This document shows, one piece after another, positions 1 through 64,000 of a stretch of DNA of 64,000 nucleotides. The stretch is taken from NCBI GenBank assembly GCA_030158485.1, contig JAOASS010000023.1:1-64000 (forward strand), given 5' to 3'. Every line of letters begins with the position of its first letter. Positions within the stretch are counted from its first letter, which is position 1. The notes beneath the pieces are model-generated. The model was not told the DNA's origin. It searched no databases and saw only the letters and a program-made list of their open reading frames with translations. The position numbers were made by a program, and so were the translations under genes. The stretch is from Pseudobdellovibrionaceae bacterium (GTDB lineage Bacteria; Bdellovibrionota; Bdellovibrionia; Bdellovibrionales; Bdellovibrionaceae).

Positions 1-31
1 TCAAATTTGATATGTCAACGCGGACTACAAA

Positions 32-577
32 ATGTGTTTCAATATGAGATTTTTAATTTTAAAATTCTCTAGCAATTTCAAATACTTATGTAGTGTTTTC
101 AAAAATGGTAGGCAACTTCCGACAACCTGCAATCTCAGTCAAGTGCATGATTTCATTGAAATCACCATCCACCTAATTACTCAGGAAAACCATGATCTGA
201 AGGCCTTTTACGAGCAAGGCCACTCAATAAATGAGATCGCTGATCGGCTTGGTTTGTCGTATTCAACGATAAGAGATCAGCTCATTAGGCAGGGAGTGAC
301 GCTCAGAGCAAACAAGTCCGTCAGTTTTTCCAAAAATCAACGGCAGACTTTTAAAAATTCAGCGCCGCCGCCATACGGATTTTGCTACCTAGAAGGCCAG
401 CTTCAAAAGGACCCGCGAGAATATTCAACCCTTCAAATCATAGAAAAGCAGCGTCAGCTTGGCCGCTCGCCAACGGAAATCGCTCGATTCTTGAGCGGCA
501 AGGGACTTAAAACCCGACATGACAAACCGTGGCGCCAAGCTCACGTTTTCAACATCGTTCAACGTCTCAAAAACTAA
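32..577 (+). CDS. recombinase-like DNA-binding fragment (no catalytic domain)
   Basis: Two parts are visible. A helix-turn-helix lies at about residues 58-90 (SINEIADRLGLSYSTIRDQL). The C-terminal stretch (about 112-180: PPYGF, DP-E, a GRSPTEIARFLSGKGL segment, then W-x-x-x-x-V) resembles the Recombinase domain found after the catalytic domain of large serine recombinases. The N-terminal resolvase catalytic domain with its serine is absent, so this is either a remnant or a small DNA-binding protein reusing those modules. The start is uncertain: the ATG used here lacks a Shine-Dalgarno site and the first ~50 residues look unlike the rest; GTG at 143 is an alternative. It has more GC-rich codon use than the genes after 2.9 kb. 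Confidence 0.5.
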   Translation: MCFNMRFLILKFSSNFKYLCSVFKNGRQLPTTCNLSQVHDFIEITIHLITQENHDLKAFYEQGHSINEIADRLGLSYSTIRDQLIRQGVTLRANKSVSFSKNQRQTFKNSAPPPYGFCYLEGQLQKDPREYSTLQIIEKQRQLGRSPTEIARFLSGKGLKTRHDKPWRQAHVFNIVQRLKN

Positions 578-608
578 ATGAAGCAACCACAAACCAAAGG
601 AGTTTTGT

Positions 609-812
609 ATGAATCTGGAAAAACTATTTACTTGGATTATAGGTGTCGTCATCGCCTACGCTGCAACTGGAAATCTTGATACCCTTCAAGCCTGGGTCTG
701 GCGTGCGCAAGCCAAAGTTATCTACGAATCAAGGACCTCAACCTGGGGATCACCTAGATTTTTTCGCACCAGAGTAGGAACTGGCTCTGAACAAGTTAAA
801 GGCAAAGACTGA
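609..812 (+). CDS. small membrane protein, unknown function
   Basis: A 67-aa ORF with a good Shine-Dalgarno site (AAAGGAG at about 596-602) and an ATG 31 bases after the recombinase-like gene. Residues 6-25 form a single hydrophobic segment (FTWIIGVVIAYAATG), followed by a basic tail, so it would be an inner-membrane anchor with a short soluble tail. No family is recognised. The ribosome site and position make translation plausible; function is unknown. Confidence 0.5.
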   Translation: MNLEKLFTWIIGVVIAYAATGNLDTLQAWVWRAQAKVIYESRTSTWGSPRFFRTRVGTGSEQVKGKD

Positions 813-876
813 AAAGAAGAGTCCATTTTCACATAATAATCCGTAGATAAAGGCCTCAGTTGGCTCAGAGCTTGCG

Positions 877-2634
877 ATGCCATTGATCATGACTGATTCA
901 AAATCTTGTACGCCGTGTTTAAATGGGTTTGGGCTGCTTTTTCTGTCCACGATTTTGACAGTCACGCTGCCATTGTCGGCCTTTGCGCAACCTGATTCTT
1001 TTTCTATAGAGCAACGGGCTCGGTTTTATCTAAAATTGATGCCACAACAGCAACAAACTGAAAATACGATGGACCCCTCTGACTTCGGCGTCTTTCAACA
1101 GTCCTGCTTTCAAACAAGCTATGGAACTTGGGCAAGACCCATGAAATCATCGGAAGAACTTGCTCAGCGCTACTCCTTTTTAGTCGGCAAGCTGAACCGT
1201 CCGTTCTACTTTCAATTCGTTCCAGGCACCGACACAAAACTCCATGTCATTGGAAGTCTCGATGATTTTCGAGAGATGATTTGCGTCGGCCTGACATTAA
1301 ACGACGGAAAAAGTGGAGACGAAACCACGGCAGGAGTCTCTAGCGATTTCATTAAAGCAATATTGCGGCTGCCAAACATAAATTCTCAAGTTTTGGGCTT
1401 GATGCTGAGTCTTTGGGACAAGAGTGACCGCGACTCCGAAATAGCTCAATCAATCATCACGCATTCGTTATTTAATCAGTTTAATTTGCGCGACCTCATA
1501 GGATCTCTTTTCAAAAAGCCAATGCCGGCTTCTGCACGCATATCCATCCTTCATACAATTTTAAAGTCGGATCATTATTCGAACTATGCAAGAGAGTTCT
1601 TTCCGCTACTTTTAAGTGAGTCTTCAAATTTCATAACCGCAGGAGAGCGGCTCATGATGTCCCGTATTTTGGCTAAGGAAAAAGAGTTTGATCACAGAGC
1701 TCTGTTGAATTTTGCGATTTCCGGAGTTGATTCATCAAAAGACTATACCGATTTATACCGGCAACTCTCAAAGGGTCGGACAACAGGTGACCAGTTCCAA
1801 GTTCTTTCGACCATGCTTTATTCAGGCGCCAATATACCCGATACTGAAAGCATCTTTTTAGATCTTTGGAAGCAAGGCTCCTCTCGTGAATTAAAGGACG
1901 CCATGACGACTTTTGCTCAGAATGATTTGTCTAAATCTAGATGGCTTTCTCGCGATACGGTTCATCGCGTGACGAGTGAAAGGCTGTCGGAACCTGTTTC
2001 TGCCAAGACAATCAAAATGACCTTGTCGTTTTATAGACGCGGTGACGAGTCATCGCCAGAAATAAAACTAAATGTCTTACGACGGTTAGGTCAGCAACTG
2101 GCATCCTTTGATGCAAGCTCTGCGGAGAATTTTATAGATACCGCGACGGAATTGCGTGCCGCAAATCCTACAGTGGAAAACGAAATTTCCGAAGTTGTTT
2201 CCGCATTAGGTGTTCGCTTTAGAGACAATGACAATGTTCTGATCTCGTATGTGCGCTACCTCAAGAATATGAAAAATAAAAAATCTGAAGTGGTTCTTGT
2301 TCAAAAACTCCTTCCAGAAGCTCGAATCGAAGAGCGAGACCTGTTATTGATTGCAAACAACACCTACGATTCCAACAGTGAGGCGTCTTATTCTTTCTTG
2401 GAGCTAGTGCTTAATCAGCCGCAGATAACAGCCCGTGGCCTTTTTGAACTAGCCGACATAGTTAGGCCTACTAAGTTTGTTGGTTTTACGCCTGATCTCA
2501 ATGCGGGATCTCGCAAAATTCTGAGTCTTATTCTAGGCCATAGCAAAGCGACAAATAAAGTCAGGGACGATGTAAATCAATATTTAAACCCGACTTTGAA
2601 GTATATCGAAGACCCAATTTCTAATAAGAAATGA
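877..2634 (+). CDS. secreted protein of unknown function, helical repeat-like
   Basis: A 585-aa protein with an N-terminal signal peptide (hydrophobic core GLLFLSTILTVTLPLSAFA, cleavage likely after AFA near residue 38), so exported to the periplasm or outside. The rest is rich in Leu, Ser and short amphipathic helices with no Cys pattern or known catalytic motif; an alpha-solenoid fold is a guess. The ATG at 889 (MTDSKS) is an equally possible start; neither has a clear ribosome site. Its stop overlaps the ATG of the next small ORF by 4 bp. No family recognised. Confidence 0.6.
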   Translation: MPLIMTDSKSCTPCLNGFGLLFLSTILTVTLPLSAFAQPDSFSIEQRARFYLKLMPQQQQTENTMDPSDFGVFQQSCFQTSYGTWARPMKSSEELAQRYSFLVGKLNRPFYFQFVPGTDTKLHVIGSLDDFREMICVGLTLNDGKSGDETTAGVSSDFIKAILRLPNINSQVLGLMLSLWDKSDRDSEIAQSIITHSLFNQFNLRDLIGSLFKKPMPASARISILHTILKSDHYSNYAREFFPLLLSESSNFITAGERLMMSRILAKEKEFDHRALLNFAISGVDSSKDYTDLYRQLSKGRTTGDQFQVLSTMLYSGANIPDTESIFLDLWKQGSSRELKDAMTTFAQNDLSKSRWLSRDTVHRVTSERLSEPVSAKTIKMTLSFYRRGDESSPEIKLNVLRRLGQQLASFDASSAENFIDTATELRAANPTVENEISEVVSALGVRFRDNDNVLISYVRYLKNMKNKKSEVVLVQKLLPEARIEERDLLLIANNTYDSNSEASYSFLELVLNQPQITARGLFELADIVRPTKFVGFTPDLNAGSRKILSLILGHSKATNKVRDDVNQYLNPTLKYIEDPISNKK

Positions 2635-2792
2635 TGATGACAAGTATCCTATTAAAGCTTGCGGCGACACCTGCTGCCTCTGAAACTGAACCTGAGCTTT
2701 TTAACAATGGCGGGATTTATAATTTGTCTGGCAGTTTGGTGCACATCTTCCGACAACTTGCGAACGGAAATGAGACCGCACTAACTTATTGA
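2631..2792 (+). CDS. possible 53-aa protein coupled to the upstream gene
   Basis: Three consecutive ATG codons begin in an ATGA overlap with the stop codon of the secreted protein, the classic arrangement for translational coupling. The product would start MMMTSILLKLAATPAAS and end NGNETALTY, with a short hydrophobic N-terminus. No homologue is recognised. The overlap is the only support, and chance is not excluded for such a short frame. Confidence 0.35.
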   Translation: MMMTSILLKLAATPAASETEPELFNNGGIYNLSGSLVHIFRQLANGNETALTY

Positions 2793-2853
2793 AACTTCAT
2801 ATTTAAAAGCCAGGAAATCACAACAGGCGCATCGAAAATTCTAATTTCAAAAA

Positions 2854-2930
2854 TGGTAGGGGGCGAGGGACTCGAACCCCCGATCCGCCGGTTATGAGCC
2901 GGCTGCTTTAACCAACTAAGCTAGCCCCCC
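2854..2930 (-). tRNA. tRNA with CAU anticodon (Met elongator or Ile2)
   Basis: A complete 77-nt cloverleaf including encoded CCA on the minus strand. Acceptor stem 7 bp with a G1-U72 wobble, D arm, anticodon stem GCCGG/CCGGC with loop CTCATAA (anticodon CAT at 2894-2896), T stem with loop TTCGAGT, discriminator A73. It lacks the three consecutive G-C pairs GGG/CCC in the anticodon stem and the 1:72 mismatch typical of initiator tRNA, so it is elongator Met or the lysidine-modified Ile2. It sits 40 bases after rpoD on the same strand and may be part of that transcript. Confidence 0.95.
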
Positions 2931-2970
2931 GATAAGATTTGGCACTTACAGAATTTCACTCTTTTTTTCA

Positions 2971-4794
2971 TCATGAATCAACGAAAGTTTTAAGCTTATT
3001 ACTTCGGCTTGGGTGACGAAGTTTACGTAAAGCTTTCGCTTCAATTTGACGGATACGTTCACGGGTAACGTTAAAATCCTGTCCCACTTCTTCCAAAGTA
3101 TGATCAGATTCTTCTCCGATACCGAAGCGCATACGTAAAACTTTTTCTTCCCTTGGAGTCAGAGTTGAAAGAACACGTCTTGTTTGTTCAGCCAAATTCA
3201 AGTTCACAATGGCCTCAGAAGGATTGATGACTTTTTTGTCTTCAATAAAATCACCTAAGTGAGAGTCTTCTTCTTCACCCACTGGAGTTTCTAAAGAAAT
3301 AGGTTCTTTTGCGATTTTTAAAACTTTACGAACTTTTTCAACTGGCATGTCCATTTTCGAAGCAATTTCTTCAGGGTTAGGTTCGCGACCTAATTCTTGA
3401 ATTAAATAACGGTTTGTTCGAGCCAATTTATTAATTGTTTCAATCATATGAACTGGAATACGGATTGTGCGGGCCTGATCGGCGATAGCGCGCGTGATCG
3501 CCTGACGAATCCACCAAGTCGCGTAAGTTGAAAACTTGTAGCCACGACGGTATTCAAACTTATCAACAGCTTTCATCAAACCAATATTACCTTCTTGGAT
3601 TAAATCCAAGAACTGAAGGCCACGATTTGTATATTTTTTGGCAATCGATACCACCAATCGTAAATTGGCTTCGACGAGTTCAGATTTTGCGGCATCTGCT
3701 TCTCTTTCGCCCTTCCAAATTGCTGTGTATGTATCCTGAATCCAGCGGAAATTCATTTCTGTTTCTGCTGATAATCTTTCTAAACGTTTCTGTGCTTCTT
3801 GAGCTTGAACAACATAAGATCTGAATTTGCTATACGAAAGCCCCGTGTCTTTCGTCATTTTGATCATTTCTTTTTCATTCGATTCAATTAACTTTAATTT
3901 TTCTGCTAAGTGAATAATGTCTTTTGAATAAGTTCTATTCACACCATCTTTGATTCTATTTCGCAAAGTAGACATTCGGTTCACTAAGTTTTTGAACTTA
4001 ATCACAACACGGTTAATCGTTTTACGATTAAAGTTAATGCTTTCGAAGTTTCCCATCAGAACTTCGTTATAAACACGAAGATCAACTAGAGTTTTTTCTC
4101 TGGTTGGTTGATTGATGTCTTCGCGTCTTAAAACTTCAAAATACTTTTTAGTATCATCTTGATATTTACGTACGTGACCAATTAATTCATGAATCTTATC
4201 GATATACTCTTTTTCATCGTACTGAGTGTCTTCATCTTCAAGACCACGGAAAATCGCTTTAACTTTGATCCGACCGTCATCAAGACGCTTACCCAAGTTA
4301 ATAATTTCCCAAGTTCCAAGTGGCGACATCAGAATAGCGCGAACGATTTCCCGTTCACCTTTTTCAATACGTCGTGCAATTTCAACTTCACCTTCGCGAG
4401 TCAAAAGCGAAACTGAACCCATTTTTCTTAAATAAAGTCTGACTGGATCATTACCCTTAACGTCTTCAGCTTCTGCGATTTCGTCTTCGTCAGCTTCTTC
4501 GTCTTCCTTATCTGCATCAGCTAAAAACGCATCCCCTTCACCTTCAGCTTTATTCGGATCAATAGGTTCTTTGATCACGACGCTGTTATTTTCCAAACCA
4601 TGCATGAATTGATCCAGCACACTTGCTGCGATAATTTCTGGCGGTAAGAGTTCATTGATTTCTTCAATTGTGAGAGCTGTTTTTTCTTTTGCTAGTTTGA
4701 TGAATTTTTGAATCTCTTCTTTGATTAGAAATTCTTGCTCAGCAACTGAGAGAGATTTTGTGGGTTCTTTTACATTCGGATTCTGGTTATTCAT
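2971..4794 (-). CDS. rpoD: primary sigma factor RpoD (sigma-70)
   Basis: Housekeeping sigma subunit that directs RNA polymerase to -35/-10 promoters. Of 607 aa, residues 15-75 form region 1.1, an acidic linker follows (about 80-112), then region 1.2 ([11 protein letters not shown], about 116-145), a non-conserved region, region 2 ([49 protein letters not shown], about 370-455), region 3, and region 4 with the -35-binding helix ([20 protein letters not shown], about 560-585). Length matches group 1 sigmas. Ribosome site AAGGGG just upstream of ATG; the gene lies 8 bases after dnaG, so both are cotranscribed. All core motifs are intact. Confidence 0.98.
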
Positions 4795-4802
4795 AGTACC
4801 CC

Positions 4803-6755
4803 TTAAACTTTACCCTGGTTGAGACCGCGAATTTCATCCTGAAGACGCTTCATTTTGTCCATTGTATCCGCTTGGGGTTTGTCTTTCATTTCAAGAGCCA
4901 ATTTTTTAAGTTGGTCTTTCAGTCCGCTTTCCCGCACACGTTTTATACAATCTTTCAGCAACTGAGTTTCTTTTTCAAAATCTTCGTCGCTTATGACTTC
5001 ATCGCTCGTACTACTAAAATTTGCTTTGTTGTCAGCAAATGAATTCTCGTCGTGAGAAATCCCAGAAAAAGCAGTGCTCTGAATTTTCAATGCTTGGTTT
5101 AAAGACCTGTCATTAAAAAACAAAACTTCCGGCTGATCCACTTTAGTTACGAGCAGACTCAGCAATTTATCAAATTTTTCCGGCACTTGTCTATACAAGT
5201 CCTCAGCTATTTTAAAGACACTGCAAACTCCAGGATGGGTCATCAAGGTTTCAGCTTTTGAGTCGAGAAAAATTTGAAAATTGGCACGAGATTTGATTGA
5301 GAGAGAAAGTAACATTTTCTCTATGTGACTTGCTGACTTGAGCTCAATTTCATTTTTTTCAATTAAAATTTCAGGCATAGCTTTTGCTTTGAGGCCCACA
5401 TTGCTACTCGCAAAGGAATTTTCGGTCGAGATTGAAGGCTTTTTAAGTAATTGCGAGCGACCGCCCAAAGCTTCTACTAACCAAGGAATTGCAACTTGCA
5501 TCTGGGCTGCCATTTCCTGAACGTAAAGTTTTTTCAATCTTTCATCTGCAATTTGGTCAAATAAAGGCCGCGCACGGTCAGCCAACTGTACTTTTTGCTG
5601 CGCCTCGCCTTTGTAAGAGACCATCCATTGCTCCAAAACAAGTCGAAATAAATCCTGAGATTTTTCAATTTCAGCTTTTAAAGCGTGAGCTCCTTGAGCT
5701 TTAACGAAGTCATCCGGGTCTTGATTGTCAGGCAAAATCAATCCCCGTGGGTAAAGTCCCTGGGAAAGCAAGATCGGCAAAGATCGCTCGGCGGCACTTC
5801 GACCCGCTTGATCACCGTCTAAAAGCATCAACACATGAGGAGTCATGCGCTTCATCATTTTACAATGGTCAGACGTCATAGCAGTTCCCATTATCGCAAC
5901 TACATTTTTGATACCAGCCTGGTAAAGAGCGACTGCATCCATGTAGCCTTCAACAATGACAACAAGATCTTCAGAGCGAATATATTTTGCCGTTTCATTC
6001 AACCCATAAAGCGTTTTGCTTTTTGAAAAAACGGGTGTTTCTGGTGAGTTTAAATACTTGGGCTGACCATCAAAAATAATACGACCGCCGAATGCAATCG
6101 GTTCGCCCAAGTGGTTAAAAATTGGAAATATCAACCGGTCTCGAAATAAATCAAAGTAGCCGCCGCCCTGCTTAGCTTTAATCAGTTGAGCTTCTTCAGC
6201 CACTTTCATCGAAACACCGTGAGAGTTTAAATACTGAACAAGTCCATCCCAATCAGCTGGCGCATAACCTATATAAAACGTTTCAATGATACTAGAATCA
6301 AGTCCACGCTTTTTAAGATAATCACGAACAGGATGTTGAACAGGTAATTTTTTAAGTGTTTGTTGAAAAAAAAGAAGTGCCAATCGGTTGGCATGTTGAA
6401 TTAGTTTTCTTTTTTCTTTTCTGATTTGCTCTTGGTCTTGCGAAGTCTGAGTGGCTGGCTCAGGCAATGCAATTGATGCCCGATCTGCCAAATACTCAAC
6501 GGCTTCGGGAAAGCTCATCCCTTGATAATCACGCAGGAAAGAAAAAACGTTTCCCGACTTGCCGCAGCCAAAGCAGTGATAAACTTGTTTTGTTTCGGAA
6601 ACTGAAAAACTAGCCGTGCGCTCAGCGTGAGAAGGGAACGGGCATCGGCCCATAAGGCCATTCCCAGATCTTTTAAGCTGAGTAAACTGTGAAATGATAT
6701 CAACAAGGTTTGAGGCCTCGATGACTTTTTCGATGTATTCCTGAGGAAATCGCAT
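4803..6755 (-). CDS. dnaG: DNA primase DnaG
   Basis: Synthesises RNA primers for lagging-strand replication. The 650-aa protein has an N-terminal CHC2 zinc-binding domain (C38, H43, C61, C64), the RNA polymerase core, and a TOPRIM domain around residues 255-345 with the catalytic motifs VIVEGYMDA and LLDGDQAG. The C-terminal ~250 residues are divergent, as usual for the helicase-interacting domain. Placed directly between yqeY (adjacent, no gap) and rpoD (8-bp gap), a version of the macromolecular synthesis operon. The ribosome site is weak (GAG), suggesting coupling to yqeY. Confidence 0.97.
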
Positions 6756-7202
6756 TTAACTCAATTTCGATCTAACGAATTCGCTCACCAATTTATTATC
6801 CGCAGTGCCACCCGATTGGACTAAAACTTCTTTCATCACAGCACCCATATCTTTGATGGTCTTAGCTCCTGTTGAAGCGATGACTCCGATTACAAGTTTT
6901 TCGACTTGTTCCTTCGTCATTTGAGCTGGCAAATAAGCTTCTAAAATTTTAAGTTCTGCTGCTTCTTGATCAACCAAATCCTGGCGATTGCCAGCCTTGT
7001 ACTGTTCGATGGATTCTTTTCTTTGTTTTACTAATTTTTTTAAGACGGTCATGGATTCTTCATCCGTCAGAGGATTCGGGCGAATTTCAATTTCGCGATT
7101 TTTAATAGCAGCTTGAAGAAATCGCAATGTATTCAGCTTCAAACTGTCTTTGCTTCTCATGGCGTCTTTAATTTCATTCATGATTTTTGGGAGAATTTCC
7201 AT
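6756..7202 (-). CDS. yqeY: GatB/YqeY domain protein
   Basis: A 148-aa stand-alone YqeY protein, related to the C-terminal tRNA-binding domain of GatB; the exact role is unsettled, with tRNA-dependent amidation or binding suggested by the family. Diagnostic motifs: LNTLRFLQAAIKNREIE, a KQRKESIEQY segment, AYLPAQMTKEQ and the GAKTIKDMGAVMKEV motif. Good AGGAG ribosome site 9 bases before ATG. First gene of yqeY-dnaG-rpoD, separated from rpsU by a strong terminator, so it needs its own promoter or terminator read-through. Confidence 0.93.
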   Translation of the reverse strand: MEILPKIMNEIKDAMRSKDSLKLNTLRFLQAAIKNREIEIRPNPLTDEESMTVLKKLVKQRKESIEQYKAGNRQDLVDQEAAELKILEAYLPAQMTKEQVEKLVIGVIASTGAKTIKDMGAVMKEVLVQSGGTADNKLVSEFVRSKLS

Positions 7203-7248
7203 ATCGTGGCTCCTGTTATCATTTTTGGTATGAAGTTTGGTTCAGAAA

Positions 7249-7290
7249 TAAAAAAGGACCTCATGAGTTTTTAACTTCATGAAGTCCTTA
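7249..7290 (-). terminator. rho-independent terminator after rpsU
   Basis: On the minus strand an inverted repeat (AAGGACTTCATGA pairing with TCATGAGGTCCTT, one or two mismatches, short A-rich loop) is followed by TTTTTTATTT. It lies between the rpsU stop and the yqeY start. Confidence 0.85.
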
Positions 7291-7308
7291 AAATAAACTT
7301 AAATAAAA

Positions 7309-7506
7309 TTACTCTCCGAAACGGCGAGCTTTTTTAGTTGCGCGCTTGCGTGCCGCGATTGATTTTTTCTTTAAGCGTACGCTTGGTTTTTCAAAATGCT
7401 CTCGCTTTTTGACTTCAGAAAGAATCCCTGCTTTTTCGCAGGATTTTTTAAAACGTCTGAATGCTCCTTCGAAGCTTTCAGAGTCTTTTACTCTTGTAAA
7501 TGCCAC
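7309..7506 (-). CDS. rpsU: 30S ribosomal protein bS21
   Basis: Small basic ribosomal protein S21, which aids the interaction of the 16S 3' end with mRNA. The sequence has the family core [32 protein letters not shown] followed by a Lys/Arg-rich tail. Family alignment favours GTG at 7506 ([10 protein letters not shown]), giving 65 aa; upstream GCGGGTGAT resembles the long Shine-Dalgarno sequence at good spacing. GTG at 7515 is the alternative. Longer forms reaching 7569 do not fit the family. Divergent from tadA. Confidence 0.92.
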
Positions 7507-7610
7507 TATAATCACCCGCCTCTCACGTTGTGGCTGGAAGGATTGGAAATCGAATGACATGGATAACAAATTATGTGGATACTCTTCAACATAAAGTTGG
7601 TTTAAGAATT

Positions 7611-8078
7611 ATGAATGCTTTGCGTCAAGACGATGAATTTTGGATGAAAATGGCCTTAAAACTTGCTGAAAAAGCGGCTCGTGCGGATGAAGTCCCAGTG
7701 GGTGCCGTTTTAATTGATTCTCAAGGGCAAAAAGTCTCTGAAGGCCATAATTTACGCGAACAACTTCAGACTTCAATTGGCCATGCCGAAATCCTGACGC
7801 TTCACAGAGCTTCAAAGCTCAAGAAATCCTGGCGCCTACTGGACATGACACTTTATGTGACTTTAGAGCCTTGCTTAATGTGCGCAGGCGCTTTACTTCA
7901 ATCACGAATCAAAAAAGTTGTTTTCGGAGCTTACGATCCAAAAGGAGGGGCTTTGGGCTCACTCTATAATGTGGCTCAAGATAAAAGACTTAATCATCAA
8001 ATTGAAGTCATTGGTGGGTTTATGGAAAAAGAATGTTCACAACTTTTGAAAAATTTTTTTAAAAGTAAAAGAATTTAA
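7611..8078 (+). CDS. tadA: tRNA-specific adenosine deaminase TadA
   Basis: Deaminates wobble adenosine 34 to inosine in tRNA-Arg(ACG). From the ATG at 7611 the protein is 155 aa, the usual length. Zinc-binding and catalytic residues are visible: HAE (H58, proton-shuttling E60) and PCLMC (C88, C91). The EVPVGAVL motif and C-terminal helix are also typical. In-frame extension back to 7530 is not expected from the family. The start has no good Shine-Dalgarno site. Followed by a cysteine-cluster gene 5 bases later. Confidence 0.93.
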   Translation: MNALRQDDEFWMKMALKLAEKAARADEVPVGAVLIDSQGQKVSEGHNLREQLQTSIGHAEILTLHRASKLKKSWRLLDMTLYVTLEPCLMCAGALLQSRIKKVVFGAYDPKGGALGSLYNVAQDKRLNHQIEVIGGFMEKECSQLLKNFFKSKRI

Positions 8079-8083
8079 AAAGC

Positions 8084-8461
8084 ATGGTTTTAGATAAAGA
8101 TCGACCCTCTACTTGGAAAAAATATGACAATACATTTTGTACATTATGTGTTGCAAACTGTTGCCGCATGCCAGTCGAAATTAAAATCTCAGACTTAGTT
8201 CGATTGAACCTTGCCTCAGAAGACGAGGCTTTGGGGTCTGTTAAAAAACTAGCTAAGCGCCTTAAAAAAGAAGGAATCATTAAGTCCTACCGAGAAGGTA
8301 CGGAATTTTTTATGCTGACCCAAAAATCAAACGATGACTGTTATTTTCTAGATCCTAAAACAAGACTCTGCTCGGTTTATGAAAAAAGACCCGATACCTG
8401 CCGAAGTTTTCCAGCAATTGTCGGGCCTCGAATTGGCTATTGTCCTAGCCTTAGAAAATAA
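8084..8461 (+). CDS. YkgJ-type cysteine cluster protein
   Basis: A 125-aa soluble protein with the CxxCxxxCC signature (C19, C22, C26, C27) and later C-x9-C, Y-EKRPDTCRSFP and a final Cys. This pattern matches the YkgJ/FliB-like zinc or iron cysteine-cluster family, whose role is mostly unknown (some relatives methylate flagellin lysines, but no methyltransferase activity can be claimed here). It starts 5 bases after tadA, so is probably cotranscribed, and converges on the hydrolase gene with an 11-base gap. Confidence 0.82.
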   Translation: MVLDKDRPSTWKKYDNTFCTLCVANCCRMPVEIKISDLVRLNLASEDEALGSVKKLAKRLKKEGIIKSYREGTEFFMLTQKSNDDCYFLDPKTRLCSVYEKRPDTCRSFPAIVGPRIGYCPSLRK

Positions 8462-8472
8462 TTAAAGTTAAA

Positions 8473-9255
8473 TTACTGATTCACTTCCAACAAAAAATCT
8501 TTCATGTCCTCAAAAGACCTTTTATCGGCAACTTCATTATATGCGGCACCTGATTTAACATTATTTCCAACATGCTTTTGGGTAAAAGCATGGACAGCCC
8601 CACTATACATAATCAACTGGTAATCAATTTTGGCGTCATCGATCTCTTTTTTAAATCCGGTCAGTTCTTCTGCGGAAACGTAAGGATCAATCGCTCCATG
8701 CATAATGAGAAGTTTTGACTTTATATTTTTTGTGTCCTTAGGATTGGGGTTTGATAAACCCCCGTGGAAACTCAAAACTCCTTTTAAGGGAATACCTGCC
8801 CGACCCATTTCAAGCGCCGTCGTCCCACCAAAACAATATCCCATAGCAGAAACTTTTGATTTTAGAACTTGCTTCTGCTTCGTCACAAAATCATACGCAG
8901 CTTGTGCGCGAGCCCTCAAAAGCTTACGATCTCCATTTCTAAATTCACCTGCAACTTTTGCTGCTTCTTCAGCGTTTTTAGGTCTGACAGCTTGACCATA
9001 AATATCCGCTGAAAAGGCATAATAACCAAGTTCAGCTAATTGTTTAGCTCGCATTTGCGTGTATTCGCTGGGCCCCATCCAATCATGCACAATAATGACA
9101 GCTGGCAATGGACCCGGTTTGGAATCATCATAAGCGACAAAACCTTCCAACTGAGTTTGACCTTCTTTATATGTCACAACTTCTGTTTTGATCGCAGCCG
9201 CTGCAAAGCTTGTCATAGATAAAATCACGAAACCTAATAAAAAACTTTTTCGCAT
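8473..9255 (-). CDS. secreted dienelactone hydrolase family protein
   Basis: Alpha/beta hydrolase with an N-terminal signal peptide (MRKSFLLGFVILSMTSFAAA), so periplasmic. The DLH catalytic triad is present: nucleophile Cys141 in GYCFGG, Asp190 in HGAIDPYV, and His222 in AVHAF. A Cys rather than Ser nucleophile is the dienelactone hydrolase hallmark. The natural substrate is unknown; many relatives are general esterases. 260 aa, AGGAG ribosome site. It stands alone between the convergent cysteine-cluster gene and the MFS gene. Confidence 0.9.
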   Translation of the reverse strand: MRKSFLLGFVILSMTSFAAAAIKTEVVTYKEGQTQLEGFVAYDDSKPGPLPAVIIVHDWMGPSEYTQMRAKQLAELGYYAFSADIYGQAVRPKNAEEAAKVAGEFRNGDRKLLRARAQAAYDFVTKQKQVLKSKVSAMGYCFGGTTALEMGRAGIPLKGVLSFHGGLSNPNPKDTKNIKSKLLIMHGAIDPYVSAEELTGFKKEIDDAKIDYQLIMYSGAVHAFTQKHVGNNVKSGAAYNEVADKRSFEDMKDFLLEVNQ

Positions 9256-9291
9256 AAATTCTCCTGATTAAATGGAATGGTTATCTTGTTC

Positions 9292-10530
9292 TTAAATTGA
9301 TTTCTGATCAAACAATTTGAGGCTTAATTCTGATCTATAACTCCAAAATTTTGGAAATATCCAAATACAAGCCAGACATGCAAAAACACAAAGCACTCCG
9401 CCTATGAAAATAGCATTAAAATTTCCCATTTTTGAAGCCATAAAACCGGCTCTCATATTCCCCAAAAGCGGACCCGTCATGTAAGATAACATTTCAAGTC
9501 CCGCCAAACGCCCACGATAATTCGAAGGAACCGTTTCATTCCAAATTGTGCTTCGATAAAGTGCGCTCACCGCATCTGAGGCCCCCGCCAGTGCTAAAAA
9601 GAAAACAGCCCAATAAATTTGTTGAGCAAAAGCCAGTCCCACAATCGCAAGCCCCCAACCTGTAGCGGATAAAATAACAGCGGCTCCGTGTCTGTTAATT
9701 TTTTTACTCCAACCACTTAATAGGGTTAAAAATAACGCACCCAAAGGCATGGCTGAATACAAAAGTCCCATGCTTTTTGCTCCACCCCAGCTTTCTGCCA
9801 TAGCAGGATACAATGCCACTGGCATAGCAAAAACCATGGCTACGATATCGACTAAATACGTTCCCACCAGTTCAGGTTTTGACATTGCATAACGAATACC
9901 TTCTTTAATACTCGCCAGACTGGCTTTCGATTTTTCCGTGAGCTGCGGAAGATCCGTTAAATTGTAAAGACAAACAAGCGAAACAAAAAATGTTAGAAGA
10001 TCAATGATGTATGCGATTGTGAGACCAAATTGAGCAATGATCATTCCACCGAGAGCTGGACCCACGATGGCTCCGACGGAATAACGAAAAGAATTAAGAG
10101 CTGCGACATTAGTGAAATCTTCTTTGCTGACTACTTGTGGCGTCAAAGCTTCCATAGAGGGGCGATGAAGTCCAACAAACGCTGACATGGAAGCTGCCGC
10201 TACAAAGATGAGAACAATCGAAGGATTGGGCAAAAGCGTATTGATAATTAAAAGTAAGCAAGCCAAGCACATCAAAAGTTCAGAAATTACGAGTAGCCTT
10301 CTTCGATCCATTGAATCAGCTAAAGCCCCACCATAAAGACCCGTTAGAACAAGTGGAACCAATTGAACGCTTCCAATCATGCCGACTAAAAAAGAAGATT
10401 TCGTCAACATATAAACCTGATAAGGTAACGCCGTATAACTGATCATACTTCCTAAAAAAGAAATGACTTGGCCAGCGTAAAGAAATCGATAATTTCTTGA
10501 ATTTTTAAGAGGCGACAGATTAAGCATCAT
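9292..10530 (-). CDS. MFS transporter, EntS-like
   Basis: A 412-aa inner-membrane transporter with about 12 hydrophobic helices and the MFS loop motif after helix 2 (GGALADSMDRRRLL). The opening (NYRFLYAGQVISFLGSMISYTALPYQVY) resembles the enterobactin exporter/MFS_3 group, which exports siderophores, macrolides or drugs; the substrate cannot be read from sequence. It begins 5 bases after the SUI1-like gene and is the last gene of the prkA cluster, so is likely cotranscribed with it. Confidence 0.88.
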   Translation of the reverse strand: MMLNLSPLKNSRNYRFLYAGQVISFLGSMISYTALPYQVYMLTKSSFLVGMIGSVQLVPLVLTGLYGGALADSMDRRRLLVISELLMCLACLLLIINTLLPNPSIVLIFVAAASMSAFVGLHRPSMEALTPQVVSKEDFTNVAALNSFRYSVGAIVGPALGGMIIAQFGLTIAYIIDLLTFFVSLVCLYNLTDLPQLTEKSKASLASIKEGIRYAMSKPELVGTYLVDIVAMVFAMPVALYPAMAESWGGAKSMGLLYSAMPLGALFLTLLSGWSKKINRHGAAVILSATGWGLAIVGLAFAQQIYWAVFFLALAGASDAVSALYRSTIWNETVPSNYRGRLAGLEMLSYMTGPLLGNMRAGFMASKMGNFNAIFIGGVLCVFACLACIWIFPKFWSYRSELSLKLFDQKSI

Positions 10531-10535
10531 GCAGA

Positions 10536-10883
10536 CTACATTCCCCGGTAACGAATACCTTTAGCCTCTAAAATTTTTTTAAGTTGATCTCTTTTATCAC
10601 CTTGAATTTCAATGATACCAAAATCAGGACCCATCAAATGAGTCCCACCTGTTCCACACTTAGCTTTGAGCTCTTTTGCGAAGTCTTTAAGCCAATTTTC
10701 ATTCTTCGGAAGACGTTCTAAGATCGTAACTGTTTTTCCACCGCGGCCCGATTTTTCTAATTTGAAAATGACTTCAAGCTTTGTCAAATCAACGTTTTGA
10801 TTGTGAATGACTTTTTGCTGAGTCTGCTGAATTTTTTGCTGATCTTTTGGATCAGTTGAGTAAACGATTTTTTTTTCGGACAT
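10536..10883 (-). CDS. SUI1/eIF1-like translation factor (YciH type)
   Basis: A 115-aa protein whose C-terminal ~75 residues show the SUI1 fold signature: SGRGGKTVTILERL, LAKELKAKCGTGGT, IEIQGDKRDQLKKIL. Bacterial YciH relatives resemble eukaryotic eIF1 and are linked to initiation fidelity or translational inhibition under stress. The N-terminal ~40 residues are polar and Gln-rich. Located 17 bases after spoVR, so the stress-kinase cluster ends with a possible translation modulator. Confidence 0.9.
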   Translation of the reverse strand: MSEKKIVYSTDPKDQQKIQQTQQKVIHNQNVDLTKLEVIFKLEKSGRGGKTVTILERLPKNENWLKDFAKELKAKCGTGGTHLMGPDFGIIEIQGDKRDQLKKILEAKGIRYRGM

Positions 10884-10900
10884 TGATCGTTAAGTTAAAA

Positions 10901-12421
10901 CTATTTCCGAGACCCGTCACTAGATTCCGCTTTGGGCGCCGCTTCCAGCTTTTTTTGAATAAACTCATTTCCATCAAACCGATAGAAGTGACCTTCACCT
11001 TCCATTGCCGTGACAAGATTCACTGGGCGCTGCCAGACTTTAAAAATATTTTTCATTGTTTCAGTCATAAAATCGGGTTGCATATCTATCCCTTCATGCA
11101 TATGACTTAACAACAGCTCACCGCGATTTTCGAAGTTAGCATCTTCAATTCGAATAATCGGTTGACCAAAATTGGTCATCATAAATAAAAGTTTTGCTTT
11201 AATCGCCTTAAAGTCTCTTGTATCAATAACGAATCGATTTTGTTTTTTATCGAACTTATAAACAAACATTTTATTTCGTACACAAAAATCTTCATTCAAA
11301 AATTCGTCTAAGAATGTGACATCATTGTGGACACGACGGACTTCAAATATTTTTTCTCTGCCTCTATTTAATTTTTGGTCCCAGTTTTTTCTTTCTCTGA
11401 CATCATCGCACTGTTCCCATTCCCGACCAAAACGACCGCGATTCCAGCGATCTTCAATATCGCGCATCAATTCAATTCCGACTTTATAGGGGTTATATCC
11501 GCCAGGGGCCATGGCCATAACTCCAGCATGATGGTCTGCAAAATCAATAATTTCAGAATCATTCAAAATTTTTTGAGTCATGATCGTTGAGTGCCAGTAG
11601 GAAGCCCAGCCTTCATTCATGGTTTTCGTCATTCCTTGTGGAGCATAGTAATAAGCTTCGTCACGAATAATGGACATTACGTCTTGTTGCCAATCTTCAA
11701 GTGGCGCATGCTGAATCAGAAATTTCATAATATCTCGCTCAGGAGAAGAGGGGAATCTTTGCTTCTGGCTTAACTTTTCCATCATTTTATCTTTTTGAGC
11801 TTTAACGAAATCAGGTGGATTAATATATTCCCGCATGTAACCTTTATCGACTTTTAACAACCCTAACGGATTGCCTGGAGACTTATCCTCTTTCTTTTCC
11901 ACAATCGAAGTTTCAACGTAAGGACTGTATCGATCGATCAGGTTTTCTAAGCTCATGCAGACATCGATAAAGTTTTCCACAGGATCATAACCATAACGAT
12001 CAATATAGCGACGAATTCGCACCGCGTGATTGGCCATTTGATCCATCATTTTTCGATTTGTCTTAGAAAACCAAATATTGTTCTTAAAAAAATCGCAATG
12101 CCCATACACATGAGCCATGACAAGCTTCTGATCCATCATCATATTGCCTTCCATAAGATAGGCATAACAAGGATCATTATTGATAACCATTTCGTAAATC
12201 TTAGAGAGTCCGTACTCATAGGATTTCGATAAGTGATCATACTCCATTCCAAATTTCCAATGTGGATAACGGACTGGAAAACCACCATAAGCCGCTATCT
12301 GATTGATTTGATCGTAGTTAATCAATTCAAATATAGTATCAAAACAATCTAGACCATAGTCTTCAGAAGCTTTTAGAATACGAACTCGTTCTCTCTCTAA
12401 TTCAGGCGTGAGTTTTCCCAT
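10901..12421 (-). CDS. SpoVR family protein
   Basis: A 506-aa cytoplasmic protein of the SpoVR/YcgB family (first known from Bacillus spore cortex formation; also widespread in non-sporulators, where the function is unclear). Typical features: the Trp/Tyr-rich core, ALMEGNMMMDQKLVMAHVYGHCDFF-like segment (about residues 92-118), a DEAYYYAPQGMTKTMNEGWASYW-like segment (about 250-272) and the HxxHxG turn near the C-terminus. It lies 4 bases after yeaH, in the conserved order prkA-yeaH-spoVR. Confidence 0.95.
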   Translation of the reverse strand: MGKLTPELERERVRILKASEDYGLDCFDTIFELINYDQINQIAAYGGFPVRYPHWKFGMEYDHLSKSYEYGLSKIYEMVINNDPCYAYLMEGNMMMDQKLVMAHVYGHCDFFKNNIWFSKTNRKMMDQMANHAVRIRRYIDRYGYDPVENFIDVCMSLENLIDRYSPYVETSIVEKKEDKSPGNPLGLLKVDKGYMREYINPPDFVKAQKDKMMEKLSQKQRFPSSPERDIMKFLIQHAPLEDWQQDVMSIIRDEAYYYAPQGMTKTMNEGWASYWHSTIMTQKILNDSEIIDFADHHAGVMAMAPGGYNPYKVGIELMRDIEDRWNRGRFGREWEQCDDVRERKNWDQKLNRGREKIFEVRRVHNDVTFLDEFLNEDFCVRNKMFVYKFDKKQNRFVIDTRDFKAIKAKLLFMMTNFGQPIIRIEDANFENRGELLLSHMHEGIDMQPDFMTETMKNIFKVWQRPVNLVTAMEGEGHFYRFDGNEFIQKKLEAAPKAESSDGSRK

Positions 12422-12425
12422 AGTC

Positions 12426-13520
12426 TCACTTCCCTTTTCCTAAAAAATCTTTAATTGAATCCAAAATTTTATCTTTTGATTCAACTTGGGATAATGTCAG
12501 CCGGTCATCACCTGGGAATTCTTTTTGCAGATCTTTCAAAAACTGCCCACTTCCATATTTACTTTCAACTTGTCCATAAGAAAAAACATTCACTTGAGGT
12601 AAAAAAAACTCTTTTAAAAGTTTCACACAAAGTCTTGTGTCTTCGCCGCTCCAATTATCTCCATCAGAAAAATGAAAGGGATAAATATTCCAATCATTTG
12701 GTGGGTAATCAGCTTCAATCATTTGTTGAGCTAACTTATAAGCAGAACTAATTAAAGTTCCGCCCGATTCGCTAGTTCTAAAAAAAGTATCTTCATCAAC
12801 TTCTTTTGCCGCAGCATCATGAATAATAAATCGAGTCTCAAGGCCTTTATAGTGTCGCTTCAACCAGGTATTAATCCAGAAGCTTTCAAGTCTGACGATT
12901 TCTTTTTGTTCATCACCCATGGATCCAGACACATCCATCATATAAATAACCACAGCTCTTGTTTGAGGCTGAACAACTTTTTTAAAAGACTTGTATCGAA
13001 AGTCAGGACGAATCGGAATAATCACGGGCTCTGCCGGATCATAAGTGCCCGTTGTAATATATCTTTTAAGTGCTTTTTTATAAGACTGCTTGAAGTTTCT
13101 TAAACCTTCAGGGCCGACCGGAGCCAATCCATTGAATTTAGTTTTTTCAGAGTTTATATTTTTAGCACCTTTAGGTAAAATTTTAGGTAGCTCAAGTTGT
13201 TCTCCTAATAAATCTGCTAATTCTTCTAAAGATAACTCGACTTCAAGGATATGCTCGCCAGGGCTTTCCCCCGCTTTACCTTTTCCGTCTCCTGGTTCCC
13301 CTGCTTCTTGACCGGCCTCTCCCTGCCCCTGGCCAACGCCACCTTGTTGCTTAGGACCATATCGAAAATTGGGGATATCAATTTGCGGAAGTGGAATTTT
13401 GACAAACTCATTTTCACGCTTACCGATCATTTCACCATGAGACACGAAACGACGAAAGTTTTCTTTTACTTTCCCCTTCACGATATCTTTAAAGCGACTT
13501 TGATCTTCGCGAATTGACAT
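12426..13520 (-). CDS. YeaH/YhbH family VWA-like protein (DUF444)
   Basis: Partner of PrkA-type kinases. The 364-aa protein has an N-terminal region beginning REDQSRFKDIVKGKVKENFR, a Gly/Gln/Glu-rich low-complexity linker (about 58-90), and a C-terminal von Willebrand A-like domain with a MIDAS-type DVSGSM motif at 196-201 for metal-dependent protein binding. 9 bases after prkA. In E. coli YeaG and YeaH act together in nitrogen and stress adaptation; the same pairing is inferred here. Confidence 0.94.
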   Translation of the reverse strand: MSIREDQSRFKDIVKGKVKENFRRFVSHGEMIGKRENEFVKIPLPQIDIPNFRYGPKQQGGVGQGQGEAGQEAGEPGDGKGKAGESPGEHILEVELSLEELADLLGEQLELPKILPKGAKNINSEKTKFNGLAPVGPEGLRNFKQSYKKALKRYITTGTYDPAEPVIIPIRPDFRYKSFKKVVQPQTRAVVIYMMDVSGSMGDEQKEIVRLESFWINTWLKRHYKGLETRFIIHDAAAKEVDEDTFFRTSESGGTLISSAYKLAQQMIEADYPPNDWNIYPFHFSDGDNWSGEDTRLCVKLLKEFFLPQVNVFSYGQVESKYGSGQFLKDLQKEFPGDDRLTLSQVESKDKILDSIKDFLGKGK

Positions 13521-13529
13521 ATTTTTTTC

Positions 13530-15605
13530 CTACTTGTTATTCTTCAAATCACCACGAGCAAAAATGCTAGCTACGTAATGAAGAACATCAATAGCTGATA
13601 TCTCATCGTAACCAAAATCTTTGATCAAACGAGTTTTGACAATATCAATTTTTTCTTGAGTATCTTTATCAACAACAGAGCTTACAAGTGATGTTAGCTT
13701 GATGCTGTCTTTCTGATCTTCGAATAACTTAAGTTCAATTGCCTTATGAAGTCTTTCATTCATTTTGTAATTAAACTTCTTACCTTCAACTGCTAAAGCG
13801 CCGATGTAATTCATCACTTCGCGTCGAGTATCTTCTTTCCGAGATTCAGGTACTTCCATTTTTTCTTCAATGGATCTCATCAAGCGCTCATCTGGCTCTT
13901 CATCTTGTCCCGTAAAAGGATTCTTAACTTTTTCTCGTTGAGTATAGGCTTTTATATTGTCGATATAATTCGCACAAAGCCTTTGTAAAGCACTTTCATC
14001 CGCACTGATAGCTCTTTGAACTTCAGACTTGATGATTTCTTCGTACTCTTGCTTCACAACGCCTAAAAGTTCACGGTACTCGGCTTTCAATTCTTCATTT
14101 GAAATCAAAGAATGAGATTTCAATCCGCTTTCTAGCTCATTGATAATCATGAACGGATTCACAGAGCCTTTATTATTCTGTTGAGCGTTTACAATAGCAT
14201 TCGATAACTTATCCTGAATGTATCGAGGAGAAATACCTTCAAGACCTTCACGAATGGTTTCTTTACGAAGTTCTTTAACGTTGTCTTCAGTATAATTAGG
14301 CAGTGTTCTTCCATCATAAAGTTTCAACTTCTGTAAACGCGCCAAATTAGCTTTCTTTGGCTTCTCAAGCCTTGTCATAACAGCCCACATAGCTGCCATT
14401 TCAATTGTATGAGGAGCTATCGAAATCCCACGCATTTTTTGCGAATTGAAATCCTTCTTATATATTCTGCACTCGTCTTTGAAACGAGTAATATACGGAA
14501 TATCGATTTTCACCGTTCGATCACGAAGGGCTTCCATAAATTCGTTGTCCTGCAAACGACGATATTCAGGCTCATTCGTATGACCGATGATGACTTCATC
14601 AATATGAGTCTGTGCAAATTTCTTAGGCTTAACTCGGTGTTCTTGAGATGCCCCAAGAAGGTCATATAAAAACGCCACATCAAGCTTTAAAACTTCCACG
14701 AACTCAATCATTCCACGATTCGCGACATTAAATTCACCGTCAAAGTTGAAAGCTCGAGGATCAGAATCCGAACCGTACTCAGCGATCTTACGGTAGTTGA
14801 TATCTCCCGTGAGCTCGGTTGAGTCCTGATTTTTTTCATCTTTCGGCTGAAATGTTCCAATGCCGATGCGATCCGCTTCACTTAAAAACATCCGGCGAAC
14901 GCGAACATGGTTTAATACTTTAACTAAATTACCCTGATACCGATCCATCAGTTGCTTAAATATATAACGCGAAGGAGGAGACAGCTCTCCTTCGATTTTG
15001 ATTCGAAATTCACCTTCTTGACCACGGTTAATTTCTTCACAAATTTGTGCACGTAATTCTTCTGGAAATAACAATAACGGCTCTTCATTCATAGGGGACT
15101 GATAAAACTTCACGTCCTTACCAAGCAAACCACCCAGTTCATTTTTTTCATCGATCCATTCGAAGGTATAAAGCGCTCCGGGCTCAGTTCTTGAATAAGC
15201 TTCTAAACCTTTTTTAAGCATGCGACAAATCGTTGATTTCGCACTTCCAACAGGACCATGGAGTAAGATGACCCGCTTTTCTGTTCCATAACCCAAAGCC
15301 GCCGCTTTCAACACATTTACTAATTTCATGATTGGAACATCTAATCCAAAAACAGCATCTTTACCGTTGTTTGGTTGATCATCAAAAAAGCGGTATCGAA
15401 TCACAGGTTTTTTAAAATCGATATAATCTTCAGTGCCCGCTTCTACAATCATATCGTACATGCGCTGAAATGAATTCCTCGAAACTTTTGGATTTTTTTT
15501 GACGATATCAACGTAATCTTCAAAAGTCCCCGACCAATGCAAAAGATGAAGATTCGATTTCTCCTGATATTGCTGAATCAAAGATTTATAATTGATAGAA
15601 GCCAT
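13530..15605 (-). CDS. prkA: PrkA-type serine kinase/AAA+ protein (YeaG)
   Basis: A 691-aa protein with an N-terminal AAA+ ATPase module (Walker [10 protein letters not shown] at 117-125) and the C-terminal PrkA domain. The family was described as a Ser protein kinase; some members are now viewed as AAA+ proteases, so the activity should be treated as open. Length and motifs are typical. Good ribosome site AAGGAG before ATG. First gene of prkA-yeaH-spoVR-SUI1-MFS, preceded by a structured ~100-base leader. Confidence 0.95.
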
Positions 15606-15721
15606 AGAACACTCCTTCTAAGAGTTAAGCCATCTGATTCGACTGTCGTCATTAAATCTGACGACTGTTTATTCAGATATTCTATGGGTGGTTTGCGCAC
15701 CCCATACTTAATTAGATTATG
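15606..15721 (-). promoter_or_regulatory. prkA promoter and structured 5' leader
   Basis: On the minus strand a -10 box CATAAT (15716-15721) would start transcription near 15709, leaving a ~104-base leader. It contains two hairpins: ATGGGGTG/CACCCAT (15684-15705, one bulge) and GTCGTCA/TGACGAC with a 7-base loop (15645-15665). The AAGGAG site follows. The -35 region is weak, which could mean an activator or alternative sigma factor. Confidence 0.45.
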
Positions 15722-15748
15722 CCCTAGGGCTTGAGGGTTAGAACAATA

Positions 15749-15794
15749 TTCGTCTGAGGTCTGGTTTTTTTCGACCTGGACGAAAGGCTTTTTT
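15749..15794. terminator. interrupted hairpin between the LolB-like gene and prkA
   Basis: TTCGTC/GACGAA outer stem and GGTC/GACC inner stem with a T-rich loop. On the minus strand it lies 18 bases after the stop at 15802 and is followed by a weak U tract (TATTGTT). On the plus strand it is followed by TTTTTT, a better terminator, although no annotated plus-strand gene precedes it. Confidence 0.5.
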
Positions 15795-15801
15795 ATTCGA
15801 G

Positions 15802-16410
15802 CTATAAGCTGAGCTTAGCATAGGATTGTGGAACGCTCACTTCAAAATAAATCGACTTTTCTTCAACGTTTTCAGGAGGCGGCACTTTCCATTGAAGATT
15901 AAAATTTTTAGAATTGGCCACAATCATGGTCGCATCCTCTTGATCTTCCCAAGTAATCATCATTTCAGAAGATTTCTGGACGCAACTTTGAACTTTCCCA
16001 GATTTGATGTCGCATTTCCAACCAGAGCCACTAAAGGCCTGTCTATATAACATGGCATGAAAAATCAGTGGGTAAAGTGGAATTCCGATTGTTCTTTGAA
16101 GACTTCGGGGGTTTGCTGGACCATAAAAATATTTTTTTTCAGGGTGAATTGCCACTTGAATCTTATCATTTGTCATAACTGCAGTCGCGATATGAAATCC
16201 CAATATGACTTTCGCATCCATTCGCAGTTTTTGATTCTTCTTTGCCACAACTTCTAAAGTAACTTGCTGGTTTTTCCCAGTTTTTTTATCTTGATAAAAA
16301 GCTTGTGTCGAAAATCTTTGAACTGTTTTATCCATCTGAATGGGCTTCGACGCACAAGCCTGAAGTAATAAGACGGCAATTAAAGTAAAAAAATAATAAA
16401 TCTGCTTCAT
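15802..16410 (-). CDS. LolB-like outer-membrane lipoprotein
   Basis: A 202-aa lipoprotein: signal peptide with lipobox LLQAC (acylated Cys19). The body alternates beta strands and contains LRMDAKVILGFHIATAVMTNDKIQVAIHPEKKYFYG-type strands reminiscent of LolB or DUF4292 lipid-binding folds, which accept or carry lipids or lipoproteins at the outer membrane. Similarity is by pattern only, and orthology with LolB is not claimed. It stands alone, with a near-consensus promoter placed so that the mRNA would start at the ATG. Confidence 0.6.
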   Translation of the reverse strand: MKQIYYFFTLIAVLLLQACASKPIQMDKTVQRFSTQAFYQDKKTGKNQQVTLEVVAKKNQKLRMDAKVILGFHIATAVMTNDKIQVAIHPEKKYFYGPANPRSLQRTIGIPLYPLIFHAMLYRQAFSGSGWKCDIKSGKVQSCVQKSSEMMITWEDQEDATMIVANSKNFNLQWKVPPPENVEEKSIYFEVSVPQSYAKLSL

Positions 16411-16416
16411 TTAGCC

Positions 16417-16445
16417 AGACTGATGAGTTCTAGAAATGATGTCAA
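16417..16445 (-). promoter_or_regulatory. promoter of the LolB-like lipoprotein gene
   Basis: -35 TTGACA (16440-16445), 17-base spacer, -10 CAGTCT (16417-16422). The predicted start point coincides with the A of the ATG at 16410, and no Shine-Dalgarno site exists: a leaderless mRNA candidate. Confidence 0.5.
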
Positions 16446-16490
16446 ATATTTATAAGTCCGCTCGCCGAAACGAGCTCAAATTAATCTTCA

Positions 16491-18320
16491 CTAGGGTTGC
16501 ACAATTGAAGAAGGAGCACGTTTTGTGTTAGGCTCAAGAGAAGTCATTTTAAACTGAATGCTTTCTACTTTATCTTTTTCAGTTTCCATTTCAATGGCTT
16601 TTTTATACATTTGACGAGCTTTTTCAACCATTGCTTGCTTCACATAGATGTCTCCCAAATGCTCTGAAATAATTGGAACATTTGGAGCTATCTTGTGAGC
16701 CGCCTCAAGATACCGGATCGCTTCGTTAGTCTTGCCTTGCTTATATAAAACCCAACCTAGTGTATCTAAAATATATCCATCTTTTGGCTCCAGTGCGACA
16801 GCTCGACGAGCAAATTGCTCTGCTTCTGACAAGTTTTCCCCTTGTTCTGCAAAAGTGTATGCAATGTAATTTAAAGCTTGAACGTGTGTCGGCTCTTTTT
16901 CTAAAACAATTTTCATCGTTGAAACAACTTTATCTTTATTGCCTAAAGAATCATAAACTGTACCTAGAAAAAAGAGGACTTGAGTATTTTGAGGAAATTT
17001 TTTGTGTGCACTTTCAAGTACAATTGCGGCTTGTGCTGCTTTATTGTTATCATTCAAAAGTGACGCATAAAGAGAATGAAGAGTTGGCTCATCATTTTTC
17101 TTAGTCATTGCAGATTGAGCCAATTCCTCTGCTGCCTTTAGATTTTGATCCGTTTTTAGAAGATAAACGGCATGAACAACTGAATCATTAAAGTAACTAC
17201 TGTCAGCAGGAACTCGGCCGTATTCAGAAATGGCTTTTTCTTTTTGTTGAGTTTGCTCATAAATAGCAGCTAGATAAAAACGTGCACGATCTGAATCTGG
17301 CACTTCTTTTAAAATTTCTTTTAGTTTGTAAGCTGCCGGATCGTACATTTTTTTTTCAACTAGAATAAGTGCCATTTTAAGCTTTGTATTGAGTGGATCA
17401 TCTCCTTGTGCCTCAAGAATTTCCAATTGCTCATAAGCAGCATCATAATCTTCTTTTTCAAGATACATTTGTGCTAAAACTTCAGCTAATTTAACCGAGG
17501 GGCCTTGTTTTTTTTGATAATCCTCGTAAAGTTTAGCCGCTTTTTTATCATGATTCTGCGAAGTATAGTGAGCCCCTAATGTAAGCAATGCTTCCGTGAA
17601 GTTTGGTTTTAATTCCATCGCTTTGTTAAGGTGAAACTCAACAAGTTGCGGTGAGTTTTTAATTTTGTTTTCCAAGTAGACTCGTGCCATATAGTAGTGA
17701 ATTGTCGGCTTCTGTTCTTCATCAACAGTTTTCAAAAGTTTTTCAAAGTGCTTGATCGCTTTTTCATATTTTTTTGTTTCAGCATAAAGAGCTCCTAAAT
17801 AAAGGGCTGCCTCTACGTTTTCAGGATTTTGCTTGATTACAAACTCATAACTTTCGACTGCTTTAGGGTAAAGGCGCATTGATGAATACAAGCCCGCTAG
17901 AAGCATTTGAGCTGTTTCATTTTTAGGGTCTTCCTTAACAACATCTTGAGTTAACTCGAGTGCTTCGCTGACTTGTCCCGAACGAAGATGTTCGGTCGCA
18001 AGTCTTAATTTTACCGTTGAAGACTTTGGATCATAAACTAATGTTGTTTTAAAATGTTCGACTGCTTTTTGATGAGAGCCCTCCAAAGAAAAAGCTTCTC
18101 CCATCGAATAGTTAAAGTCTGCTTGAGTCTGGATAAAAAGCGGATCTATTGTTTGTCCGTCTGTTAAAGCCTGAGGTGGAGAATAAGCCGCTGGCGCACG
18201 ATTTCGGTCATCATGTGCGGAATCAAAATATGTAGCTTCGGTTGTTTTCTCAAGATGCGCGCAAGATACAAATAGCAACGCAAGCAAAGTAACTTTCCAA
18301 ATTGTCTTGAGATGAGACAT
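16491..18320 (-). CDS. TPR-repeat lipoprotein
   Basis: A 609-aa lipoprotein (lipobox LFVSC, Cys20) made almost entirely of tetratricopeptide repeats from about residue 65 to 590, with recognisable units such as EAALYLGALYAETKKYEKAIKHFEKLL and YILDTLGWVLYKQGKTNEAIRYLEAAHK. TPR arrays are protein-docking scaffolds; an outer-membrane assembly or secretion role is likely but the partner is unknown. Ribosome site TAGGAGA. Single-gene unit between the LolB-like gene and the small membrane protein gene. Confidence 0.85.
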   Translation of the reverse strand: MSHLKTIWKVTLLALLFVSCAHLEKTTEATYFDSAHDDRNRAPAAYSPPQALTDGQTIDPLFIQTQADFNYSMGEAFSLEGSHQKAVEHFKTTLVYDPKSSTVKLRLATEHLRSGQVSEALELTQDVVKEDPKNETAQMLLAGLYSSMRLYPKAVESYEFVIKQNPENVEAALYLGALYAETKKYEKAIKHFEKLLKTVDEEQKPTIHYYMARVYLENKIKNSPQLVEFHLNKAMELKPNFTEALLTLGAHYTSQNHDKKAAKLYEDYQKKQGPSVKLAEVLAQMYLEKEDYDAAYEQLEILEAQGDDPLNTKLKMALILVEKKMYDPAAYKLKEILKEVPDSDRARFYLAAIYEQTQQKEKAISEYGRVPADSSYFNDSVVHAVYLLKTDQNLKAAEELAQSAMTKKNDEPTLHSLYASLLNDNNKAAQAAIVLESAHKKFPQNTQVLFFLGTVYDSLGNKDKVVSTMKIVLEKEPTHVQALNYIAYTFAEQGENLSEAEQFARRAVALEPKDGYILDTLGWVLYKQGKTNEAIRYLEAAHKIAPNVPIISEHLGDIYVKQAMVEKARQMYKKAIEMETEKDKVESIQFKMTSLEPNTKRAPSSIVQP

Positions 18321-18393
18321 GTATTTCTCCTAAGCCTTTATTTCTCTTCGGCTCAGGAGTTCGCTAACTTGATACAAATTATGTTCAAAAATA

Positions 18394-18813
18394 TTAATAG
18401 GAATTAGAAGAGGTTGCCTTTGGAAGTGGCATTTCTTGCCCTCCTTCTTCAACATATTCAATTCGGCCTTTAGGCCCGCCTGATCTTACTACGACTCGAG
18501 CTACGCCTGCATCTGTTTGCAAAATACTGTAATGATAAGGCTGTCCTAGATCATCAGTACCCATATAACCTTGCGCTTGTGCTTCTGAATCAGATGAGGC
18601 TGGAATACGCCCCTTTGGCTTAAGAGCTTCTTCACCTAGCCTCACGACTATTGTCTGACCAATCGTTTTTGCTTTTTGGTAAGAAGCTGTCTGAACATCT
18701 TCGCCATCGCGCGTTGCCTGAGGCGCCAAAAGAGAAAGACCTAATGTTCCTAGAAATGATAACACAACAATTGTGGCGCCCGTTCTAAGATATTGATTTT
18801 TAACGTCTTTCAT
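18394..18813 (-). CDS. membrane-anchored or secreted orphan protein
   Basis: A 139-aa protein with an N-terminal hydrophobic segment (GATIVVLSFLGTLGLSLLAP, residues 12-31) acting as signal anchor or signal peptide, then a soluble domain with YMGTDDLGQPYHYSILQTDAGVARVVVRSGG, resembling the small conserved cores of pilin-like or pseudopilin C-termini, though no type IV pilin cleavage site is visible. Good AGGGGAAG ribosome site. Divergent from the PhaR-like gene. No family assigned. Confidence 0.65.
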   Translation of the reverse strand: MKDVKNQYLRTGATIVVLSFLGTLGLSLLAPQATRDGEDVQTASYQKAKTIGQTIVVRLGEEALKPKGRIPASSDSEAQAQGYMGTDDLGQPYHYSILQTDAGVARVVVRSGGPKGRIEYVEEGGQEMPLPKATSSNSY

Positions 18814-18951
18814 TTATCTTCCCCTCTAAAGGTCCTGCTTAAAAAGCATTTCGGCATGTTGCGAACAGAACTTTAGGCCTAAGAAAAAAACATTTTATTA
18901 TGTCACTTAGTCCTTTAACGCGATGCATTTTTTACCGAACTGTACGTCAAC

Positions 18952-18981
18952 TTGACAACATGTGGCGGCCGAAGCTAACTT
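18952..18981 (+). promoter_or_regulatory. promoter of the PhaR-like gene
   Basis: Perfect -35 TTGACA (18952-18957), 18-base spacer, -10 TAACTT (18976-18981). Predicted start near 18988, giving a ~110-base leader. Confidence 0.55.
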
Positions 18982-18987
18982 GCCGGC

Positions 18988-19097
18988 AATTCAGAGGGAG
19001 AAGGAAACTTCCCCTTAAATATTAGAGAATCTCGGGAACCTTACATAATGTGATGTAAGAAAGCCTCAAAAGATTCAGTTCAAGATTGGGAGGCAAC
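18988..19097 (+). promoter_or_regulatory. structured 5' leader of the PhaR-like gene
   Basis: Contains a hairpin AGGG..AAG-GAAA-CTT.CCCT (18995-19015, GNRA loop, small internal loop) and a perfect 7-bp hairpin CTTACAT/ATGTAAG with a 6-base loop (19040-19059). GGGAGG ribosome site at 19088-19093. No known riboswitch class is recognised. Confidence 0.4.
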
Positions 19098-19643
19098 TTG
19101 ATCAACCAAAATGATTCAATGACCGTAAAGCCAAACTCAAAAGTTAAAATCATTAAGCGGTACCAAAATCGTAAGCTGTATGACACTCAGCAAAGCTGCT
19201 ATGTGACTCTTGATGATATTGCAAAAATGATCCGCTCAAATGAAGAAGTGATGGTCATTGATAATAAATCTAAAAATGACATCACAGCTGCAACTTTAAC
19301 TCAGATTATTTTTGAATCTGAAAAGAAAGCATCTCAGTATGCTCCGCTTTTCACACTTCGTGAAATTATTCAAAATGGAAACGGAAGCATCTCTAGCTAC
19401 TTAGCCAAACTAGGTGCATTTCCTCAAGATTACATGACAAAACAAGCACAAGCTCAGATCGAAAAAGCTTCAACTGATGATGTGAAACAAAATCTTGAAA
19501 ATCGTGTTGCAACAGCTGCGACTCGATATAACACAGATTCAACAGCAAAAGCTGCCGCTGAAAAAGCAACAGTTCTTCCTGGTTACCAAGCTGAAGAAGA
19601 AACTCCGACTCTTCCGGGTAGCAATCAGAATCTGAACAACTAA
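19098..19643 (+). CDS. PhaR-like polyhydroxyalkanoate regulator
   Basis: The N-terminal ~60 residues (IIKRYQNRKLYDTQQSCYVTLDDIAKMIRSNEEVMVIDNKSKNDIT) are the PHB/PHA accumulation regulator DNA-binding domain, followed by a short conserved LTQIIFESEKK segment. PhaR represses phasin and PHA genes and binds the polymer. The C-terminal ~80 residues are Ala/Gln/Thr-rich and variable. TTG at 19098 is chosen for the GGGAGG site 4 bases upstream; ATG at 19119 has none. No pha genes are in the window, so a broader regulatory role is possible. Confidence 0.82.
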   Translation: MINQNDSMTVKPNSKVKIIKRYQNRKLYDTQQSCYVTLDDIAKMIRSNEEVMVIDNKSKNDITAATLTQIIFESEKKASQYAPLFTLREIIQNGNGSISSYLAKLGAFPQDYMTKQAQAQIEKASTDDVKQNLENRVATAATRYNTDSTAKAAAEKATVLPGYQAEEETPTLPGSNQNLNN

Positions 19644-19665
19644 AGTTTGATTAAAATAGATTCTA

Positions 19666-19695
19666 AAACCCGCTTCAAAAGAGCGGGTTTTTTTA
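19666..19695. terminator. bidirectional terminator
   Basis: AACCCGCT/AGCGGGTT 8-bp stem (19667-19674, 19682-19689) flanked by A-run on one side and T-run on the other, between two convergent genes. Confidence 0.9.
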
Positions 19696-20958
19696 TTTTA
19701 CCGAACGCCAAATAATAAATTGAGTTTGTCCTGGAACAACTTTTACGCTTCGAGATAAAGATCTTTCCCCAGTCGGGGTTCCACCAAAGTCATAACCTTG
19801 AACTGCAATATCATAAGATCCCGCATCCAACGAAATTCTTGAAATTTGAATAGATGCCGGTAAAAAAGACCACTGCCTCAAATCTGCTCTTTCCGAGACT
19901 TGCATTCCAATAAAGGCAACAGCTCCCAAAATTCCACCATTGTTTTTGTCTTTACGGGCTAATTCACGCGCGGCAACTTCTCTTGCGACTCGAGCTGCAA
20001 TCCTGCGGGCAACTAATGCAGGACGATCAGCCGCTAATGTCGCAATGGCCGCTTTTTGAGTATCGTAAACTAAAATCGAATGGGAAGTATTTTTGCCATT
20101 AACAATAAGACTTGCTTGCTGTGTTTGACTATAAACGGGCTCTAGAATCGGAAATAATGGCGCTTGAGGATCAGGTTTTTTTCGAGGGCCCCAACCTGAT
20201 AAATAAAGTAAAACAACTTCACCTTTTTGCTTTCGGTTGGTGTCCGGCTTAAAGTCGACATCAGAAAATTTCTTTTTCCACATCAAATAGTCGTCAGATC
20301 TTCTAGCGAAATGAGATGACCTCATTAAATCCACTTTTAGATTAGGAATAGTTGGATCAATTTTATATGTTTCTTGATAGGCGATGTAAGCATCATCCCA
20401 TTTCCGATCTGCTTCATAAATTAAGGCTGCTAGATATCTTGAAAATGGATTTACTTCGAATGCTTTTTTTTCATCTAATCGATATTTATTAAACTTTTCA
20501 TTCATCCGCCGAACTTCAACCATAGCGCTATCATAATTATTCTGACTCAAAAAATTCATTGCCAAAAAAGCGTTAATAAAAACTTTTTCGAAAGTATCGC
20601 CTTTATACTGAACCATCTCTTCGTTCAGCAGCATCGATCCGGCAACGTTTGTGACCGAATGATAGTCCATTTGTTCAGCCAATTTATCTGATATTAGAAA
20701 ATATTTATTACTTTCTTGAATTCGCCCGGCCAACTGTAATGCTGTTGCATAATCAAGTGCAAAAATTAGTTGGTCATCACTTTTCTTATCTGCACGGGGC
20801 TTCAATTCTTCTAGAGCCTTTTCAATTTGACCTTTTGATATACTATCACGAGCGCCAGAAACTTGAGATTGGTAACTGGCGCATGAGCTGAGCATGATCA
20901 TAGAAAACAGATTTAAAATCACTTTTAATCTGTTTTGAAAAAATTTGAAATTTATCAA
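19693..20958 (-). CDS. COG3014-type TPR lipoprotein
   Basis: A 421-aa lipoprotein (lipobox LSSC, Cys26) with TPR-like helices in the first half (ALEELKPRADKKSDDQLIFALDYATAL; NNYDSAMVEVRRMNEKFNKY) and a beta-rich second half. This architecture and its position directly after an LpoB gene match the COG3014 family, of unknown role but recurrently linked to LpoB in Gram-negatives. The TTG start at 20958 is 4 bases after the lpoB stop; the weak start suggests coupling. Likely outer-membrane and linked to peptidoglycan synthesis, by inference from context. Confidence 0.75.
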   Translation of the reverse strand: MINFKFFQNRLKVILNLFSMIMLSSCASYQSQVSGARDSISKGQIEKALEELKPRADKKSDDQLIFALDYATALQLAGRIQESNKYFLISDKLAEQMDYHSVTNVAGSMLLNEEMVQYKGDTFEKVFINAFLAMNFLSQNNYDSAMVEVRRMNEKFNKYRLDEKKAFEVNPFSRYLAALIYEADRKWDDAYIAYQETYKIDPTIPNLKVDLMRSSHFARRSDDYLMWKKKFSDVDFKPDTNRKQKGEVVLLYLSGWGPRKKPDPQAPLFPILEPVYSQTQQASLIVNGKNTSHSILVYDTQKAAIATLAADRPALVARRIAARVAREVAARELARKDKNNGGILGAVAFIGMQVSERADLRQWSFLPASIQISRISLDAGSYDIAVQGYDFGGTPTGERSLSRSVKVVPGQTQFIIWRSVK

Positions 20959-20962
20959 TTAA

Positions 20963-21556
20963 TTAAAGACCAATCGACTTTTTACGGTAAGTTTTCCTGA
21001 TTTGTTTGTAGTTTGACCAAGCAATAACGTTAGATTTTAAATTCGTAAAGTTAAGGGTCAATTTATAATAAACTGATTTATCTTTTCCAACTTCTTGCAC
21101 AATTGAATCTAAACGACCATTGATTATAAAATCGGCACCCGTTTGGCCGCCAGGACCTTTTTTAGACTCTTCAGAAACCATGCCCGAATTTTGGTAATTG
21201 TATTCATCAGCTACATCTTGACGCGCCTCTTTATCAACAAAAGAAAACTTGTTTGTGTTCATTAGCTCAACGCGAACCATATCCATAATATTTTGTGTAT
21301 CAATATGTTCGCTTGTTTTATTTTGCAAATTAGTAACCATCACAACTGGCGATGTTTTGGCATTTTTTACTGATGGATGGTTGCTTAAACTAGTTACCAA
21401 ATCTTGAACAGCTTTTTGCATATCAGTTTCGGACCACTGATCATTCAAAAGATTTTCACGATTAACGTCATCATAGCTTCCTTTTACAAAGGCCTTAGGT
21501 CCACATGACGACAAAGCCAAACAAGCGGTCAAACTTAAAAATATTTTCTTAACCAT
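20963..21556 (-). CDS. lpoB: penicillin-binding protein activator LpoB
   Basis: Outer-membrane lipoprotein that reaches through the periplasm to stimulate class A PBPs. From ATG 21556 (AGGAG upstream) it is 197 aa with lipobox LSSC (Cys18). Family motifs include DQWSETDMQKAVQDLVTSL, VVMVTNLQNKTSEHIDT, VRVELMNTNKFSFVDKEA, TGADFIINGRLDSI and the C-terminal TNLKSNVIAWSNYKQIRK. An in-frame extension to 21658 is not supported. Operon with the COG3014-type gene. Confidence 0.88.
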   Translation of the reverse strand: MVKKIFLSLTACLALSSCGPKAFVKGSYDDVNRENLLNDQWSETDMQKAVQDLVTSLSNHPSVKNAKTSPVVMVTNLQNKTSEHIDTQNIMDMVRVELMNTNKFSFVDKEARQDVADEYNYQNSGMVSEESKKGPGGQTGADFIINGRLDSIVQEVGKDKSVYYKLTLNFTNLKSNVIAWSNYKQIRKTYRKKSIGL

Positions 21557-21649
21557 AAATAACTCCTCATTTTGAACAGGCCAACAATGGCTTTGTAATG
21601 TAGTTAAGCATAAAGTGATTTGTCCGAAATGTGAATAGGCGGATGTGCA

Positions 21650-21698
21650 GCACAGCAAAAAGATAGTTTAATTCTATTTCGATCTTGCACAGCAAAAA
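21650..21698. repeat. 12-bp direct repeat between lpoB and radC
   Basis: GCACAGCAAAAA occurs at 21650-21661 and again at 21687-21698, 37 bases apart, in the divergent promoter region. Confidence 0.6.
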
Positions 21699-22128
21699 CT
21701 CAGTGAATGCATTAATAACACCAAAACCCTTATTAAGTTCTTTAGACGCCTTTCAGCATTTCTACCCTCATTTTATTTGGACACAGGAAGAAGTTCATAT
21801 TGTAGCCCTTGATTCCCTCAGGAACCCAATGTCCCAAAAATTACTTTTTAGGGGAACTGTAGACTTTTGTTTATTTCATCCTCGCGATGTTTTTCGATTT
21901 GCAATTGAAGCTAATGCTTCAAGCTTTATTCTTGCACACAATCATCCTAGCGGAGATCCAACTCCTTCATACCCCGATATTTTAGTCACTAGAAAATTAC
22001 AGAAAGCTGCTCAGTTGCTACAAATTGAGTTCATAGACCACATTATTCTAACTCAAAATAATTATGTGAGCTTAAACGAACTCGGGGTTTTTAATAAAAA
22101 ATTAAATTTTCAACCAAGTAAGAATTAA
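21685..22128 (+). CDS. short RadC/JAB-domain protein
   Basis: A 147-aa protein corresponding to the C-terminal MPN/JAB metal-binding half of RadC: the HNHPSGDPTPSYPD motif (HxHPSGxxxPSxxD) plus FHPRDVFRFAIEANASSFILAHNH and DHIILTQNNYVSL. The N-terminal helix-hairpin-helix (UPF0758) domain of full-length RadC is missing, as in many mobile-element or short RadC forms. Function of RadC is unproven. The start is unclear: TTG 21685 is used here and GTG 21703 is possible. The 3' end overlaps the convergent gene by 4 bp. Confidence 0.82.
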   Translation: MHSKNSVNALITPKPLLSSLDAFQHFYPHFIWTQEEVHIVALDSLRNPMSQKLLFRGTVDFCLFHPRDVFRFAIEANASSFILAHNHPSGDPTPSYPDILVTRKLQKAAQLLQIEFIDHIILTQNNYVSLNELGVFNKKLNFQPSKN

Positions 22129-22721
22129 CGGGCCCCGCCCATTTCGCCTTCGCGAAAAAGCGAGGGACCTCTTCGCTCTCTAATTTTCTTAACTGATAAA
22201 ACTTCAAAGTTGGGACCTAATTCCACTTCCCAACCTCCTTTTCTTGCGTTTTCAATAAATTGTTGTGCATAAGATTCGCGGTAAGATTCAGAAGCCTTTT
22301 GTAATTGATTATCTTCATAAAGTCTTTGCTGAACAATTTCTTCGGGAGTGAGCTGATCTGCGGGAGCCTGCCGAGACCTATTAAGATCCTCACTTAAAGA
22401 TTGCATATAGGGATCACTTTCAAGGGAAAATTCTGTACTTTCACGGTAAGGATCTTCAGCCATCGTATTATGAAGCTTATTCAATTGCTGATAAGCTTCT
22501 GATTGTCTTTGTCTACGATCTGCTTCCAAACTAAATGCCGTATCTTTTAAATGAGTATCAACTCGCTTGATGTGTTCTGGCGTATGTTCAATCTGAATTT
22601 CCGATTTGTTAACTTCAGAGCTTTGAGAAAAATAAATGATACCCAAGCCCAAAAACAAAAGAAGAATAAAAACCCAAGACTTATCCTCTTTTTTTTGTGT
22701 TTTAACTTGAGACGTTTTCAC
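22125..22721 (-). CDS. membrane-anchored orphan protein with Glu/Gln-rich coil
   Basis: A 198-aa protein with a signal anchor (WVFILLLFLGLGIIYFSQ, about 16-33), then a polar, charged, probably coiled-coil periplasmic region with two similar motifs (DTAFSLEADRRQRQ and STEFSLESDPYMQS) and a short beta-like C-terminus (WEVELGPNFEVLSVKKIRERRG). GTG start, with a perfect TATAAT box only 2 bases upstream, so the true transcription or translation start needs care. No family recognised. Confidence 0.65.
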   Translation of the reverse strand: MKTSQVKTQKKEDKSWVFILLLFLGLGIIYFSQSSEVNKSEIQIEHTPEHIKRVDTHLKDTAFSLEADRRQRQSEAYQQLNKLHNTMAEDPYRESTEFSLESDPYMQSLSEDLNRSRQAPADQLTPEEIVQQRLYEDNQLQKASESYRESYAQQFIENARKGGWEVELGPNFEVLSVKKIRERRGPSLFREGEMGGAR

Positions 22722-22794
22722 ACATTATAGATCGGATACTAAAAAAATTAACTTGAGAAAAATTAGGATAACTCAACCTTAAGTCTAGATTGGT

Positions 22795-24744
22795 TTATAC
22801 TTTTTCAACTTCTTTAAGCGGTGGTCTAACTGGTAAAATAATAATAAACTCTGTCCCCACACCCGCTTCCGATCGAACTTGAATTTCACCGCCATGATTT
22901 TCAATAATACCGTAAGAAATACTAAGACCTAAGCCAGTTCCTTGACCAACGCCTTTTGTTGTAAAAAAAGGATCAAATATTTTTTCCATTATTTCTGTCG
23001 ACATTCCACGACCCGAATCTTGAATCGATATTTGAACTTTACCGTCTTTGTACCGTAAATCTTTCACTGGCTGAGTTGTAATCCAAATTTGCCCCTGGTT
23101 TTCTATAGATTGAACTGCGTTAGACAGAATATTCATGATGACTTGATTGATCTGACTTATATACCCAAATATATGTGGAACATTTTCATAATTTTTAAAA
23201 ACTTGTATTCGACCTTTAATTTCGCCCTGCAAAAGATCAAGTGTTGTATCAAGACTTTTATGAATATCAATTTCATTTAGCTTGGCCTCTTCGAGACGGG
23301 AAAAATTTCGTAAACCTAATACAATATCTTTTGTTCTCTTCGCCCCTTCTTCGCAAGAAGAAATCAGCTTAGGTAAGTCCTGTACAATATAATCGAATTC
23401 CATTTCTTCTTTTGCACTCAGCAAATCTTTTGGATTTTTTTCTGCTATTCTAACAAGCTGGATAAGACGATTTGAATAATCTCTGAGGTGTGTCATATTT
23501 GAAAAAATAAATCCAATCGGATTATTAAGCTCATGGGCTACTCCGGCAACAAGCTGACCCAAGCTGACCATTTTGGCCGAGTGAACTAAGCGTGTCTGAG
23601 TTTCTTTTAATTCCTTATTTGTATTTTGAAGTTCAAAAACTTTTCTTTTTAAATCAGCTCGAGCCTGCCAAATCTTTTTAAACATTTGATTGAAGCTTTC
23701 AGTTAATAATCCAATTTCAGTGTCATTTTTAACTGGAATCGTAATGGCTTGCTCCTGCGATTCAAATGACTGAAGGGCTTCCACGAGCTCATTTAATGGT
23801 TTTAAAATCCAACTTGAAATAATAATACTAGTAAATATAAGAAACAAAATAACAGTTCCAATAACCGATATAAAAGCTAAATTAACATTTCTTAAAACTG
23901 CTTTTGCATCACTTTTAGAGGCCCCAAGAGCGACCCAAATTTTACTTTCACCCCATTCAAGTGGATAGAAAAAAAGTCCGTAAGGGGTTTCTTTGATTTT
24001 GATATCAACAAAAAGATCATTTTTTTTTGTAATTATATTGCGTAAAAAATCTTTATTTAGTTCCAAATTTTTACTCTGGGTCGATAAAACAACTTGTCCA
24101 CTTTCTTTAACAAACATAAGCTCAAGCTTCATTCGATCTTTAAGTCTACGAAGAAACTCAGGCCCTAAATCAATCACTTGTTCAAAGTAACCAACCACCC
24201 TTTTTTTTTGATTTGTCACTTTTGAAATCAATATTAACGACACTTTACGCGAATCAGATGAGTCGATTAAAGATAGCTCGTTTGAATTTTCAAAATGTTT
24301 TAAGTACCGATCTGCTAAATAGACAATATCCTGCTTCGACGCCTGGGATTTCGTTTGATTTCGCAAGTCCTCATAAACTGAGGTCAACAACCTGCCTTGT
24401 CGATCAAAAAAAGATAACCCAGTCGCGGGATCTTGTTTAAGCCAAGCAGTTCCCAATTCCCGCAAAGAGCCTTCGTCTCCGAATGAAAGATGGTAACGAA
24501 GATAAGGTTCACTAGAGTATTTATCTCTTCTTTGCTTAAGAACATTAATATAATCACTCAAGATCAGATCAACTTCTTTCGCGTTTCCCGAAAGCCTTAA
24601 AAGCATTTCTCGATCAATTGCTTTTTCAAATTTAATAATGGAATAACCTGTTACAAACGCTAATGGCAAAATTGAAAATAACAGAAACCAAACAATGAGC
24701 ACTGTTCTCAAGGAACGCTTTGATTTTCTTTTGTAAAAGCTCAC
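22795..24744 (-). CDS. membrane sensor histidine kinase
   Basis: A 649-aa kinase: TM1 (about 14-34), a ~250-residue periplasmic Cache-like sensor region, TM2 (289-313), HAMP (about 310-365), coiled linker, HisKA with phospho-acceptor His404 in SLGQLVAGVAHELNNP, and a HATPase with N box (ILSNAVQSI), DSGRGM, FDPFFTTK and GTGLGLSI motifs. The HAMP-plus-ELNNP type is typical of NtrB-like kinases. No response regulator is adjacent. Its ATG overlaps the anti-sigma-like gene by 4 bp, so it is the third gene of that operon. Confidence 0.95.
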   Translation of the reverse strand: MSFYKRKSKRSLRTVLIVWFLLFSILPLAFVTGYSIIKFEKAIDREMLLRLSGNAKEVDLILSDYINVLKQRRDKYSSEPYLRYHLSFGDEGSLRELGTAWLKQDPATGLSFFDRQGRLLTSVYEDLRNQTKSQASKQDIVYLADRYLKHFENSNELSLIDSSDSRKVSLILISKVTNQKKRVVGYFEQVIDLGPEFLRRLKDRMKLELMFVKESGQVVLSTQSKNLELNKDFLRNIITKKNDLFVDIKIKETPYGLFFYPLEWGESKIWVALGASKSDAKAVLRNVNLAFISVIGTVILFLIFTSIIISSWILKPLNELVEALQSFESQEQAITIPVKNDTEIGLLTESFNQMFKKIWQARADLKRKVFELQNTNKELKETQTRLVHSAKMVSLGQLVAGVAHELNNPIGFIFSNMTHLRDYSNRLIQLVRIAEKNPKDLLSAKEEMEFDYIVQDLPKLISSCEEGAKRTKDIVLGLRNFSRLEEAKLNEIDIHKSLDTTLDLLQGEIKGRIQVFKNYENVPHIFGYISQINQVIMNILSNAVQSIENQGQIWITTQPVKDLRYKDGKVQISIQDSGRGMSTEIMEKIFDPFFTTKGVGQGTGLGLSISYGIIENHGGEIQVRSEAGVGTEFIIILPVRPPLKEVEKV

Positions 24745-25640
24745 TTGGGCTCTTCCGTGGTGATAATCATACGTAAAATTCCATCAGGCATAATCCGAGG
24801 ATGAGGATCTCGACTTAATTTAATTGTACCAAGAGTTTTAAAATAGTCTTCTAAGTTACTCAACTTTGATTCTGGAATTGTAAAGTGAAAGTAATAATCG
24901 CCTTGGTTTCGACGCCAACCTAATTCTACTTCACCAGCTTTTCGGCCACCCAGTTCAACAATTGTATTTTTTAATTTTTCCGTGCCAACTTCTACGTTTA
25001 CAATAATCAATGTGCCACGGTATACAAATCCTGTTTTTTTAGTTTCCTCTTGGTTTCGAATTGATACTGATGAAATTTTACTATTTATCTGTGAAACATC
25101 AGTTTTTTTATTTTTTTCAACCTCTATTGCTTTTTTAGGGTCTGATTTTTCGCCTTCATCTTCAAAGTGTGCTTTTTCAGATTGTTCCGTCGTATTTGAA
25201 GTTTCAATTAATGATTGGGATTCTGGCTTAGTAAATTCTGCCAATATGAGTTCTGAATTTTTATTTTGCATTACAAAATCTTTAAATTGAGCCCACGGAG
25301 CAAGAAGTGAAACCGTGATGACAACCGAAATAACTAGCACAGCTTCCAATGTCCACTTAACGAATGGAGGCCAATTTTCATAACTTGTTAACTTTTGAAT
25401 TTGACCAAAATAGGTTTCTTTTTCATTAACTTGTTGGATAAGAGCTGTTGAAACTAATGTCTTTGATAAACTTTCAAGATATTGAAGACCACTTTCAATT
25501 GTCTTCAAATCTGATCGAATATCTTCGTATTTTTCGATAGCTTCTTCGACTGATTTTTTTCTTTCACTATCCAAATTGTTTTTAACAAAGTCATATAATA
25601 GCTCTTGTGTCATGAAATCAGATAGCTCACGCTTTTTCAT
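24741..25640 (-). CDS. membrane anti-sigma-like protein
   Basis: A 299-aa protein with a cytosolic N-terminus (about 1-95, helices, no obvious CxxC zinc motif), one TM segment (97-116), a Ser/Glu/Lys-rich linker (about 120-205) and a periplasmic domain (about 207-299; GTLIIVNVEVGTEKLKNTIVELGG...GEVELGW...HFTIPESKL) that resembles DUF4349-type domains. One TM plus a cytosolic helical domain after a sigma-like gene is the layout of an anti-sigma factor; the assignment is inferred from context. 4-bp overlaps with both neighbours. Confidence 0.6.
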   Translation of the reverse strand: MKKRELSDFMTQELLYDFVKNNLDSERKKSVEEAIEKYEDIRSDLKTIESGLQYLESLSKTLVSTALIQQVNEKETYFGQIQKLTSYENWPPFVKWTLEAVLVISVVITVSLLAPWAQFKDFVMQNKNSELILAEFTKPESQSLIETSNTTEQSEKAHFEDEGEKSDPKKAIEVEKNKKTDVSQINSKISSVSIRNQEETKKTGFVYRGTLIIVNVEVGTEKLKNTIVELGGRKAGEVELGWRRNQGDYYFHFTIPESKLSNLEDYFKTLGTIKLSRDPHPRIMPDGILRMIITTEEPK

Positions 25641-26092
25641 GTAGTACCACTTTGACGAATTTCAACCGCAGCCCCTATCGTCCGCGTTGTCTTAGCCAGT
25701 CGATATCGAATTGTTCCCGAGCTCAAACCCAAAACATTTGTTAAAAGCTCTTCAGGAAATTTTAAAATTTGGGCTAAAACGGTTATAAATAGCTCTTCGC
25801 TAGAGGCCGTTTTTTGAAACTCTTTCCAGGGTTCAAACTGTACGCTTCTAGAAAAAAGCCAGCCCGAATCAGCTGAAAAAGATGCGACACCACTTCGAAC
25901 TTCTTTTTCTATTTTTTTCCAGGATCTTGCTATAGAAAGAAGGATAATTTTATTGGGCTCCAGATGAGGACTTCTCTTTTTTTCATCTAAGCACCAAAAC
26001 CAAGCGTCTTGCGCCAATATTTTTGACCGCTTATCACTTAGAGTGACAAAGAAAAAAAAGAGCAGAATGTGCTTAAGCTGATCTTCTTTCAT
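25637..26092 (-). CDS. divergent sigma-factor-like protein
   Basis: A 151-aa cytosolic protein. The last ~50 residues (ELFITVLAQILKFPEELLTNVLGLSSGTIRYRLAKTTRTIG) look like region 4 of an ECF sigma factor: a helix, then an HTH (LTNVLGLSSGTIRYRLAK). The first 100 residues contain Trp/Phe-rich helices but no clear region 2 motif, so promoter melting ability is doubtful. Ribosome site GGTGGAG. Overlaps the membrane anti-sigma-like gene, which strengthens the sigma reading. 30 bases after mreB. Confidence 0.5.
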   Translation of the reverse strand: MKEDQLKHILLFFFFVTLSDKRSKILAQDAWFWCLDEKKRSPHLEPNKIILLSIARSWKKIEKEVRSGVASFSADSGWLFSRSVQFEPWKEFQKTASSEELFITVLAQILKFPEELLTNVLGLSSGTIRYRLAKTTRTIGAAVEIRQSGTT

Positions 26093-26122
26093 TCTCCACC
26101 CAGAACGTGCTAATCAATTTTG

Positions 26123-27196
<1,074 letters not shown>

Positions 27197-27201
27197 TCAT
27201 G

Positions 27202-27231
27202 AGTCTAGGAGTCTAACCTTCCACGTGTCAA
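27202..27231 (-). promoter_or_regulatory. mreB promoter
   Basis: -35 TTGACA (27226-27231), 18-base spacer, -10 TAGACT (27202-27207) on the minus strand; leader about 29 bases with GGGA ahead of the ATG. Confidence 0.6.
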
Positions 27232-27241
27232 ACTTGAAAAA

Positions 27242-28867
27242 TTACTTCCAATTAAGTTCTTTTTTTATGTACTGCTGATAGTGCTCAATTTCATCCTGCA
27301 TTTGACTGTTACTCCAGCCCAACTCACGCTGAAAAACCAGCGAAACTGCAGAGACAAATTCTGTTCCGTGATCTCGGTGTGCCAAAAAAAGTGGAACTCG
27401 ACGAGTCATAAAGTCAGTCAAATGAAGACACATTGTAAAGCGAATCGCATGAAGAGCTTCCACTTCCCAAATTGAATCCAAACCTTGGCCGCGCTCTAAA
27501 ATTTGTATAGCTTCTGCTCCGTATCTTTCGACTAATAAAGTCACATCTTTCACACTTCGATTAAAATAATCAGCTAGGGACTCAATTTGGTAAAACATTT
27601 GCCGATAACGTTCTGATTCAACATGAATGTTAAGTGGCTGATTTGTTAAAGTTTTATTGAATTTAATGCGCTCACCTAATTCAAAAAATTGAAGCGCTTG
27701 TTCAACAACTTGTTGCGACATAAGCCGATAGGTTGTGTACTTACCGCCTGCCACAAAAGTGATACCGCGCGTATCACTCCAAATGGAATGTTCCCGACTT
27801 GTTTTGCCTTCGCTAGATGAATGATCCCGGACCAAAGGCCTGACTCCGGCATAGCTCGATACAATATCTTCTTTTTGAATTTTAGCGCCTGGAAAATATG
27901 AATTTACAATGGATAAAAGATAATCCACATCGGCAGGCTCGGCCTTTACTTCACTGGGGGAACCCGTGTAGTCAGTATCAGTTGTTCCCACAATCACCAT
28001 TTCGTGACGAGGAATGCCAAAAACAATCCTATCGCTTTTTTCAGCTGCCATTACGACAGCACTCGACAATGGAAGTCGTTCTTTTAAAAAAGTTAAATGA
28101 ATCCCTTTTGTCGGACGCAGAACTCTTTCCCATTTATGAATAAGATTTTTTCCTAATTCATCAGTCCAGGGCCCGACGGAACTAATTAAATGGCGCCCTT
28201 GAATCCAAATTTTTTCATGAGTTATTTGATCTTCCACGAGCAAGCTTTGAAATTGGCCTTTTTCGTTCCAGCGAATTTCAGTCGCTTTCATGTAGTTCGC
28301 ACAAATGGCGTCGACTTCATGAGCCGATCTCAAAGTTTCATGCACTAGCCGATCGTCATCCGTGTAAGCATCTGAATATATGTAAGAACCTTTAAGGCCC
28401 TGCTGCTTCAAGATAGGCATTCTTTCAACAGAGATTTGAGAATTTAATCTCTCATGAAGTTCAGGAGCTTGAAAAAGTGCTAAAAAATCATAGGCCCACA
28501 TACCCAAACCCATCTTAAACATTCCCACTCTTGAGGAATCATAAAGTGGAATCATAAACCGGAGTCCGTGAACCAAATGCGGAGCAATTTGAAAAAGTTT
28601 AGTTCTTTCACTCAAAGCTTCAAAAACTAGTTTGAAATCATAATTTTCTAAATACCGAATTCCGCCGTGTATTAATTTTGATGATTTTGAAGAAGTTCCT
28701 GACGCAAAGTCTTCAGCTTCAACAAGAGCAACCCTCATACCCCGAAGAACAGCATCTCGAGCAATTCCGGCTCCGTTAATACCACCACCGACAATAATCA
28801 GATCAAATACTTCTTGGCCCATTTTCTTTTTATTCAATTCACGGGTTTGGAAAGAATATTCTTTCAT
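27242..28867 (-). CDS. glpD: aerobic glycerol-3-phosphate dehydrogenase
   Basis: FAD-dependent oxidation of glycerol-3-phosphate to dihydroxyacetone phosphate at the inner membrane, feeding electrons to quinone. 541 aa: FAD-binding motif DLIIVGGGINGAGIARDA at the N-terminus, SGTSSKSSKLIHGGIRYLENYDF, PTKGIHL, YAGVRPLVRD and FVAGGKYTTYRLMS motifs, then the C-terminal DAO domain. No glpK or glpF nearby. Starts 5 bases after the acetyltransferase-like gene. Confidence 0.96.
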   Translation of the reverse strand: MKEYSFQTRELNKKKMGQEVFDLIIVGGGINGAGIARDAVLRGMRVALVEAEDFASGTSSKSSKLIHGGIRYLENYDFKLVFEALSERTKLFQIAPHLVHGLRFMIPLYDSSRVGMFKMGLGMWAYDFLALFQAPELHERLNSQISVERMPILKQQGLKGSYIYSDAYTDDDRLVHETLRSAHEVDAICANYMKATEIRWNEKGQFQSLLVEDQITHEKIWIQGRHLISSVGPWTDELGKNLIHKWERVLRPTKGIHLTFLKERLPLSSAVVMAAEKSDRIVFGIPRHEMVIVGTTDTDYTGSPSEVKAEPADVDYLLSIVNSYFPGAKIQKEDIVSSYAGVRPLVRDHSSSEGKTSREHSIWSDTRGITFVAGGKYTTYRLMSQQVVEQALQFFELGERIKFNKTLTNQPLNIHVESERYRQMFYQIESLADYFNRSVKDVTLLVERYGAEAIQILERGQGLDSIWEVEALHAIRFTMCLHLTDFMTRRVPLFLAHRDHGTEFVSAVSLVFQRELGWSNSQMQDEIEHYQQYIKKELNWK

Positions 28868-28872
28868 CTAAG

Positions 28873-29349
28873 TTAGGCCTTCGTTGTTTTCACATAAACG
28901 GCTGATTGAGAAAAAGGCTGAGGCTTCATGTGGGATATCGAATTTTGAATCATACTATTTTGGGGAAAATAAACACGTTGAAAGTGCTTTTCTTTTGAAA
29001 GTCTAAACGCAAGATCACAAATTTCATCTCGCGATTTAAGAGAAGAAAACGCCACATGCTCAACCCAAAGTGACTGCGTTTGACCGTCTACAAAAAGCAT
29101 CGGTTGCGCTAGAAAATAAGCCACGAGCTGACCCTCATTTGAAAAATCACTTTTAATAAGAGGATCGCGCGCAACAAAACACCATCCCGACGGCAAATAG
29201 TGCTCTAAAGATTCTTTTCTCCAGTTTGAATTCCAACTTTGCATTTCCCGCTCCATCGGATCTGATACAACTTCATGAAGTTTTTTCGTCTCGAACTCTT
29301 GAATTTCATTTAAATCTTGCAACGTAGCAATACGAAAAAAAAGGCTCAT
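28873..29349 (-). CDS. GNAT-like protein, divergent
   Basis: A 158-aa soluble protein starting FRIATLQDLNEIQEFETK, the usual first strand and helix of GNAT acetyltransferases, then VAYFLAQPMLF-type strands and SLWVEHVAFSSLKSRDEICDLAFRLS, matching the beta4/alpha3 region. The acetyl-CoA pyrophosphate loop (Q/RxxGxG/A) is not evident (LKSRDEI in its place), so activity is uncertain. AAGGAG ribosome site; cotranscribed with glpD. Confidence 0.65.
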   Translation of the reverse strand: MSLFFRIATLQDLNEIQEFETKKLHEVVSDPMEREMQSWNSNWRKESLEHYLPSGWCFVARDPLIKSDFSNEGQLVAYFLAQPMLFVDGQTQSLWVEHVAFSSLKSRDEICDLAFRLSKEKHFQRVYFPQNSMIQNSISHMKPQPFSQSAVYVKTTKA

Positions 29350-29363
29350 TATGCGCTCACTCC

Positions 29364-29392
29364 TTGTCTTACGAAGACCTGTATTTCATACT
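29364..29392 (+). promoter_or_regulatory. promoter of the HAD phosphatase gene
   Basis: -35 TTGTCT (29364-29369), 17-base spacer, -10 CATACT (29387-29392); start point predicted 0-2 bases from the ATG at 29401, and no Shine-Dalgarno site. Confidence 0.4.
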
Positions 29393-29400
29393 AGGCTCAT

Positions 29401-30156
29401 ATGGAATTCAACGTGAAATTCAAAGATTATTCTACAGAAGTCTGGCAAAAAATTAACAACACTCTGGAGCAGGTGCTCCAACACGATCAGAATCCCGTGG
29501 CAGCCTTTGATGCTGATGGAACGCTCTGGGATACCGATCTGGGGGAAGCTTTCTTTGATTATTTGATTGAAAACAAAAAAGTTTCACTTCCTGTAGACCC
29601 CTGGACTCACTACGAAAAATTAAAAGAAAATAATCTTCCTGCTGCCTACTTATGGCTTGCACAAATCTGCCAGAATCAAAGCCTTGAAACCGTTCGAAAA
29701 TGGTCTGAAGAAGCTCTCATTAAAATGATTCCAGTTCCAGTTTTCGGTCCACAAAAAAAACTGATTGATTACTTTTTAACGAAGAATGTTCAAGTTTATA
29801 TAATCACCGCGTCGGTGAAATGGGCCGTTGAGCCTGGGGCTGCCACTTTAAATCTTCCGCATGATAATGTTCTCGGCGTTGAAACAGAAATTATTCATAA
29901 TAAAGTTTCAGATAAACAAAAAGGAGTCATCACGTATCGCCACGGAAAAGTTGAAGCCTTGCTTGAAAAAACTCGCGGGAAAAAACCTTTTTTTGCCTGT
30001 GGCAATAGCGAAGGCGATCAAGAACTCCTTTTCAGCGCAACTCATTTGAGCCTAGCGGTTTCAGCTGCCCACCGAGACGATAAGCTTTTCAAATCTGAAT
30101 CTCATTTACAAAAGTTAGCGGAAAAAAATGGCTGGATTGCCCATCGCTTTGTTTAG
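29401..30156 (+). CDS. HAD superfamily phosphatase (phosphoserine phosphatase-like)
   Basis: A 251-aa cytosolic hydrolase with HAD motif I FDADGTLWDTD (nucleophile Asp37, acid Asp39), motif II in VYIITAS, conserved Lys, and motif III CGNSEGDQELL. The helical cap between motifs I and II fits subclass IB (SerB-like/PAP2-unrelated phosphomonoesterases). The substrate is unknown. Followed after 26 bases by rarD. Confidence 0.88.
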   Translation: MEFNVKFKDYSTEVWQKINNTLEQVLQHDQNPVAAFDADGTLWDTDLGEAFFDYLIENKKVSLPVDPWTHYEKLKENNLPAAYLWLAQICQNQSLETVRKWSEEALIKMIPVPVFGPQKKLIDYFLTKNVQVYIITASVKWAVEPGAATLNLPHDNVLGVETEIIHNKVSDKQKGVITYRHGKVEALLEKTRGKKPFFACGNSEGDQELLFSATHLSLAVSAAHRDDKLFKSESHLQKLAEKNGWIAHRFV

Positions 30157-30182
30157 TCTAGGCTTAGTTCACTAAAATTAAT

Positions 30183-31079
30183 ATGCGCCCCTGCGCTTGC
30201 GGAGCTCAATTGAATATCACAAAAGGTCACGCACAAGCTTTTTTTGCTTATGTTACTTGGGGCGTATTTCCACTTTACTGGAAATACTTAAAACACATGA
30301 CTTCCCTTGAAATTCTATTTCATCGCGTTATTTGGAGTTTTGCTTTTTTCTTTCTTCTAATTTTTCTAAGTCGAGAACTCAGAATACATAAAACTCTACA
30401 ACTTTTAAAAGATCATTTTTTTGTGATGACTGCTTTAACAGTTCTTATCTGCAGCAACTGGCTTGTTTATGTTTATGCCGTGAATTCTGGAAATATTTTA
30501 GAAGGTAGCCTAGCGTACTTTATGACACCTCTGATAAATATCATCTTAGGTGCCTGGCTTTTTAAAGAAAAACTATCAAATGGAATGAAAATCGCTTCTG
30601 GGATTGCGGGCCTCGGAGTGCTTGTTCTCATTTTACTCAATAGTCAGTTTCCATGGATCGCTCTCACTTTAGCTTTTTCATTTGCCACGTACGGAGTTAT
30701 TAAGAAAAAGACAAAAGTGGGGGGATTGGAGTCTTCTTTTTTAGAAAATTTAGTTATGTTGATTCCGGCTATCATCGCCGCAGCTTACTGGAGATCAACT
30801 CAAACAGACTCGCTTGCAACTAATGATTGGTTTTTATTAGCCGGTGGCGGAGCTATTACAGCATTACCTATTTTGCTGTTTTCGATTTCAACTCGCGCTG
30901 TTCCTTTGAATCACACAGGAGTTCTGCAGTTTATTGCACCTACAATTCAATTTATAATCGGTTATTTTATTTATGAAGAATCAGTTTCAGCTGCGAAATT
31001 AATCGCATTTTTCTTTGTGTGGACTGGCGTCGTTCTTTACGCAAGAGAACTTTGGAACAACCCCAAAATCTCAAGCTAA
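30183..31079 (+). CDS. rarD: RarD/EamA family membrane transporter
   Basis: A 298-aa protein with about ten hydrophobic helices. The start of the mature region (AFFAYVTWGVFPLYWKYLKHMTSLEILFHRVIWS) and SNWLVYVYAVNSGNILEGSLAYFMTPLINIILG are the RarD signature within the drug/metabolite transporter superfamily; substrate unknown (chloramphenicol sensitivity in the founding member). The start codon is uncertain because the first 15 residues (MRPCACGAQLNITKG) are not typical. Confidence 0.9.
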   Translation: MRPCACGAQLNITKGHAQAFFAYVTWGVFPLYWKYLKHMTSLEILFHRVIWSFAFFFLLIFLSRELRIHKTLQLLKDHFFVMTALTVLICSNWLVYVYAVNSGNILEGSLAYFMTPLINIILGAWLFKEKLSNGMKIASGIAGLGVLVLILLNSQFPWIALTLAFSFATYGVIKKKTKVGGLESSFLENLVMLIPAIIAAAYWRSTQTDSLATNDWFLLAGGGAITALPILLFSISTRAVPLNHTGVLQFIAPTIQFIIGYFIYEESVSAAKLIAFFFVWTGVVLYARELWNNPKISS

Positions 31080-31150
31080 AAACTTACAATCTATTCAAAA
31101 TCACAGAAACTTTTGACTCGCCGCCTACTGGTAAGTGAGTGGGTACCTTT

Positions 31151-32434
31151 TTATTTGGGGGCGGATTTTGTCATGACTTCGTGACCATTTGCTGTGATTA
31201 AAATGTTGTCTTCGATACGGACGCCGATGCCGCGGAACTCCGCTGGTGCTGACGTATCATGTGCTGGAATATAAAGACCTGGTTCCACAGTGAAAGTCAT
31301 TCCCGCTTCGATAGGGCGAGGCTCACCTTTCAAAAAATATTTTCCAGAATCATGAACATCCATTCCCAAGAAATGGCCAATCCCATGGGGGTAATACTTT
31401 CGGTGCTGCCCAGAAGAAATAATATCAGCTTTCCTACCCGACAATAAACCAAGATCTAACATCGCATCAGTTAAAAGTTCCGTTCCCATTTCATGCAATT
31501 GTCTGAACGGCACACCTGGCTTCAAAATATCTATGATTTTTTGCTGCACATTTAAAACATGGTTATAAACTTCTGATTGAGGTTTCGTAAACTGACCATT
31601 AACGGGAAAGGTTCTGGTAATATCTCCTGTGTAATAATTAAACTCAGCACCCGCATCTATCAAAAGTAGATCGCCATCTCGACAAGGCTGATCGTTAAAA
31701 TTATAATGCAAAGTAGTTGCGGCATTACCAGAGGCTACAATAAAATTATATCCTTCCCGAGCAGCGCCACGATTTAAAAATTCATATTGTAAAATAGCTT
31801 GTACTTGTCGTTCAGACATACCTGGACGAATTTTTTGCATAGCGCTGATATGACCTTGAGCCGAAATTTCACAAGCCGTTCTTAAGTTATGAAGTTCAAC
31901 TTCATCTTTAATCACACGCATTTCACCCAAAAATTCGTCGGCATCGTGAATTGAAAGAAGTCCCAATCCCGTGCGTCCTTGAGTTCGCCTTAATGATTCC
32001 GCAATACTTAAAACAGTATCGTCCATCTTCAAGTTTTTACGCAGCCGATAATAAATTCCATCAAAACCTTTTAGCAATTCTGAAGCTCGAGTTTCGAATT
32101 CATCAATGGGATAAACTTGATCAAATTTAAATTGAGTTTGAGCATCCGCAGGTCCATAACGGAACCCATCCCAAGTTTCACGCTCAGGATTTTTCCTTCG
32201 AACAAACATAACTTCTTGAGGATTTTTTCCAGGCAATAAAAGTAAAATACTTTCAGGCTCTTCAAAACCCGTTAAGTAGTATAAATTTGTATCTTGCCTG
32301 TAAGCAAAATGAACATCATCATTTCTAATAAGCTCCGGGTGAGCCCCAACGATTAGTGCTTTCGAACCCAGCTGGGCAATTGCTTTTTGGCGTCTCTTTT
32401 TAAAAATATCGACATTTTCCGTTGGTTTTCTCAT
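31151..32434 (-). CDS. pepP: Xaa-Pro aminopeptidase (pepP family)
   Basis: Removes N-terminal residues next to proline. 427 aa with the creatinase-like N-domain (HPELIRNDDVHFAYRQDTNLYYLTGFEEPE) and the pita-bread C-domain with all dinuclear metal ligands visible: LIDAGAEFNYYTGDITRTF (two Asp), GIGHFLGMDVHD (His), FTVEPGLY (Glu), GVRIEDNILIT (Glu). AAGAGGT ribosome site. 8 bases downstream of the patatin-like gene. Confidence 0.95.
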   Translation of the reverse strand: MRKPTENVDIFKKRRQKAIAQLGSKALIVGAHPELIRNDDVHFAYRQDTNLYYLTGFEEPESILLLLPGKNPQEVMFVRRKNPERETWDGFRYGPADAQTQFKFDQVYPIDEFETRASELLKGFDGIYYRLRKNLKMDDTVLSIAESLRRTQGRTGLGLLSIHDADEFLGEMRVIKDEVELHNLRTACEISAQGHISAMQKIRPGMSERQVQAILQYEFLNRGAAREGYNFIVASGNAATTLHYNFNDQPCRDGDLLLIDAGAEFNYYTGDITRTFPVNGQFTKPQSEVYNHVLNVQQKIIDILKPGVPFRQLHEMGTELLTDAMLDLGLLSGRKADIISSGQHRKYYPHGIGHFLGMDVHDSGKYFLKGEPRPIEAGMTFTVEPGLYIPAHDTSAPAEFRGIGVRIEDNILITANGHEVMTKSAPK

Positions 32435-32442
32435 GATACCTC

Positions 32443-33318
32443 TTAAAATCTGTTCATTAGCTTATCGGCAAATTTTTCAGACTGCTCAGAGCCTAATTGT
32501 ATCAACTCTTGTCTTGATTTGAAATCGCTAATATTTTGATCACTTATCACAATATCTAATCTTTCATGCACTCCCGGCCATTTGCGCTTCATATCATAAG
32601 ATAACTCAAGCCAATTAATGGGCTCGTTCTGGTTAATGCCAGCCAAAACATTCACGAGCACGATATAGTTAGCACCCTGGCGACGAAGGTAATCAACAGC
32701 TTGTTGAATTTCCCGTGGGCCGGCAATTGTTCCTTCATAAACCTTGAAATAAGGTGGATAGGGTAAACAGTAAGGCAGTAACTGATCTAATTTTCCCTTA
32801 TTCATCATAAACACCTGAGATTTTTTCAAATTCAAAGAGGGGCAAGAAAATGGAATTTTAGTTGATTCGGCTGAATAGGCACTTAAAAAGGGCTTGAGCG
32901 GCTGAAGTAAGTCTTGAATATGACTTTGGCTATTACCAAGCCAGTTCGACCCGCTTTCTTTTAGTTTCGATAATTGCCAATCAACTTCATGAGCCGATCC
33001 CTTAGCTGCAAAACTTGCCGCAACCAAAGAGCCCCACTCCAAGCCAACAATAGCATGGACTGGTATTTTTCGCGCCTGGATCTCTTTTAAAAAACCGACA
33101 TGCGCGAAAGTCTTTGAACCACCTGGTCCCAATATAAGGCCCAATTGAATTTGTTCGTGAGGAGAAGGCGCCTTCGTTATTTGCAGCACAGATCCCGATG
33201 AAATACCTGAGTCTTGAGTCACTTCGGAAGATTGTTCTGGAGTTTGATTTTCTTGCCGGAACAATCGAGATTGGCAAGAAGTTAAAAATAATAAACTCAA
33301 TAAAATCATTTTTTTCAT
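32443..33318 (-). CDS. patatin-fold lipoprotein without catalytic residues
   Basis: A 291-aa lipoprotein (lipobox LTSC, Cys15). Residues 58-110 follow the patatin pattern (LGLILGPGGSKTFAHVGFL, then IPVHAIVGLEWGSLVAASFAAKG), but the GxSxG nucleophile serine is Glu94 (GLEWG) and the DG[G/A] catalytic aspartate region reads Y-E-G-T (E195). The oxyanion GGGxRG is GPGGSKT. The fold seems kept (strand IVLVNVLAG, helix HEVDWQLSKLKESG), so this is probably a pseudo-phospholipase with a binding or structural role. Upstream of pepP. Confidence 0.75.
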   Translation of the reverse strand: MKKMILLSLLFLTSCQSRLFRQENQTPEQSSEVTQDSGISSGSVLQITKAPSPHEQIQLGLILGPGGSKTFAHVGFLKEIQARKIPVHAIVGLEWGSLVAASFAAKGSAHEVDWQLSKLKESGSNWLGNSQSHIQDLLQPLKPFLSAYSAESTKIPFSCPSLNLKKSQVFMMNKGKLDQLLPYCLPYPPYFKVYEGTIAGPREIQQAVDYLRRQGANYIVLVNVLAGINQNEPINWLELSYDMKRKWPGVHERLDIVISDQNISDFKSRQELIQLGSEQSEKFADKLMNRF

Positions 33319-33370
33319 AAAAAAAGCATAGAACTAGACTCAAATAATGTCACAATATTTAAATTGAATT

Positions 33371-34114
33371 TTATTTTTTCTTCTGAGCTAAAACAAAAAA
33401 CTCTAAAGCCCCTTCGCGACCTTCTACTTCTGATGAAAAATAATCAATCACTTCAAAATGAAGATTTTTTAAACCTTCTACAATTTCACATTTTACTAAA
33501 GTGAACGCAGAATCCTCTTCTTCAAGGGGCTGAAGTCCAATTTCAAATTGAGGCTTCACAAGGCTCAAAAAATACCCTCCCTTTTTCAAATAAGGCAATG
33601 TCGAGGGCCATAAAATTTTTTGTGAAGTGAACGATACATCCATCACGACGGCATCAAACCCGCCATCCGGGAAATGAGATGTCACAACAGGTAAGTTTTG
33701 AAGTTCTCGAGCATTAATATTTTCAAAAAATATAACTTTATGATGAGTCCGTATTTTTTCATGAAGCTGACCATGACCCACATCCAAGCCAATCACGACT
33801 TCTGCTCCATACTGCAAAAGACAATCCGTAAAACCACCGGTTGACTGGCCGACATCAAGAAAAATTTTTCCTTTAATTTCTAGTTTTGTTCTTTCCAATG
33901 CTTTTTCTAGTTTTAAGCCCGCACGGCTTACAAACTTATTGAGTTCATTTGATATAAGTATCACACGAATTTTATCATCTACTAATGTCGATGATTTTGC
34001 TTCTGTACTTTGTCCATTTATAAAAACTTGAATATCACCACGTTCGATCATTTCTTGAGCTTTTGTGCGAGACGGCGCCCATCCCATTTGTACGATATAT
34101 TGGTCTAGTCTCAT
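33371..34114 (-). CDS. tlyA: TlyA-type rRNA 2'-O-methyltransferase
   Basis: A 247-aa protein with an N-terminal S4 RNA-binding domain (MRLDQYIVQMGWAPSRTKAQEMIERGDIQVFING) and an FtsJ-like SAM-dependent methyltransferase domain (KIFLDVGQSTGGFTDCLLQYGAEVVIGLDVGHGQ, FDAVVMDVSFTS). TlyA methylates cytidines in 16S and/or 23S rRNA; some homologues are annotated hemolysins. Overlaps ispA by 4 bp. Confidence 0.95.
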   Translation of the reverse strand: MRLDQYIVQMGWAPSRTKAQEMIERGDIQVFINGQSTEAKSSTLVDDKIRVILISNELNKFVSRAGLKLEKALERTKLEIKGKIFLDVGQSTGGFTDCLLQYGAEVVIGLDVGHGQLHEKIRTHHKVIFFENINARELQNLPVVTSHFPDGGFDAVVMDVSFTSQKILWPSTLPYLKKGGYFLSLVKPQFEIGLQPLEEEDSAFTLVKCEIVEGLKNLHFEVIDYFSSEVEGREGALEFFVLAQKKK

Positions 34115-34965
34115 TTGTTTCGGCTCAAATTATAATCAACCATCTGTAAAAGCTTAACAGAGGGCTTTTGAAGTTTGTTGATAAAGGCTTTAGCTTTACG
34201 ACTTGTTTCTTCCAAAAGTTCAGTTGTTTCATTTAAACCAATTAAACTAACGAAATTTTTTTTATCTTCAGTTCTTTCAGAGTAATCCAAAAGATCATCC
34301 CGAATTTGAAACGCCAATCCCAGGCTATCACCATAAAATTTTAACGCTAAAGTATCACTTTGCTGAGCGCTACATGCAATCGCAGCACCTTCCAAAGCAG
34401 CACGAATTAAATGTCCCGTTTTGAGTTTATGGATTTGAGTGAGTTCAGTTGCGTTAACCGAAACTTTGTCTGCCTGCATATCTTTCACTTGGCCAGCAAT
34501 CATGCCCTGAAGACCCGCCGCTAAACTGAGTTTTTCAACTAGCTGCAATCCAAGCTGCGGGTCAGCTTGATAGAACTTGCAAAGAATCGAAAATGCTTCA
34601 GTTAAAAGCGCATCTCCCGCTAGCAATGCGATGGATTCACCGTAGACCTTGTGATTCGTCGGTTTTCCACGTCTTTCATCATCATTATCCATGCAGGGCA
34701 AATCATCGTGAATCAGACTATACGTGTGCACCATCTCAATCGCTGAAGCCCAAGGAAGAACTTGCATCGGATCGGATTCATAATGTTCAGCAACAGCCAT
34801 AGAAAGCAGAGGTCGAAATCTTTTCCCGCCAGAGCTCAGGGAATAAGAAGTTGAATCAAGCAAAATCGGGGGAACATCGGAATATTCTGATCTATAAATA
34901 TCAAAGTGCGTAGAAGTAAAATCTTCAATGGTCCTAACCCACTTGTGAAGATCTTGATCCCACAT
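34111..34965 (-). CDS. ispA: polyprenyl (farnesyl) diphosphate synthase IspA
   Basis: Condenses isopentenyl and allylic diphosphates to make farnesyl diphosphate for undecaprenol and quinones. 284 aa; the first aspartate-rich motif is DDLPCMDND and the second DQxxD-like motif is QIRDDLLD, with FRPLLSM and GGKRFR near the N-terminus. 2 bases after xseB, overlapping tlyA. The xse-ispA linkage is common in proteobacteria (often with dxs, absent here). Confidence 0.95.
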   Translation of the reverse strand: MWDQDLHKWVRTIEDFTSTHFDIYRSEYSDVPPILLDSTSYSLSSGGKRFRPLLSMAVAEHYESDPMQVLPWASAIEMVHTYSLIHDDLPCMDNDDERRGKPTNHKVYGESIALLAGDALLTEAFSILCKFYQADPQLGLQLVEKLSLAAGLQGMIAGQVKDMQADKVSVNATELTQIHKLKTGHLIRAALEGAAIACSAQQSDTLALKFYGDSLGLAFQIRDDLLDYSERTEDKKNFVSLIGLNETTELLEETSRKAKAFINKLQKPSVKLLQMVDYNLSRNK

Positions 34966-34967
34966 AA

Positions 34968-35195
34968 TTAATGACCGTCTTCTACTTTAAAGTCTTTTAA
35001 AACAGGCTTACCTTCGCCGTCAAAGCTTACAAGCTGTTTTACTTTTGCTTCAGCCTGAGTCAATTGCCCCTGACATTCGCGAGATAGCTTAACGCCTTCT
35101 TCAAATAGCTTCAAAGATTCTTCTAAGGCCATCTCGCCTTTTTCCATTTTGTGGACGATTTCTTCCAAGCGGCTTAGCTTTTTTTCGAATTCCAT
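34968..35195 (-). CDS. xseB: exonuclease VII small subunit
   Basis: 75-aa coiled-coil subunit that binds XseA; motif FEKKLSRLEEIVHKMEKGEMALEESLKLFEEGVKLSRECQ is diagnostic. It overlaps the 3' end of xseA by 22 bp, ensuring coupled translation. Confidence 0.96.
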   Translation of the reverse strand: MEFEKKLSRLEEIVHKMEKGEMALEESLKLFEEGVKLSRECQGQLTQAEAKVKQLVSFDGEGKPVLKDFKVEDGH

Positions 35196-36556
35196 GAATT
35201 CTCCTTTGATATATTTTGAACTTTAACCCAAGCCTGTCCTTCGGCTAACGTTACCGTTAGCTCATCTTCTGGATTTAACTGAGCATAAGAACGAACAACT
35301 TGATTTTCTTTCATAACAATAGAATAGCCCCGATCGACAACACGCAAAGGGCTAAGCGTATTTAAAATATTCATAAAATGATGTAAATTATAAGTCTGCT
35401 TTTGAAAATTATTTTTATAAGCTTGAGCTAATTGTAAAAAAAGAAAATCCAAACTTGATTTCTTTTCACTGACACATTCCATAGGAGATTTTAATTTCCC
35501 CTTGGCTAAGCTTATTTGATGATTTTTATCTTTTAAATAATTTTGAATAGCTAAACTTAATCGATCAAATAAATCATCGTTTCTAAGAATCAAATCTTGT
35601 AATTTTCGTTTCGGATCAACCAAAAGACGAGATAAATTTTTTGCTTTTGTATCAAGATTTGAAAACTTTTGCGACCAAGCTAAAATTAAAAACCTTATTT
35701 GCTGTTCTATTTTTTGTTGAATTTCTTGATGGCTTTTGGCAACGAGTTCCGCCGCCGCACTTGGAGTCGGAGCCCTGAGATCAGACACAAAATCACATAT
35801 CGTAAAATCAATTTCGTGACCCACAGCTGAAATAACTGGAACTGAACTGGCCGCAATTAATCGAGCCAACTTTTCATCGTTGAATCCCCATAGATCTTCA
35901 ATCGATCCACCACCACGACCCAAAATAATGACGTCTACATTCGGCAGCCGCTGGGCATTCTTAAACCCATCACAAATACTTGAAGCAGACGCTTCGCCTT
36001 GAACAATAGCCGGGATCACAGTCACTTCTACATGAGGCGCACGTCGTGAAAGAATATTTAAAATATCTTTAATCGCGGCCCCCGTCGGAGAGGTAATGAC
36101 CGCTACGTGTTGTGGAAAATGTGGAATTGATTTTTTTCGAGCTACATCGAAAAGACCTTCAAGTTTGAGCTTTTCTTTTAATTGCTCAAATGCTTTTTGC
36201 AAAGCCCCGGCGCCAACAGGTTCCATACTTTCGCATAAAATCTGATAGCTGCCACGAGGTTCATAAACAGAAATACGACCGCGAACAATCACTTCCATGC
36301 CGTCAGAAGGCTTAAATCGAAGTCTTGAATTAAAACCTCTAAACATAACGGCACTGATTTGCGAACGAGAATCTTTTAAGCTAAAATAAAGGTGTCCAGA
36401 TGTGTGAGCTTTAAAGTTTGAGATTTCGCCTTTCAGCCAAATCGTACCAACCTGGCCTTCAAGCAATTGCTTGATTGTCAAATTTAATTGCTCAACTGTG
36501 AGAATTGTCAATTCGTCATTTTGAGACTCTAAATTACCTGTAATAGAAGTCGTCAT
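35174..36556 (-). CDS. xseA: exonuclease VII large subunit
   Basis: Catalytic subunit of the single-strand exonuclease that trims DNA to oligonucleotides. 460 aa: N-terminal OB fold (LEGQVGTIWLKGEISNFKAHTSGHLYFSLKD), the core (VAVITSPTGAAIKDILNI, VIILGRGGGSIEDLWGFNDEKLA, SAVGHEIDFTICDFVSDLRAPTPSAAAE), and a helical XseB-binding C-region with a final beta segment. First gene of xseA-xseB-ispA-tlyA. Confidence 0.96.
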   Translation of the reverse strand: MTTSITGNLESQNDELTILTVEQLNLTIKQLLEGQVGTIWLKGEISNFKAHTSGHLYFSLKDSRSQISAVMFRGFNSRLRFKPSDGMEVIVRGRISVYEPRGSYQILCESMEPVGAGALQKAFEQLKEKLKLEGLFDVARKKSIPHFPQHVAVITSPTGAAIKDILNILSRRAPHVEVTVIPAIVQGEASASSICDGFKNAQRLPNVDVIILGRGGGSIEDLWGFNDEKLARLIAASSVPVISAVGHEIDFTICDFVSDLRAPTPSAAAELVAKSHQEIQQKIEQQIRFLILAWSQKFSNLDTKAKNLSRLLVDPKRKLQDLILRNDDLFDRLSLAIQNYLKDKNHQISLAKGKLKSPMECVSEKKSSLDFLFLQLAQAYKNNFQKQTYNLHHFMNILNTLSPLRVVDRGYSIVMKENQVVRSYAQLNPEDELTVTLAEGQAWVKVQNISKENSWNSKKS

Positions 36557-36566
36557 ATCGCTTCTG

Positions 36567-36595
36567 GTTCTAGGCTAAGAAGCAAGTCATTTCAA
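36567..36595 (-). promoter_or_regulatory. xseA promoter
   Basis: -35 TTGAAA (36590-36595), 17-base spacer, -10 TAGAAC (36567-36572); only 10 bases to the ATG, leaving at most a 3-4-base leader. Confidence 0.45.
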
Positions 36596-36690
36596 GTGAA
36601 TACGACCTGACTCGGAACAGCCAAAAGCAAGACGAGGCTATTTCAGAACACATAAAAATATTAAATATATAAGATATGCCTTAAGTCCGA

Positions 36691-36718
36691 TTGCTAAATT
36701 ATTAAATTGTTATAAAAT
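36691..36718 (+). promoter_or_regulatory. 6S RNA promoter
   Basis: -35 TTGCTA (36691-36696), 16-base spacer, -10 TAAAAT (36713-36718); predicted start at 36725-36726, matching the first base of the closing stem. Confidence 0.5.
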
Positions 36719-36725
36719 AATAGCA

Positions 36726-36893
36726 GGTCCGTTGATGTAAACCTCAACGAAAATAACCTTACAAGCACTAAATTGGGGACTGTCCCTGACGATGGTGTGC
36801 AGGCCCACCTCGTAGTGGGAAGCCTAAAGTCGTTATTATGGTCACCCACCTTGAGCCCAGAGGTTATCTTTCAGAGTAGTCTGCGGGCCTTTT
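36726..36893 (+). ncRNA. ssrS: 6S RNA
   Basis: Binds RNA polymerase-sigma70 and mimics an open promoter. The 3' half matches the classical 6S pattern: GGAAGCCTAAAGTC-rich strand, then CACCTTGAGCC-AGAGGTT, as in the E. coli segment GAAGCCT...CACCTTGAACC.AGGGTT. The apical hairpin CCCAC-ctcgta-GTGGG and the central GGGGACTGTCCC region are present. The ends pair (GGTCCG 36726-36731 with CGGGCC 36884-36889) and run into T8, a built-in terminator. About 168 nt, within family range. It lies close to xse genes, opposite strand. Confidence 0.85.
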
Positions 36894-37018
36894 TTTTGTC
36901 TCAAACTTTTCTTACCAAAACTCCACCAACCAATAATGGCATACTGCTTGCTTTGTGAGCCTGTGACGACAAGTCAGTGTTTCTATGACACCACTTAGTT
37001 GAAATTCCGGGGGGAATA

Positions 37019-39076
37019 ATGAAAGCTCAGCTATCCTATATACTCATGTTCTTGTTTACAGTTGTTTTTTTTCAAGCAAGAGCCGAACAGCCAAGCGTCA
37101 CATTAACAAGAACCGCCACATCAGGCTCGAAGATGGAAACTCAGCTATCTCAGGATATTTATAAGTCCGTGCCGTACCAAGCCACTTATGAAGAACAAGA
37201 AGCTTATTCAGCGCAAGAAGATTACACCGTCGACATTCCATACCAAGATACTGAAACTTATTATGTCGATATTCCTTATCAGGAAACTGAAGACTATTAC
37301 GAACAAATACCTTACCAAGAAACTGAATCTTATCTTGATTATGAAACTTACTATGAAAATGAATACACGTGTCGCACTGTGACCGAATACGAACAGCAAT
37401 GCAGAACCGAAAGGCTCTGTTCGCGCCGTCCGGGCGATCAGACTTGCCAAATGGTTGAAGAATGCGGAACAAACGCGCTCGGAAAGCCCATTTGTAAAAC
37501 ACGAAAAGTGTGTGAAAATGGCCCCGATCGTGAAGATTGTGAAAATAAAAATGTTTGCACAAGTATTCCACGCAGCAAACAAGAATGCCGTAACGAACAA
37601 GTTGCCAAAACACGTCCTGTTACGAAGTACAGAACCGTTACACGATACCGCGACGAGAGACGAACGCGCACTGTTACAAAGTATCGAGAAGAGGCTCGAA
37701 CACGGACTGTCACTCGCTACAGGCAGGAAACAAGAACACGAACTGTGACCAAGTATCGTACCGTAACTAAATGTTGCGTCACTGAATACAAATCTGTTTT
37801 CGATTATACTTGGAGATTAGATTTGAAAATTATTTTACCTGCACAAGCCACTCTCTTGGGAAATGAATCCGAAACCTTTCATGTCGCGCTTTCAGGAACA
37901 CCAGAAAAACCTGATGTGATATTGACTCCGCTGAAAACAATTTACGGCTACAAAGTCGGCCCCAAACAGATAAATGCCAGCTCTGGACTCATTGAGCTCA
38001 TGTTAATTCCAAAATATAACCAACAATCATTAGGTGAAAAACTTTTAGAAGATGCTGAATTAACCGGAGACAACGAAGACAGTTTCAATGAGTTAATTAT
38101 AACAGATCGCGGTCTTGTCGCCAGAGTAACAACACTTTACAGATACAGAGTCTTAGATACACAAACAAAACAAACTGTTGCTGAAGGTGAGCTGTCTTCT
38201 GAAAATGCCATTGAAAACACAGTGACCGCCAAGCTGTCGCAAATTTTACCTTCAGATTCAGATTATATAGTTCAGATTTCGGCGACTCGAAGTGGAATCG
38301 TGCTTGAAAAAAGCTTCAGCTTTTCAATTTCAAAAGCTGTTCAGTTCAAACGCCTAAATCCAGACGATTATTCCGAAAAAACACTTAAAAATATAAAAGT
38401 TCTGGAACAAAAAGAGCAGGCGTTTCTTTTATTCAATGACGAAGGCGCACATCCCAAACTTGTAACACAATATAAAATCAGTATCGAAAACAAAAATGGG
38501 AATGAAGTTTTCTCAAAAGATCTGTTTGCTTCTGACATTCTTGATGCAAATAAAAAGGCTCAAGTCGCTTTAGATTCAAAAGTAATGAGCTTAGAAGAAG
38601 ATTTAACTATTCGTTTAACTGTTAGCAGAACTGGGAAACGAATCGAAAAACCCCTTTCTTTTCAAGTCCAAACCGAGAGAATCTATTTGCGACTTGAAGA
38701 TTTAAAAAATAAAAAGCGAGTGAGTAGCTTGAGCATTCAGGGTCGAAAAGAATTCGCCAAATTAGTTTTTCAAGATCAAATTAAGGATTCCACAAAAATT
38801 CAAACTGAATACAAACTCACAATCACTCGCAATGGCGGTTTCTTGGGGCTTCAGAAAAAAATAATGGCTCAAGTTACATTTAATCAGACGCAAATGAAAG
38901 GCGATTTGTTTTCTGAATACTTAACAAGTTTGGGTGTTTCAAAATCTGCTTTAAATGATCACCTGACTTCGAACTCAACTATTTACTTAGATTTAACAGT
39001 GAGTCGCAAAAACACAGCAGATAAAAAAGTAATTGCGATGTTTAGAAAAAGTGTCGAACTTAAAATCGAAAACTAA
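37019..39076 (+). CDS. secreted acidic/basic repeat protein, unknown
   Basis: A 685-aa protein with a signal peptide (cleavage likely after ARA, residue 22). Residues ~55-115 hold an acidic Tyr-rich array of about three 12-residue units, x-I-P-Y-Q-[DE]-T-E-x-Y-Y. A Cys-rich segment follows (about 117-195, more than ten Cys). Then a basic array of R-T-R-T-V-T-[KR]-Y-R units with a ~11-12-residue period (about 200-250). The C-terminal ~420 residues contain three similar ~110-residue modules, each ending near DLTVSR-x-x-x-x-x-K (ATRSGIVLEK, TVSRTGKRIEK, TVSRKNTADKK). GGGGGG ribosome site. No known family recognised; surface or cell-contact protein suspected. Confidence 0.8.
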   Translation: MKAQLSYILMFLFTVVFFQARAEQPSVTLTRTATSGSKMETQLSQDIYKSVPYQATYEEQEAYSAQEDYTVDIPYQDTETYYVDIPYQETEDYYEQIPYQETESYLDYETYYENEYTCRTVTEYEQQCRTERLCSRRPGDQTCQMVEECGTNALGKPICKTRKVCENGPDREDCENKNVCTSIPRSKQECRNEQVAKTRPVTKYRTVTRYRDERRTRTVTKYREEARTRTVTRYRQETRTRTVTKYRTVTKCCVTEYKSVFDYTWRLDLKIILPAQATLLGNESETFHVALSGTPEKPDVILTPLKTIYGYKVGPKQINASSGLIELMLIPKYNQQSLGEKLLEDAELTGDNEDSFNELIITDRGLVARVTTLYRYRVLDTQTKQTVAEGELSSENAIENTVTAKLSQILPSDSDYIVQISATRSGIVLEKSFSFSISKAVQFKRLNPDDYSEKTLKNIKVLEQKEQAFLLFNDEGAHPKLVTQYKISIENKNGNEVFSKDLFASDILDANKKAQVALDSKVMSLEEDLTIRLTVSRTGKRIEKPLSFQVQTERIYLRLEDLKNKKRVSSLSIQGRKEFAKLVFQDQIKDSTKIQTEYKLTITRNGGFLGLQKKIMAQVTFNQTQMKGDLFSEYLTSLGVSKSALNDHLTSNSTIYLDLTVSRKNTADKKVIAMFRKSVELKIEN

Positions 39077-39083
39077 ATAAAAT

Positions 39084-39118
39084 TATCCAAGTCGTTCAAC
39101 TTTACGACTTGGATTTTA
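39084..39118 (+). terminator. terminator after the repeat protein
   Basis: TCCAAGTCGT/ACGACTTGGA 10-bp stem (39086-39095, 39104-39113), 8-base loop, followed by TTTTAAT. Confidence 0.8.
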
Positions 39119-39253
39119 ATCTCAAATATTAAAATGGTGCGATTCTCATCTTGAGACAAAATCCTCCATTTTAAACAAAAAACAGATTGCTCCATTGCGA
39201 GAATCTGCTCTGTAAAAATAAAATTTTAACCTGAAAAGACCGATAATTAAAGA

Positions 39254-41053
39254 GTGGGCATAATCTTATGCCGCCTTATCGGCGGTGTTCTTTTTATTTT
39301 CATTTTATCCGGCTGCGGAGCTGCCAGCGCGCCTAATAGCGCAAGCGCTAATTCAACTGCAGAATCTGGTTATTGCAGCACAAATTATTCAACAAGTAAT
39401 CCGATCACTGTCACAGCATTGGCCCAGTATTATTACAGAGCCACAAATGTCACAACGGGCTTAACAGGAAATCCTGTTGCGCGTGGAATTGCTTTTGCGG
39501 AAGTTATTGTGACTAATTCTGCAGGCGCTGTTGTTCAGTGCTCACAAACTGATGCTTCTGGTAACATCAATCTACAAATTGATAAAAATGCCGGCAGCTA
39601 TGCTATTCGTGTCAATTCACGTGCTTTTAATTCAAAATTAAAAGCCAGCGTCCTAACCGACCCTTCAAGCAATTCGGTTTATTCAATTTCCACTCCGTTT
39701 ACTTTAACGGGCGCAGAATCAGGGCCTAAAAATGCTGGAACTTTTTATGCTTATGCCAGAACTGCCCAGTCATCCAGCATGGAAGGTGCCGCATTTCATA
39801 TTCTTTACAATTTTTATTTAGCCAACGAATATCTGCGCACGCAAACTTCAAACCCTAGTTTTGTCGCGAACAAAGTTTCAGCTTATTGGAAGCAAGGATT
39901 TAATCCTGGGTCTTATGTTGGAGTTTCAAGCGGATTATCTTTCTATTTTCAAGGTGAAAGCGAATTGTATATTTTAGGTGGCATCAATGGAAATACAAAA
40001 ACTCAGGATACAGATCATTTTGATGATTCCGTTATCCTTCACGAATATGGTCATTTTTTAGAAGATGTTTATGGTAAATCAACATCCCCTGGCGGATCAC
40101 ATAACGGGAATTTTATTATTGACCCCAGATTAGCCTGGAGCGAAGGTTGGGCCAACTTTTTACAAGGCGCTATCATCACGCCCCAAGATGCAACTCGAGG
40201 GCAATACTACATCGACACAATAGGATATACAGGGGATACCAGCGAAACGGGCGAATCCAGCACAATCGCGATTAAGTTTGATCTGACACAATCTGGTAGC
40301 GTTGCTACTTTTGATCCCGTTTCAGTTTCCGGAGAAGGAACTTTTAGAGAAATTTCCATATCAAGACTTCTTTACAAAGTTATTACCACTACTTCTATCC
40401 CCTTTAGTTCTATGTGGACTGTCTTCACCGACACCGTGAATGGTATGCGGGCCCCCGCAAGTGTCTTTTCAAATGTCGGATTATTTAATCAATATCTAAA
40501 TGCCTTAGTTCCCGGTGGCCAAGCATCCGCTTGGGATGCGCTTTTAGGAAATGAAATGCAAAATAAAACGACTCGGGATTATGCCGATACTGTCACTTCT
40601 GCTGGAAGCTGTGCTCGATTCCCACGAGCTCTAACTCCGGTGATTGATGGAATCTACTCTTCGGCATCTGAGCCTCGATCTAATAAATTAAGATCAAATG
40701 ATTTTTATCAATTTTATTATAACGGGTCCGGTGGAACTTTAAGTCTGACCTATTCACAGGTCTCTGGGGTTAATATTGATCTTGATCTTTACCTTTATAA
40801 TACGGCTGCTAATTACCAAGAAGATTATGTGGAAGCCCTGGGGCAAACAACAGGAAGCGTCGTTTTAAAGTCTGATAGAGCCAATCCTGCTTTTGAAAGC
40901 GGAACTGAATCTTTTAGTTTATCCGGCGTACCCACTGGTTATTATATGATTAACGTAAAAGCCAACACTTATAATAAGAATAGTGCTCAAGTGAATGGAA
41001 CTGCTCAATATTCTCTTACTTTACAAGGATCATTTTTATGCCCAGCAAACTAA
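39254..41053 (+). CDS. zinc metallopeptidase lipoprotein
   Basis: A 599-aa lipoprotein (lipobox LSGC, Cys21) with a Ser/Ala-rich linker, a beta-sandwich segment (about 50-150; carboxypeptidase regulatory-like pattern GNPVARGIAFAEVIVTNSAGAVVQ...), a zincin catalytic core HEYGH (His263, Glu264, His267) with a downstream SEGWANF motif (Glu297) as third ligand, and a C-terminal beta domain (about 480-595; IDLDLYLYN, YYMINVKANTY) like bacterial pre-peptidase C-terminal domains. Likely on the cell surface or outer membrane; the substrate is unknown. GTG start; ribosome site weak. Overlaps the next gene by 16 bp. Confidence 0.82.
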   Translation: MGIILCRLIGGVLFIFILSGCGAASAPNSASANSTAESGYCSTNYSTSNPITVTALAQYYYRATNVTTGLTGNPVARGIAFAEVIVTNSAGAVVQCSQTDASGNINLQIDKNAGSYAIRVNSRAFNSKLKASVLTDPSSNSVYSISTPFTLTGAESGPKNAGTFYAYARTAQSSSMEGAAFHILYNFYLANEYLRTQTSNPSFVANKVSAYWKQGFNPGSYVGVSSGLSFYFQGESELYILGGINGNTKTQDTDHFDDSVILHEYGHFLEDVYGKSTSPGGSHNGNFIIDPRLAWSEGWANFLQGAIITPQDATRGQYYIDTIGYTGDTSETGESSTIAIKFDLTQSGSVATFDPVSVSGEGTFREISISRLLYKVITTTSIPFSSMWTVFTDTVNGMRAPASVFSNVGLFNQYLNALVPGGQASAWDALLGNEMQNKTTRDYADTVTSAGSCARFPRALTPVIDGIYSSASEPRSNKLRSNDFYQFYYNGSGGTLSLTYSQVSGVNIDLDLYLYNTAANYQEDYVEALGQTTGSVVLKSDRANPAFESGTESFSLSGVPTGYYMINVKANTYNKNSAQVNGTAQYSLTLQGSFLCPAN

Positions 41054-41625
41054 AGTATTCAATTGTATTTAGCATTCTGTTTTTCTTAGGCTTTGGAAGC
41101 TCGTGGTTGATTTCAAATTATGAATCTGAACAAGAAAAGACAGACCGTATCCTTGCTAGCGTAAAAAATCATTCAACAATTTCGATGGAAAAACATTTGA
41201 TGCCAATTATTTTATCAATCAAAGGTCCTGAAGTTTTTCCCCAAAATATGGAAGAAGTTGTAACTCTGAAAGGGACTATCCGCACGCCATTTCCTGAATT
41301 TGTCGTTATTCAGTACAAATGGATTCTTCCAGAAGATGTTGAAGTTGTGAAAGGCTATGAAGTCAGTGACATTCAAAACCCTGTTCCCAATCAAGTTTAT
41401 GAAGTTGAAATTTCAGTTAAAGGATTTAATGGTTTAGATAGAAAAGATGTCTCTTTGATTGCGACAACTCTTGATGCCAATGGTACAAAATTAGGAAACT
41501 CTGCCATCATCACATCGCGACCTGAAGACTCGATGGAACACATCGCGCCAACTGTTATGGTTAAAGCGCAAGGATTCAAAGCTAGCCAATTAAAAGAACG
41601 TATGCCAGCTTCAAACGATGAATAA
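41038..41625 (+). CDS. membrane-anchored protein, unknown
   Basis: 195 aa with an N-terminal anchor (SIVFSILFFLGFGSSWLIS, about 8-26) and a periplasmic beta-rich domain (VTLKGTIRTPFPEFVVIQYKWILP, YEVEISVKGFNGLDRKDVSLIA), resembling an immunoglobulin-like fold. No family recognised. Its 16-bp overlap with the metallopeptidase gene and 8-bp overlap with the ExoD gene indicate one operon, so it may be an accessory to the peptidase. Confidence 0.65.
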   Translation: MPSKLKYSIVFSILFFLGFGSSWLISNYESEQEKTDRILASVKNHSTISMEKHLMPIILSIKGPEVFPQNMEEVVTLKGTIRTPFPEFVVIQYKWILPEDVEVVKGYEVSDIQNPVPNQVYEVEISVKGFNGLDRKDVSLIATTLDANGTKLGNSAIITSRPEDSMEHIAPTVMVKAQGFKASQLKERMPASNDE

Positions 41626-42232
41626 AGCTTTTTCGTTAAAAGAAGCCACTCTAACACTGGAACACAAAGCCCATCCTGACGGTCTTTATATTGAAGATAT
41701 CTTAGCCACTTTTGGGAATCGAAGTTTAGCTGCTTGTGTTTTATTTTTTTCACTTCCGTTTATTCAACCTATTCCCCTGTTGGGCTTGTCAACTCCAGTT
41801 GGTTTCATTTTAATGACATTTGGATTTTTAATTATGTTTAAGAAACCTTTCTGGTTACCAAAAAAAATACTAAGAAAACATTTACCTGCAAAAATAGTCA
41901 TCAGTTGTTGCAAATTTTTAATCAAAGTTCTGAATAAAACAGAAAAGCTGATTAAGCCTCGTTTACCGACCTGGACAAGTCGTCGCTTCACACAAATTTT
42001 GAACGGATCACTTATCGTCATTTTTGCCTTTTTTTTATCTTTACCCTTGCCGATTCCATTTTCGAATGTCATTCCGGGTTGGTTTTTACTAACAAATGCA
42101 ATTGGAGAACTTGAAGAAGATGGTCTTGTGATGTGGATCAGTTATGGAATTGCCCTTCTTGGATTTTGTTTCTTTATTGGCCTTGGCGTCGGCCTACAAG
42201 AAGTTTTAAAAATGACTTTCGAAAGATTTTAG
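41618..42232 (+). CDS. ExoD family membrane protein
   Basis: A 204-aa protein with the ExoD pattern: GLYIEDILATFGNRSLAACVLFFSLPFIQPIPLLGLST, basic centre, then LNGSLIVIFAFFLSLPLPIPFSNVIPGWFLLTNAIGELEEDGLVMWISYGIAL. ExoD is linked to exopolysaccharide production and alkaline/stress tolerance in rhizobia; the molecular activity is unknown. About four membrane helices. Last gene of the peptidase operon. Confidence 0.85.
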   Translation: MNKAFSLKEATLTLEHKAHPDGLYIEDILATFGNRSLAACVLFFSLPFIQPIPLLGLSTPVGFILMTFGFLIMFKKPFWLPKKILRKHLPAKIVISCCKFLIKVLNKTEKLIKPRLPTWTSRRFTQILNGSLIVIFAFFLSLPLPIPFSNVIPGWFLLTNAIGELEEDGLVMWISYGIALLGFCFFIGLGVGLQEVLKMTFERF

Positions 42233-42302
42233 AACTTTCCGGATCAAAGGCCACAAGAAAAGCAGAAACTGCCTGATATGAAATCTATTTCAGGGAAAAG
42301 AT

Positions 42303-43046
42303 TTAAAGTTGAAATTCTGTGAACAATGCCAAATGATCCGATAGCTTTTTCCAAATGGGCCCCTTTAAACATTGAGCCGAAATGGGTTTTAAATTTCTGA
42401 CATAAACACGGTCCAAAGGCAAAATTGGGAAAAAGCTTGGAAAAGACTTTGCGTGATATCCATGTAAAACAGAAAATGCTTCGACAAGACCTATCTCTAC
42501 ATTTATGCGATGACTAGCTTTTTCTCTCCAGTCATTAAAGTCTCCACCTAAAATAATCAAATCTTCTGGCTTTGTTGAACGCTTGATATAATCACAAACT
42601 TTTTGAATTTGAATCTGACGACCTTTTTCAAGTAAATCTAAGTGAAGACTCATAACATGTATCGTTTTTTTTAGGGGAATATCTAATATTGCATGCAAAA
42701 GCCCGCGACTTTCCCAGCGATTGGTCGACAAATCTAAATTGAACCAATCTTTTATTGGATAAAGGCTTAAAATTGCATTTCCATGATGACCTTCATCGTA
42801 AATCGCATTTTTCCCATAAGCATAATGAGACCACGCCCCATCCGCTAAATATTCAAATTGAGAAGTTGATGGCCCATGAATTACTTTGTTAGAATGTTTA
42901 TCATGCTCACCAATCACTTCCTGAAGTAAAACTAAATCCGCACTAAATTGCTGAATACTTTCGCGAATTAAATCTAAAACGTAATTTTTTTTGCCTAAAG
43001 AAAATCCTTTGTGAATATTGTATGAAAGGACTCTTAATGTCTGCAT
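42303..43046 (-). CDS. endonuclease/exonuclease/phosphatase family protein
   Basis: A 247-aa EEP-fold hydrolase with the expected motifs: LSYNIHKG (N), LLQEV (Glu), LDL and H in VMSLHLDLLEKGRQIQ, LGGDFNDW (D and N), and SDHLAL (D, H). Such cytosolic enzymes cleave DNA, phospholipid or inositol phosphates. Its neighbour, a cardiolipin synthase-like PLD ending at the base before its start, suggests phospholipid metabolism, as in other pairs of this type. Confidence 0.88.
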   Translation of the reverse strand: MQTLRVLSYNIHKGFSLGKKNYVLDLIRESIQQFSADLVLLQEVIGEHDKHSNKVIHGPSTSQFEYLADGAWSHYAYGKNAIYDEGHHGNAILSLYPIKDWFNLDLSTNRWESRGLLHAILDIPLKKTIHVMSLHLDLLEKGRQIQIQKVCDYIKRSTKPEDLIILGGDFNDWREKASHRINVEIGLVEAFSVLHGYHAKSFPSFFPILPLDRVYVRNLKPISAQCLKGPIWKKLSDHLALFTEFQL

Positions 43047-44138
43047 CTACATCCAACTTTTAAAGAGTAAGAAAAAATTTGCTATTATTTTACGAAACCA
43101 AGATATTTTTTCAAATGATGCCAGCGTAACAAGTTCAGATTTTTTAATATCTTCATTAATTTCTTTCAAAAAAATCTCTTTATTTTCAGGTCGAGTAACC
43201 TGCAAATCAACTTCAAGATCATGAAATAAAGATCGATAGTTCAAATTAGAAGAGCCGATCATCATCCAGTCATCAATCACATAATTTTTCGCATGAAAAA
43301 CAGCTGGTAAATATTCGTGAATTTTGACTCCTGATTGCAAAAGTGCAAAATAATAAGTCGAACTCACCCAAGGCATAAAAAAAATATCTGACTGACGTGG
43401 CACCAAAAGATGGACTTCGACTCCGCGCCGCGCACTGTAACAAAGTTCCATCACCAGTCGGAAATGCGGAGCAAAATAAGCATTTCCAAAACAAATATAC
43501 TTCTTAGCTTCTCGAATACGAAATAGCAGATCTCTATAACTGACTCTTCTTTTATTTTTTCCATCATTTAAACGAACTAACGGACTTCCCACTAGATCAT
43601 CAAAATTAAATATTTTCCGAGACCAAACTTTTTTTTTGTTCCATACTTTGTGAAAAGCTTCAGTCAAGAGTTGAACATCCTCACCTTCGACACGAATTCC
43701 ACTATCGCGCCATGGCTTAGAATTGAAACTCGTATGAACTTTGGAAATATTAAAACTTCCAGCGTAGGCCACGGTATCATCAAAAATCCAAACTTTTCGA
43801 TGATTTCTTCGGTTTATATTTCTAAAAATAGGTATAAACCATGAACTTAGAATTGGATGGAATACTTTTAATTGAACTCCACCAGAGCTTAAATAATGTT
43901 GCAAAGTGGAAATTGCTGAAATTGAACCAAATCCGTCAACGATAACCTGAACACGCACGCCTCGAAGAACAGCTGCAACTAAAAATTGGGCAAGGTTCTG
44001 ACCCACTTCGTCGAAATCGAAAATGTAAGACTCAACATAAATACTTTTCTTCGCTTTTTGTATGTCGAGAATAATGGCAGCGTAATATTGGTCTCCGGAA
44101 AAAAATGTTTGCTCTTCTGACCATAGATCAATACTCAT
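43047..44138 (-). CDS. cardiolipin synthase-like phospholipase D
   Basis: A 363-aa PLD superfamily enzyme with two HKD motifs: HRKVWIFDD (His113, Lys115) followed by YAGSFN, and HAKNYVIDDWMMIGSSNLNYRS (about 285-305). No N-terminal transmembrane helices, unlike Cls, so it is nearer ClsB/ClsC. Probable role: phosphatidyl transfer to make cardiolipin. A TATAGT box 8 bases before the ATG implies a leaderless or near-leaderless mRNA. Confidence 0.88.
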   Translation of the reverse strand: MSIDLWSEEQTFFSGDQYYAAIILDIQKAKKSIYVESYIFDFDEVGQNLAQFLVAAVLRGVRVQVIVDGFGSISAISTLQHYLSSGGVQLKVFHPILSSWFIPIFRNINRRNHRKVWIFDDTVAYAGSFNISKVHTSFNSKPWRDSGIRVEGEDVQLLTEAFHKVWNKKKVWSRKIFNFDDLVGSPLVRLNDGKNKRRVSYRDLLFRIREAKKYICFGNAYFAPHFRLVMELCYSARRGVEVHLLVPRQSDIFFMPWVSSTYYFALLQSGVKIHEYLPAVFHAKNYVIDDWMMIGSSNLNYRSLFHDLEVDLQVTRPENKEIFLKEINEDIKKSELVTLASFEKISWFRKIIANFFLLFKSWM

Positions 44139-44215
44139 AGATCAATACTATATGAAATCTGCTATCCTTGTATATGATCTGACAGTTGTATGTCGTATAG
44201 CACCACCAACTAAAA

Positions 44216-44788
44216 TTACGACCCAACAGGTATGACTTCGATTTCTGGATTAAACTCATCCTTCAAAATACTTTCGATTGCCATCAGCGTTCCCGTTGTA
44301 GAGCTAGGACAAGTCCCACAAGCCCCTTCATAATAAACGTGAAGTTTATTATCTTCAAATTTTAAAATCGTAATATCACCACCATCACCTTGTAAGCCAG
44401 GTCTCACGGTTCGGTCTAATATCTCTTCAATTGTTTGAAGCTCTGGAGACAAATTTTCTCGGGATTTTTTTTTCTCATCTTGAATCGTTTGATTTGGATT
44501 ATGCACGGGCATTCTAGTTTGAATAATAGAAACAATACTGGGATGAACAGCATCTGGATCCACATCAAAATAATAGGTTAAAGTAATTACATTTTGAAAA
44601 AAATGAACTTGTCTGACACCTGGCATTTCAAATAGTGACTTAGCAAGCATGTTGTGAGTCGCTTCTTCTGTAGAAGAATATGTGGCTTTTCCTTCGTTCA
44701 GAACTGGTTTATTTAAAACATACTTCCAAGCATTTGGATTGGGTGTTGCTTGAACATTGACTAGCGTTTCATTTAATTCGGCATTCAT
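44216..44788 (-). CDS. Nfu-type iron-sulfur carrier
   Basis: A 190-aa protein with an N-terminal Nfu_N domain (about 8-88; VQATPNPNAWKYVLNKPVL...GVRQVHFFQNVITLTY) and a C-terminal NifU-like domain (about 108-185) with the cluster-binding CGTC motif (ACGTCPSSTTGTLMAIESIL). It would deliver Fe-S clusters from the SufBCD scaffold to apo-proteins. Overlaps sufS by 4 bp as the last gene of the operon. Confidence 0.93.
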   Translation of the reverse strand: MNAELNETLVNVQATPNPNAWKYVLNKPVLNEGKATYSSTEEATHNMLAKSLFEMPGVRQVHFFQNVITLTYYFDVDPDAVHPSIVSIIQTRMPVHNPNQTIQDEKKKSRENLSPELQTIEEILDRTVRPGLQGDGGDITILKFEDNKLHVYYEGACGTCPSSTTGTLMAIESILKDEFNPEIEVIPVGS

Positions 44789-46020
44789 AATAAAAGCTCC
44801 TTAGCCTTTAATAAACCTTCGTACAATTTTCGCACTTCAGTCGGGGTGTTATAAATTGAAAAAGAAGCCCTCACGCAACCCGGAATAGATAAGCGGTCCA
44901 TCAAAGGCTGTGTGCAGTGATGACCAGCTCGAACCGCAATTCCCATTTCATCTAAAATTTGTGCCACATCTGAATGGTGTGCTCCTTTTAAATTAAATGA
45001 TAAAATTGGAGCCTTATTTAAAGCTTGTCCATAAATAATCAATTCTGGAATCTGGCCTAACAAAAGGTGAGCTTCACTTAAAAGCATCTGATCCCAAGAT
45101 TGAATATCATCCCACCCAATACTTTCGACAAAATCTATTGCCTGATGAAGACCGATAGCACCTTCAATGTGCGGAGTGCCCGCTTCAAATTTTTGCGGAA
45201 TCTGATTAAAAGTTGTTTTTTCCAAAGTCACTTTAGAAATCATACTACCGCCGCCCTGATAAGGCTGCATACGATTAAGCCAATCTTTTTTGCCGTACAA
45301 AACTCCAAGGCCTGTTGGGCCGAAAAGTTTATGGGACGAAAAAGCGAAAAAATCCACATCCATGTTTTTGACATTAACTTGCTGTTGGGAAACCAACTGT
45401 GCCCCATCAATTAAAATCGCAGCATCTGATTCACTTCTTATGATTTGCACAACTTTTTCCACAGGATTTATTGTGCCCAGAGTATTTGAGCAAGCCGTTA
45501 ATGCGACAATTTTTGTTTTAGTGGAAAGCTTATTTTTTAAATCACTTATATCCAATTCCCCGTTATCAGAAATTTTGACCGCTTTCACAATGACTTGATA
45601 GCGATCTTGAAGCATGTGCCATGGAACGATATTTCCATGATGCTCCATTTCTGAAATTAGAATCTCATCACCTGCTTCTAAAAAACTATGACCAAAAGAT
45701 TCTGCAACTAAGTTAATGGCTTCCGTTGTACCACGAACATAAATAATTTCCTCAGGATGTTCAGCGCCAATAAACTGTGCCACTTTTTCCCGTGCATTTT
45801 CAAAAAGTGTCGTTGTACGAGCACTCCATTGATAGCCACCTCGGTGAACATTCGAAGCTTCTTCAGAATAAAATTTCTGTATGCGATCAATAACAATTTG
45901 AGGTTTTAGAGTCGTATTCGTGCTATCTAAGTAAACAAATTCATGGCCACTCATTTTTTGTTTTAAAGCAGGAAACTGGTTTCGAACTTGAAGCATTCGT
46001 TTTGAGAGTTCGTCGTTCAC
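44785..46020 (-). CDS. sufS: cysteine desulfurase SufS
   Basis: PLP-dependent enzyme that takes sulfur from cysteine for Fe-S assembly. 411 aa, class II (CsdA/SufS): HHSNIVPW-like SEMEHHGNIVPW, PLP lysine in AFSSHKLFGPTGLGVLYG (about 227), and the catalytic Cys in RAGHHCTQPL. Neither SufE nor SufU is beside it, so its sulfur acceptor must be elsewhere or replaced. 4-bp overlap with sufD. Confidence 0.97.
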   Translation of the reverse strand: MNDELSKRMLQVRNQFPALKQKMSGHEFVYLDSTNTTLKPQIVIDRIQKFYSEEASNVHRGGYQWSARTTTLFENAREKVAQFIGAEHPEEIIYVRGTTEAINLVAESFGHSFLEAGDEILISEMEHHGNIVPWHMLQDRYQVIVKAVKISDNGELDISDLKNKLSTKTKIVALTACSNTLGTINPVEKVVQIIRSESDAAILIDGAQLVSQQQVNVKNMDVDFFAFSSHKLFGPTGLGVLYGKKDWLNRMQPYQGGGSMISKVTLEKTTFNQIPQKFEAGTPHIEGAIGLHQAIDFVESIGWDDIQSWDQMLLSEAHLLLGQIPELIIYGQALNKAPILSFNLKGAHHSDVAQILDEMGIAVRAGHHCTQPLMDRLSIPGCVRASFSIYNTPTEVRKLYEGLLKAKELLL

Positions 46021-47159
46021 TGAACGGCTCCCTTGGCAAGAAGGGCAAGTTTAAGAGCTTTCTTCAACTGCTTATTATCCAGCCGCTCTACAACTTCCAT
46101 TATAAAAGCTTCCGAAACCAACTGAATGGCTTTCTCTTTTGTAATTCCACGAGTCTGGAGATAAAAAACTTCTTCTTTTTGAATTTGGCCAATAGTAGAA
46201 CCATGAGTAGCTTTGACATCATCGGCATAGATTTCGAGTTCCGGCTTACTGTTTACTTCTGCTTCTGAGCTTAAAAGAAGATTTTTATTCAGTTGTTCTG
46301 AATTAGCCTTTTGAGCATTTGGAGCAATTAAAACATGACCGTTAAAGACACCTTTTGATTGGTCAGCTAGTATTCCTTTATAAATCTGAACAGTTTGGCT
46401 TCCGCCAACTAAATGTTTAACAGAAGTATAGTGATCAGATTGTTGATTCTGGGATAACGCGTAGATACCCAATAGTTGGGCTGATATATCAGGACCTAAA
46501 ATGTCCACATCGATTTCACTTCGCGAAAGTTGACTGCCAATTGCAACTTCTAAAATTTTTACTTGAGCTTGATCTTTAATTTTAAAATGAGCTTTCTCGT
46601 AATGAAAGCTTTTAAAATTTTGGCTTTGCAAAATTGCACATTCAAGCTTTGCGCCAACGCCGACTTGAATGCTCAACCAAGAACACACAAATGAAATATG
46701 ATCAGAATCAAGTCCTTGATGTTGGATAAGCATTGATAATCGGCTGTGGTTTCCGATTTCAAGACGAACTTGTGGATAGTTCATTGATGGTCCCGCTTCA
46801 GATGAAGTCAAAAAAATCATATGAAGTGCAGATTCGAGGTTAGCGTCATCAGAAACTTTCAACACTGTTGTCGACTGAGTAAACCGTGAATTTAATAAAA
46901 CTAACGAATCTTTTTTTGAAGGGGCCGCCGTGTTTTCAAAGCTTACCGTTACCATCGAGGGCAAGACAGACATTTCTTGGTTAAAACAACCATTAACAAA
47001 AATGGCTTTGTAAGCAAAAGCTGAATTAATAATAGGACTCAGTTCGCTTGAAGAACTTAAAACGTAAGGTTTTTCTAACCAAGATTTTAAACTGGTATAT
47101 TTCCAGTTTTCATCTTTACGCGTTGGAAAAATATGTTCTTGAGGAAAAGTCATTTTCAT
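46017..47159 (-). CDS. sufD: Fe-S assembly scaffold protein SufD
   Basis: Beta-helix partner of SufB in the SufBC2D complex. 380 aa: N-terminal divergent region with PTRKDENWKYTSLKSWL, core beta helix, and the diagnostic C-terminal VKATHGSTIGQIQKEEVFYLQTRGITKEKAIQLV with SEAFIMEVVERL. 4 bases after sufC. Confidence 0.96.
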   Translation of the reverse strand: MKMTFPQEHIFPTRKDENWKYTSLKSWLEKPYVLSSSSELSPIINSAFAYKAIFVNGCFNQEMSVLPSMVTVSFENTAAPSKKDSLVLLNSRFTQSTTVLKVSDDANLESALHMIFLTSSEAGPSMNYPQVRLEIGNHSRLSMLIQHQGLDSDHISFVCSWLSIQVGVGAKLECAILQSQNFKSFHYEKAHFKIKDQAQVKILEVAIGSQLSRSEIDVDILGPDISAQLLGIYALSQNQQSDHYTSVKHLVGGSQTVQIYKGILADQSKGVFNGHVLIAPNAQKANSEQLNKNLLLSSEAEVNSKPELEIYADDVKATHGSTIGQIQKEEVFYLQTRGITKEKAIQLVSEAFIMEVVERLDNKQLKKALKLALLAKGAVQ

Positions 47160-47163
47160 ATCC

Positions 47164-47916
47164 TTAATTCAAAAGCCAGTCGTAACCCTGCTTTTCAAGT
47201 TTTAGTGCCAGCTCTGGTCCACCAGATTCAATAATCCGCCCGCCCGCCAAAACATGCACATAATCTGGCTTGATAAAATCCAATAAGCGCTGGTAGTGCG
47301 TAATTAAAATAATGGCGTTGTTTCTGTTCTTTAATTTATTCACACCTTCGGCAACGACTTTCAGGGCGTCAATATCAAGACCTGAATCTGTTTCATCTAA
47401 AATCGCAAGCCGAGGCGCCAAAACTGCCATCTGAAGAATTTCATTTTTCTTTTTTTCTCCGCCAGAAAAGCCAGCGTTGACTCCACGCTCAAGATAATCT
47501 GGACGCATCGAAACGATTTTTAGCTTTTCCATTACATATTGGCGAAATTCACTTTCCGTCATGGGAGCCGACCCTTGCGCTTCTAGAATAGAATTGTAAG
47601 CAGTCATCAAAAAATTAAAATTGGTCACTCCGGGAACTTCAATCGGATACTGGAATGCCAAGAAAATACCGTCTTTGGCTCTTGCGTCGGGTTCCATTTC
47701 TAGAATACTTTTCATTTGCATGTTGATGTCAAAAAGAATATCTCCACCCACCACTTCATAACCGGGATGACCGGCAAGAACTTTAGATAAAGTTGATTTA
47801 CCTGAACCATTAGGTCCCATAATAGCATGAACTTCCCCTGCTTTAACTTGCAGACTCAGCCCTTTTAAAACTTCTTTTTTATCAACCGTTGCAACTAAAT
47901 TTTCAATTTTTAACAT
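47164..47916 (-). CDS. sufC: Fe-S assembly ATPase SufC
   Basis: ABC-type ATPase that drives rearrangement of SufBC2D. 250 aa with Walker A GPNGSGKSTL, SGGEKKKNEIL signature, Walker B LAILDETDSGLDIDAL and H-loop ITHYQRLL. The ATG at 47916 (GGTAGG, spacing 6) is preferred over the TTG at 47922 that would overlap the sufB stop. Confidence 0.97.
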   Translation of the reverse strand: MLKIENLVATVDKKEVLKGLSLQVKAGEVHAIMGPNGSGKSTLSKVLAGHPGYEVVGGDILFDINMQMKSILEMEPDARAKDGIFLAFQYPIEVPGVTNFNFLMTAYNSILEAQGSAPMTESEFRQYVMEKLKIVSMRPDYLERGVNAGFSGGEKKKNEILQMAVLAPRLAILDETDSGLDIDALKVVAEGVNKLKNRNNAIILITHYQRLLDFIKPDYVHVLAGGRIIESGGPELALKLEKQGYDWLLN

Positions 47917-47918
47917 GA

Positions 47919-49364
47919 TCAACCTACCGAGTTTTCAAGTTTCATTTCAATTAACTTCACAGCTTCTACAGAAAATTCCAATGGAAGTTCTTTAAACACA
48001 TCTTTACAGAAACCATTGACCAACATAGAAATTGATTTTTCCATATCAAGTCCACGCGATTGAAGATAAAAAATTTGATCTTCAGATATTCGAGAAGTTG
48101 TCGCTTCATGTTCTATGGTCGCAGTCTTATTTTTAACTTCTAAGTACGGATAAGTATGGGCCGAAGATTGATCGCCCACTAACATCGAATCACACTGGGA
48201 ATAATTTCGCGCATTAATTGCAGACGGAAGAATCTTCACAAGACCGCGGTACGCATTCGAAGAATGGCCAGCTGAAATCCCTTTTGAGATGATCGTACTT
48301 TTTGTGTTTTTTCCGATATGAATCATTTTTGTTCCGGTATCAGCTTGCATATAGTCATGAGTCAAAGCGACAGAATAAAACGCCCCTTCTGATTCATCAC
48401 CTTTCAAAATACAAGAAGGATACTTCCAAGTAATAGCCGATCCGCTTTCAACTTGCGTCCATGAAATTTTAGACTTTCTTCCAGAACAAATCCCACGCTT
48501 AGTAACGAAGTTGTAAACTCCACCTTTTCCAGTTTTATCACCCGTGTACCAATTTTGTACTGTTGAATATTTAATTTCAGCACTTTCCATGGCAACGAGT
48601 TCAACGACAGCTGCATGCAATTGATTTTCATCCCGCTGGGGCGCCGTACAGCCTTCTAAATAATTCACAAAAGATTGATCATCAGCAATGATCAATGTTC
48701 TTTCGAATTGACCGGTTTCTTTAGCATTAATTCGAAAGTAGGTTGAAAGGTCCATCGGGCAACGCACGCCTTTAGGAATGTAAACAAAAGATCCATCCGT
48801 AAAAACTGCCGCATTTAATGCCGCATAATAATTATCTGTAAAAGGAACAACAGTTCCAAAATACTTTTTAACAAGCTCTGGATGCGTTTGGACAGCTTCG
48901 CTAATTGAGCAAAAGACAACACCGACTTTTTCAAGAGTTTCCTTATGCGTTGTTGCAATTGAAACCGAGTCAAAGACAACATCAACGGCTACTCCTGATA
49001 TTCGTTTTTGTTCCTGAAGAGGAATACCCAATCTTTCGAAAGTTTTAATCAGCTCTGGGTCCAATTCTTCCATTGATTTCGGTCCAACTTTATTTTTCTT
49101 TGGCGCAGAATAATAACGTGAATCTTGAAAATCAATTTTGGGATAGTTCACATGCGCCCAGTTGGGCTCTGTCATTGTCAGCCAATGCTTATAAGCTTTC
49201 AATCTATATTCCAGAAGCCATTCTGGTTCATTTTTTTTAGATGAAATAAGTCGAATGATTTCCTCATTAAGACCTTTGGGAACAGTTTCTTCCTCTATGA
49301 GAGTTTCAAAACCGTATTTGTATTCATAGTCATCTTGAGGCTTTTGATCAACAGGATTAGACAT
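47919..49364 (-). CDS. sufB: Fe-S assembly scaffold protein SufB
   Basis: 481-aa scaffold protein, with SufD-like C-terminal beta-helix and the conserved [42 protein letters not shown] region, [19 protein letters not shown] and [36 protein letters not shown]. Usual length. Begins 8 bases inside the end of the Rrf2 regulator gene. Confidence 0.97.
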
Positions 49365-49803
49365 GAGTTAAGACCTCGATATCTTCGACGAGCCCTTCAG
49401 TGCCCGACAAAAGCTCACTGAGAGGAATGTTTTTTAAAAAAATATTTAGTTTATGATTCAAAGTTTTAATCGGCGAAACAATATTGCAATTGCTTTCAAT
49501 ATCACAGGCCCCTTCTTCAGAAATACATTTTACAAGTGCCGTTGGGCCCTCGATCATTTCAATCAAATAAAACAAGGATACATTTTTTAAATCTTGATTC
49601 AGGCGATAACCACCAGCAGCACCTTGCTCTGAAACTAAAAGTCCTTTTTGCGCCATGACTTGAAGGACACGCGCAATCACTTCAAAAGGAGCATGAACTG
49701 AATCAGATACTTCTTTTGCAGTTACTTTTGAACTTGATTGACGCTGGTTTATGTATTTAAGCGCCATCAATGAATATTCAATCTTACGATTTAATTTGGT
49801 CAT
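49357..49803 (-). CDS. Rrf2 family regulator of the SUF operon
   Basis: Rrf2/IscR-type transcription factor: winged HTH at residues 1-70 ([46 protein letters not shown]) and a dimer helix. Three Cys are present in the cluster-binding region ([14 protein letters not shown]), consistent with Fe-S sensing. ATG at 49803 chosen by family alignment (149 aa), not the longer form to 49872. Autoregulation of the suf operon is likely. Upstream boxes TTGAGT-17-TAGTTT are a plausible promoter. Confidence 0.9.
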
Positions 49804-49945
49804 ACTTTTTAACTGAAGGCCCCTTACCCCTGATTCGAAATGCAAACTAGTTGATAATGACTTTAAACTCAAGAGTAAATACGCTAAATTATGTCGTAAT
49901 TAAATATATCGTGATTTCAATAGGTTATAGTGGTATTGAAGCAAT

Positions 49946-50776
49946 ATGAAATTACTCGGAATCAGTCTCAGTGCAATTTTAGTCACCGCCATGGCCTGGG
50001 CCACTTTATGGTTTTGGGGGCAGGGCCTTACTTATAAACCCTATGATCATCCTTTGCTCAGCTGGACTCGGGATGATGGTCAACCTCTACTCGCGATTTC
50101 AACTGATAAATTTGAAGAAGCTTCCGCTTTTTTAGAAAAAAATCCTGATGCGCTTGTGATGCTCAATTTAAAAGTTTCTCAAGATGGTCAGCTTTTCACG
50201 GCTCCGAAAAATGCTTTAGATTTTCTTTATCAATTCAGTGATGCAAATACCTCTGAATACAAAGGAAATAAAAATTTTTATTATGATTTTTCATTTCTAA
50301 AAAACCGGGCTCCCGACTTGATTCCAATCGAAACATGGATCGCTCTTAAACCACGCTTTTGGATTTTTAATATTGTTGATAACGCAATCGACGTTGATAA
50401 ACATGTGACACAATGGATTGAAAAAAATGATTTTTCAAAAAAAGTTGTGATCACAAGTGAAGCCGATATCGTCATAACCAGCTTGAAAAATCAAAAGCCT
50501 CTTTGGATATACGGAACTTCTCTTTCGGATTTAACTAAACTCATGACAATGGCCTCGGTTCACTTAGAAGGACTCGTTAACTTCAAGCGTGATTACTTTA
50601 TAACACCTGTTACTTTAAAAAACCGTGAAGTCTTAAACTCAAAACTCACTTTAGAGATGAAAAGACGATTTAAAAAAGTTGCAATTGGCCCCGTGCGTAC
50701 GGACCAAGATCGAGAAAAAGCTCTGATGCTTAAGCCCGATGTTCTTATTTTAGATTCTTCTACTCTACATAAATAG
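49946..50776 (+). CDS. GDPD-like protein lacking catalytic residues
   Basis: 276 aa with an N-terminal signal or anchor (LGISLSAILVTAMAWATLWFWG). The body follows the glycerophosphodiester phosphodiesterase TIM-barrel pattern: PDALVMLNLKVSQDGQLFTAP in place of the ExDVxxTKDGxxVxxHD segment, IPIETWIALKP, and a terminal KPDVLILDSST. The catalytic HRG at the first strand is absent (AISTDKFEE) and the metal-binding Glu/Asp/His are not conserved. Probably a pseudoenzyme exported to the periplasm. Sits directly upstream of tolQ. Confidence 0.7.
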   Translation: MKLLGISLSAILVTAMAWATLWFWGQGLTYKPYDHPLLSWTRDDGQPLLAISTDKFEEASAFLEKNPDALVMLNLKVSQDGQLFTAPKNALDFLYQFSDANTSEYKGNKNFYYDFSFLKNRAPDLIPIETWIALKPRFWIFNIVDNAIDVDKHVTQWIEKNDFSKKVVITSEADIVITSLKNQKPLWIYGTSLSDLTKLMTMASVHLEGLVNFKRDYFITPVTLKNREVLNSKLTLEMKRRFKKVAIGPVRTDQDREKALMLKPDVLILDSSTLHK

Positions 50777-50798
50777 ATTTTTTCAAACGATTAAAGTT

Positions 50799-50827
50799 TT
50801 GCTCTTTTGGTCAGGACTACCTAGAAT
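50799..50827 (+). promoter_or_regulatory. tolQ promoter
   Basis: -35 TTGCTC (50799-50804), 17-base spacer, -10 TAGAAT (50822-50827), only 8 bases from the ATG at 50836: predicted start 0-2 bases from it. Confidence 0.45.
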
Positions 50828-50835
50828 AAAGTCCT

Positions 50836-51531
50836 ATGGAAAAAATAGCTGTTAACACAAGTGCATTAGATTCAATTCTTCAGGCCAGTTTCATCGTTCA
50901 ATTAACACTCTTGATACTGCTTGGTCTTTCGGTTGTCTGCTGGAGCGTTGGCATTACAAAATGGCGTCAATTCAAAAAACTAGCTGATAATAACGAGCTT
51001 TTTTTAGCTCACTTTTGGAAAGCTTCTTCTTTAGATAGCCTCTACGAACAAATCGACAAATATAACTCAAGCACTTTAGCCAGAGTCTACCGCGCCGCCT
51101 ACCTAGAGCTTAAAAAATTAGCAGAATCATCTTCCACCAATGGTGGAAATCGCCCGCAGTTATCCAGTGTCGATAACTTGGAACGCGTCATTCGCAAATC
51201 CACTGAAAACGAAATTTCAGCACTCGAATCTAAATTAAATTGGCTTGCAACAACAGGTAGTACAGGTCCTTTTATTGGATTATTCGGAACCGTATGGGGA
51301 CTGATGGGCTCTTTCCACAAAATTGGACAAACAGGAAGCGCCAGTCTTGCCGTTGTGGCCCCTGGAATATCGGAAGCTTTGATTGCAACAGCAATTGGGC
51401 TGGCCGCCGCTATTCCGGCTGTGATGCTCTATAACCACTTTATTTCTAAAGTTCGAAAAGAAGAAATTGAGCTCAATAATTTTAGTTCTGATTTTCTTAA
51501 CATTGTAAAACGTAACTTCTTTAAGAATTAA
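50836..51531 (+). CDS. tolQ: Tol-Pal energiser subunit TolQ
   Basis: Proton channel of the Tol complex, anchoring the outer membrane to the constricting cell envelope. 231 aa; three membrane helices and the signature ATTGSTGPFIGLFGTVWGLMGSF, then SEALIATAIGLAAAIPAVMLYN of the MotA/TolQ/ExbB family. First gene of tolQ-tolR-tolA-tolB; 10-base gap to tolR. Confidence 0.95.
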   Translation: MEKIAVNTSALDSILQASFIVQLTLLILLGLSVVCWSVGITKWRQFKKLADNNELFLAHFWKASSLDSLYEQIDKYNSSTLARVYRAAYLELKKLAESSSTNGGNRPQLSSVDNLERVIRKSTENEISALESKLNWLATTGSTGPFIGLFGTVWGLMGSFHKIGQTGSASLAVVAPGISEALIATAIGLAAAIPAVMLYNHFISKVRKEEIELNNFSSDFLNIVKRNFFKN

Positions 51532-51541
51532 GGATTAACTT

Positions 51542-51961
51542 ATGTCGATGACATCGAGCGGATCCGGAAAATCTAAAGCCGTTTTAAGTGAAATTAATGT
51601 CACACCACTTGTGGATGTGATGTTAGTTCTGCTGATTATGTTTATGGTGACAACACCACTGATGCAACAAGGCATTGAAGTGAATGTTCCCAAAACGGCT
51701 AGTTCAGGAGTTGAAATGACCGATGAGCCGTTCTTGCTGGTCATTCATAAGGATCGCCGGATGGAAGCTGGAAAAGCTCGAATTGCAATGAACGATCTTA
51801 GAAATAAAATACAAGCCATTTTCAAAACAAGAAAAAACAAACAGATTTATATCCAAGCTGATAAACAAGTTGATTACGGAGTTGTCGCCGAAGCTATGGC
51901 TGAAATTAGGGCGGCTGGCATTACCAATATTGGACTGATCACTTTACCCAAAGAGAATTAA
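51542..51961 (+). CDS. tolR: Tol-Pal subunit TolR
   Basis: 139-aa ExbD/TolR protein: one membrane helix with the proton-conducting Asp (EINVTPLVDVMLVLLIMFMVTTPL) and a small periplasmic domain (IYIQADKQVDYGVVAEAMAEIRAAGITNIGLITLP). AAGGA ribosome site. Follows tolQ by 10 bases. Confidence 0.95.
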   Translation: MSMTSSGSGKSKAVLSEINVTPLVDVMLVLLIMFMVTTPLMQQGIEVNVPKTASSGVEMTDEPFLLVIHKDRRMEAGKARIAMNDLRNKIQAIFKTRKNKQIYIQADKQVDYGVVAEAMAEIRAAGITNIGLITLPKEN

Positions 51962-51972
51962 TTTTAATTTAA

Positions 51973-52737
51973 ATGACGAAAGATACAGCAGAAGACCCTT
52001 TTAACGAAAAAAATGAATTCACATCAGGCTTGAAGTGGTCGGTGATAGCTCATGCTATCGTTTTTATGATTTTTGGTGTGAAAACTGCCTTTTTTCAAAG
52101 TGAAGGCATTGATTATTCTGCCGCTATAAGAGTTGACATTGTGGCTCTTCCTGAAAAGTTAGACCCCGATCAAATTTCCATGGTTAAGCCTGAAGAAAAG
52201 TTTCAAGAAAAAACTAACCCCGTCACACTGCCGGATAAAAAATCAAATACACCAAAAGATTCTGATGCAATTAATTTGAATCAAAGAAAGTCAAAACAAC
52301 AAGAAGCTTTAGAAAAACTCAAGAAACAAAGTGCAATCGATAAAATCAAAAACGATGTCGAAAGAGAAAAATCAAGCCAAGACGCCTTAAAAAAAATAAC
52401 CCAAGTTAAAGGCAATATTCTTTCACCAGGCACATCATTGACTGGACTTAATAAATTACAACATGAAAATTATATTGCTGATCTCGACCGACATATTAAA
52501 GAGCGTTGGGCGCTCCCCGAATGGATGGCCAAAAGAGAACTGAAGGCCCAAGCCCGAGTCCGAATCGACGAAAAGGGCCAAATTATTTCTCGTGAGATTT
52601 CAAAATCAAGTGGAAATTTAAATTATGATGAAATTGTATTGGATACAATTGACCAATCAGCTCCCTTTCCCATTCCACCAGGAAAATTTGCTGCGATCGT
52701 TGGTGTCCAAGGAATTGTCATTGGATTTCCAGAATAA
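51973..52737 (+). CDS. tolA: TolA/TonB-like energy transducer
   Basis: 254 aa: short cytosolic N-end, membrane helix (WSVIAHAIVFMIFGVKTAFF, about 22-41), a Lys/Gln-rich coiled coil (about 75-150) much shorter than in E. coli TolA, and a TonB-like C-terminal domain (about 160-250; DLDRHIKERWALPEWMAKRELKAQARVRIDEKGQI). The S-G-N-L-N-Y-D-E-x-V motif of TonB C-domains is present. Assigned TolA by position. 3 bases before the TolB upstream ORF extension. Confidence 0.88.
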   Translation: MTKDTAEDPFNEKNEFTSGLKWSVIAHAIVFMIFGVKTAFFQSEGIDYSAAIRVDIVALPEKLDPDQISMVKPEEKFQEKTNPVTLPDKKSNTPKDSDAINLNQRKSKQQEALEKLKKQSAIDKIKNDVEREKSSQDALKKITQVKGNILSPGTSLTGLNKLQHENYIADLDRHIKERWALPEWMAKRELKAQARVRIDEKGQIISREISKSSGNLNYDEIVLDTIDQSAPFPIPPGKFAAIVGVQGIVIGFPE

Positions 52738-52770
52738 AGTTTGATTGAATTATTGATGAAGGAGAACCCC

Positions 52771-54141
52771 ATGAAGTTATTTTTTATTCTGACTTTTCTA
52801 TTTTCGACTGCTCTACAAGCACAAAGTTCGAATGAAATTTATATTAAAATCGGAGAAGCTCGTACTAAAAAAAGTTTACTCGCTTTTCCGACTTTACAAA
52901 ATCTGAGTAGCTCTTCTTCAACAAAAGATATTGCAGCGGGAAATGAAATTTTTAACGTCATTAAAAATGATTTAGAAGTATCAACTTATTTCCAACTGAT
53001 TGATAAAGCTGCTTTCTTAGAAGATCCCTCTAAAAAAGGCTTAAAACCTGCTCCGAGCGAAGCCAACGGCTTTAATTTCGCAAGCTGGAAACAAATTGGG
53101 ACAGAGTTTCTTATTCTTGGAGGGTATTCAACAGTCGGCGGAGAAATCACCCTTGATATTTATCTTTATGAAGTTTCAAAATCTGCTCTTGTCTTTGGGA
53201 AAAAATATAAAGCTGGCATTTCAAGTGCCCGAAAAGTGGCTCATACTTTTGCCAATGATGTTCTGAAGTCTTTAACTGGCAAAGAAGGAATGTATCTTTC
53301 AAAAATTACAGTTGCCACTAACAAAAATAGTGGTCAATCTCGAGAAATTTTTGTCATGGATTGGGACGGCGCCAATCCAATTCAAATTTCAAACCATAAC
53401 TCAATTGCGCTTTCGCCCGCTTGGTCTCCTGATGGTAAGAAAATTGCTTACACGGCCTATGTTCAACGAGCTAAAACCAAACTGCGAAATGCTGATCTGT
53501 TCTTGTTTGATGTGACCACTGGAAAACGACAGCTTCTTTCATATCGCCAAGGAATCAACTCTGGCGCTTCCTTTTCCCCCGATAGTCAAAATGTTTACCT
53601 GACAATTTCTCAAGGGAACTCGCCTAATATTTATAAAATTAATTTAAATGGCGACATTGTTGGCAAATTAACCAATGGACCTTCTGGGGCTATGAATGTT
53701 GAACCCGCAGCCAGTTCTGATGGTCGAAAATTAGCATTTTCATCTGACAGACCTGGGCGAACAATGATTTACACGATGAATACAGATGGAAGCTCTGTGA
53801 AACGCATTACATTTGCAGGACAGTTTAATGCTTCACCTGCCTGGTCACCTGATGGTAAAAAAATCGCTTTTGCAGGGCAAACAGGTAGTAACTTCGATAT
53901 TTTTGTGATGAACGAAGATGGAACAGGAATGATCCGCCTGACCTCTGCCAAAAGAGAAAATGGCAGACCTGCAAATAATGAAGATCCCACTTGGTCGCCA
54001 GATGGGCGTTTTGTGATGTACACAAGTGATCGAACCGGAAAAAGCCAAGTTTATTTTTCTACAGCTGACGGTGCCGAAGAAAGACGAGTCACTTTAGATA
54101 ATTATAATTACTACAAAGTAAAATGGAGCCAGAATCAATAG
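52771..54141 (+). CDS. tolB: Tol-Pal periplasmic protein TolB
   Basis: From ATG 52771 (AAGGAG upstream): 456 aa, signal peptide [19 protein letters not shown]-terminal domain about 20-170, then a six-bladed beta-propeller with repeated [12 protein letters not shown] motifs (at about residues 210-450; [42 protein letters not shown]). In other genomes pal follows; here a cyclophilin gene follows instead. Confidence 0.95.
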
Positions 54142-54206
54142 TGGCTTCAATACTTAAAAAGTGAGTCCCTTTACATAAAATTGATCTCAATTAAAAGCTC
54201 AAAATT

Positions 54207-54290
54207 GCGACGCGTTATTTCGGCGTATTCGCGTCATGACAGGCCCTATTGTCAGGGTTTAGTTTCCTTTTCGTTCATTTAACGAAAGGG
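54207..54290 (+). promoter_or_regulatory. three-hairpin leader covering the cyclophilin ribosome site
   Basis: Three hairpins in a row: GACGCG/CGCGTC (54209-54214, 54230-54235), TGACA/TGTCA (54237-54241, 54250-54254) and a 10-bp stem CCTTTTCGTT/AACGAAAGGG (54266-54275, 54281-54290, 5-base loop, one G-U). The last 3' arm contains the AAAGGG ribosome site 6 bases before the TTG start. Confidence 0.5.
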
Positions 54291-54296
54291 TTTAAT

Positions 54297-54989
54297 TTGA
54301 CGACCAAAGCGTGCATAAAAAAAGCGGCCTGGATTTATGTTGCTGCATTTTTGTTATTAGCCTTTAGCTTCCACGCGGAAGCACAAACAGCAGAAACTCC
54401 GACCGATAAAAAAAGCGAATTATCTAAAACCATGTCCTCTAAGGAAAAAGACAAAAAAACAAAAAAAGCAGTTAAGAAAGAAGAAGGTCTCATGACAACA
54501 GTAGTAATGGAAACTTCATTAGGCACCCTAGAAATTGAACTCGACGGAGAAAAAGCTCCGATCTCAACTCAAAACTTCCTTAAGTACGTTGATGATAAAT
54601 TTTATGACGGTCTTATTTTTCATCGTGTTATTAAAAACTTTATGATCCAAGGTGGCGGCTTTACCGAAAATATGGACCAAAAGAAAACTCGTGAAATGAT
54701 TAAAAATGAAGCGGGCAATGGCTTAAAAAACGTAAAGGGAACAATTGCTATGGCACGAACAAATGTTGTCGATAGCGCCACTGCCCAATTTTTTATTAAT
54801 GTTGTTGATAATGACTTTCTTAATCAACGCGATACTTCACCATCTGGCTTTGGCTACGCCGTTTTTGGTAAAGTCACAAGCGGTATGGACGTTGTAGATA
54901 AAATCAAATCTGTTTCAACAGGTGTGAAAAACGGAATGGATGACGTTCCAACGACAGCCGTCGTAATTAAATCGGTTAAAAGAAAGTAG
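54297..54989 (+). CDS. secreted cyclophilin-type peptidyl-prolyl isomerase
   Basis: A 231-aa protein from TTG 54297: signal peptide ([17 protein letters not shown]), a Lys/Thr-rich linker (about 33-63), then a cyclophilin domain (about 66-228) with [43 protein letters not shown] and [17 protein letters not shown]. Key Arg in FHRV is present. Exported proline isomerase/chaperone for envelope proteins; TTG chosen because the AAAGGG site fits and the signal peptide excludes internal starts. Just after tolB. Confidence 0.9.
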
Positions 54990-55006
54990 TTTTCGAGCTA
55001 GTCCCC

Positions 55007-55035
55007 GTGACATTCATAAGTGGGTCAATTAATCT
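55007..55035 (+). promoter_or_regulatory. promoter of the PAP2 phosphatase operon
   Basis: -35 GTGACA (55007-55012), 17-base spacer, -10 TAATCT (55030-55035), 6 bases, ATG at 55042: the predicted start point is the A of the start codon. Confidence 0.45.
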
Positions 55036-55041
55036 TATAAA

Positions 55042-55620
55042 ATGGATTTTTTGATCCACGCGGATTACATTCTATTTCACTTTATAAATCAGACTCTTTC
55101 CAGCTCTTGGCAAGATTCGTTTTTTCCAGCAATTACTGATTTACATAAAAATATTTGGTTTAATTTAGTTATCTATCCCGTTTTATTTGGTTTTTATATT
55201 TATAAGTTCAAACGAATGGGATTTTTTTATTTTTTATTTTGCATCATATCAGTAGCCATGACTGATTTTTCTGGAAATCGAATTTTAAAAAAAGAAATCC
55301 AACGTCCCCGCCCGTTTCAAACTGAAGGGTTAGAAGTTAATAAAAGGTCAAACGCCCATGGTGGCAGCTTTATTTCTAATCATACTGCCAATATGTTTGC
55401 TTTTGCAGCTTACAGTACTGCCTTTTTTCCAGCAGGACGCTTTGCTTTTTACGGCATTGCAAGTCTTATTGGCTACAGTCGAATCTACAACGGAGTCCAC
55501 TTTCCACTTGATGTCATTTGTGGTGCACTTTGGGGAATTTCAATTAGCTTTATTTTTATTTTTGCAGCTCAATGGATCGCTAAAAAATTTCGTTTAGAAA
55601 AAGAAAGCCGAATTATATGA
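55042..55620 (+). CDS. PAP2 family membrane phosphatase
   Basis: A 192-aa membrane enzyme with five or six helices and the three PAP2 motifs: KEIQRPRPF (motif 1), SNHTANMFAF (motif 2, His), and YSRIYNGVHFPLDVICG (motif 3, catalytic His). Motif 2 has SNHTAN where SGH is usual. Possible undecaprenyl-diphosphate or lipid phosphatase. ATGA overlap with the epimerase gene. Confidence 0.88.
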   Translation: MDFLIHADYILFHFINQTLSSSWQDSFFPAITDLHKNIWFNLVIYPVLFGFYIYKFKRMGFFYFLFCIISVAMTDFSGNRILKKEIQRPRPFQTEGLEVNKRSNAHGGSFISNHTANMFAFAAYSTAFFPAGRFAFYGIASLIGYSRIYNGVHFPLDVICGALWGISISFIFIFAAQWIAKKFRLEKESRII

Positions 55621-56606
55621 AAGTTGTCGTCACTGGAGCCAATGGATTCTTGGGAAGTTGGCTGACAAAAGATCTCGTTGGGCGGGGATATGATGTCACT
55701 ATTGTTGCGCGACCCACCAGTGACTTGTCTGATTTAAATAATCTTTCTTATAAAACTTCATTTGGCGACGTCACGGATTTAAGTTCCTTAGAAAAAGCTT
55801 TTCACGGCGCACAAGGTATTTTTCACTTAGCCGGCGTTGTTGCCTACCGCCGTGAAGATCGCCCACTCATGGAAAAAGTAAATGTCCATGGCACAGAAAA
55901 CGTCATCAAAGCAGCTGAAAAAATGAAAGTCCCCAAACTTTTGCATCTTTCTTCTGTCGTAACAATCGGAGCCTCAAAATCACCTGATAAAATCCTCAAT
56001 GAAAACTCTCCTTATACGATTTCTGATCTTAACTTGGGTTACTTTGAAACAAAACGGAAAGCCGAAATCTTAGTTCAAGAAGCTTCTACAAAAGGTTCTT
56101 TTGATGCCCTGATCGTTAACCCGAGCACCATCTACGGTGCAGGCGATGCTAAAAAAGGAAGCCGCTCAATTCAAGTTAAAGTGGCTCGACACAAATTTCC
56201 ATTTTACTCAGTTGGCGGAGCTAGTATCGTCGGCGTGGAAGATGTCATTGATGGCATTATGAAAGCTTGGGATAAAGGTCGACCCGGCGAAAGATACATC
56301 TTATCAAATGAAAATTGGACAGTACGCCAATTATTCACAGCTATTGCAAAAGAAGCTGGAGTTGAACCTCCTCGGCTGATGCTACCGTCATCTGCATTAC
56401 ACTCTATCGCTTTTATTGGAGACTCGCTGAAAGTTTTTGGATTAAAAGGTCCCATTACAAAAGAAGTTGCATGGACTTCCACTTTGTATCACTGGTTTGA
56501 CAATTCGAAAGCTCGCCGTGAATTGGGGTTTAATCCCAAACCAGCAATCGAAGCAATTCATAAAAGTGTTCAATGGATGAAAGAAAACGGTCTTCTTAAA
56601 AAATGA
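55617..56606 (+). CDS. NAD-dependent epimerase/dehydratase (extended SDR)
   Basis: A 329-aa SDR protein: Rossmann motif VVVTGANGFLGSWL, LAGVV, active-site-like YFETKRKAE with Ser at LLHLSSVV, and GVEDVIDGI. Resembles dihydroflavonol reductase/hopanoid-associated sugar epimerase (HpnA) types; the substrate is unknown. 4-bp overlaps on both sides place it in a lipid/cell-wall operon. Confidence 0.9.
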   Translation: MKVVVTGANGFLGSWLTKDLVGRGYDVTIVARPTSDLSDLNNLSYKTSFGDVTDLSSLEKAFHGAQGIFHLAGVVAYRREDRPLMEKVNVHGTENVIKAAEKMKVPKLLHLSSVVTIGASKSPDKILNENSPYTISDLNLGYFETKRKAEILVQEASTKGSFDALIVNPSTIYGAGDAKKGSRSIQVKVARHKFPFYSVGGASIVGVEDVIDGIMKAWDKGRPGERYILSNENWTVRQLFTAIAKEAGVEPPRLMLPSSALHSIAFIGDSLKVFGLKGPITKEVAWTSTLYHWFDNSKARRELGFNPKPAIEAIHKSVQWMKENGLLKK

Positions 56607-57427
56607 AAAAATTTTTGTTTTTTTCTACTCTTTTCATTTTCATATTTATACCAGGACTGATTGTGACCGCTATTTGGATCAAGATTCCAAGCGAGAGTGA
56701 TATAAAAGGATGCCTGATTACAAAAATGTATCAAGTTGATCTTTGCCCTAAAAATAATCAGTATGTGCCCTTAAAAAAAATTTCTTCTTATCTTGTGAAA
56801 ACTATTATTCTGACAGAAGACTCTTCATTTTATGATCATAAGGGTTTTGATTGGGTATCAATTAAAAAAAATTACGAAGAAAATGCCAAAGCAGGATTTT
56901 ACAAACGTGGTGGGTCCACTATCACCCAGCAACTCGCTAAAAATATGTTTCTAACACCCGAAAAAAGTATTGTCCGAAAAGGTTTAGAAGCCTTAATTAC
57001 TTTAAAAATTGAAAAGACCCTTAAAAAAAGGGAAATTCTTGAGCGCTATTTAAATGTTATCGAATTCGGAAAAAATATTTATGGCATTAAAGCGGCAGCT
57101 CTTCATTATTTCCAAAAATCACCTCTTGAGTTGGATATCGTTGAATCTGCATTTTTAGCCATGCTGCTACCTAATCCTAAAAAATATGCAGCTTCTTACT
57201 ACAAAAAGGAACTGACCCCTTTTGCTACTAAAAGAATTAATCAAATAGTGAAGGATATGTACCAATACAATTTGATCAATGATGAAGAATACAACAATTC
57301 CCTTTTAAAACTTGAAACATTTTTTAGACCCGCAAAACCGATTGATGGTGAAGAGTTTTTAAATGATGATGAAATGACTTTGGAAAATCTAGAAAATTTT
57401 GCCGAAGAAGAAGAACTTTCTAACTAA
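56603..57427 (+). CDS. monofunctional peptidoglycan glycosyltransferase
   Basis: 274 aa with an N-terminal membrane anchor (FLFFSTLFIFIFIPGLIVTAIW) and a GT51 domain: ILTEDSSFYDHKGFDW (catalytic Glu), RGGSTITQQLAKNMFL, LTLKIEKTLKKREILERYLNVIEFGKNIYGIKAAALHYF, LAMLLPNPKKY. No transpeptidase domain, thus MtgA type. Polymerises lipid II glycan strands. A Glu-rich C-terminal tail follows. Overlaps the convergent permease gene by 8 bp. Confidence 0.92.
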   Translation: MKKFLFFSTLFIFIFIPGLIVTAIWIKIPSESDIKGCLITKMYQVDLCPKNNQYVPLKKISSYLVKTIILTEDSSFYDHKGFDWVSIKKNYEENAKAGFYKRGGSTITQQLAKNMFLTPEKSIVRKGLEALITLKIEKTLKKREILERYLNVIEFGKNIYGIKAAALHYFQKSPLELDIVESAFLAMLLPNPKKYAASYYKKELTPFATKRINQIVKDMYQYNLINDEEYNNSLLKLETFFRPAKPIDGEEFLNDDEMTLENLENFAEEEELSN

Positions 57428-58175
57428 TCAATTTCTTTTTAAGGCGAAAAATAGCAAATCTCAATAAAATGCCTGCGAATAAAATGAGATACAAAATCTG
57501 AAACAAATAAATGACTTTTGCTTGGCCCGTCATAAAACCTCGAACTATATCTACAGCATGTGCTAAAGGAAAAGCGTAGGCCACTATTTTTAAAACGATA
57601 TACAAAGAATCAATCGGAAAATAAGTCCCTGAAATTAAAGTCATCGGAATCAGAATCCCGGATGAAGAGAAAATAAATGAATCGTAATTTTTTGCGTAGG
57701 AAGTAAAAATCATACCCACACAAGCAAATATAAAAGCTAAAATAAAAACAACAACTAAAGCCGGAATAAAAAGCCAAGTCTTAACAAGGCCAAAAATAGT
57801 GGAAATAATCAAGACGCCCAATGATCCAATAAAACCTTTGGTTGCGCCCCATAAAATTTCACCTACGATAATATCTTTAGGCCCCAACGGCGTTAAAAGC
57901 CAAGATGAATACAATTTCTGATGGGTTAACTTTGTATAATTTGTGTAAGTTGATTCGAAATAAGAAACCAGTAAAGCTGTCGTACAAAGCAAACCTGGGA
58001 AAAAGAAGTCAACATAAGCAATGCCATCGACGTTATTTATAAATGATCCAACCCCGTAACCAAATGCACCTAAGTACATCAAAGGTTCTAAAATTGTCCA
58101 AAAAGCCGTTACTAACCAAGTTTTACGGAAATAATAAAAATTTCGATTCCAAACTTTTTGATATCCGTGTTTCAT
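57420..58175 (-). CDS. ABC-2 type transporter permease
   Basis: A 251-aa membrane protein with six helices and the ABC-2/NodJ pattern (RNFYYFRKTWLVTAFWTILEPLMYLGAFGYGVG; LMTLISGTYFPIDSLYIVLKIVAYAFPLAHAVDIVRGFM). Works with the ATPase just upstream (4-bp overlap) as an exporter of a drug, polysaccharide or lipid; substrate unknown. Confidence 0.9.
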   Translation of the reverse strand: MKHGYQKVWNRNFYYFRKTWLVTAFWTILEPLMYLGAFGYGVGSFINNVDGIAYVDFFFPGLLCTTALLVSYFESTYTNYTKLTHQKLYSSWLLTPLGPKDIIVGEILWGATKGFIGSLGVLIISTIFGLVKTWLFIPALVVVFILAFIFACVGMIFTSYAKNYDSFIFSSSGILIPMTLISGTYFPIDSLYIVLKIVAYAFPLAHAVDIVRGFMTGQAKVIYLFQILYLILFAGILLRFAIFRLKKKLIS

Positions 58176-59101
58176 TGGTGATCCCGAAGCTGGACGCCAG
58201 AAAGCCTTAAGAAAACATCGTTTAAACTGGGGCGACGTATCACGACCCGATCACTTGAAAAATGCTGAATTACTTCTTTTGCCAACTGATGTTCTTTTAA
58301 AAAAACATGAATGGTCTGGTGATAAACTTGATAGTCAAAATTTTGAGATTTTACTTTTTCTACGTAGTAATTCAAATCTTTTGCCGAACAATCAAATTCG
58401 ATCACTTCATAACCAATCATTTCTCGAATCATATCAGATGGCTTACCGAGAGCTAAAATTTTACCATGGTCCACGATAGCAACCCGGTCACATAAATACT
58501 CTGCTTCTTCCATATAGTGAGTAGTTAAAATTAAAGTTGATTTTTGCTGTTTCAAAGATTTAAAAAAATCCCATATCCATTGTCGCGCCTGAGGATCAAG
58601 TCCTGTCGTCGGTTCATCTAAAAAAAGAATATCAGGTTCATTAATAAGGCCTCTTGCTATAGCAAGTCGCCTTTTCAGACCACCACTCAGGGTTTCAACG
58701 GCACGATCTGTTCGGTCTTCCATTTTAATCAATCGAAGTAAAAAGTCAGCTCGATCAGAGATTGTTTTCTTATCAAGATTATAAAAGCTTCCGTAAATAA
58801 GTAAGTTTTCAATAACTGATAAATCCGTATCTAGCCCATCTTCTTGTGGCACCACACCAACCCGAGATTTAATTTCGGACATATATTGTTTCACGTTGAG
58901 ACCTAAAATGAAGACTTCGCCACTGGTAATTTGAGAAGAGCCATACATGACTCGCATGAGTGTTGACTTCCCGGCCCCGTTCGGACCGAGAATTCCAAAA
59001 CATTCACCTTTTGCAATTTCTAAACTAATATTGTCTATGGCCGAAAAATCGCCATACTTCTTCACCATGTTCTTAATATGAACAACGGTGCTTGCTCCCA
59101 T
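58172..59101 (-). CDS. ABC transporter ATPase (NodI/CcmA type)
   Basis: 309 aa with Walker A GPNGAGKSTL, signature LSGGLKRRLAIARG, Walker B ILFLDEPTTGLDP and H-loop LTTHYMEEAEYLCD; the C-terminal ~75 residues are the usual DUF4162-like extension. Starts immediately after bipA without a gap, so cotranscription with bipA is likely. Confidence 0.93.
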   Translation of the reverse strand: MGASTVVHIKNMVKKYGDFSAIDNISLEIAKGECFGILGPNGAGKSTLMRVMYGSSQITSGEVFILGLNVKQYMSEIKSRVGVVPQEDGLDTDLSVIENLLIYGSFYNLDKKTISDRADFLLRLIKMEDRTDRAVETLSGGLKRRLAIARGLINEPDILFLDEPTTGLDPQARQWIWDFFKSLKQQKSTLILTTHYMEEAEYLCDRVAIVDHGKILALGKPSDMIREMIGYEVIEFDCSAKDLNYYVEKVKSQNFDYQVYHQTIHVFLKEHQLAKEVIQHFSSDRVVIRRPSLNDVFLRLSGVQLRDHQ

Positions 59102-60922
59102 TTAGTCAGAATCCCGAGAAGAGGTTTTTCTCTTATGTGGGTCTAACTCTTTACAACGCAAACGAATTGTTTTTGGAGTAACTTCAATGAGTTCGTCGTC
59201 TTTGATCCATTCCATAGCTTTTTCAAGACTCATCGGCTTAACAGGGACAAGACGAATCGCTTCGTCACTTCCAGAAGCACGGACATTCGTTAATTTCTTT
59301 TCACGAGTCACATTAACTTCTAAGTTATTATCCTTTGCATGTTCACCAATGATCATACCGTCATACACATCTTGTCCATGGGCTACAAACATGATTCCAC
59401 GTTCTTGTAAGTTCCAAATAGCGTAAGCCGTTGCCATACCTTTACGGTCAGAAATCATTGAACCATTGATACGACTTGAAATTTCTCCACGGAAATCATC
59501 CCAACCATCGAACTGAGTATTCAATAGACCCGTACCACGAGTATCCGTTAAGAATTCAGATCTGTAACCAATCAAACCACGAGACGGAATTCTGAATTCA
59601 AGGCGAGTTCGACCCGTTCCTTTTTGAACCATGTTGGTCATAACACCTTTTCTCATACCCAATTTTTCAGTCACTGCACCGACGTAAGCATCTTCGATGT
59701 CGATAACAGCCATTTCCATAGGTTCTAATTTTTTGCCATTTTCTTGTTTAAAAATAACTTGAGGCTTTGAAACAAGAAGCTCGAAACCTTCACGGCGCAT
59801 TTGTTCAATCAAAACCGCTAACTGTAATTCACCACGGCCCACAACTTTAAATGAATCTGTATTTGCCGTTTTTTCAACTCGAATCGCAACGTTATGTAAC
59901 AATTCTTTTTCAAGTCTTTCTAGAATTTTACGAGAAGTAATGTTCTTTCCATCCATCCCAGCGAAAGGACCATTATTAACAGAGAAAAGCATTCCCACAG
60001 TCGGTTCTTCAACAGCAATTCGTGGAAGTGGTTTGGGATCAGTCGCTGATGTAATCGTGTCACCGATCGTGAAGTCTTCAAGACCCGCAACAATCGCGAT
60101 ATCGCCTGCGCCCACTTCTTGAACAGGAACTTGAGAATTTACGTGGTACTGAAATAACGCCGAAACTTTCACTTTTTTCTGAGCATTTTCCTGAATACAC
60201 AAAATTTCGTCGCCCACTTTAATTGAACCCGCGCGGACACGCCCGATAGCAAGTCTGCCCACATAGTCATTGTAACTGATATTAGAAACCATGATTTGAA
60301 GTGGGCTGTTTTCAACTACTTTTGGAGGTGGAACCAATTCAACGATTGCATCGTACAAGACTTGTAAATTATCCGTCTTTACGTTTGGATCAAGAGTCGC
60401 CATACCTTCACGAGCAATTGCATAAACAGTATGGAAATCACATTGTTCTTCATTCGCATCTAGATCGATAAACAAATCAAAAAGTTCGTTATGAACTTCT
60501 TGAATTCGAGCATCCGCACGATCAATCTTGTTAATGCAAACCATGACTTTCAAATTTTGCTCGAGAGCTTTTTTAAGTACGAAGCGTGTCTGAGGCAGTG
60601 GACCTTCTGAAGCATCACATAGAATAATTGCGCCATCTACCATGTTCAAAATACGCTCAACTTCACCACCGAAGTCCGAGTGTCCTGGAGTATCAACAAT
60701 ATTAATTTTATAACCTTTATAGTCAAAAGAAGCATTTTTTGCTGCGATTGTGATTCCGCGTTCTTTTTCAAGATCCATTGAGTCCATTAATCGTTCTGCC
60801 ACTTGTTGGTTATCACGAAATGTTCCCGCTTGTCGGATCAAGTGATCCACAAGTGTTGTTTTACCATGATCGACGTGTGCGATAATGGCAATATTTCGAA
60901 TCATTTTTGGATCAATAGTCAT
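59102..60922 (-). CDS. typA: ribosome-associated GTPase BipA/TypA
   Basis: Translational GTPase acting in 50S assembly and stress growth. 606 aa: G1 [10 protein letters not shown]2 KERGITI, G3 DTPGHSDF, G4 NKID, then EF-G-like domains with [45 protein letters not shown] and the C-terminal [23 protein letters not shown] motif unique to BipA. Confidence 0.97.
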
Positions 60923-60999
60923 ACTTTTTCCTTTTCAACTTACCGTCTGAAATTTTTCAGTCCGAATTATTTTTATTCAAATTTAAAATGGCATTTCGC

Positions 61000-62031
61000 T
61001 TAGCCATGTCCACCCATTAGAAAATCTTCTTGGCTTGTATCTTCCTGATCTTGCAACGAAATCCTATCGAAGAATAACAAGGTTTTATCAAGAGTTTCGC
61101 TTAGCTCTTTTGTTTGGAAGATTTCTTTCCTAAATTGTGATGCGCCAGGATACCCTGTTGAATACCAAGCTGCAAACTTCTTCAACTGAATTCCGACAAG
61201 ATGCGGCTCACAATACAGTTCTAAATAGTCAAAAAGTCTTCTGATTATTTCATGAAACTTTCGATCTTTTCGACCTAATTCAGGAAGACCTTTCCAAATT
61301 CTATAGGCATCAAAGAAAATATAAGGATTTTTAAGACATCCTCGACCAATCATAACCCCATCACAACCTGAAGACTGGAGTCTTTGCACTGCCTGACGGG
61401 ATGAGTGGATGTCACCATTTCCTAAGATTGGAATTTTACTTTTAGACTTTACTTCTTTGATGTAATCCCAGTCAGATAAGCCTGAATAGCCCTGAGCACG
61501 AGTTCGACCATGAATAGCGACCCAAGTGATTCCTTCATTATAAGCTAGATTGCAAACGTCTTCAGCATTGCGAGTTCCCGAATCCCAACCCGTTCTAATT
61601 TTGATAGTAACTGGAATTTTCACAGCTTTTACAACTGCTGATAGCATTTTTTGCATTCCAGGAAGATCTTTTAACATGGCAGAACCTGCACCTTTTTTGA
61701 CCACTTTAGGCACGGGACAGCCAAAGTTCAGATCAATAAAATCAGCCCCTTTTTCTTCAGAAACCTGGGCCGCATAAGCAACAGACTCAGGCTCTTCGCC
61801 AAAAAGTTGAATTCCCAGAGGGCGCTGAGTTTCATCAAAGCTCATCAATGAGAAAGTGCGATCAGATTTATATTGAATACCATGGGAACTCACAAGTTCC
61901 GTGACAACAACGCCCGCATCAAGAGCTTTCATAAAAGATCGAAAAGCATGATCGGTAATACCCGCCATCGGCGCCAGTACAAATGGATTTTCTTTAAGCG
62001 CCTGAAGTGGATGGATTCTATTAATTGACAT
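61000..62031 (-). CDS. tRNA-dihydrouridine synthase
   Basis: FMN-dependent reduction of uridine to dihydrouridine in tRNA. 343 aa from ATG 62031 (the TTG at 62049 is less likely). Motifs: PFVLAPMAGITDHAFR, FIDLNFGCPVPKVVKKGAGSAML with catalytic Cys, IPVTIKIRTGWD, WVAIHGRTRAQGYSG, GNGDI and GVMIGRGCLKNPYIF. Best fit DusB by the APMAG and HGRTR context. 77 bases upstream of bipA on the same strand. Confidence 0.93.
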   Translation of the reverse strand: MSINRIHPLQALKENPFVLAPMAGITDHAFRSFMKALDAGVVVTELVSSHGIQYKSDRTFSLMSFDETQRPLGIQLFGEEPESVAYAAQVSEEKGADFIDLNFGCPVPKVVKKGAGSAMLKDLPGMQKMLSAVVKAVKIPVTIKIRTGWDSGTRNAEDVCNLAYNEGITWVAIHGRTRAQGYSGLSDWDYIKEVKSKSKIPILGNGDIHSSRQAVQRLQSSGCDGVMIGRGCLKNPYIFFDAYRIWKGLPELGRKDRKFHEIIRRLFDYLELYCEPHLVGIQLKKFAAWYSTGYPGASQFRKEIFQTKELSETLDKTLLFFDRISLQDQEDTSQEDFLMGGHG

Positions 62032-62240
62032 AAGAATCAATGATTTCAATCACTTATGTTATTTTTGCAAGAAGTTTGTCTCATTCAGAGTGTTTCTTGA
62101 AAATTTGTTTCTACAAAAGTGGCTCATTTATAAGAAAACTCATTTTAAAGACTACTTTTGGAAAGCTTTTTGAGCGGCATATGAGATGCAGTTTGATTCT
62201 GTTGAGATGTGATTTGAGCTCATTAAAGGAAGTTTGCCCC
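62032..62240. other. divergent intergenic region dus / PLD-VTT gene
   Basis: 209 bases, AT-rich, between the two divergent start codons. AAAGGAAG (62225-62232) is the ribosome site of the plus-strand gene. No convincing promoter, operator or repeat seen. Confidence 0.6.
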
Positions 62241-64000
62241 GTGGTACAACCCAACCAGAACAACACTTTCTTCCAACCCAATAAAAACTGTTGGCGGATC
62301 AATCGCGCAAAGCATGTCAGTTTGTTAATTGATTGTGCTAATTTTTACAGAGCCCTTCATCGTGCAATTACAAATGCTCAACACAGCATTTTTATTTTAG
62401 GATGGGAAATCGATAGTCAAACTCGGCTTTTGCGCGGAGAAGAAGAAAAAAAATCAACAATTCCTTCCATTGCTGTCGAATTACTCAATTGGAAAGCCCA
62501 TCAGAATTCTGAAATTAAAATATATTTGTCGAGATGGGATGCTTCTGTTGTATTTATCAAGGACAGAGACCTTCTACCCGAATTTGTGTGGACTTCCAAT
62601 ACACCGGAAAATGTTCATATCTGCTTAGATGGACAAATCCCCATGGGGGGAAGTCAGCACCAAAAAGTTATTTTAATAGACGATGAATTAGTTTTTACAG
62701 GCGGGATGGATATCGCTCGACAGCGCTGGGATGAACGCGAACATCGAATTATTGAACCCGAACGCCAAGATATTTTGGGTCCTTACGGGCCTTATCACGA
62801 TGTCCAAATTATGATGGATGGTCCCATCACTTTAGATTTCGCAGAACTTGTCAGAGAACGTTGGAAAAAAGCTGTTGATTATAACGCCATTCCAATAAGG
62901 CCGATAACAAGTGACAACTTGATCAATCCCGTGCCCTCTTGGCCAAGTCAATTTAAGGCTCGAAGTCTTAATATTGAGTGTTCTATTTCAAGAACAATCC
63001 CACGTCTCGATGAACAAGAACCTGTTCAAGAAATTAGACAAATGTATTTGGACTTAATCGCTCAAGCTCAAAATTTTATTTATATTGAAAATCAATTTCT
63101 AACATCAGAAGAAATTGCACGCGCTTTGAATCAGCGTCTAACAGAACAACCACAACTTAAAGTTTTACTTGTTAGTTCATATGAGCCGCAAGGCGTATTT
63201 GAACGCGAATCATTTTGGGCGGGGCGAATCGACTTTAAGAAAATATTAGAAAAAAATATTTCAACTGAAAGAGTCCGATTAACATATCCATGCATAAAAG
63301 ATGTAAACGGAAATTCATTTTTCAAAAGAATTCATTCAAAAGTTTTGGTTGTTGATGATACGTTTCTAACAATTGCTTCATCGAATCTGAACCATCGATC
63401 CCTGATCTTAGATTCAGAATGTGACATTAGCTTGATGGCCGAATCAGCCGAACAAAAGAAATTTATATCTTCTGTTCGAAATGATTTGATCGCCGAACAC
63501 ACAAGTCATAATTTAAAACAAGTAGCTGAAATATTGGATGGTCAATTTTCATTAGATCAATTGATAAGTGCAGAATGTTTTAACGGCTATGCTCTTTATG
63601 AAGTAGATGATACTCTTTTCACTGATCAAAATTTTAAGTCAGTTCTTAATCGCATAGCCGATCCCGAACAACCTTTGATGTCATACTTTGCAGTTAATTC
63701 GCTTGATAAAGCCGCTATGAAAATGGAGCCCTTTACAAATCCCCGAAAGCATAGACTCATTTTTTTCACGATTCTTATCTTCAGTTTAATTGGAATTTTT
63801 GTTTATCTTAAAAGTCACTTGGAATGGTTTCATCCTGAAAGGATCAAAGTATTTTTAGAATATGCACAAACCTCACGATTTTCTTTACCTCTAGTTTGTC
63901 TTATCTACGTCGTTGGTGGATTTGTTTTATTTCCAGTGACAATTCTTTCTCTTATAACAGCGACAGTTTTCGGCAGTTTACTGGGCCCTCTTTATGGAAT
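62241..64000 (+). CDS. phospholipase D with VTT/DedA-like C-terminus (partial)
   Basis: An open frame runs off the window end (at least 586 aa). Two HKD motifs: HQKVILIDD (His140, Lys142) with FTGGMD, and HSKVLVVDD (His365, Lys367) with ASSNLNHRS. The linker (about 390-500) has no clear motif. Membrane helices start near residue 505 (LIFFTILIFSLIGIFVYL) and continue as LVCLIYVVGGFVLFPVTILSLITATVFGSLLGPLYG, the opening of a VTT/SNARE-associated domain. Likely a phospholipid-modifying enzyme at the membrane. GTG start with AAAGGAAG 8 bases upstream. Missing from a minimum-length ORF list because it lacks a stop in the window. Confidence 0.9.
   Translation, partial: MVQPNQNNTFFQPNKNCWRINRAKHVSLLIDCANFYRALHRAITNAQHSIFILGWEIDSQTRLLRGEEEKKSTIPSIAVELLNWKAHQNSEIKIYLSRWDASVVFIKDRDLLPEFVWTSNTPENVHICLDGQIPMGGSQHQKVILIDDELVFTGGMDIARQRWDEREHRIIEPERQDILGPYGPYHDVQIMMDGPITLDFAELVRERWKKAVDYNAIPIRPITSDNLINPVPSWPSQFKARSLNIECSISRTIPRLDEQEPVQEIRQMYLDLIAQAQNFIYIENQFLTSEEIARALNQRLTEQPQLKVLLVSSYEPQGVFERESFWAGRIDFKKILEKNISTERVRLTYPCIKDVNGNSFFKRIHSKVLVVDDTFLTIASSNLNHRSLILDSECDISLMAESAEQKKFISSVRNDLIAEHTSHNLKQVAEILDGQFSLDQLISAECFNGYALYEVDDTLFTDQNFKSVLNRIADPEQPLMSYFAVNSLDKAAMKMEPFTNPRKHRLIFFTILIFSLIGIFVYLKSHLEWFHPERIKVFLEYAQTSRFSLPLVCLIYVVGGFVLFPVTILSLITATVFGSLLGPLYG

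Follow-up and report, generated by a model that had tools for sequence, protein, structure and literature searches.

Gene and protein layout

The window, a stretch of 64,000 nucleotides from a contig of a Pseudobdellovibrionaceae bacterium (JAOASS010000023.1), carries a gene for a large, probably secreted protein in which two arrays of opposite charge flank a Cys-rich segment and precede a chain of C-terminal beta domains. The features of the gene, all on the forward strand, are as follows.

37019-39076, +: whole gene with ATG start, encoding a 685-aa putative secreted beta-ribbon stalk protein; homologues of the same layout in 34/66 family genomes
37009-37015, +: G-rich, ribosome-binding-like stretch GGGGGGA ahead of the ATG, from a reading of the sequence
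37019-37084, +: predicted signal peptide MKAQLSYILMFLFTVVFFQARA, residues 1-22, no lipobox seen, from a reading of the translation
37163-37369, +: acidic array, residues 49-117 (69 aa, net -18), proposed ribbon strand 1; model strand 38-137
37370-37588, +: Cys segment, residues 118-190, exactly 10 Cys, mirror-spaced; model strands 141-151 and 157-167
37589-37771, +: basic array, residues 191-251 (61 aa, net +15), proposed ribbon strand 2; model strand 171-272
37772-37777, +: invariant CC pair, residues 252-253, at the proposed ribbon base, with no Cys opposite
37778-38011, +: first C-terminal beta domain (VFDHQ-like motif region), residues 254-331; pLDDT ~90 over most of it
38012-38350, +: repeat module M1, residues 332-444
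38351-38686, +: repeat module M2, residues 445-556, an extra copy missing in most relatives
38687-39073, +: repeat module M3, residues 557-685

The repeats described in the initial annotation were readily located. Its roughly three acidic units correspond to three good copies of IPYQ[DE]TE at residues 73, 85, and 97, with degenerate units flanking both sides, and its four or so basic units to RTRTVT[KR]YR at 215, 227, and 239 together with KTRPVTKYR at 197. The Cys-rich segment is also present, but the count given for it (more than ten) was too high, as 10 cysteines lie in the segment and two further ones in the CC pair. Because the basic units share 58–83% identity in amino acids compared with 58–72% in DNA, they look like old repeats under selection at the protein level rather than recent duplications. 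The best-conserved part of the protein after the CC pair is the first C-terminal beta domain, and the ORFs overlapping the gene on the opposite strand show no sign of being genes.

No model in Pfam or NCBIfam reaches its curated cut-off for this protein; EntB, PFF1_TM, IgA-binding BAC, GpJ FNIII-A, and DEX1 gave below-cut-off resemblances of repeat or fold and were set aside. A phmmer search of PDB sequences (E ≤ 1) found no match, and among the papers searched, none described the family and none contained the motif RTVTKYR.

Searching the genome contigs with the single sequence yielded no matches, and searching them with an alignment yielded 15 loci. Profile searches place the gene in 34 of the 66 genomes of the same family (12 of 20 genera), in a small number of genomes from the order's other families and, in more distant forms, elsewhere in the phylum. 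That homologues of the same layout recur across these 34 genomes confirms, at the level of sequence comparison, that the succession of arrays, cysteines and modules did not come together by chance. Besides the signal peptide, the two arrays, the mirror-spaced cysteines, and the beta modules, the family is marked by CC.T and an FDH-like motif, and the protein in the window has all of these. Named records among the matches are Bdellovibrio bacteriovorus strain kdesi and metagenome bins assigned to Bdellovibrio and Bdellovibrionales. A further homologue lies at 1783614-1785266 on the minus strand of genome G036, which we take to be B. bacteriovorus HD100, so that the family appears to be present in that strain; a literature search for this homologue under a guessed gene-number range found nothing. 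The profile search gave no match in several complete genomes of genus g6, nor in G001, a genome of the same genus.

On its downstream side, the gene is accompanied in the window by genes for a predicted lipoprotein with HEYGH, for a small protein, and for an ExoD protein. The first of these (39254-41053) is a GTG-start, lipoprotein-like ORF (SGCGAAS) with HEYGH, WSEGWA, and a weak carboxypeptidase-regulatory-like domain, and is likely a metallopeptidase. The association with a metallopeptidase operon that was initially suggested does not extend beyond close kin: this neighbor is kept only in the sister genome G002, and elsewhere the surroundings are unrelated, as in the HD100-like genomes, where metabolic genes and a sensor kinase adjoin the gene in a neighborhood shared within genus g6. 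Gene context justifies no functional inference.

Paired array lengths and mirrored cysteines

Array lengths were measured in unaligned sequences between fixed landmarks: for the acidic array, a conserved [YF][RK]-type motif and the first hinge cysteine, and for the basic array, the last hinge cysteine and the CC pair. L042 was excluded, its acidic array falling within an assembly gap (runs of N). Acidic/basic lengths were 33/25, 45/37, 57/49, or 69/61 in all 28 measurable homologues and in L060 (57/49), with the protein in the window at 69/61 and L047 at 33/25. In each of these 29 members, which have both arrays intact and come from about 12 genera, the acidic array exceeds the basic one by 8 residues, and lengths differ among members in steps of 12. 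On a tree built from the region after the CC pair with the arrays excluded, some branches of which are weak, about 11 state changes are needed for each array, and the states match at every tip. Several of these changes fall inside starred clades (L040 versus L103/L104; L109 versus L062, two units at once), so the paired lengths cannot descend from one inherited event. Because a conserved hinge separates the arrays, one simple duplication cannot lengthen both, and each step on one arm has been matched on the other; the natural reason is that the two arrays pair as strands of a single antiparallel ribbon.

Conservation of the arrays, which the initial annotation had linked to its reading of them, was found for one property and not for the other. 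Their charge is retained in most members, being weak in L062 (−3/+4), but the number of units varies, and it does so on both arms at once. For a fold-back arrangement, this simultaneous variation is stronger evidence than constancy.

The cysteines point the same way. Successive spacings are 10,6,9,6,[10],6,9,6,10 in the protein in the window (central spacing bracketed) and 10,6,7,6,[10],6,7,6,10 in HD100-type proteins, and in L041, with 18 cysteines, the series 8,6,8,6,8,6,9,6,[10] then runs back in perfect mirror order, for which the chance by reordering is 4.6e-5. Across 25 ten-Cys proteins, mirrored spacings are equal in 96 of 100 comparisons; the third spacing occurs as the pairs (9,9), (7,7), (10,10), (8,8), and (6,6), the exception, (7,8), being seen three times. 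Single-protein chance values among the ten-Cys proteins are modest (~0.003–0.05), and the real evidence is the coupled change of spacing across proteins. Comparison within the family shows that the two arms pair in antiparallel fashion and that the Cys segment makes up the distal portion of the ribbon. Cross-strand disulphides would then be predicted at 118-190, 128-180, 134-174, 143-165, and 149-159.

A more distant group from another family of the same phylum (L127-L140) shares the signal peptide, VPYQ...TRYR motifs, mirror-spaced cysteines along the whole ribbon, and a C-terminal beta domain. Spacings in L133 and L139 are 10,9,9,9,[10],9,9,9,10, and a 17-step series in L129, L134, and L135 is mirrored except for the outermost pair (11 versus 13). 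Unlike the family in the window, these proteins are without charged arrays and without the CC pair, and have up to 18 cysteines, placed about every 9 residues; they look like a form of the same ribbon that relies wholly on disulphides. Common descent of the two groups is likely, given a profile match to A4 (probability 99.8, compositionally biased) that spans the ribbon and extends into the first part of the C-terminal domain.

The central Cys spacing is 7–10 in most members. Inserts of 50–255 residues, where present, lie exactly between the two central cysteines and leave the mirror intact; the tip seems to be the freely varying part of the protein. Tip inserts in L043, L045, L116, L120, L101, and L047 open with a short stretch of partly hydrophobic character, after which come repeats rich in Pro, Gly, or Arg/Asp (e.g., RPDRPDRPG), a composition to be expected of an exposed end. 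The family may offer a case in which changes in length suffice to read the long-range fold of a protein, in the way that helices in RNA are recognized by paired changes of bases.

Predicted ribbon and its base

The AlphaFold2 model of the protein in the window, built from an alignment of 14 rows only, has strands at 38-137, 141-151, 157-167, and 171-272 (mean pLDDT 80.9), and their boundaries are symmetric: 137+171 = 141+167 = 151+157 = 308, which is also the sum for the outermost cysteine pair (118+190). L059, picked as a second, test member with short arrays and 18 cysteines, gives 110+198 = 114+194 = 121+187 = 129+179 = 136+172 = 141+167 = 151+157 = 308, again equal to 92+216. The pTM is 0.44–0.46 for the two models; pLDDT falls to 45–66 in mid-array blocks of the first (around residues 61–100 and 211–250), and confidence likewise drops to ~45–66 mid-ladder in L059, which would not be surprising for a thin ribbon modeled from a shallow alignment. 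The models are thus supporting, rather than decisive, for the ribbon.

Low mid-array confidence and the repetitive composition could also be taken to suggest charged tails of low complexity that are disordered and do not pair in any defined way; such tails would leave both the exact, equal length changes and the mirrored spacings unexplained, and we consider them highly improbable. The suggestion that the oppositely charged arrays fold back on each other is, by contrast, upheld by the lockstep lengths, the mirror-symmetric cysteines, and the two agreeing models. We conclude that the N-terminal third of the protein very probably forms one long, antiparallel, two-stranded beta-ribbon.

Alternatively, as the initial annotation suggested, one could envision strands that pair between molecules, by strand exchange or in a head-to-tail polymer, the acidic arm of each chain joining the basic arm of its neighbor to give a fibre or matrix. 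Mirror symmetry alone is also compatible with strand exchange between two molecules, since an antiparallel swapped dimer would need both this symmetry and equal arms, and the invariant CC pair, with no cysteine opposite, could join chains. However, the short turn implied by the central spacing in most members favors a tight, one-chain hairpin, and both models fold within one chain, although a single chain was also their input; on balance, pairing between molecules appears rather improbable. The CC pair may itself form a vicinal disulphide or, again, a link between chains.

The C-terminal part was initially described as three similar modules, and this holds better for neighbors than for the set. 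M1 and M2 are strongly alike (score 86, compared with a mean of 29 for shuffled sequences, none of 500 shuffles reaching 86) and M2 and M3 fairly so (0.002), but the sequence likeness of M1 and M3 is not significant (0.10). All three are ~112–129 aa long and have a similar strand order in the AlphaFold model. With Foldseek, the C-terminal modules match structures of tandem fibronectin type III (FnIII) domains and of the macroglobulin domains of complement C3 and C5, with an E value of 4.5e-7 and a probability of 1.00 for C3b and FnIII but a TM-score of 0.1–0.2 over the whole query. These matches suggest a fibronectin-III/macroglobulin-like beta-sandwich fold for the modeled modules. The likeness to fibronectin type III and to complement C3 and C5 would be one of fold; identity is ~10%, and no thioester or other C3 feature was seen. 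In a structural search of viral models, most hits were to phage tail and FnIII proteins, a result to be anticipated from these modules.

Possible roles of the ribbon stalk

In the arrangement that we propose, the protein would be exported through the inner membrane by its signal peptide, and its acidic strand would then lie against its basic strand, with the turn at about residues 151–157. The Cys segment would form a ladder of cross-strand disulphides along the far ribbon in an oxidising compartment, and the ribbon would stand on a short chain of fibronectin-III/macroglobulin-like modules, a stiff stalk of ~30 nm that would keep the tip away from the base, either on the predator surface or across the periplasm. 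Across the family, the ribbon comprises ~42–112 residue pairs, or ~14–37 nm at 0.33 nm per residue. This explanation as a whole, combining fold, modules, and a stalk or spacer role, strikes us as reasonably probable, and the role taken alone, that of a stiff stalk or spacer of tunable length, as evenly balanced between right and wrong. Among the possible roles, that of a rigid stalk, at the surface or in the periplasm, has the best support, adhesion being less probable.

Two interchangeable zippers, charge pairing and disulphides, could hold the strands together. In L041, a basic array of 25 residues accompanies a half-hinge of 62, and as short charged arrays can thus go with long Cys ladders, charge and disulphides look like alternatives. 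Exact salt-bridge contacts at the register given by the cysteines were considered and are not proposed here: the mean charge product there (offset 0) is −0.03, and some other registers score better (−0.16 at −2, −0.19 at +4, and −0.21 at +10). This non-optimal matching, together with the nearly uncharged arrays of L062, suggests that the charges are helpful rather than defining, and charge looks secondary to strand pairing.

A periplasmic spacer or strut between envelope layers, rather than a surface structure, would suit a signal peptide of the type I kind and a protein in which no outer-membrane anchor, autotransporter domain, or lipobox is seen, and 14–37 nm would cover the usual depth of the periplasm. 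However, its patchy presence (34/66 genomes) and a wide range of lengths, down to ~14 nm, are better suited to an accessory surface protein, and we think a periplasmic location unlikely.

Many Bdellovibrio-type bacteria prey on other bacteria, and one could also imagine an adhesin or prey-contact protein whose tip or basic face binds the lipopolysaccharide or another surface of the prey. The tip inserts differ strongly among species, the known species of Bdellovibrio are predators, and variable length and a variable tip are common among adhesins. However, we found no binding domain and no genetic link to known predation genes, and there are complete genomes of the same genus without a member; the lack of one in many complete genomes across the same bacterial family indicates that the protein is not essential to predatory life. 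In addition, the contact proteins known from HD100 are of other designs: the fibres with which it recognizes prey are described as trimeric and chimeric (PMC10769870), and Bd0875 of B. bacteriovorus is described as a MIDAS-family adhesin (PMC11003981). Both are likewise surface proteins of this predator group, and by these descriptions the family in the window has neither design. A direct role in adhesion is therefore doubtful, and we retain the rigid stalk as the better-supported reading.

The closest working analogue of the ribbon stalk is the bovine ultralong CDR H3, in which a two-stranded, antiparallel beta-ribbon stalk carries a disulphide-rich knob on a beta-sandwich base (PMC5994613, PMC11229553). 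The likeness is one of principle, a ribbon stalk holding a disulphide-rich part off a beta-sandwich base. Unlike the bovine loop, which reaches up to ~70 residues in all (PMC5994613), the strands here have ~40–110 residues each, vary in 12-residue steps, and carry charge and disulphides along the stalk. The two are presumably unrelated by descent. In Myxococcus, a bacterium that also acts on other cells, the surface receptor TraA has a Cys-rich stalk beneath a recognition head; the Cys-rich stalk would be the point of likeness.

The family may add a new class to the fibrous proteins of bacteria, in which one chain forms a two-stranded ribbon of ~14–37 nm that is zipped by charge or by disulphides, changes length by paired 12-residue indels in two arrays, and could serve as a surface antenna or strut of predators; we hold this proposal with confidence and doubt in equal parts. 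Should the ribbon be confirmed and prove to be without parallel outside the phylum, the architecture could fairly be called categorically new. It points to a simple, single-chain route to a stiff stalk of adjustable length and might provide a natural template for designed beta-ribbon rods. Since HD100, a predator amenable to genetics, apparently has a member of the family, one can test directly whether the protein acts in the envelope or in contact with prey. Two gene copies occur on different contigs in G009 (L047 and L046) and in G013 (L041 and L051), which shows that duplication has occurred in parts of the family.
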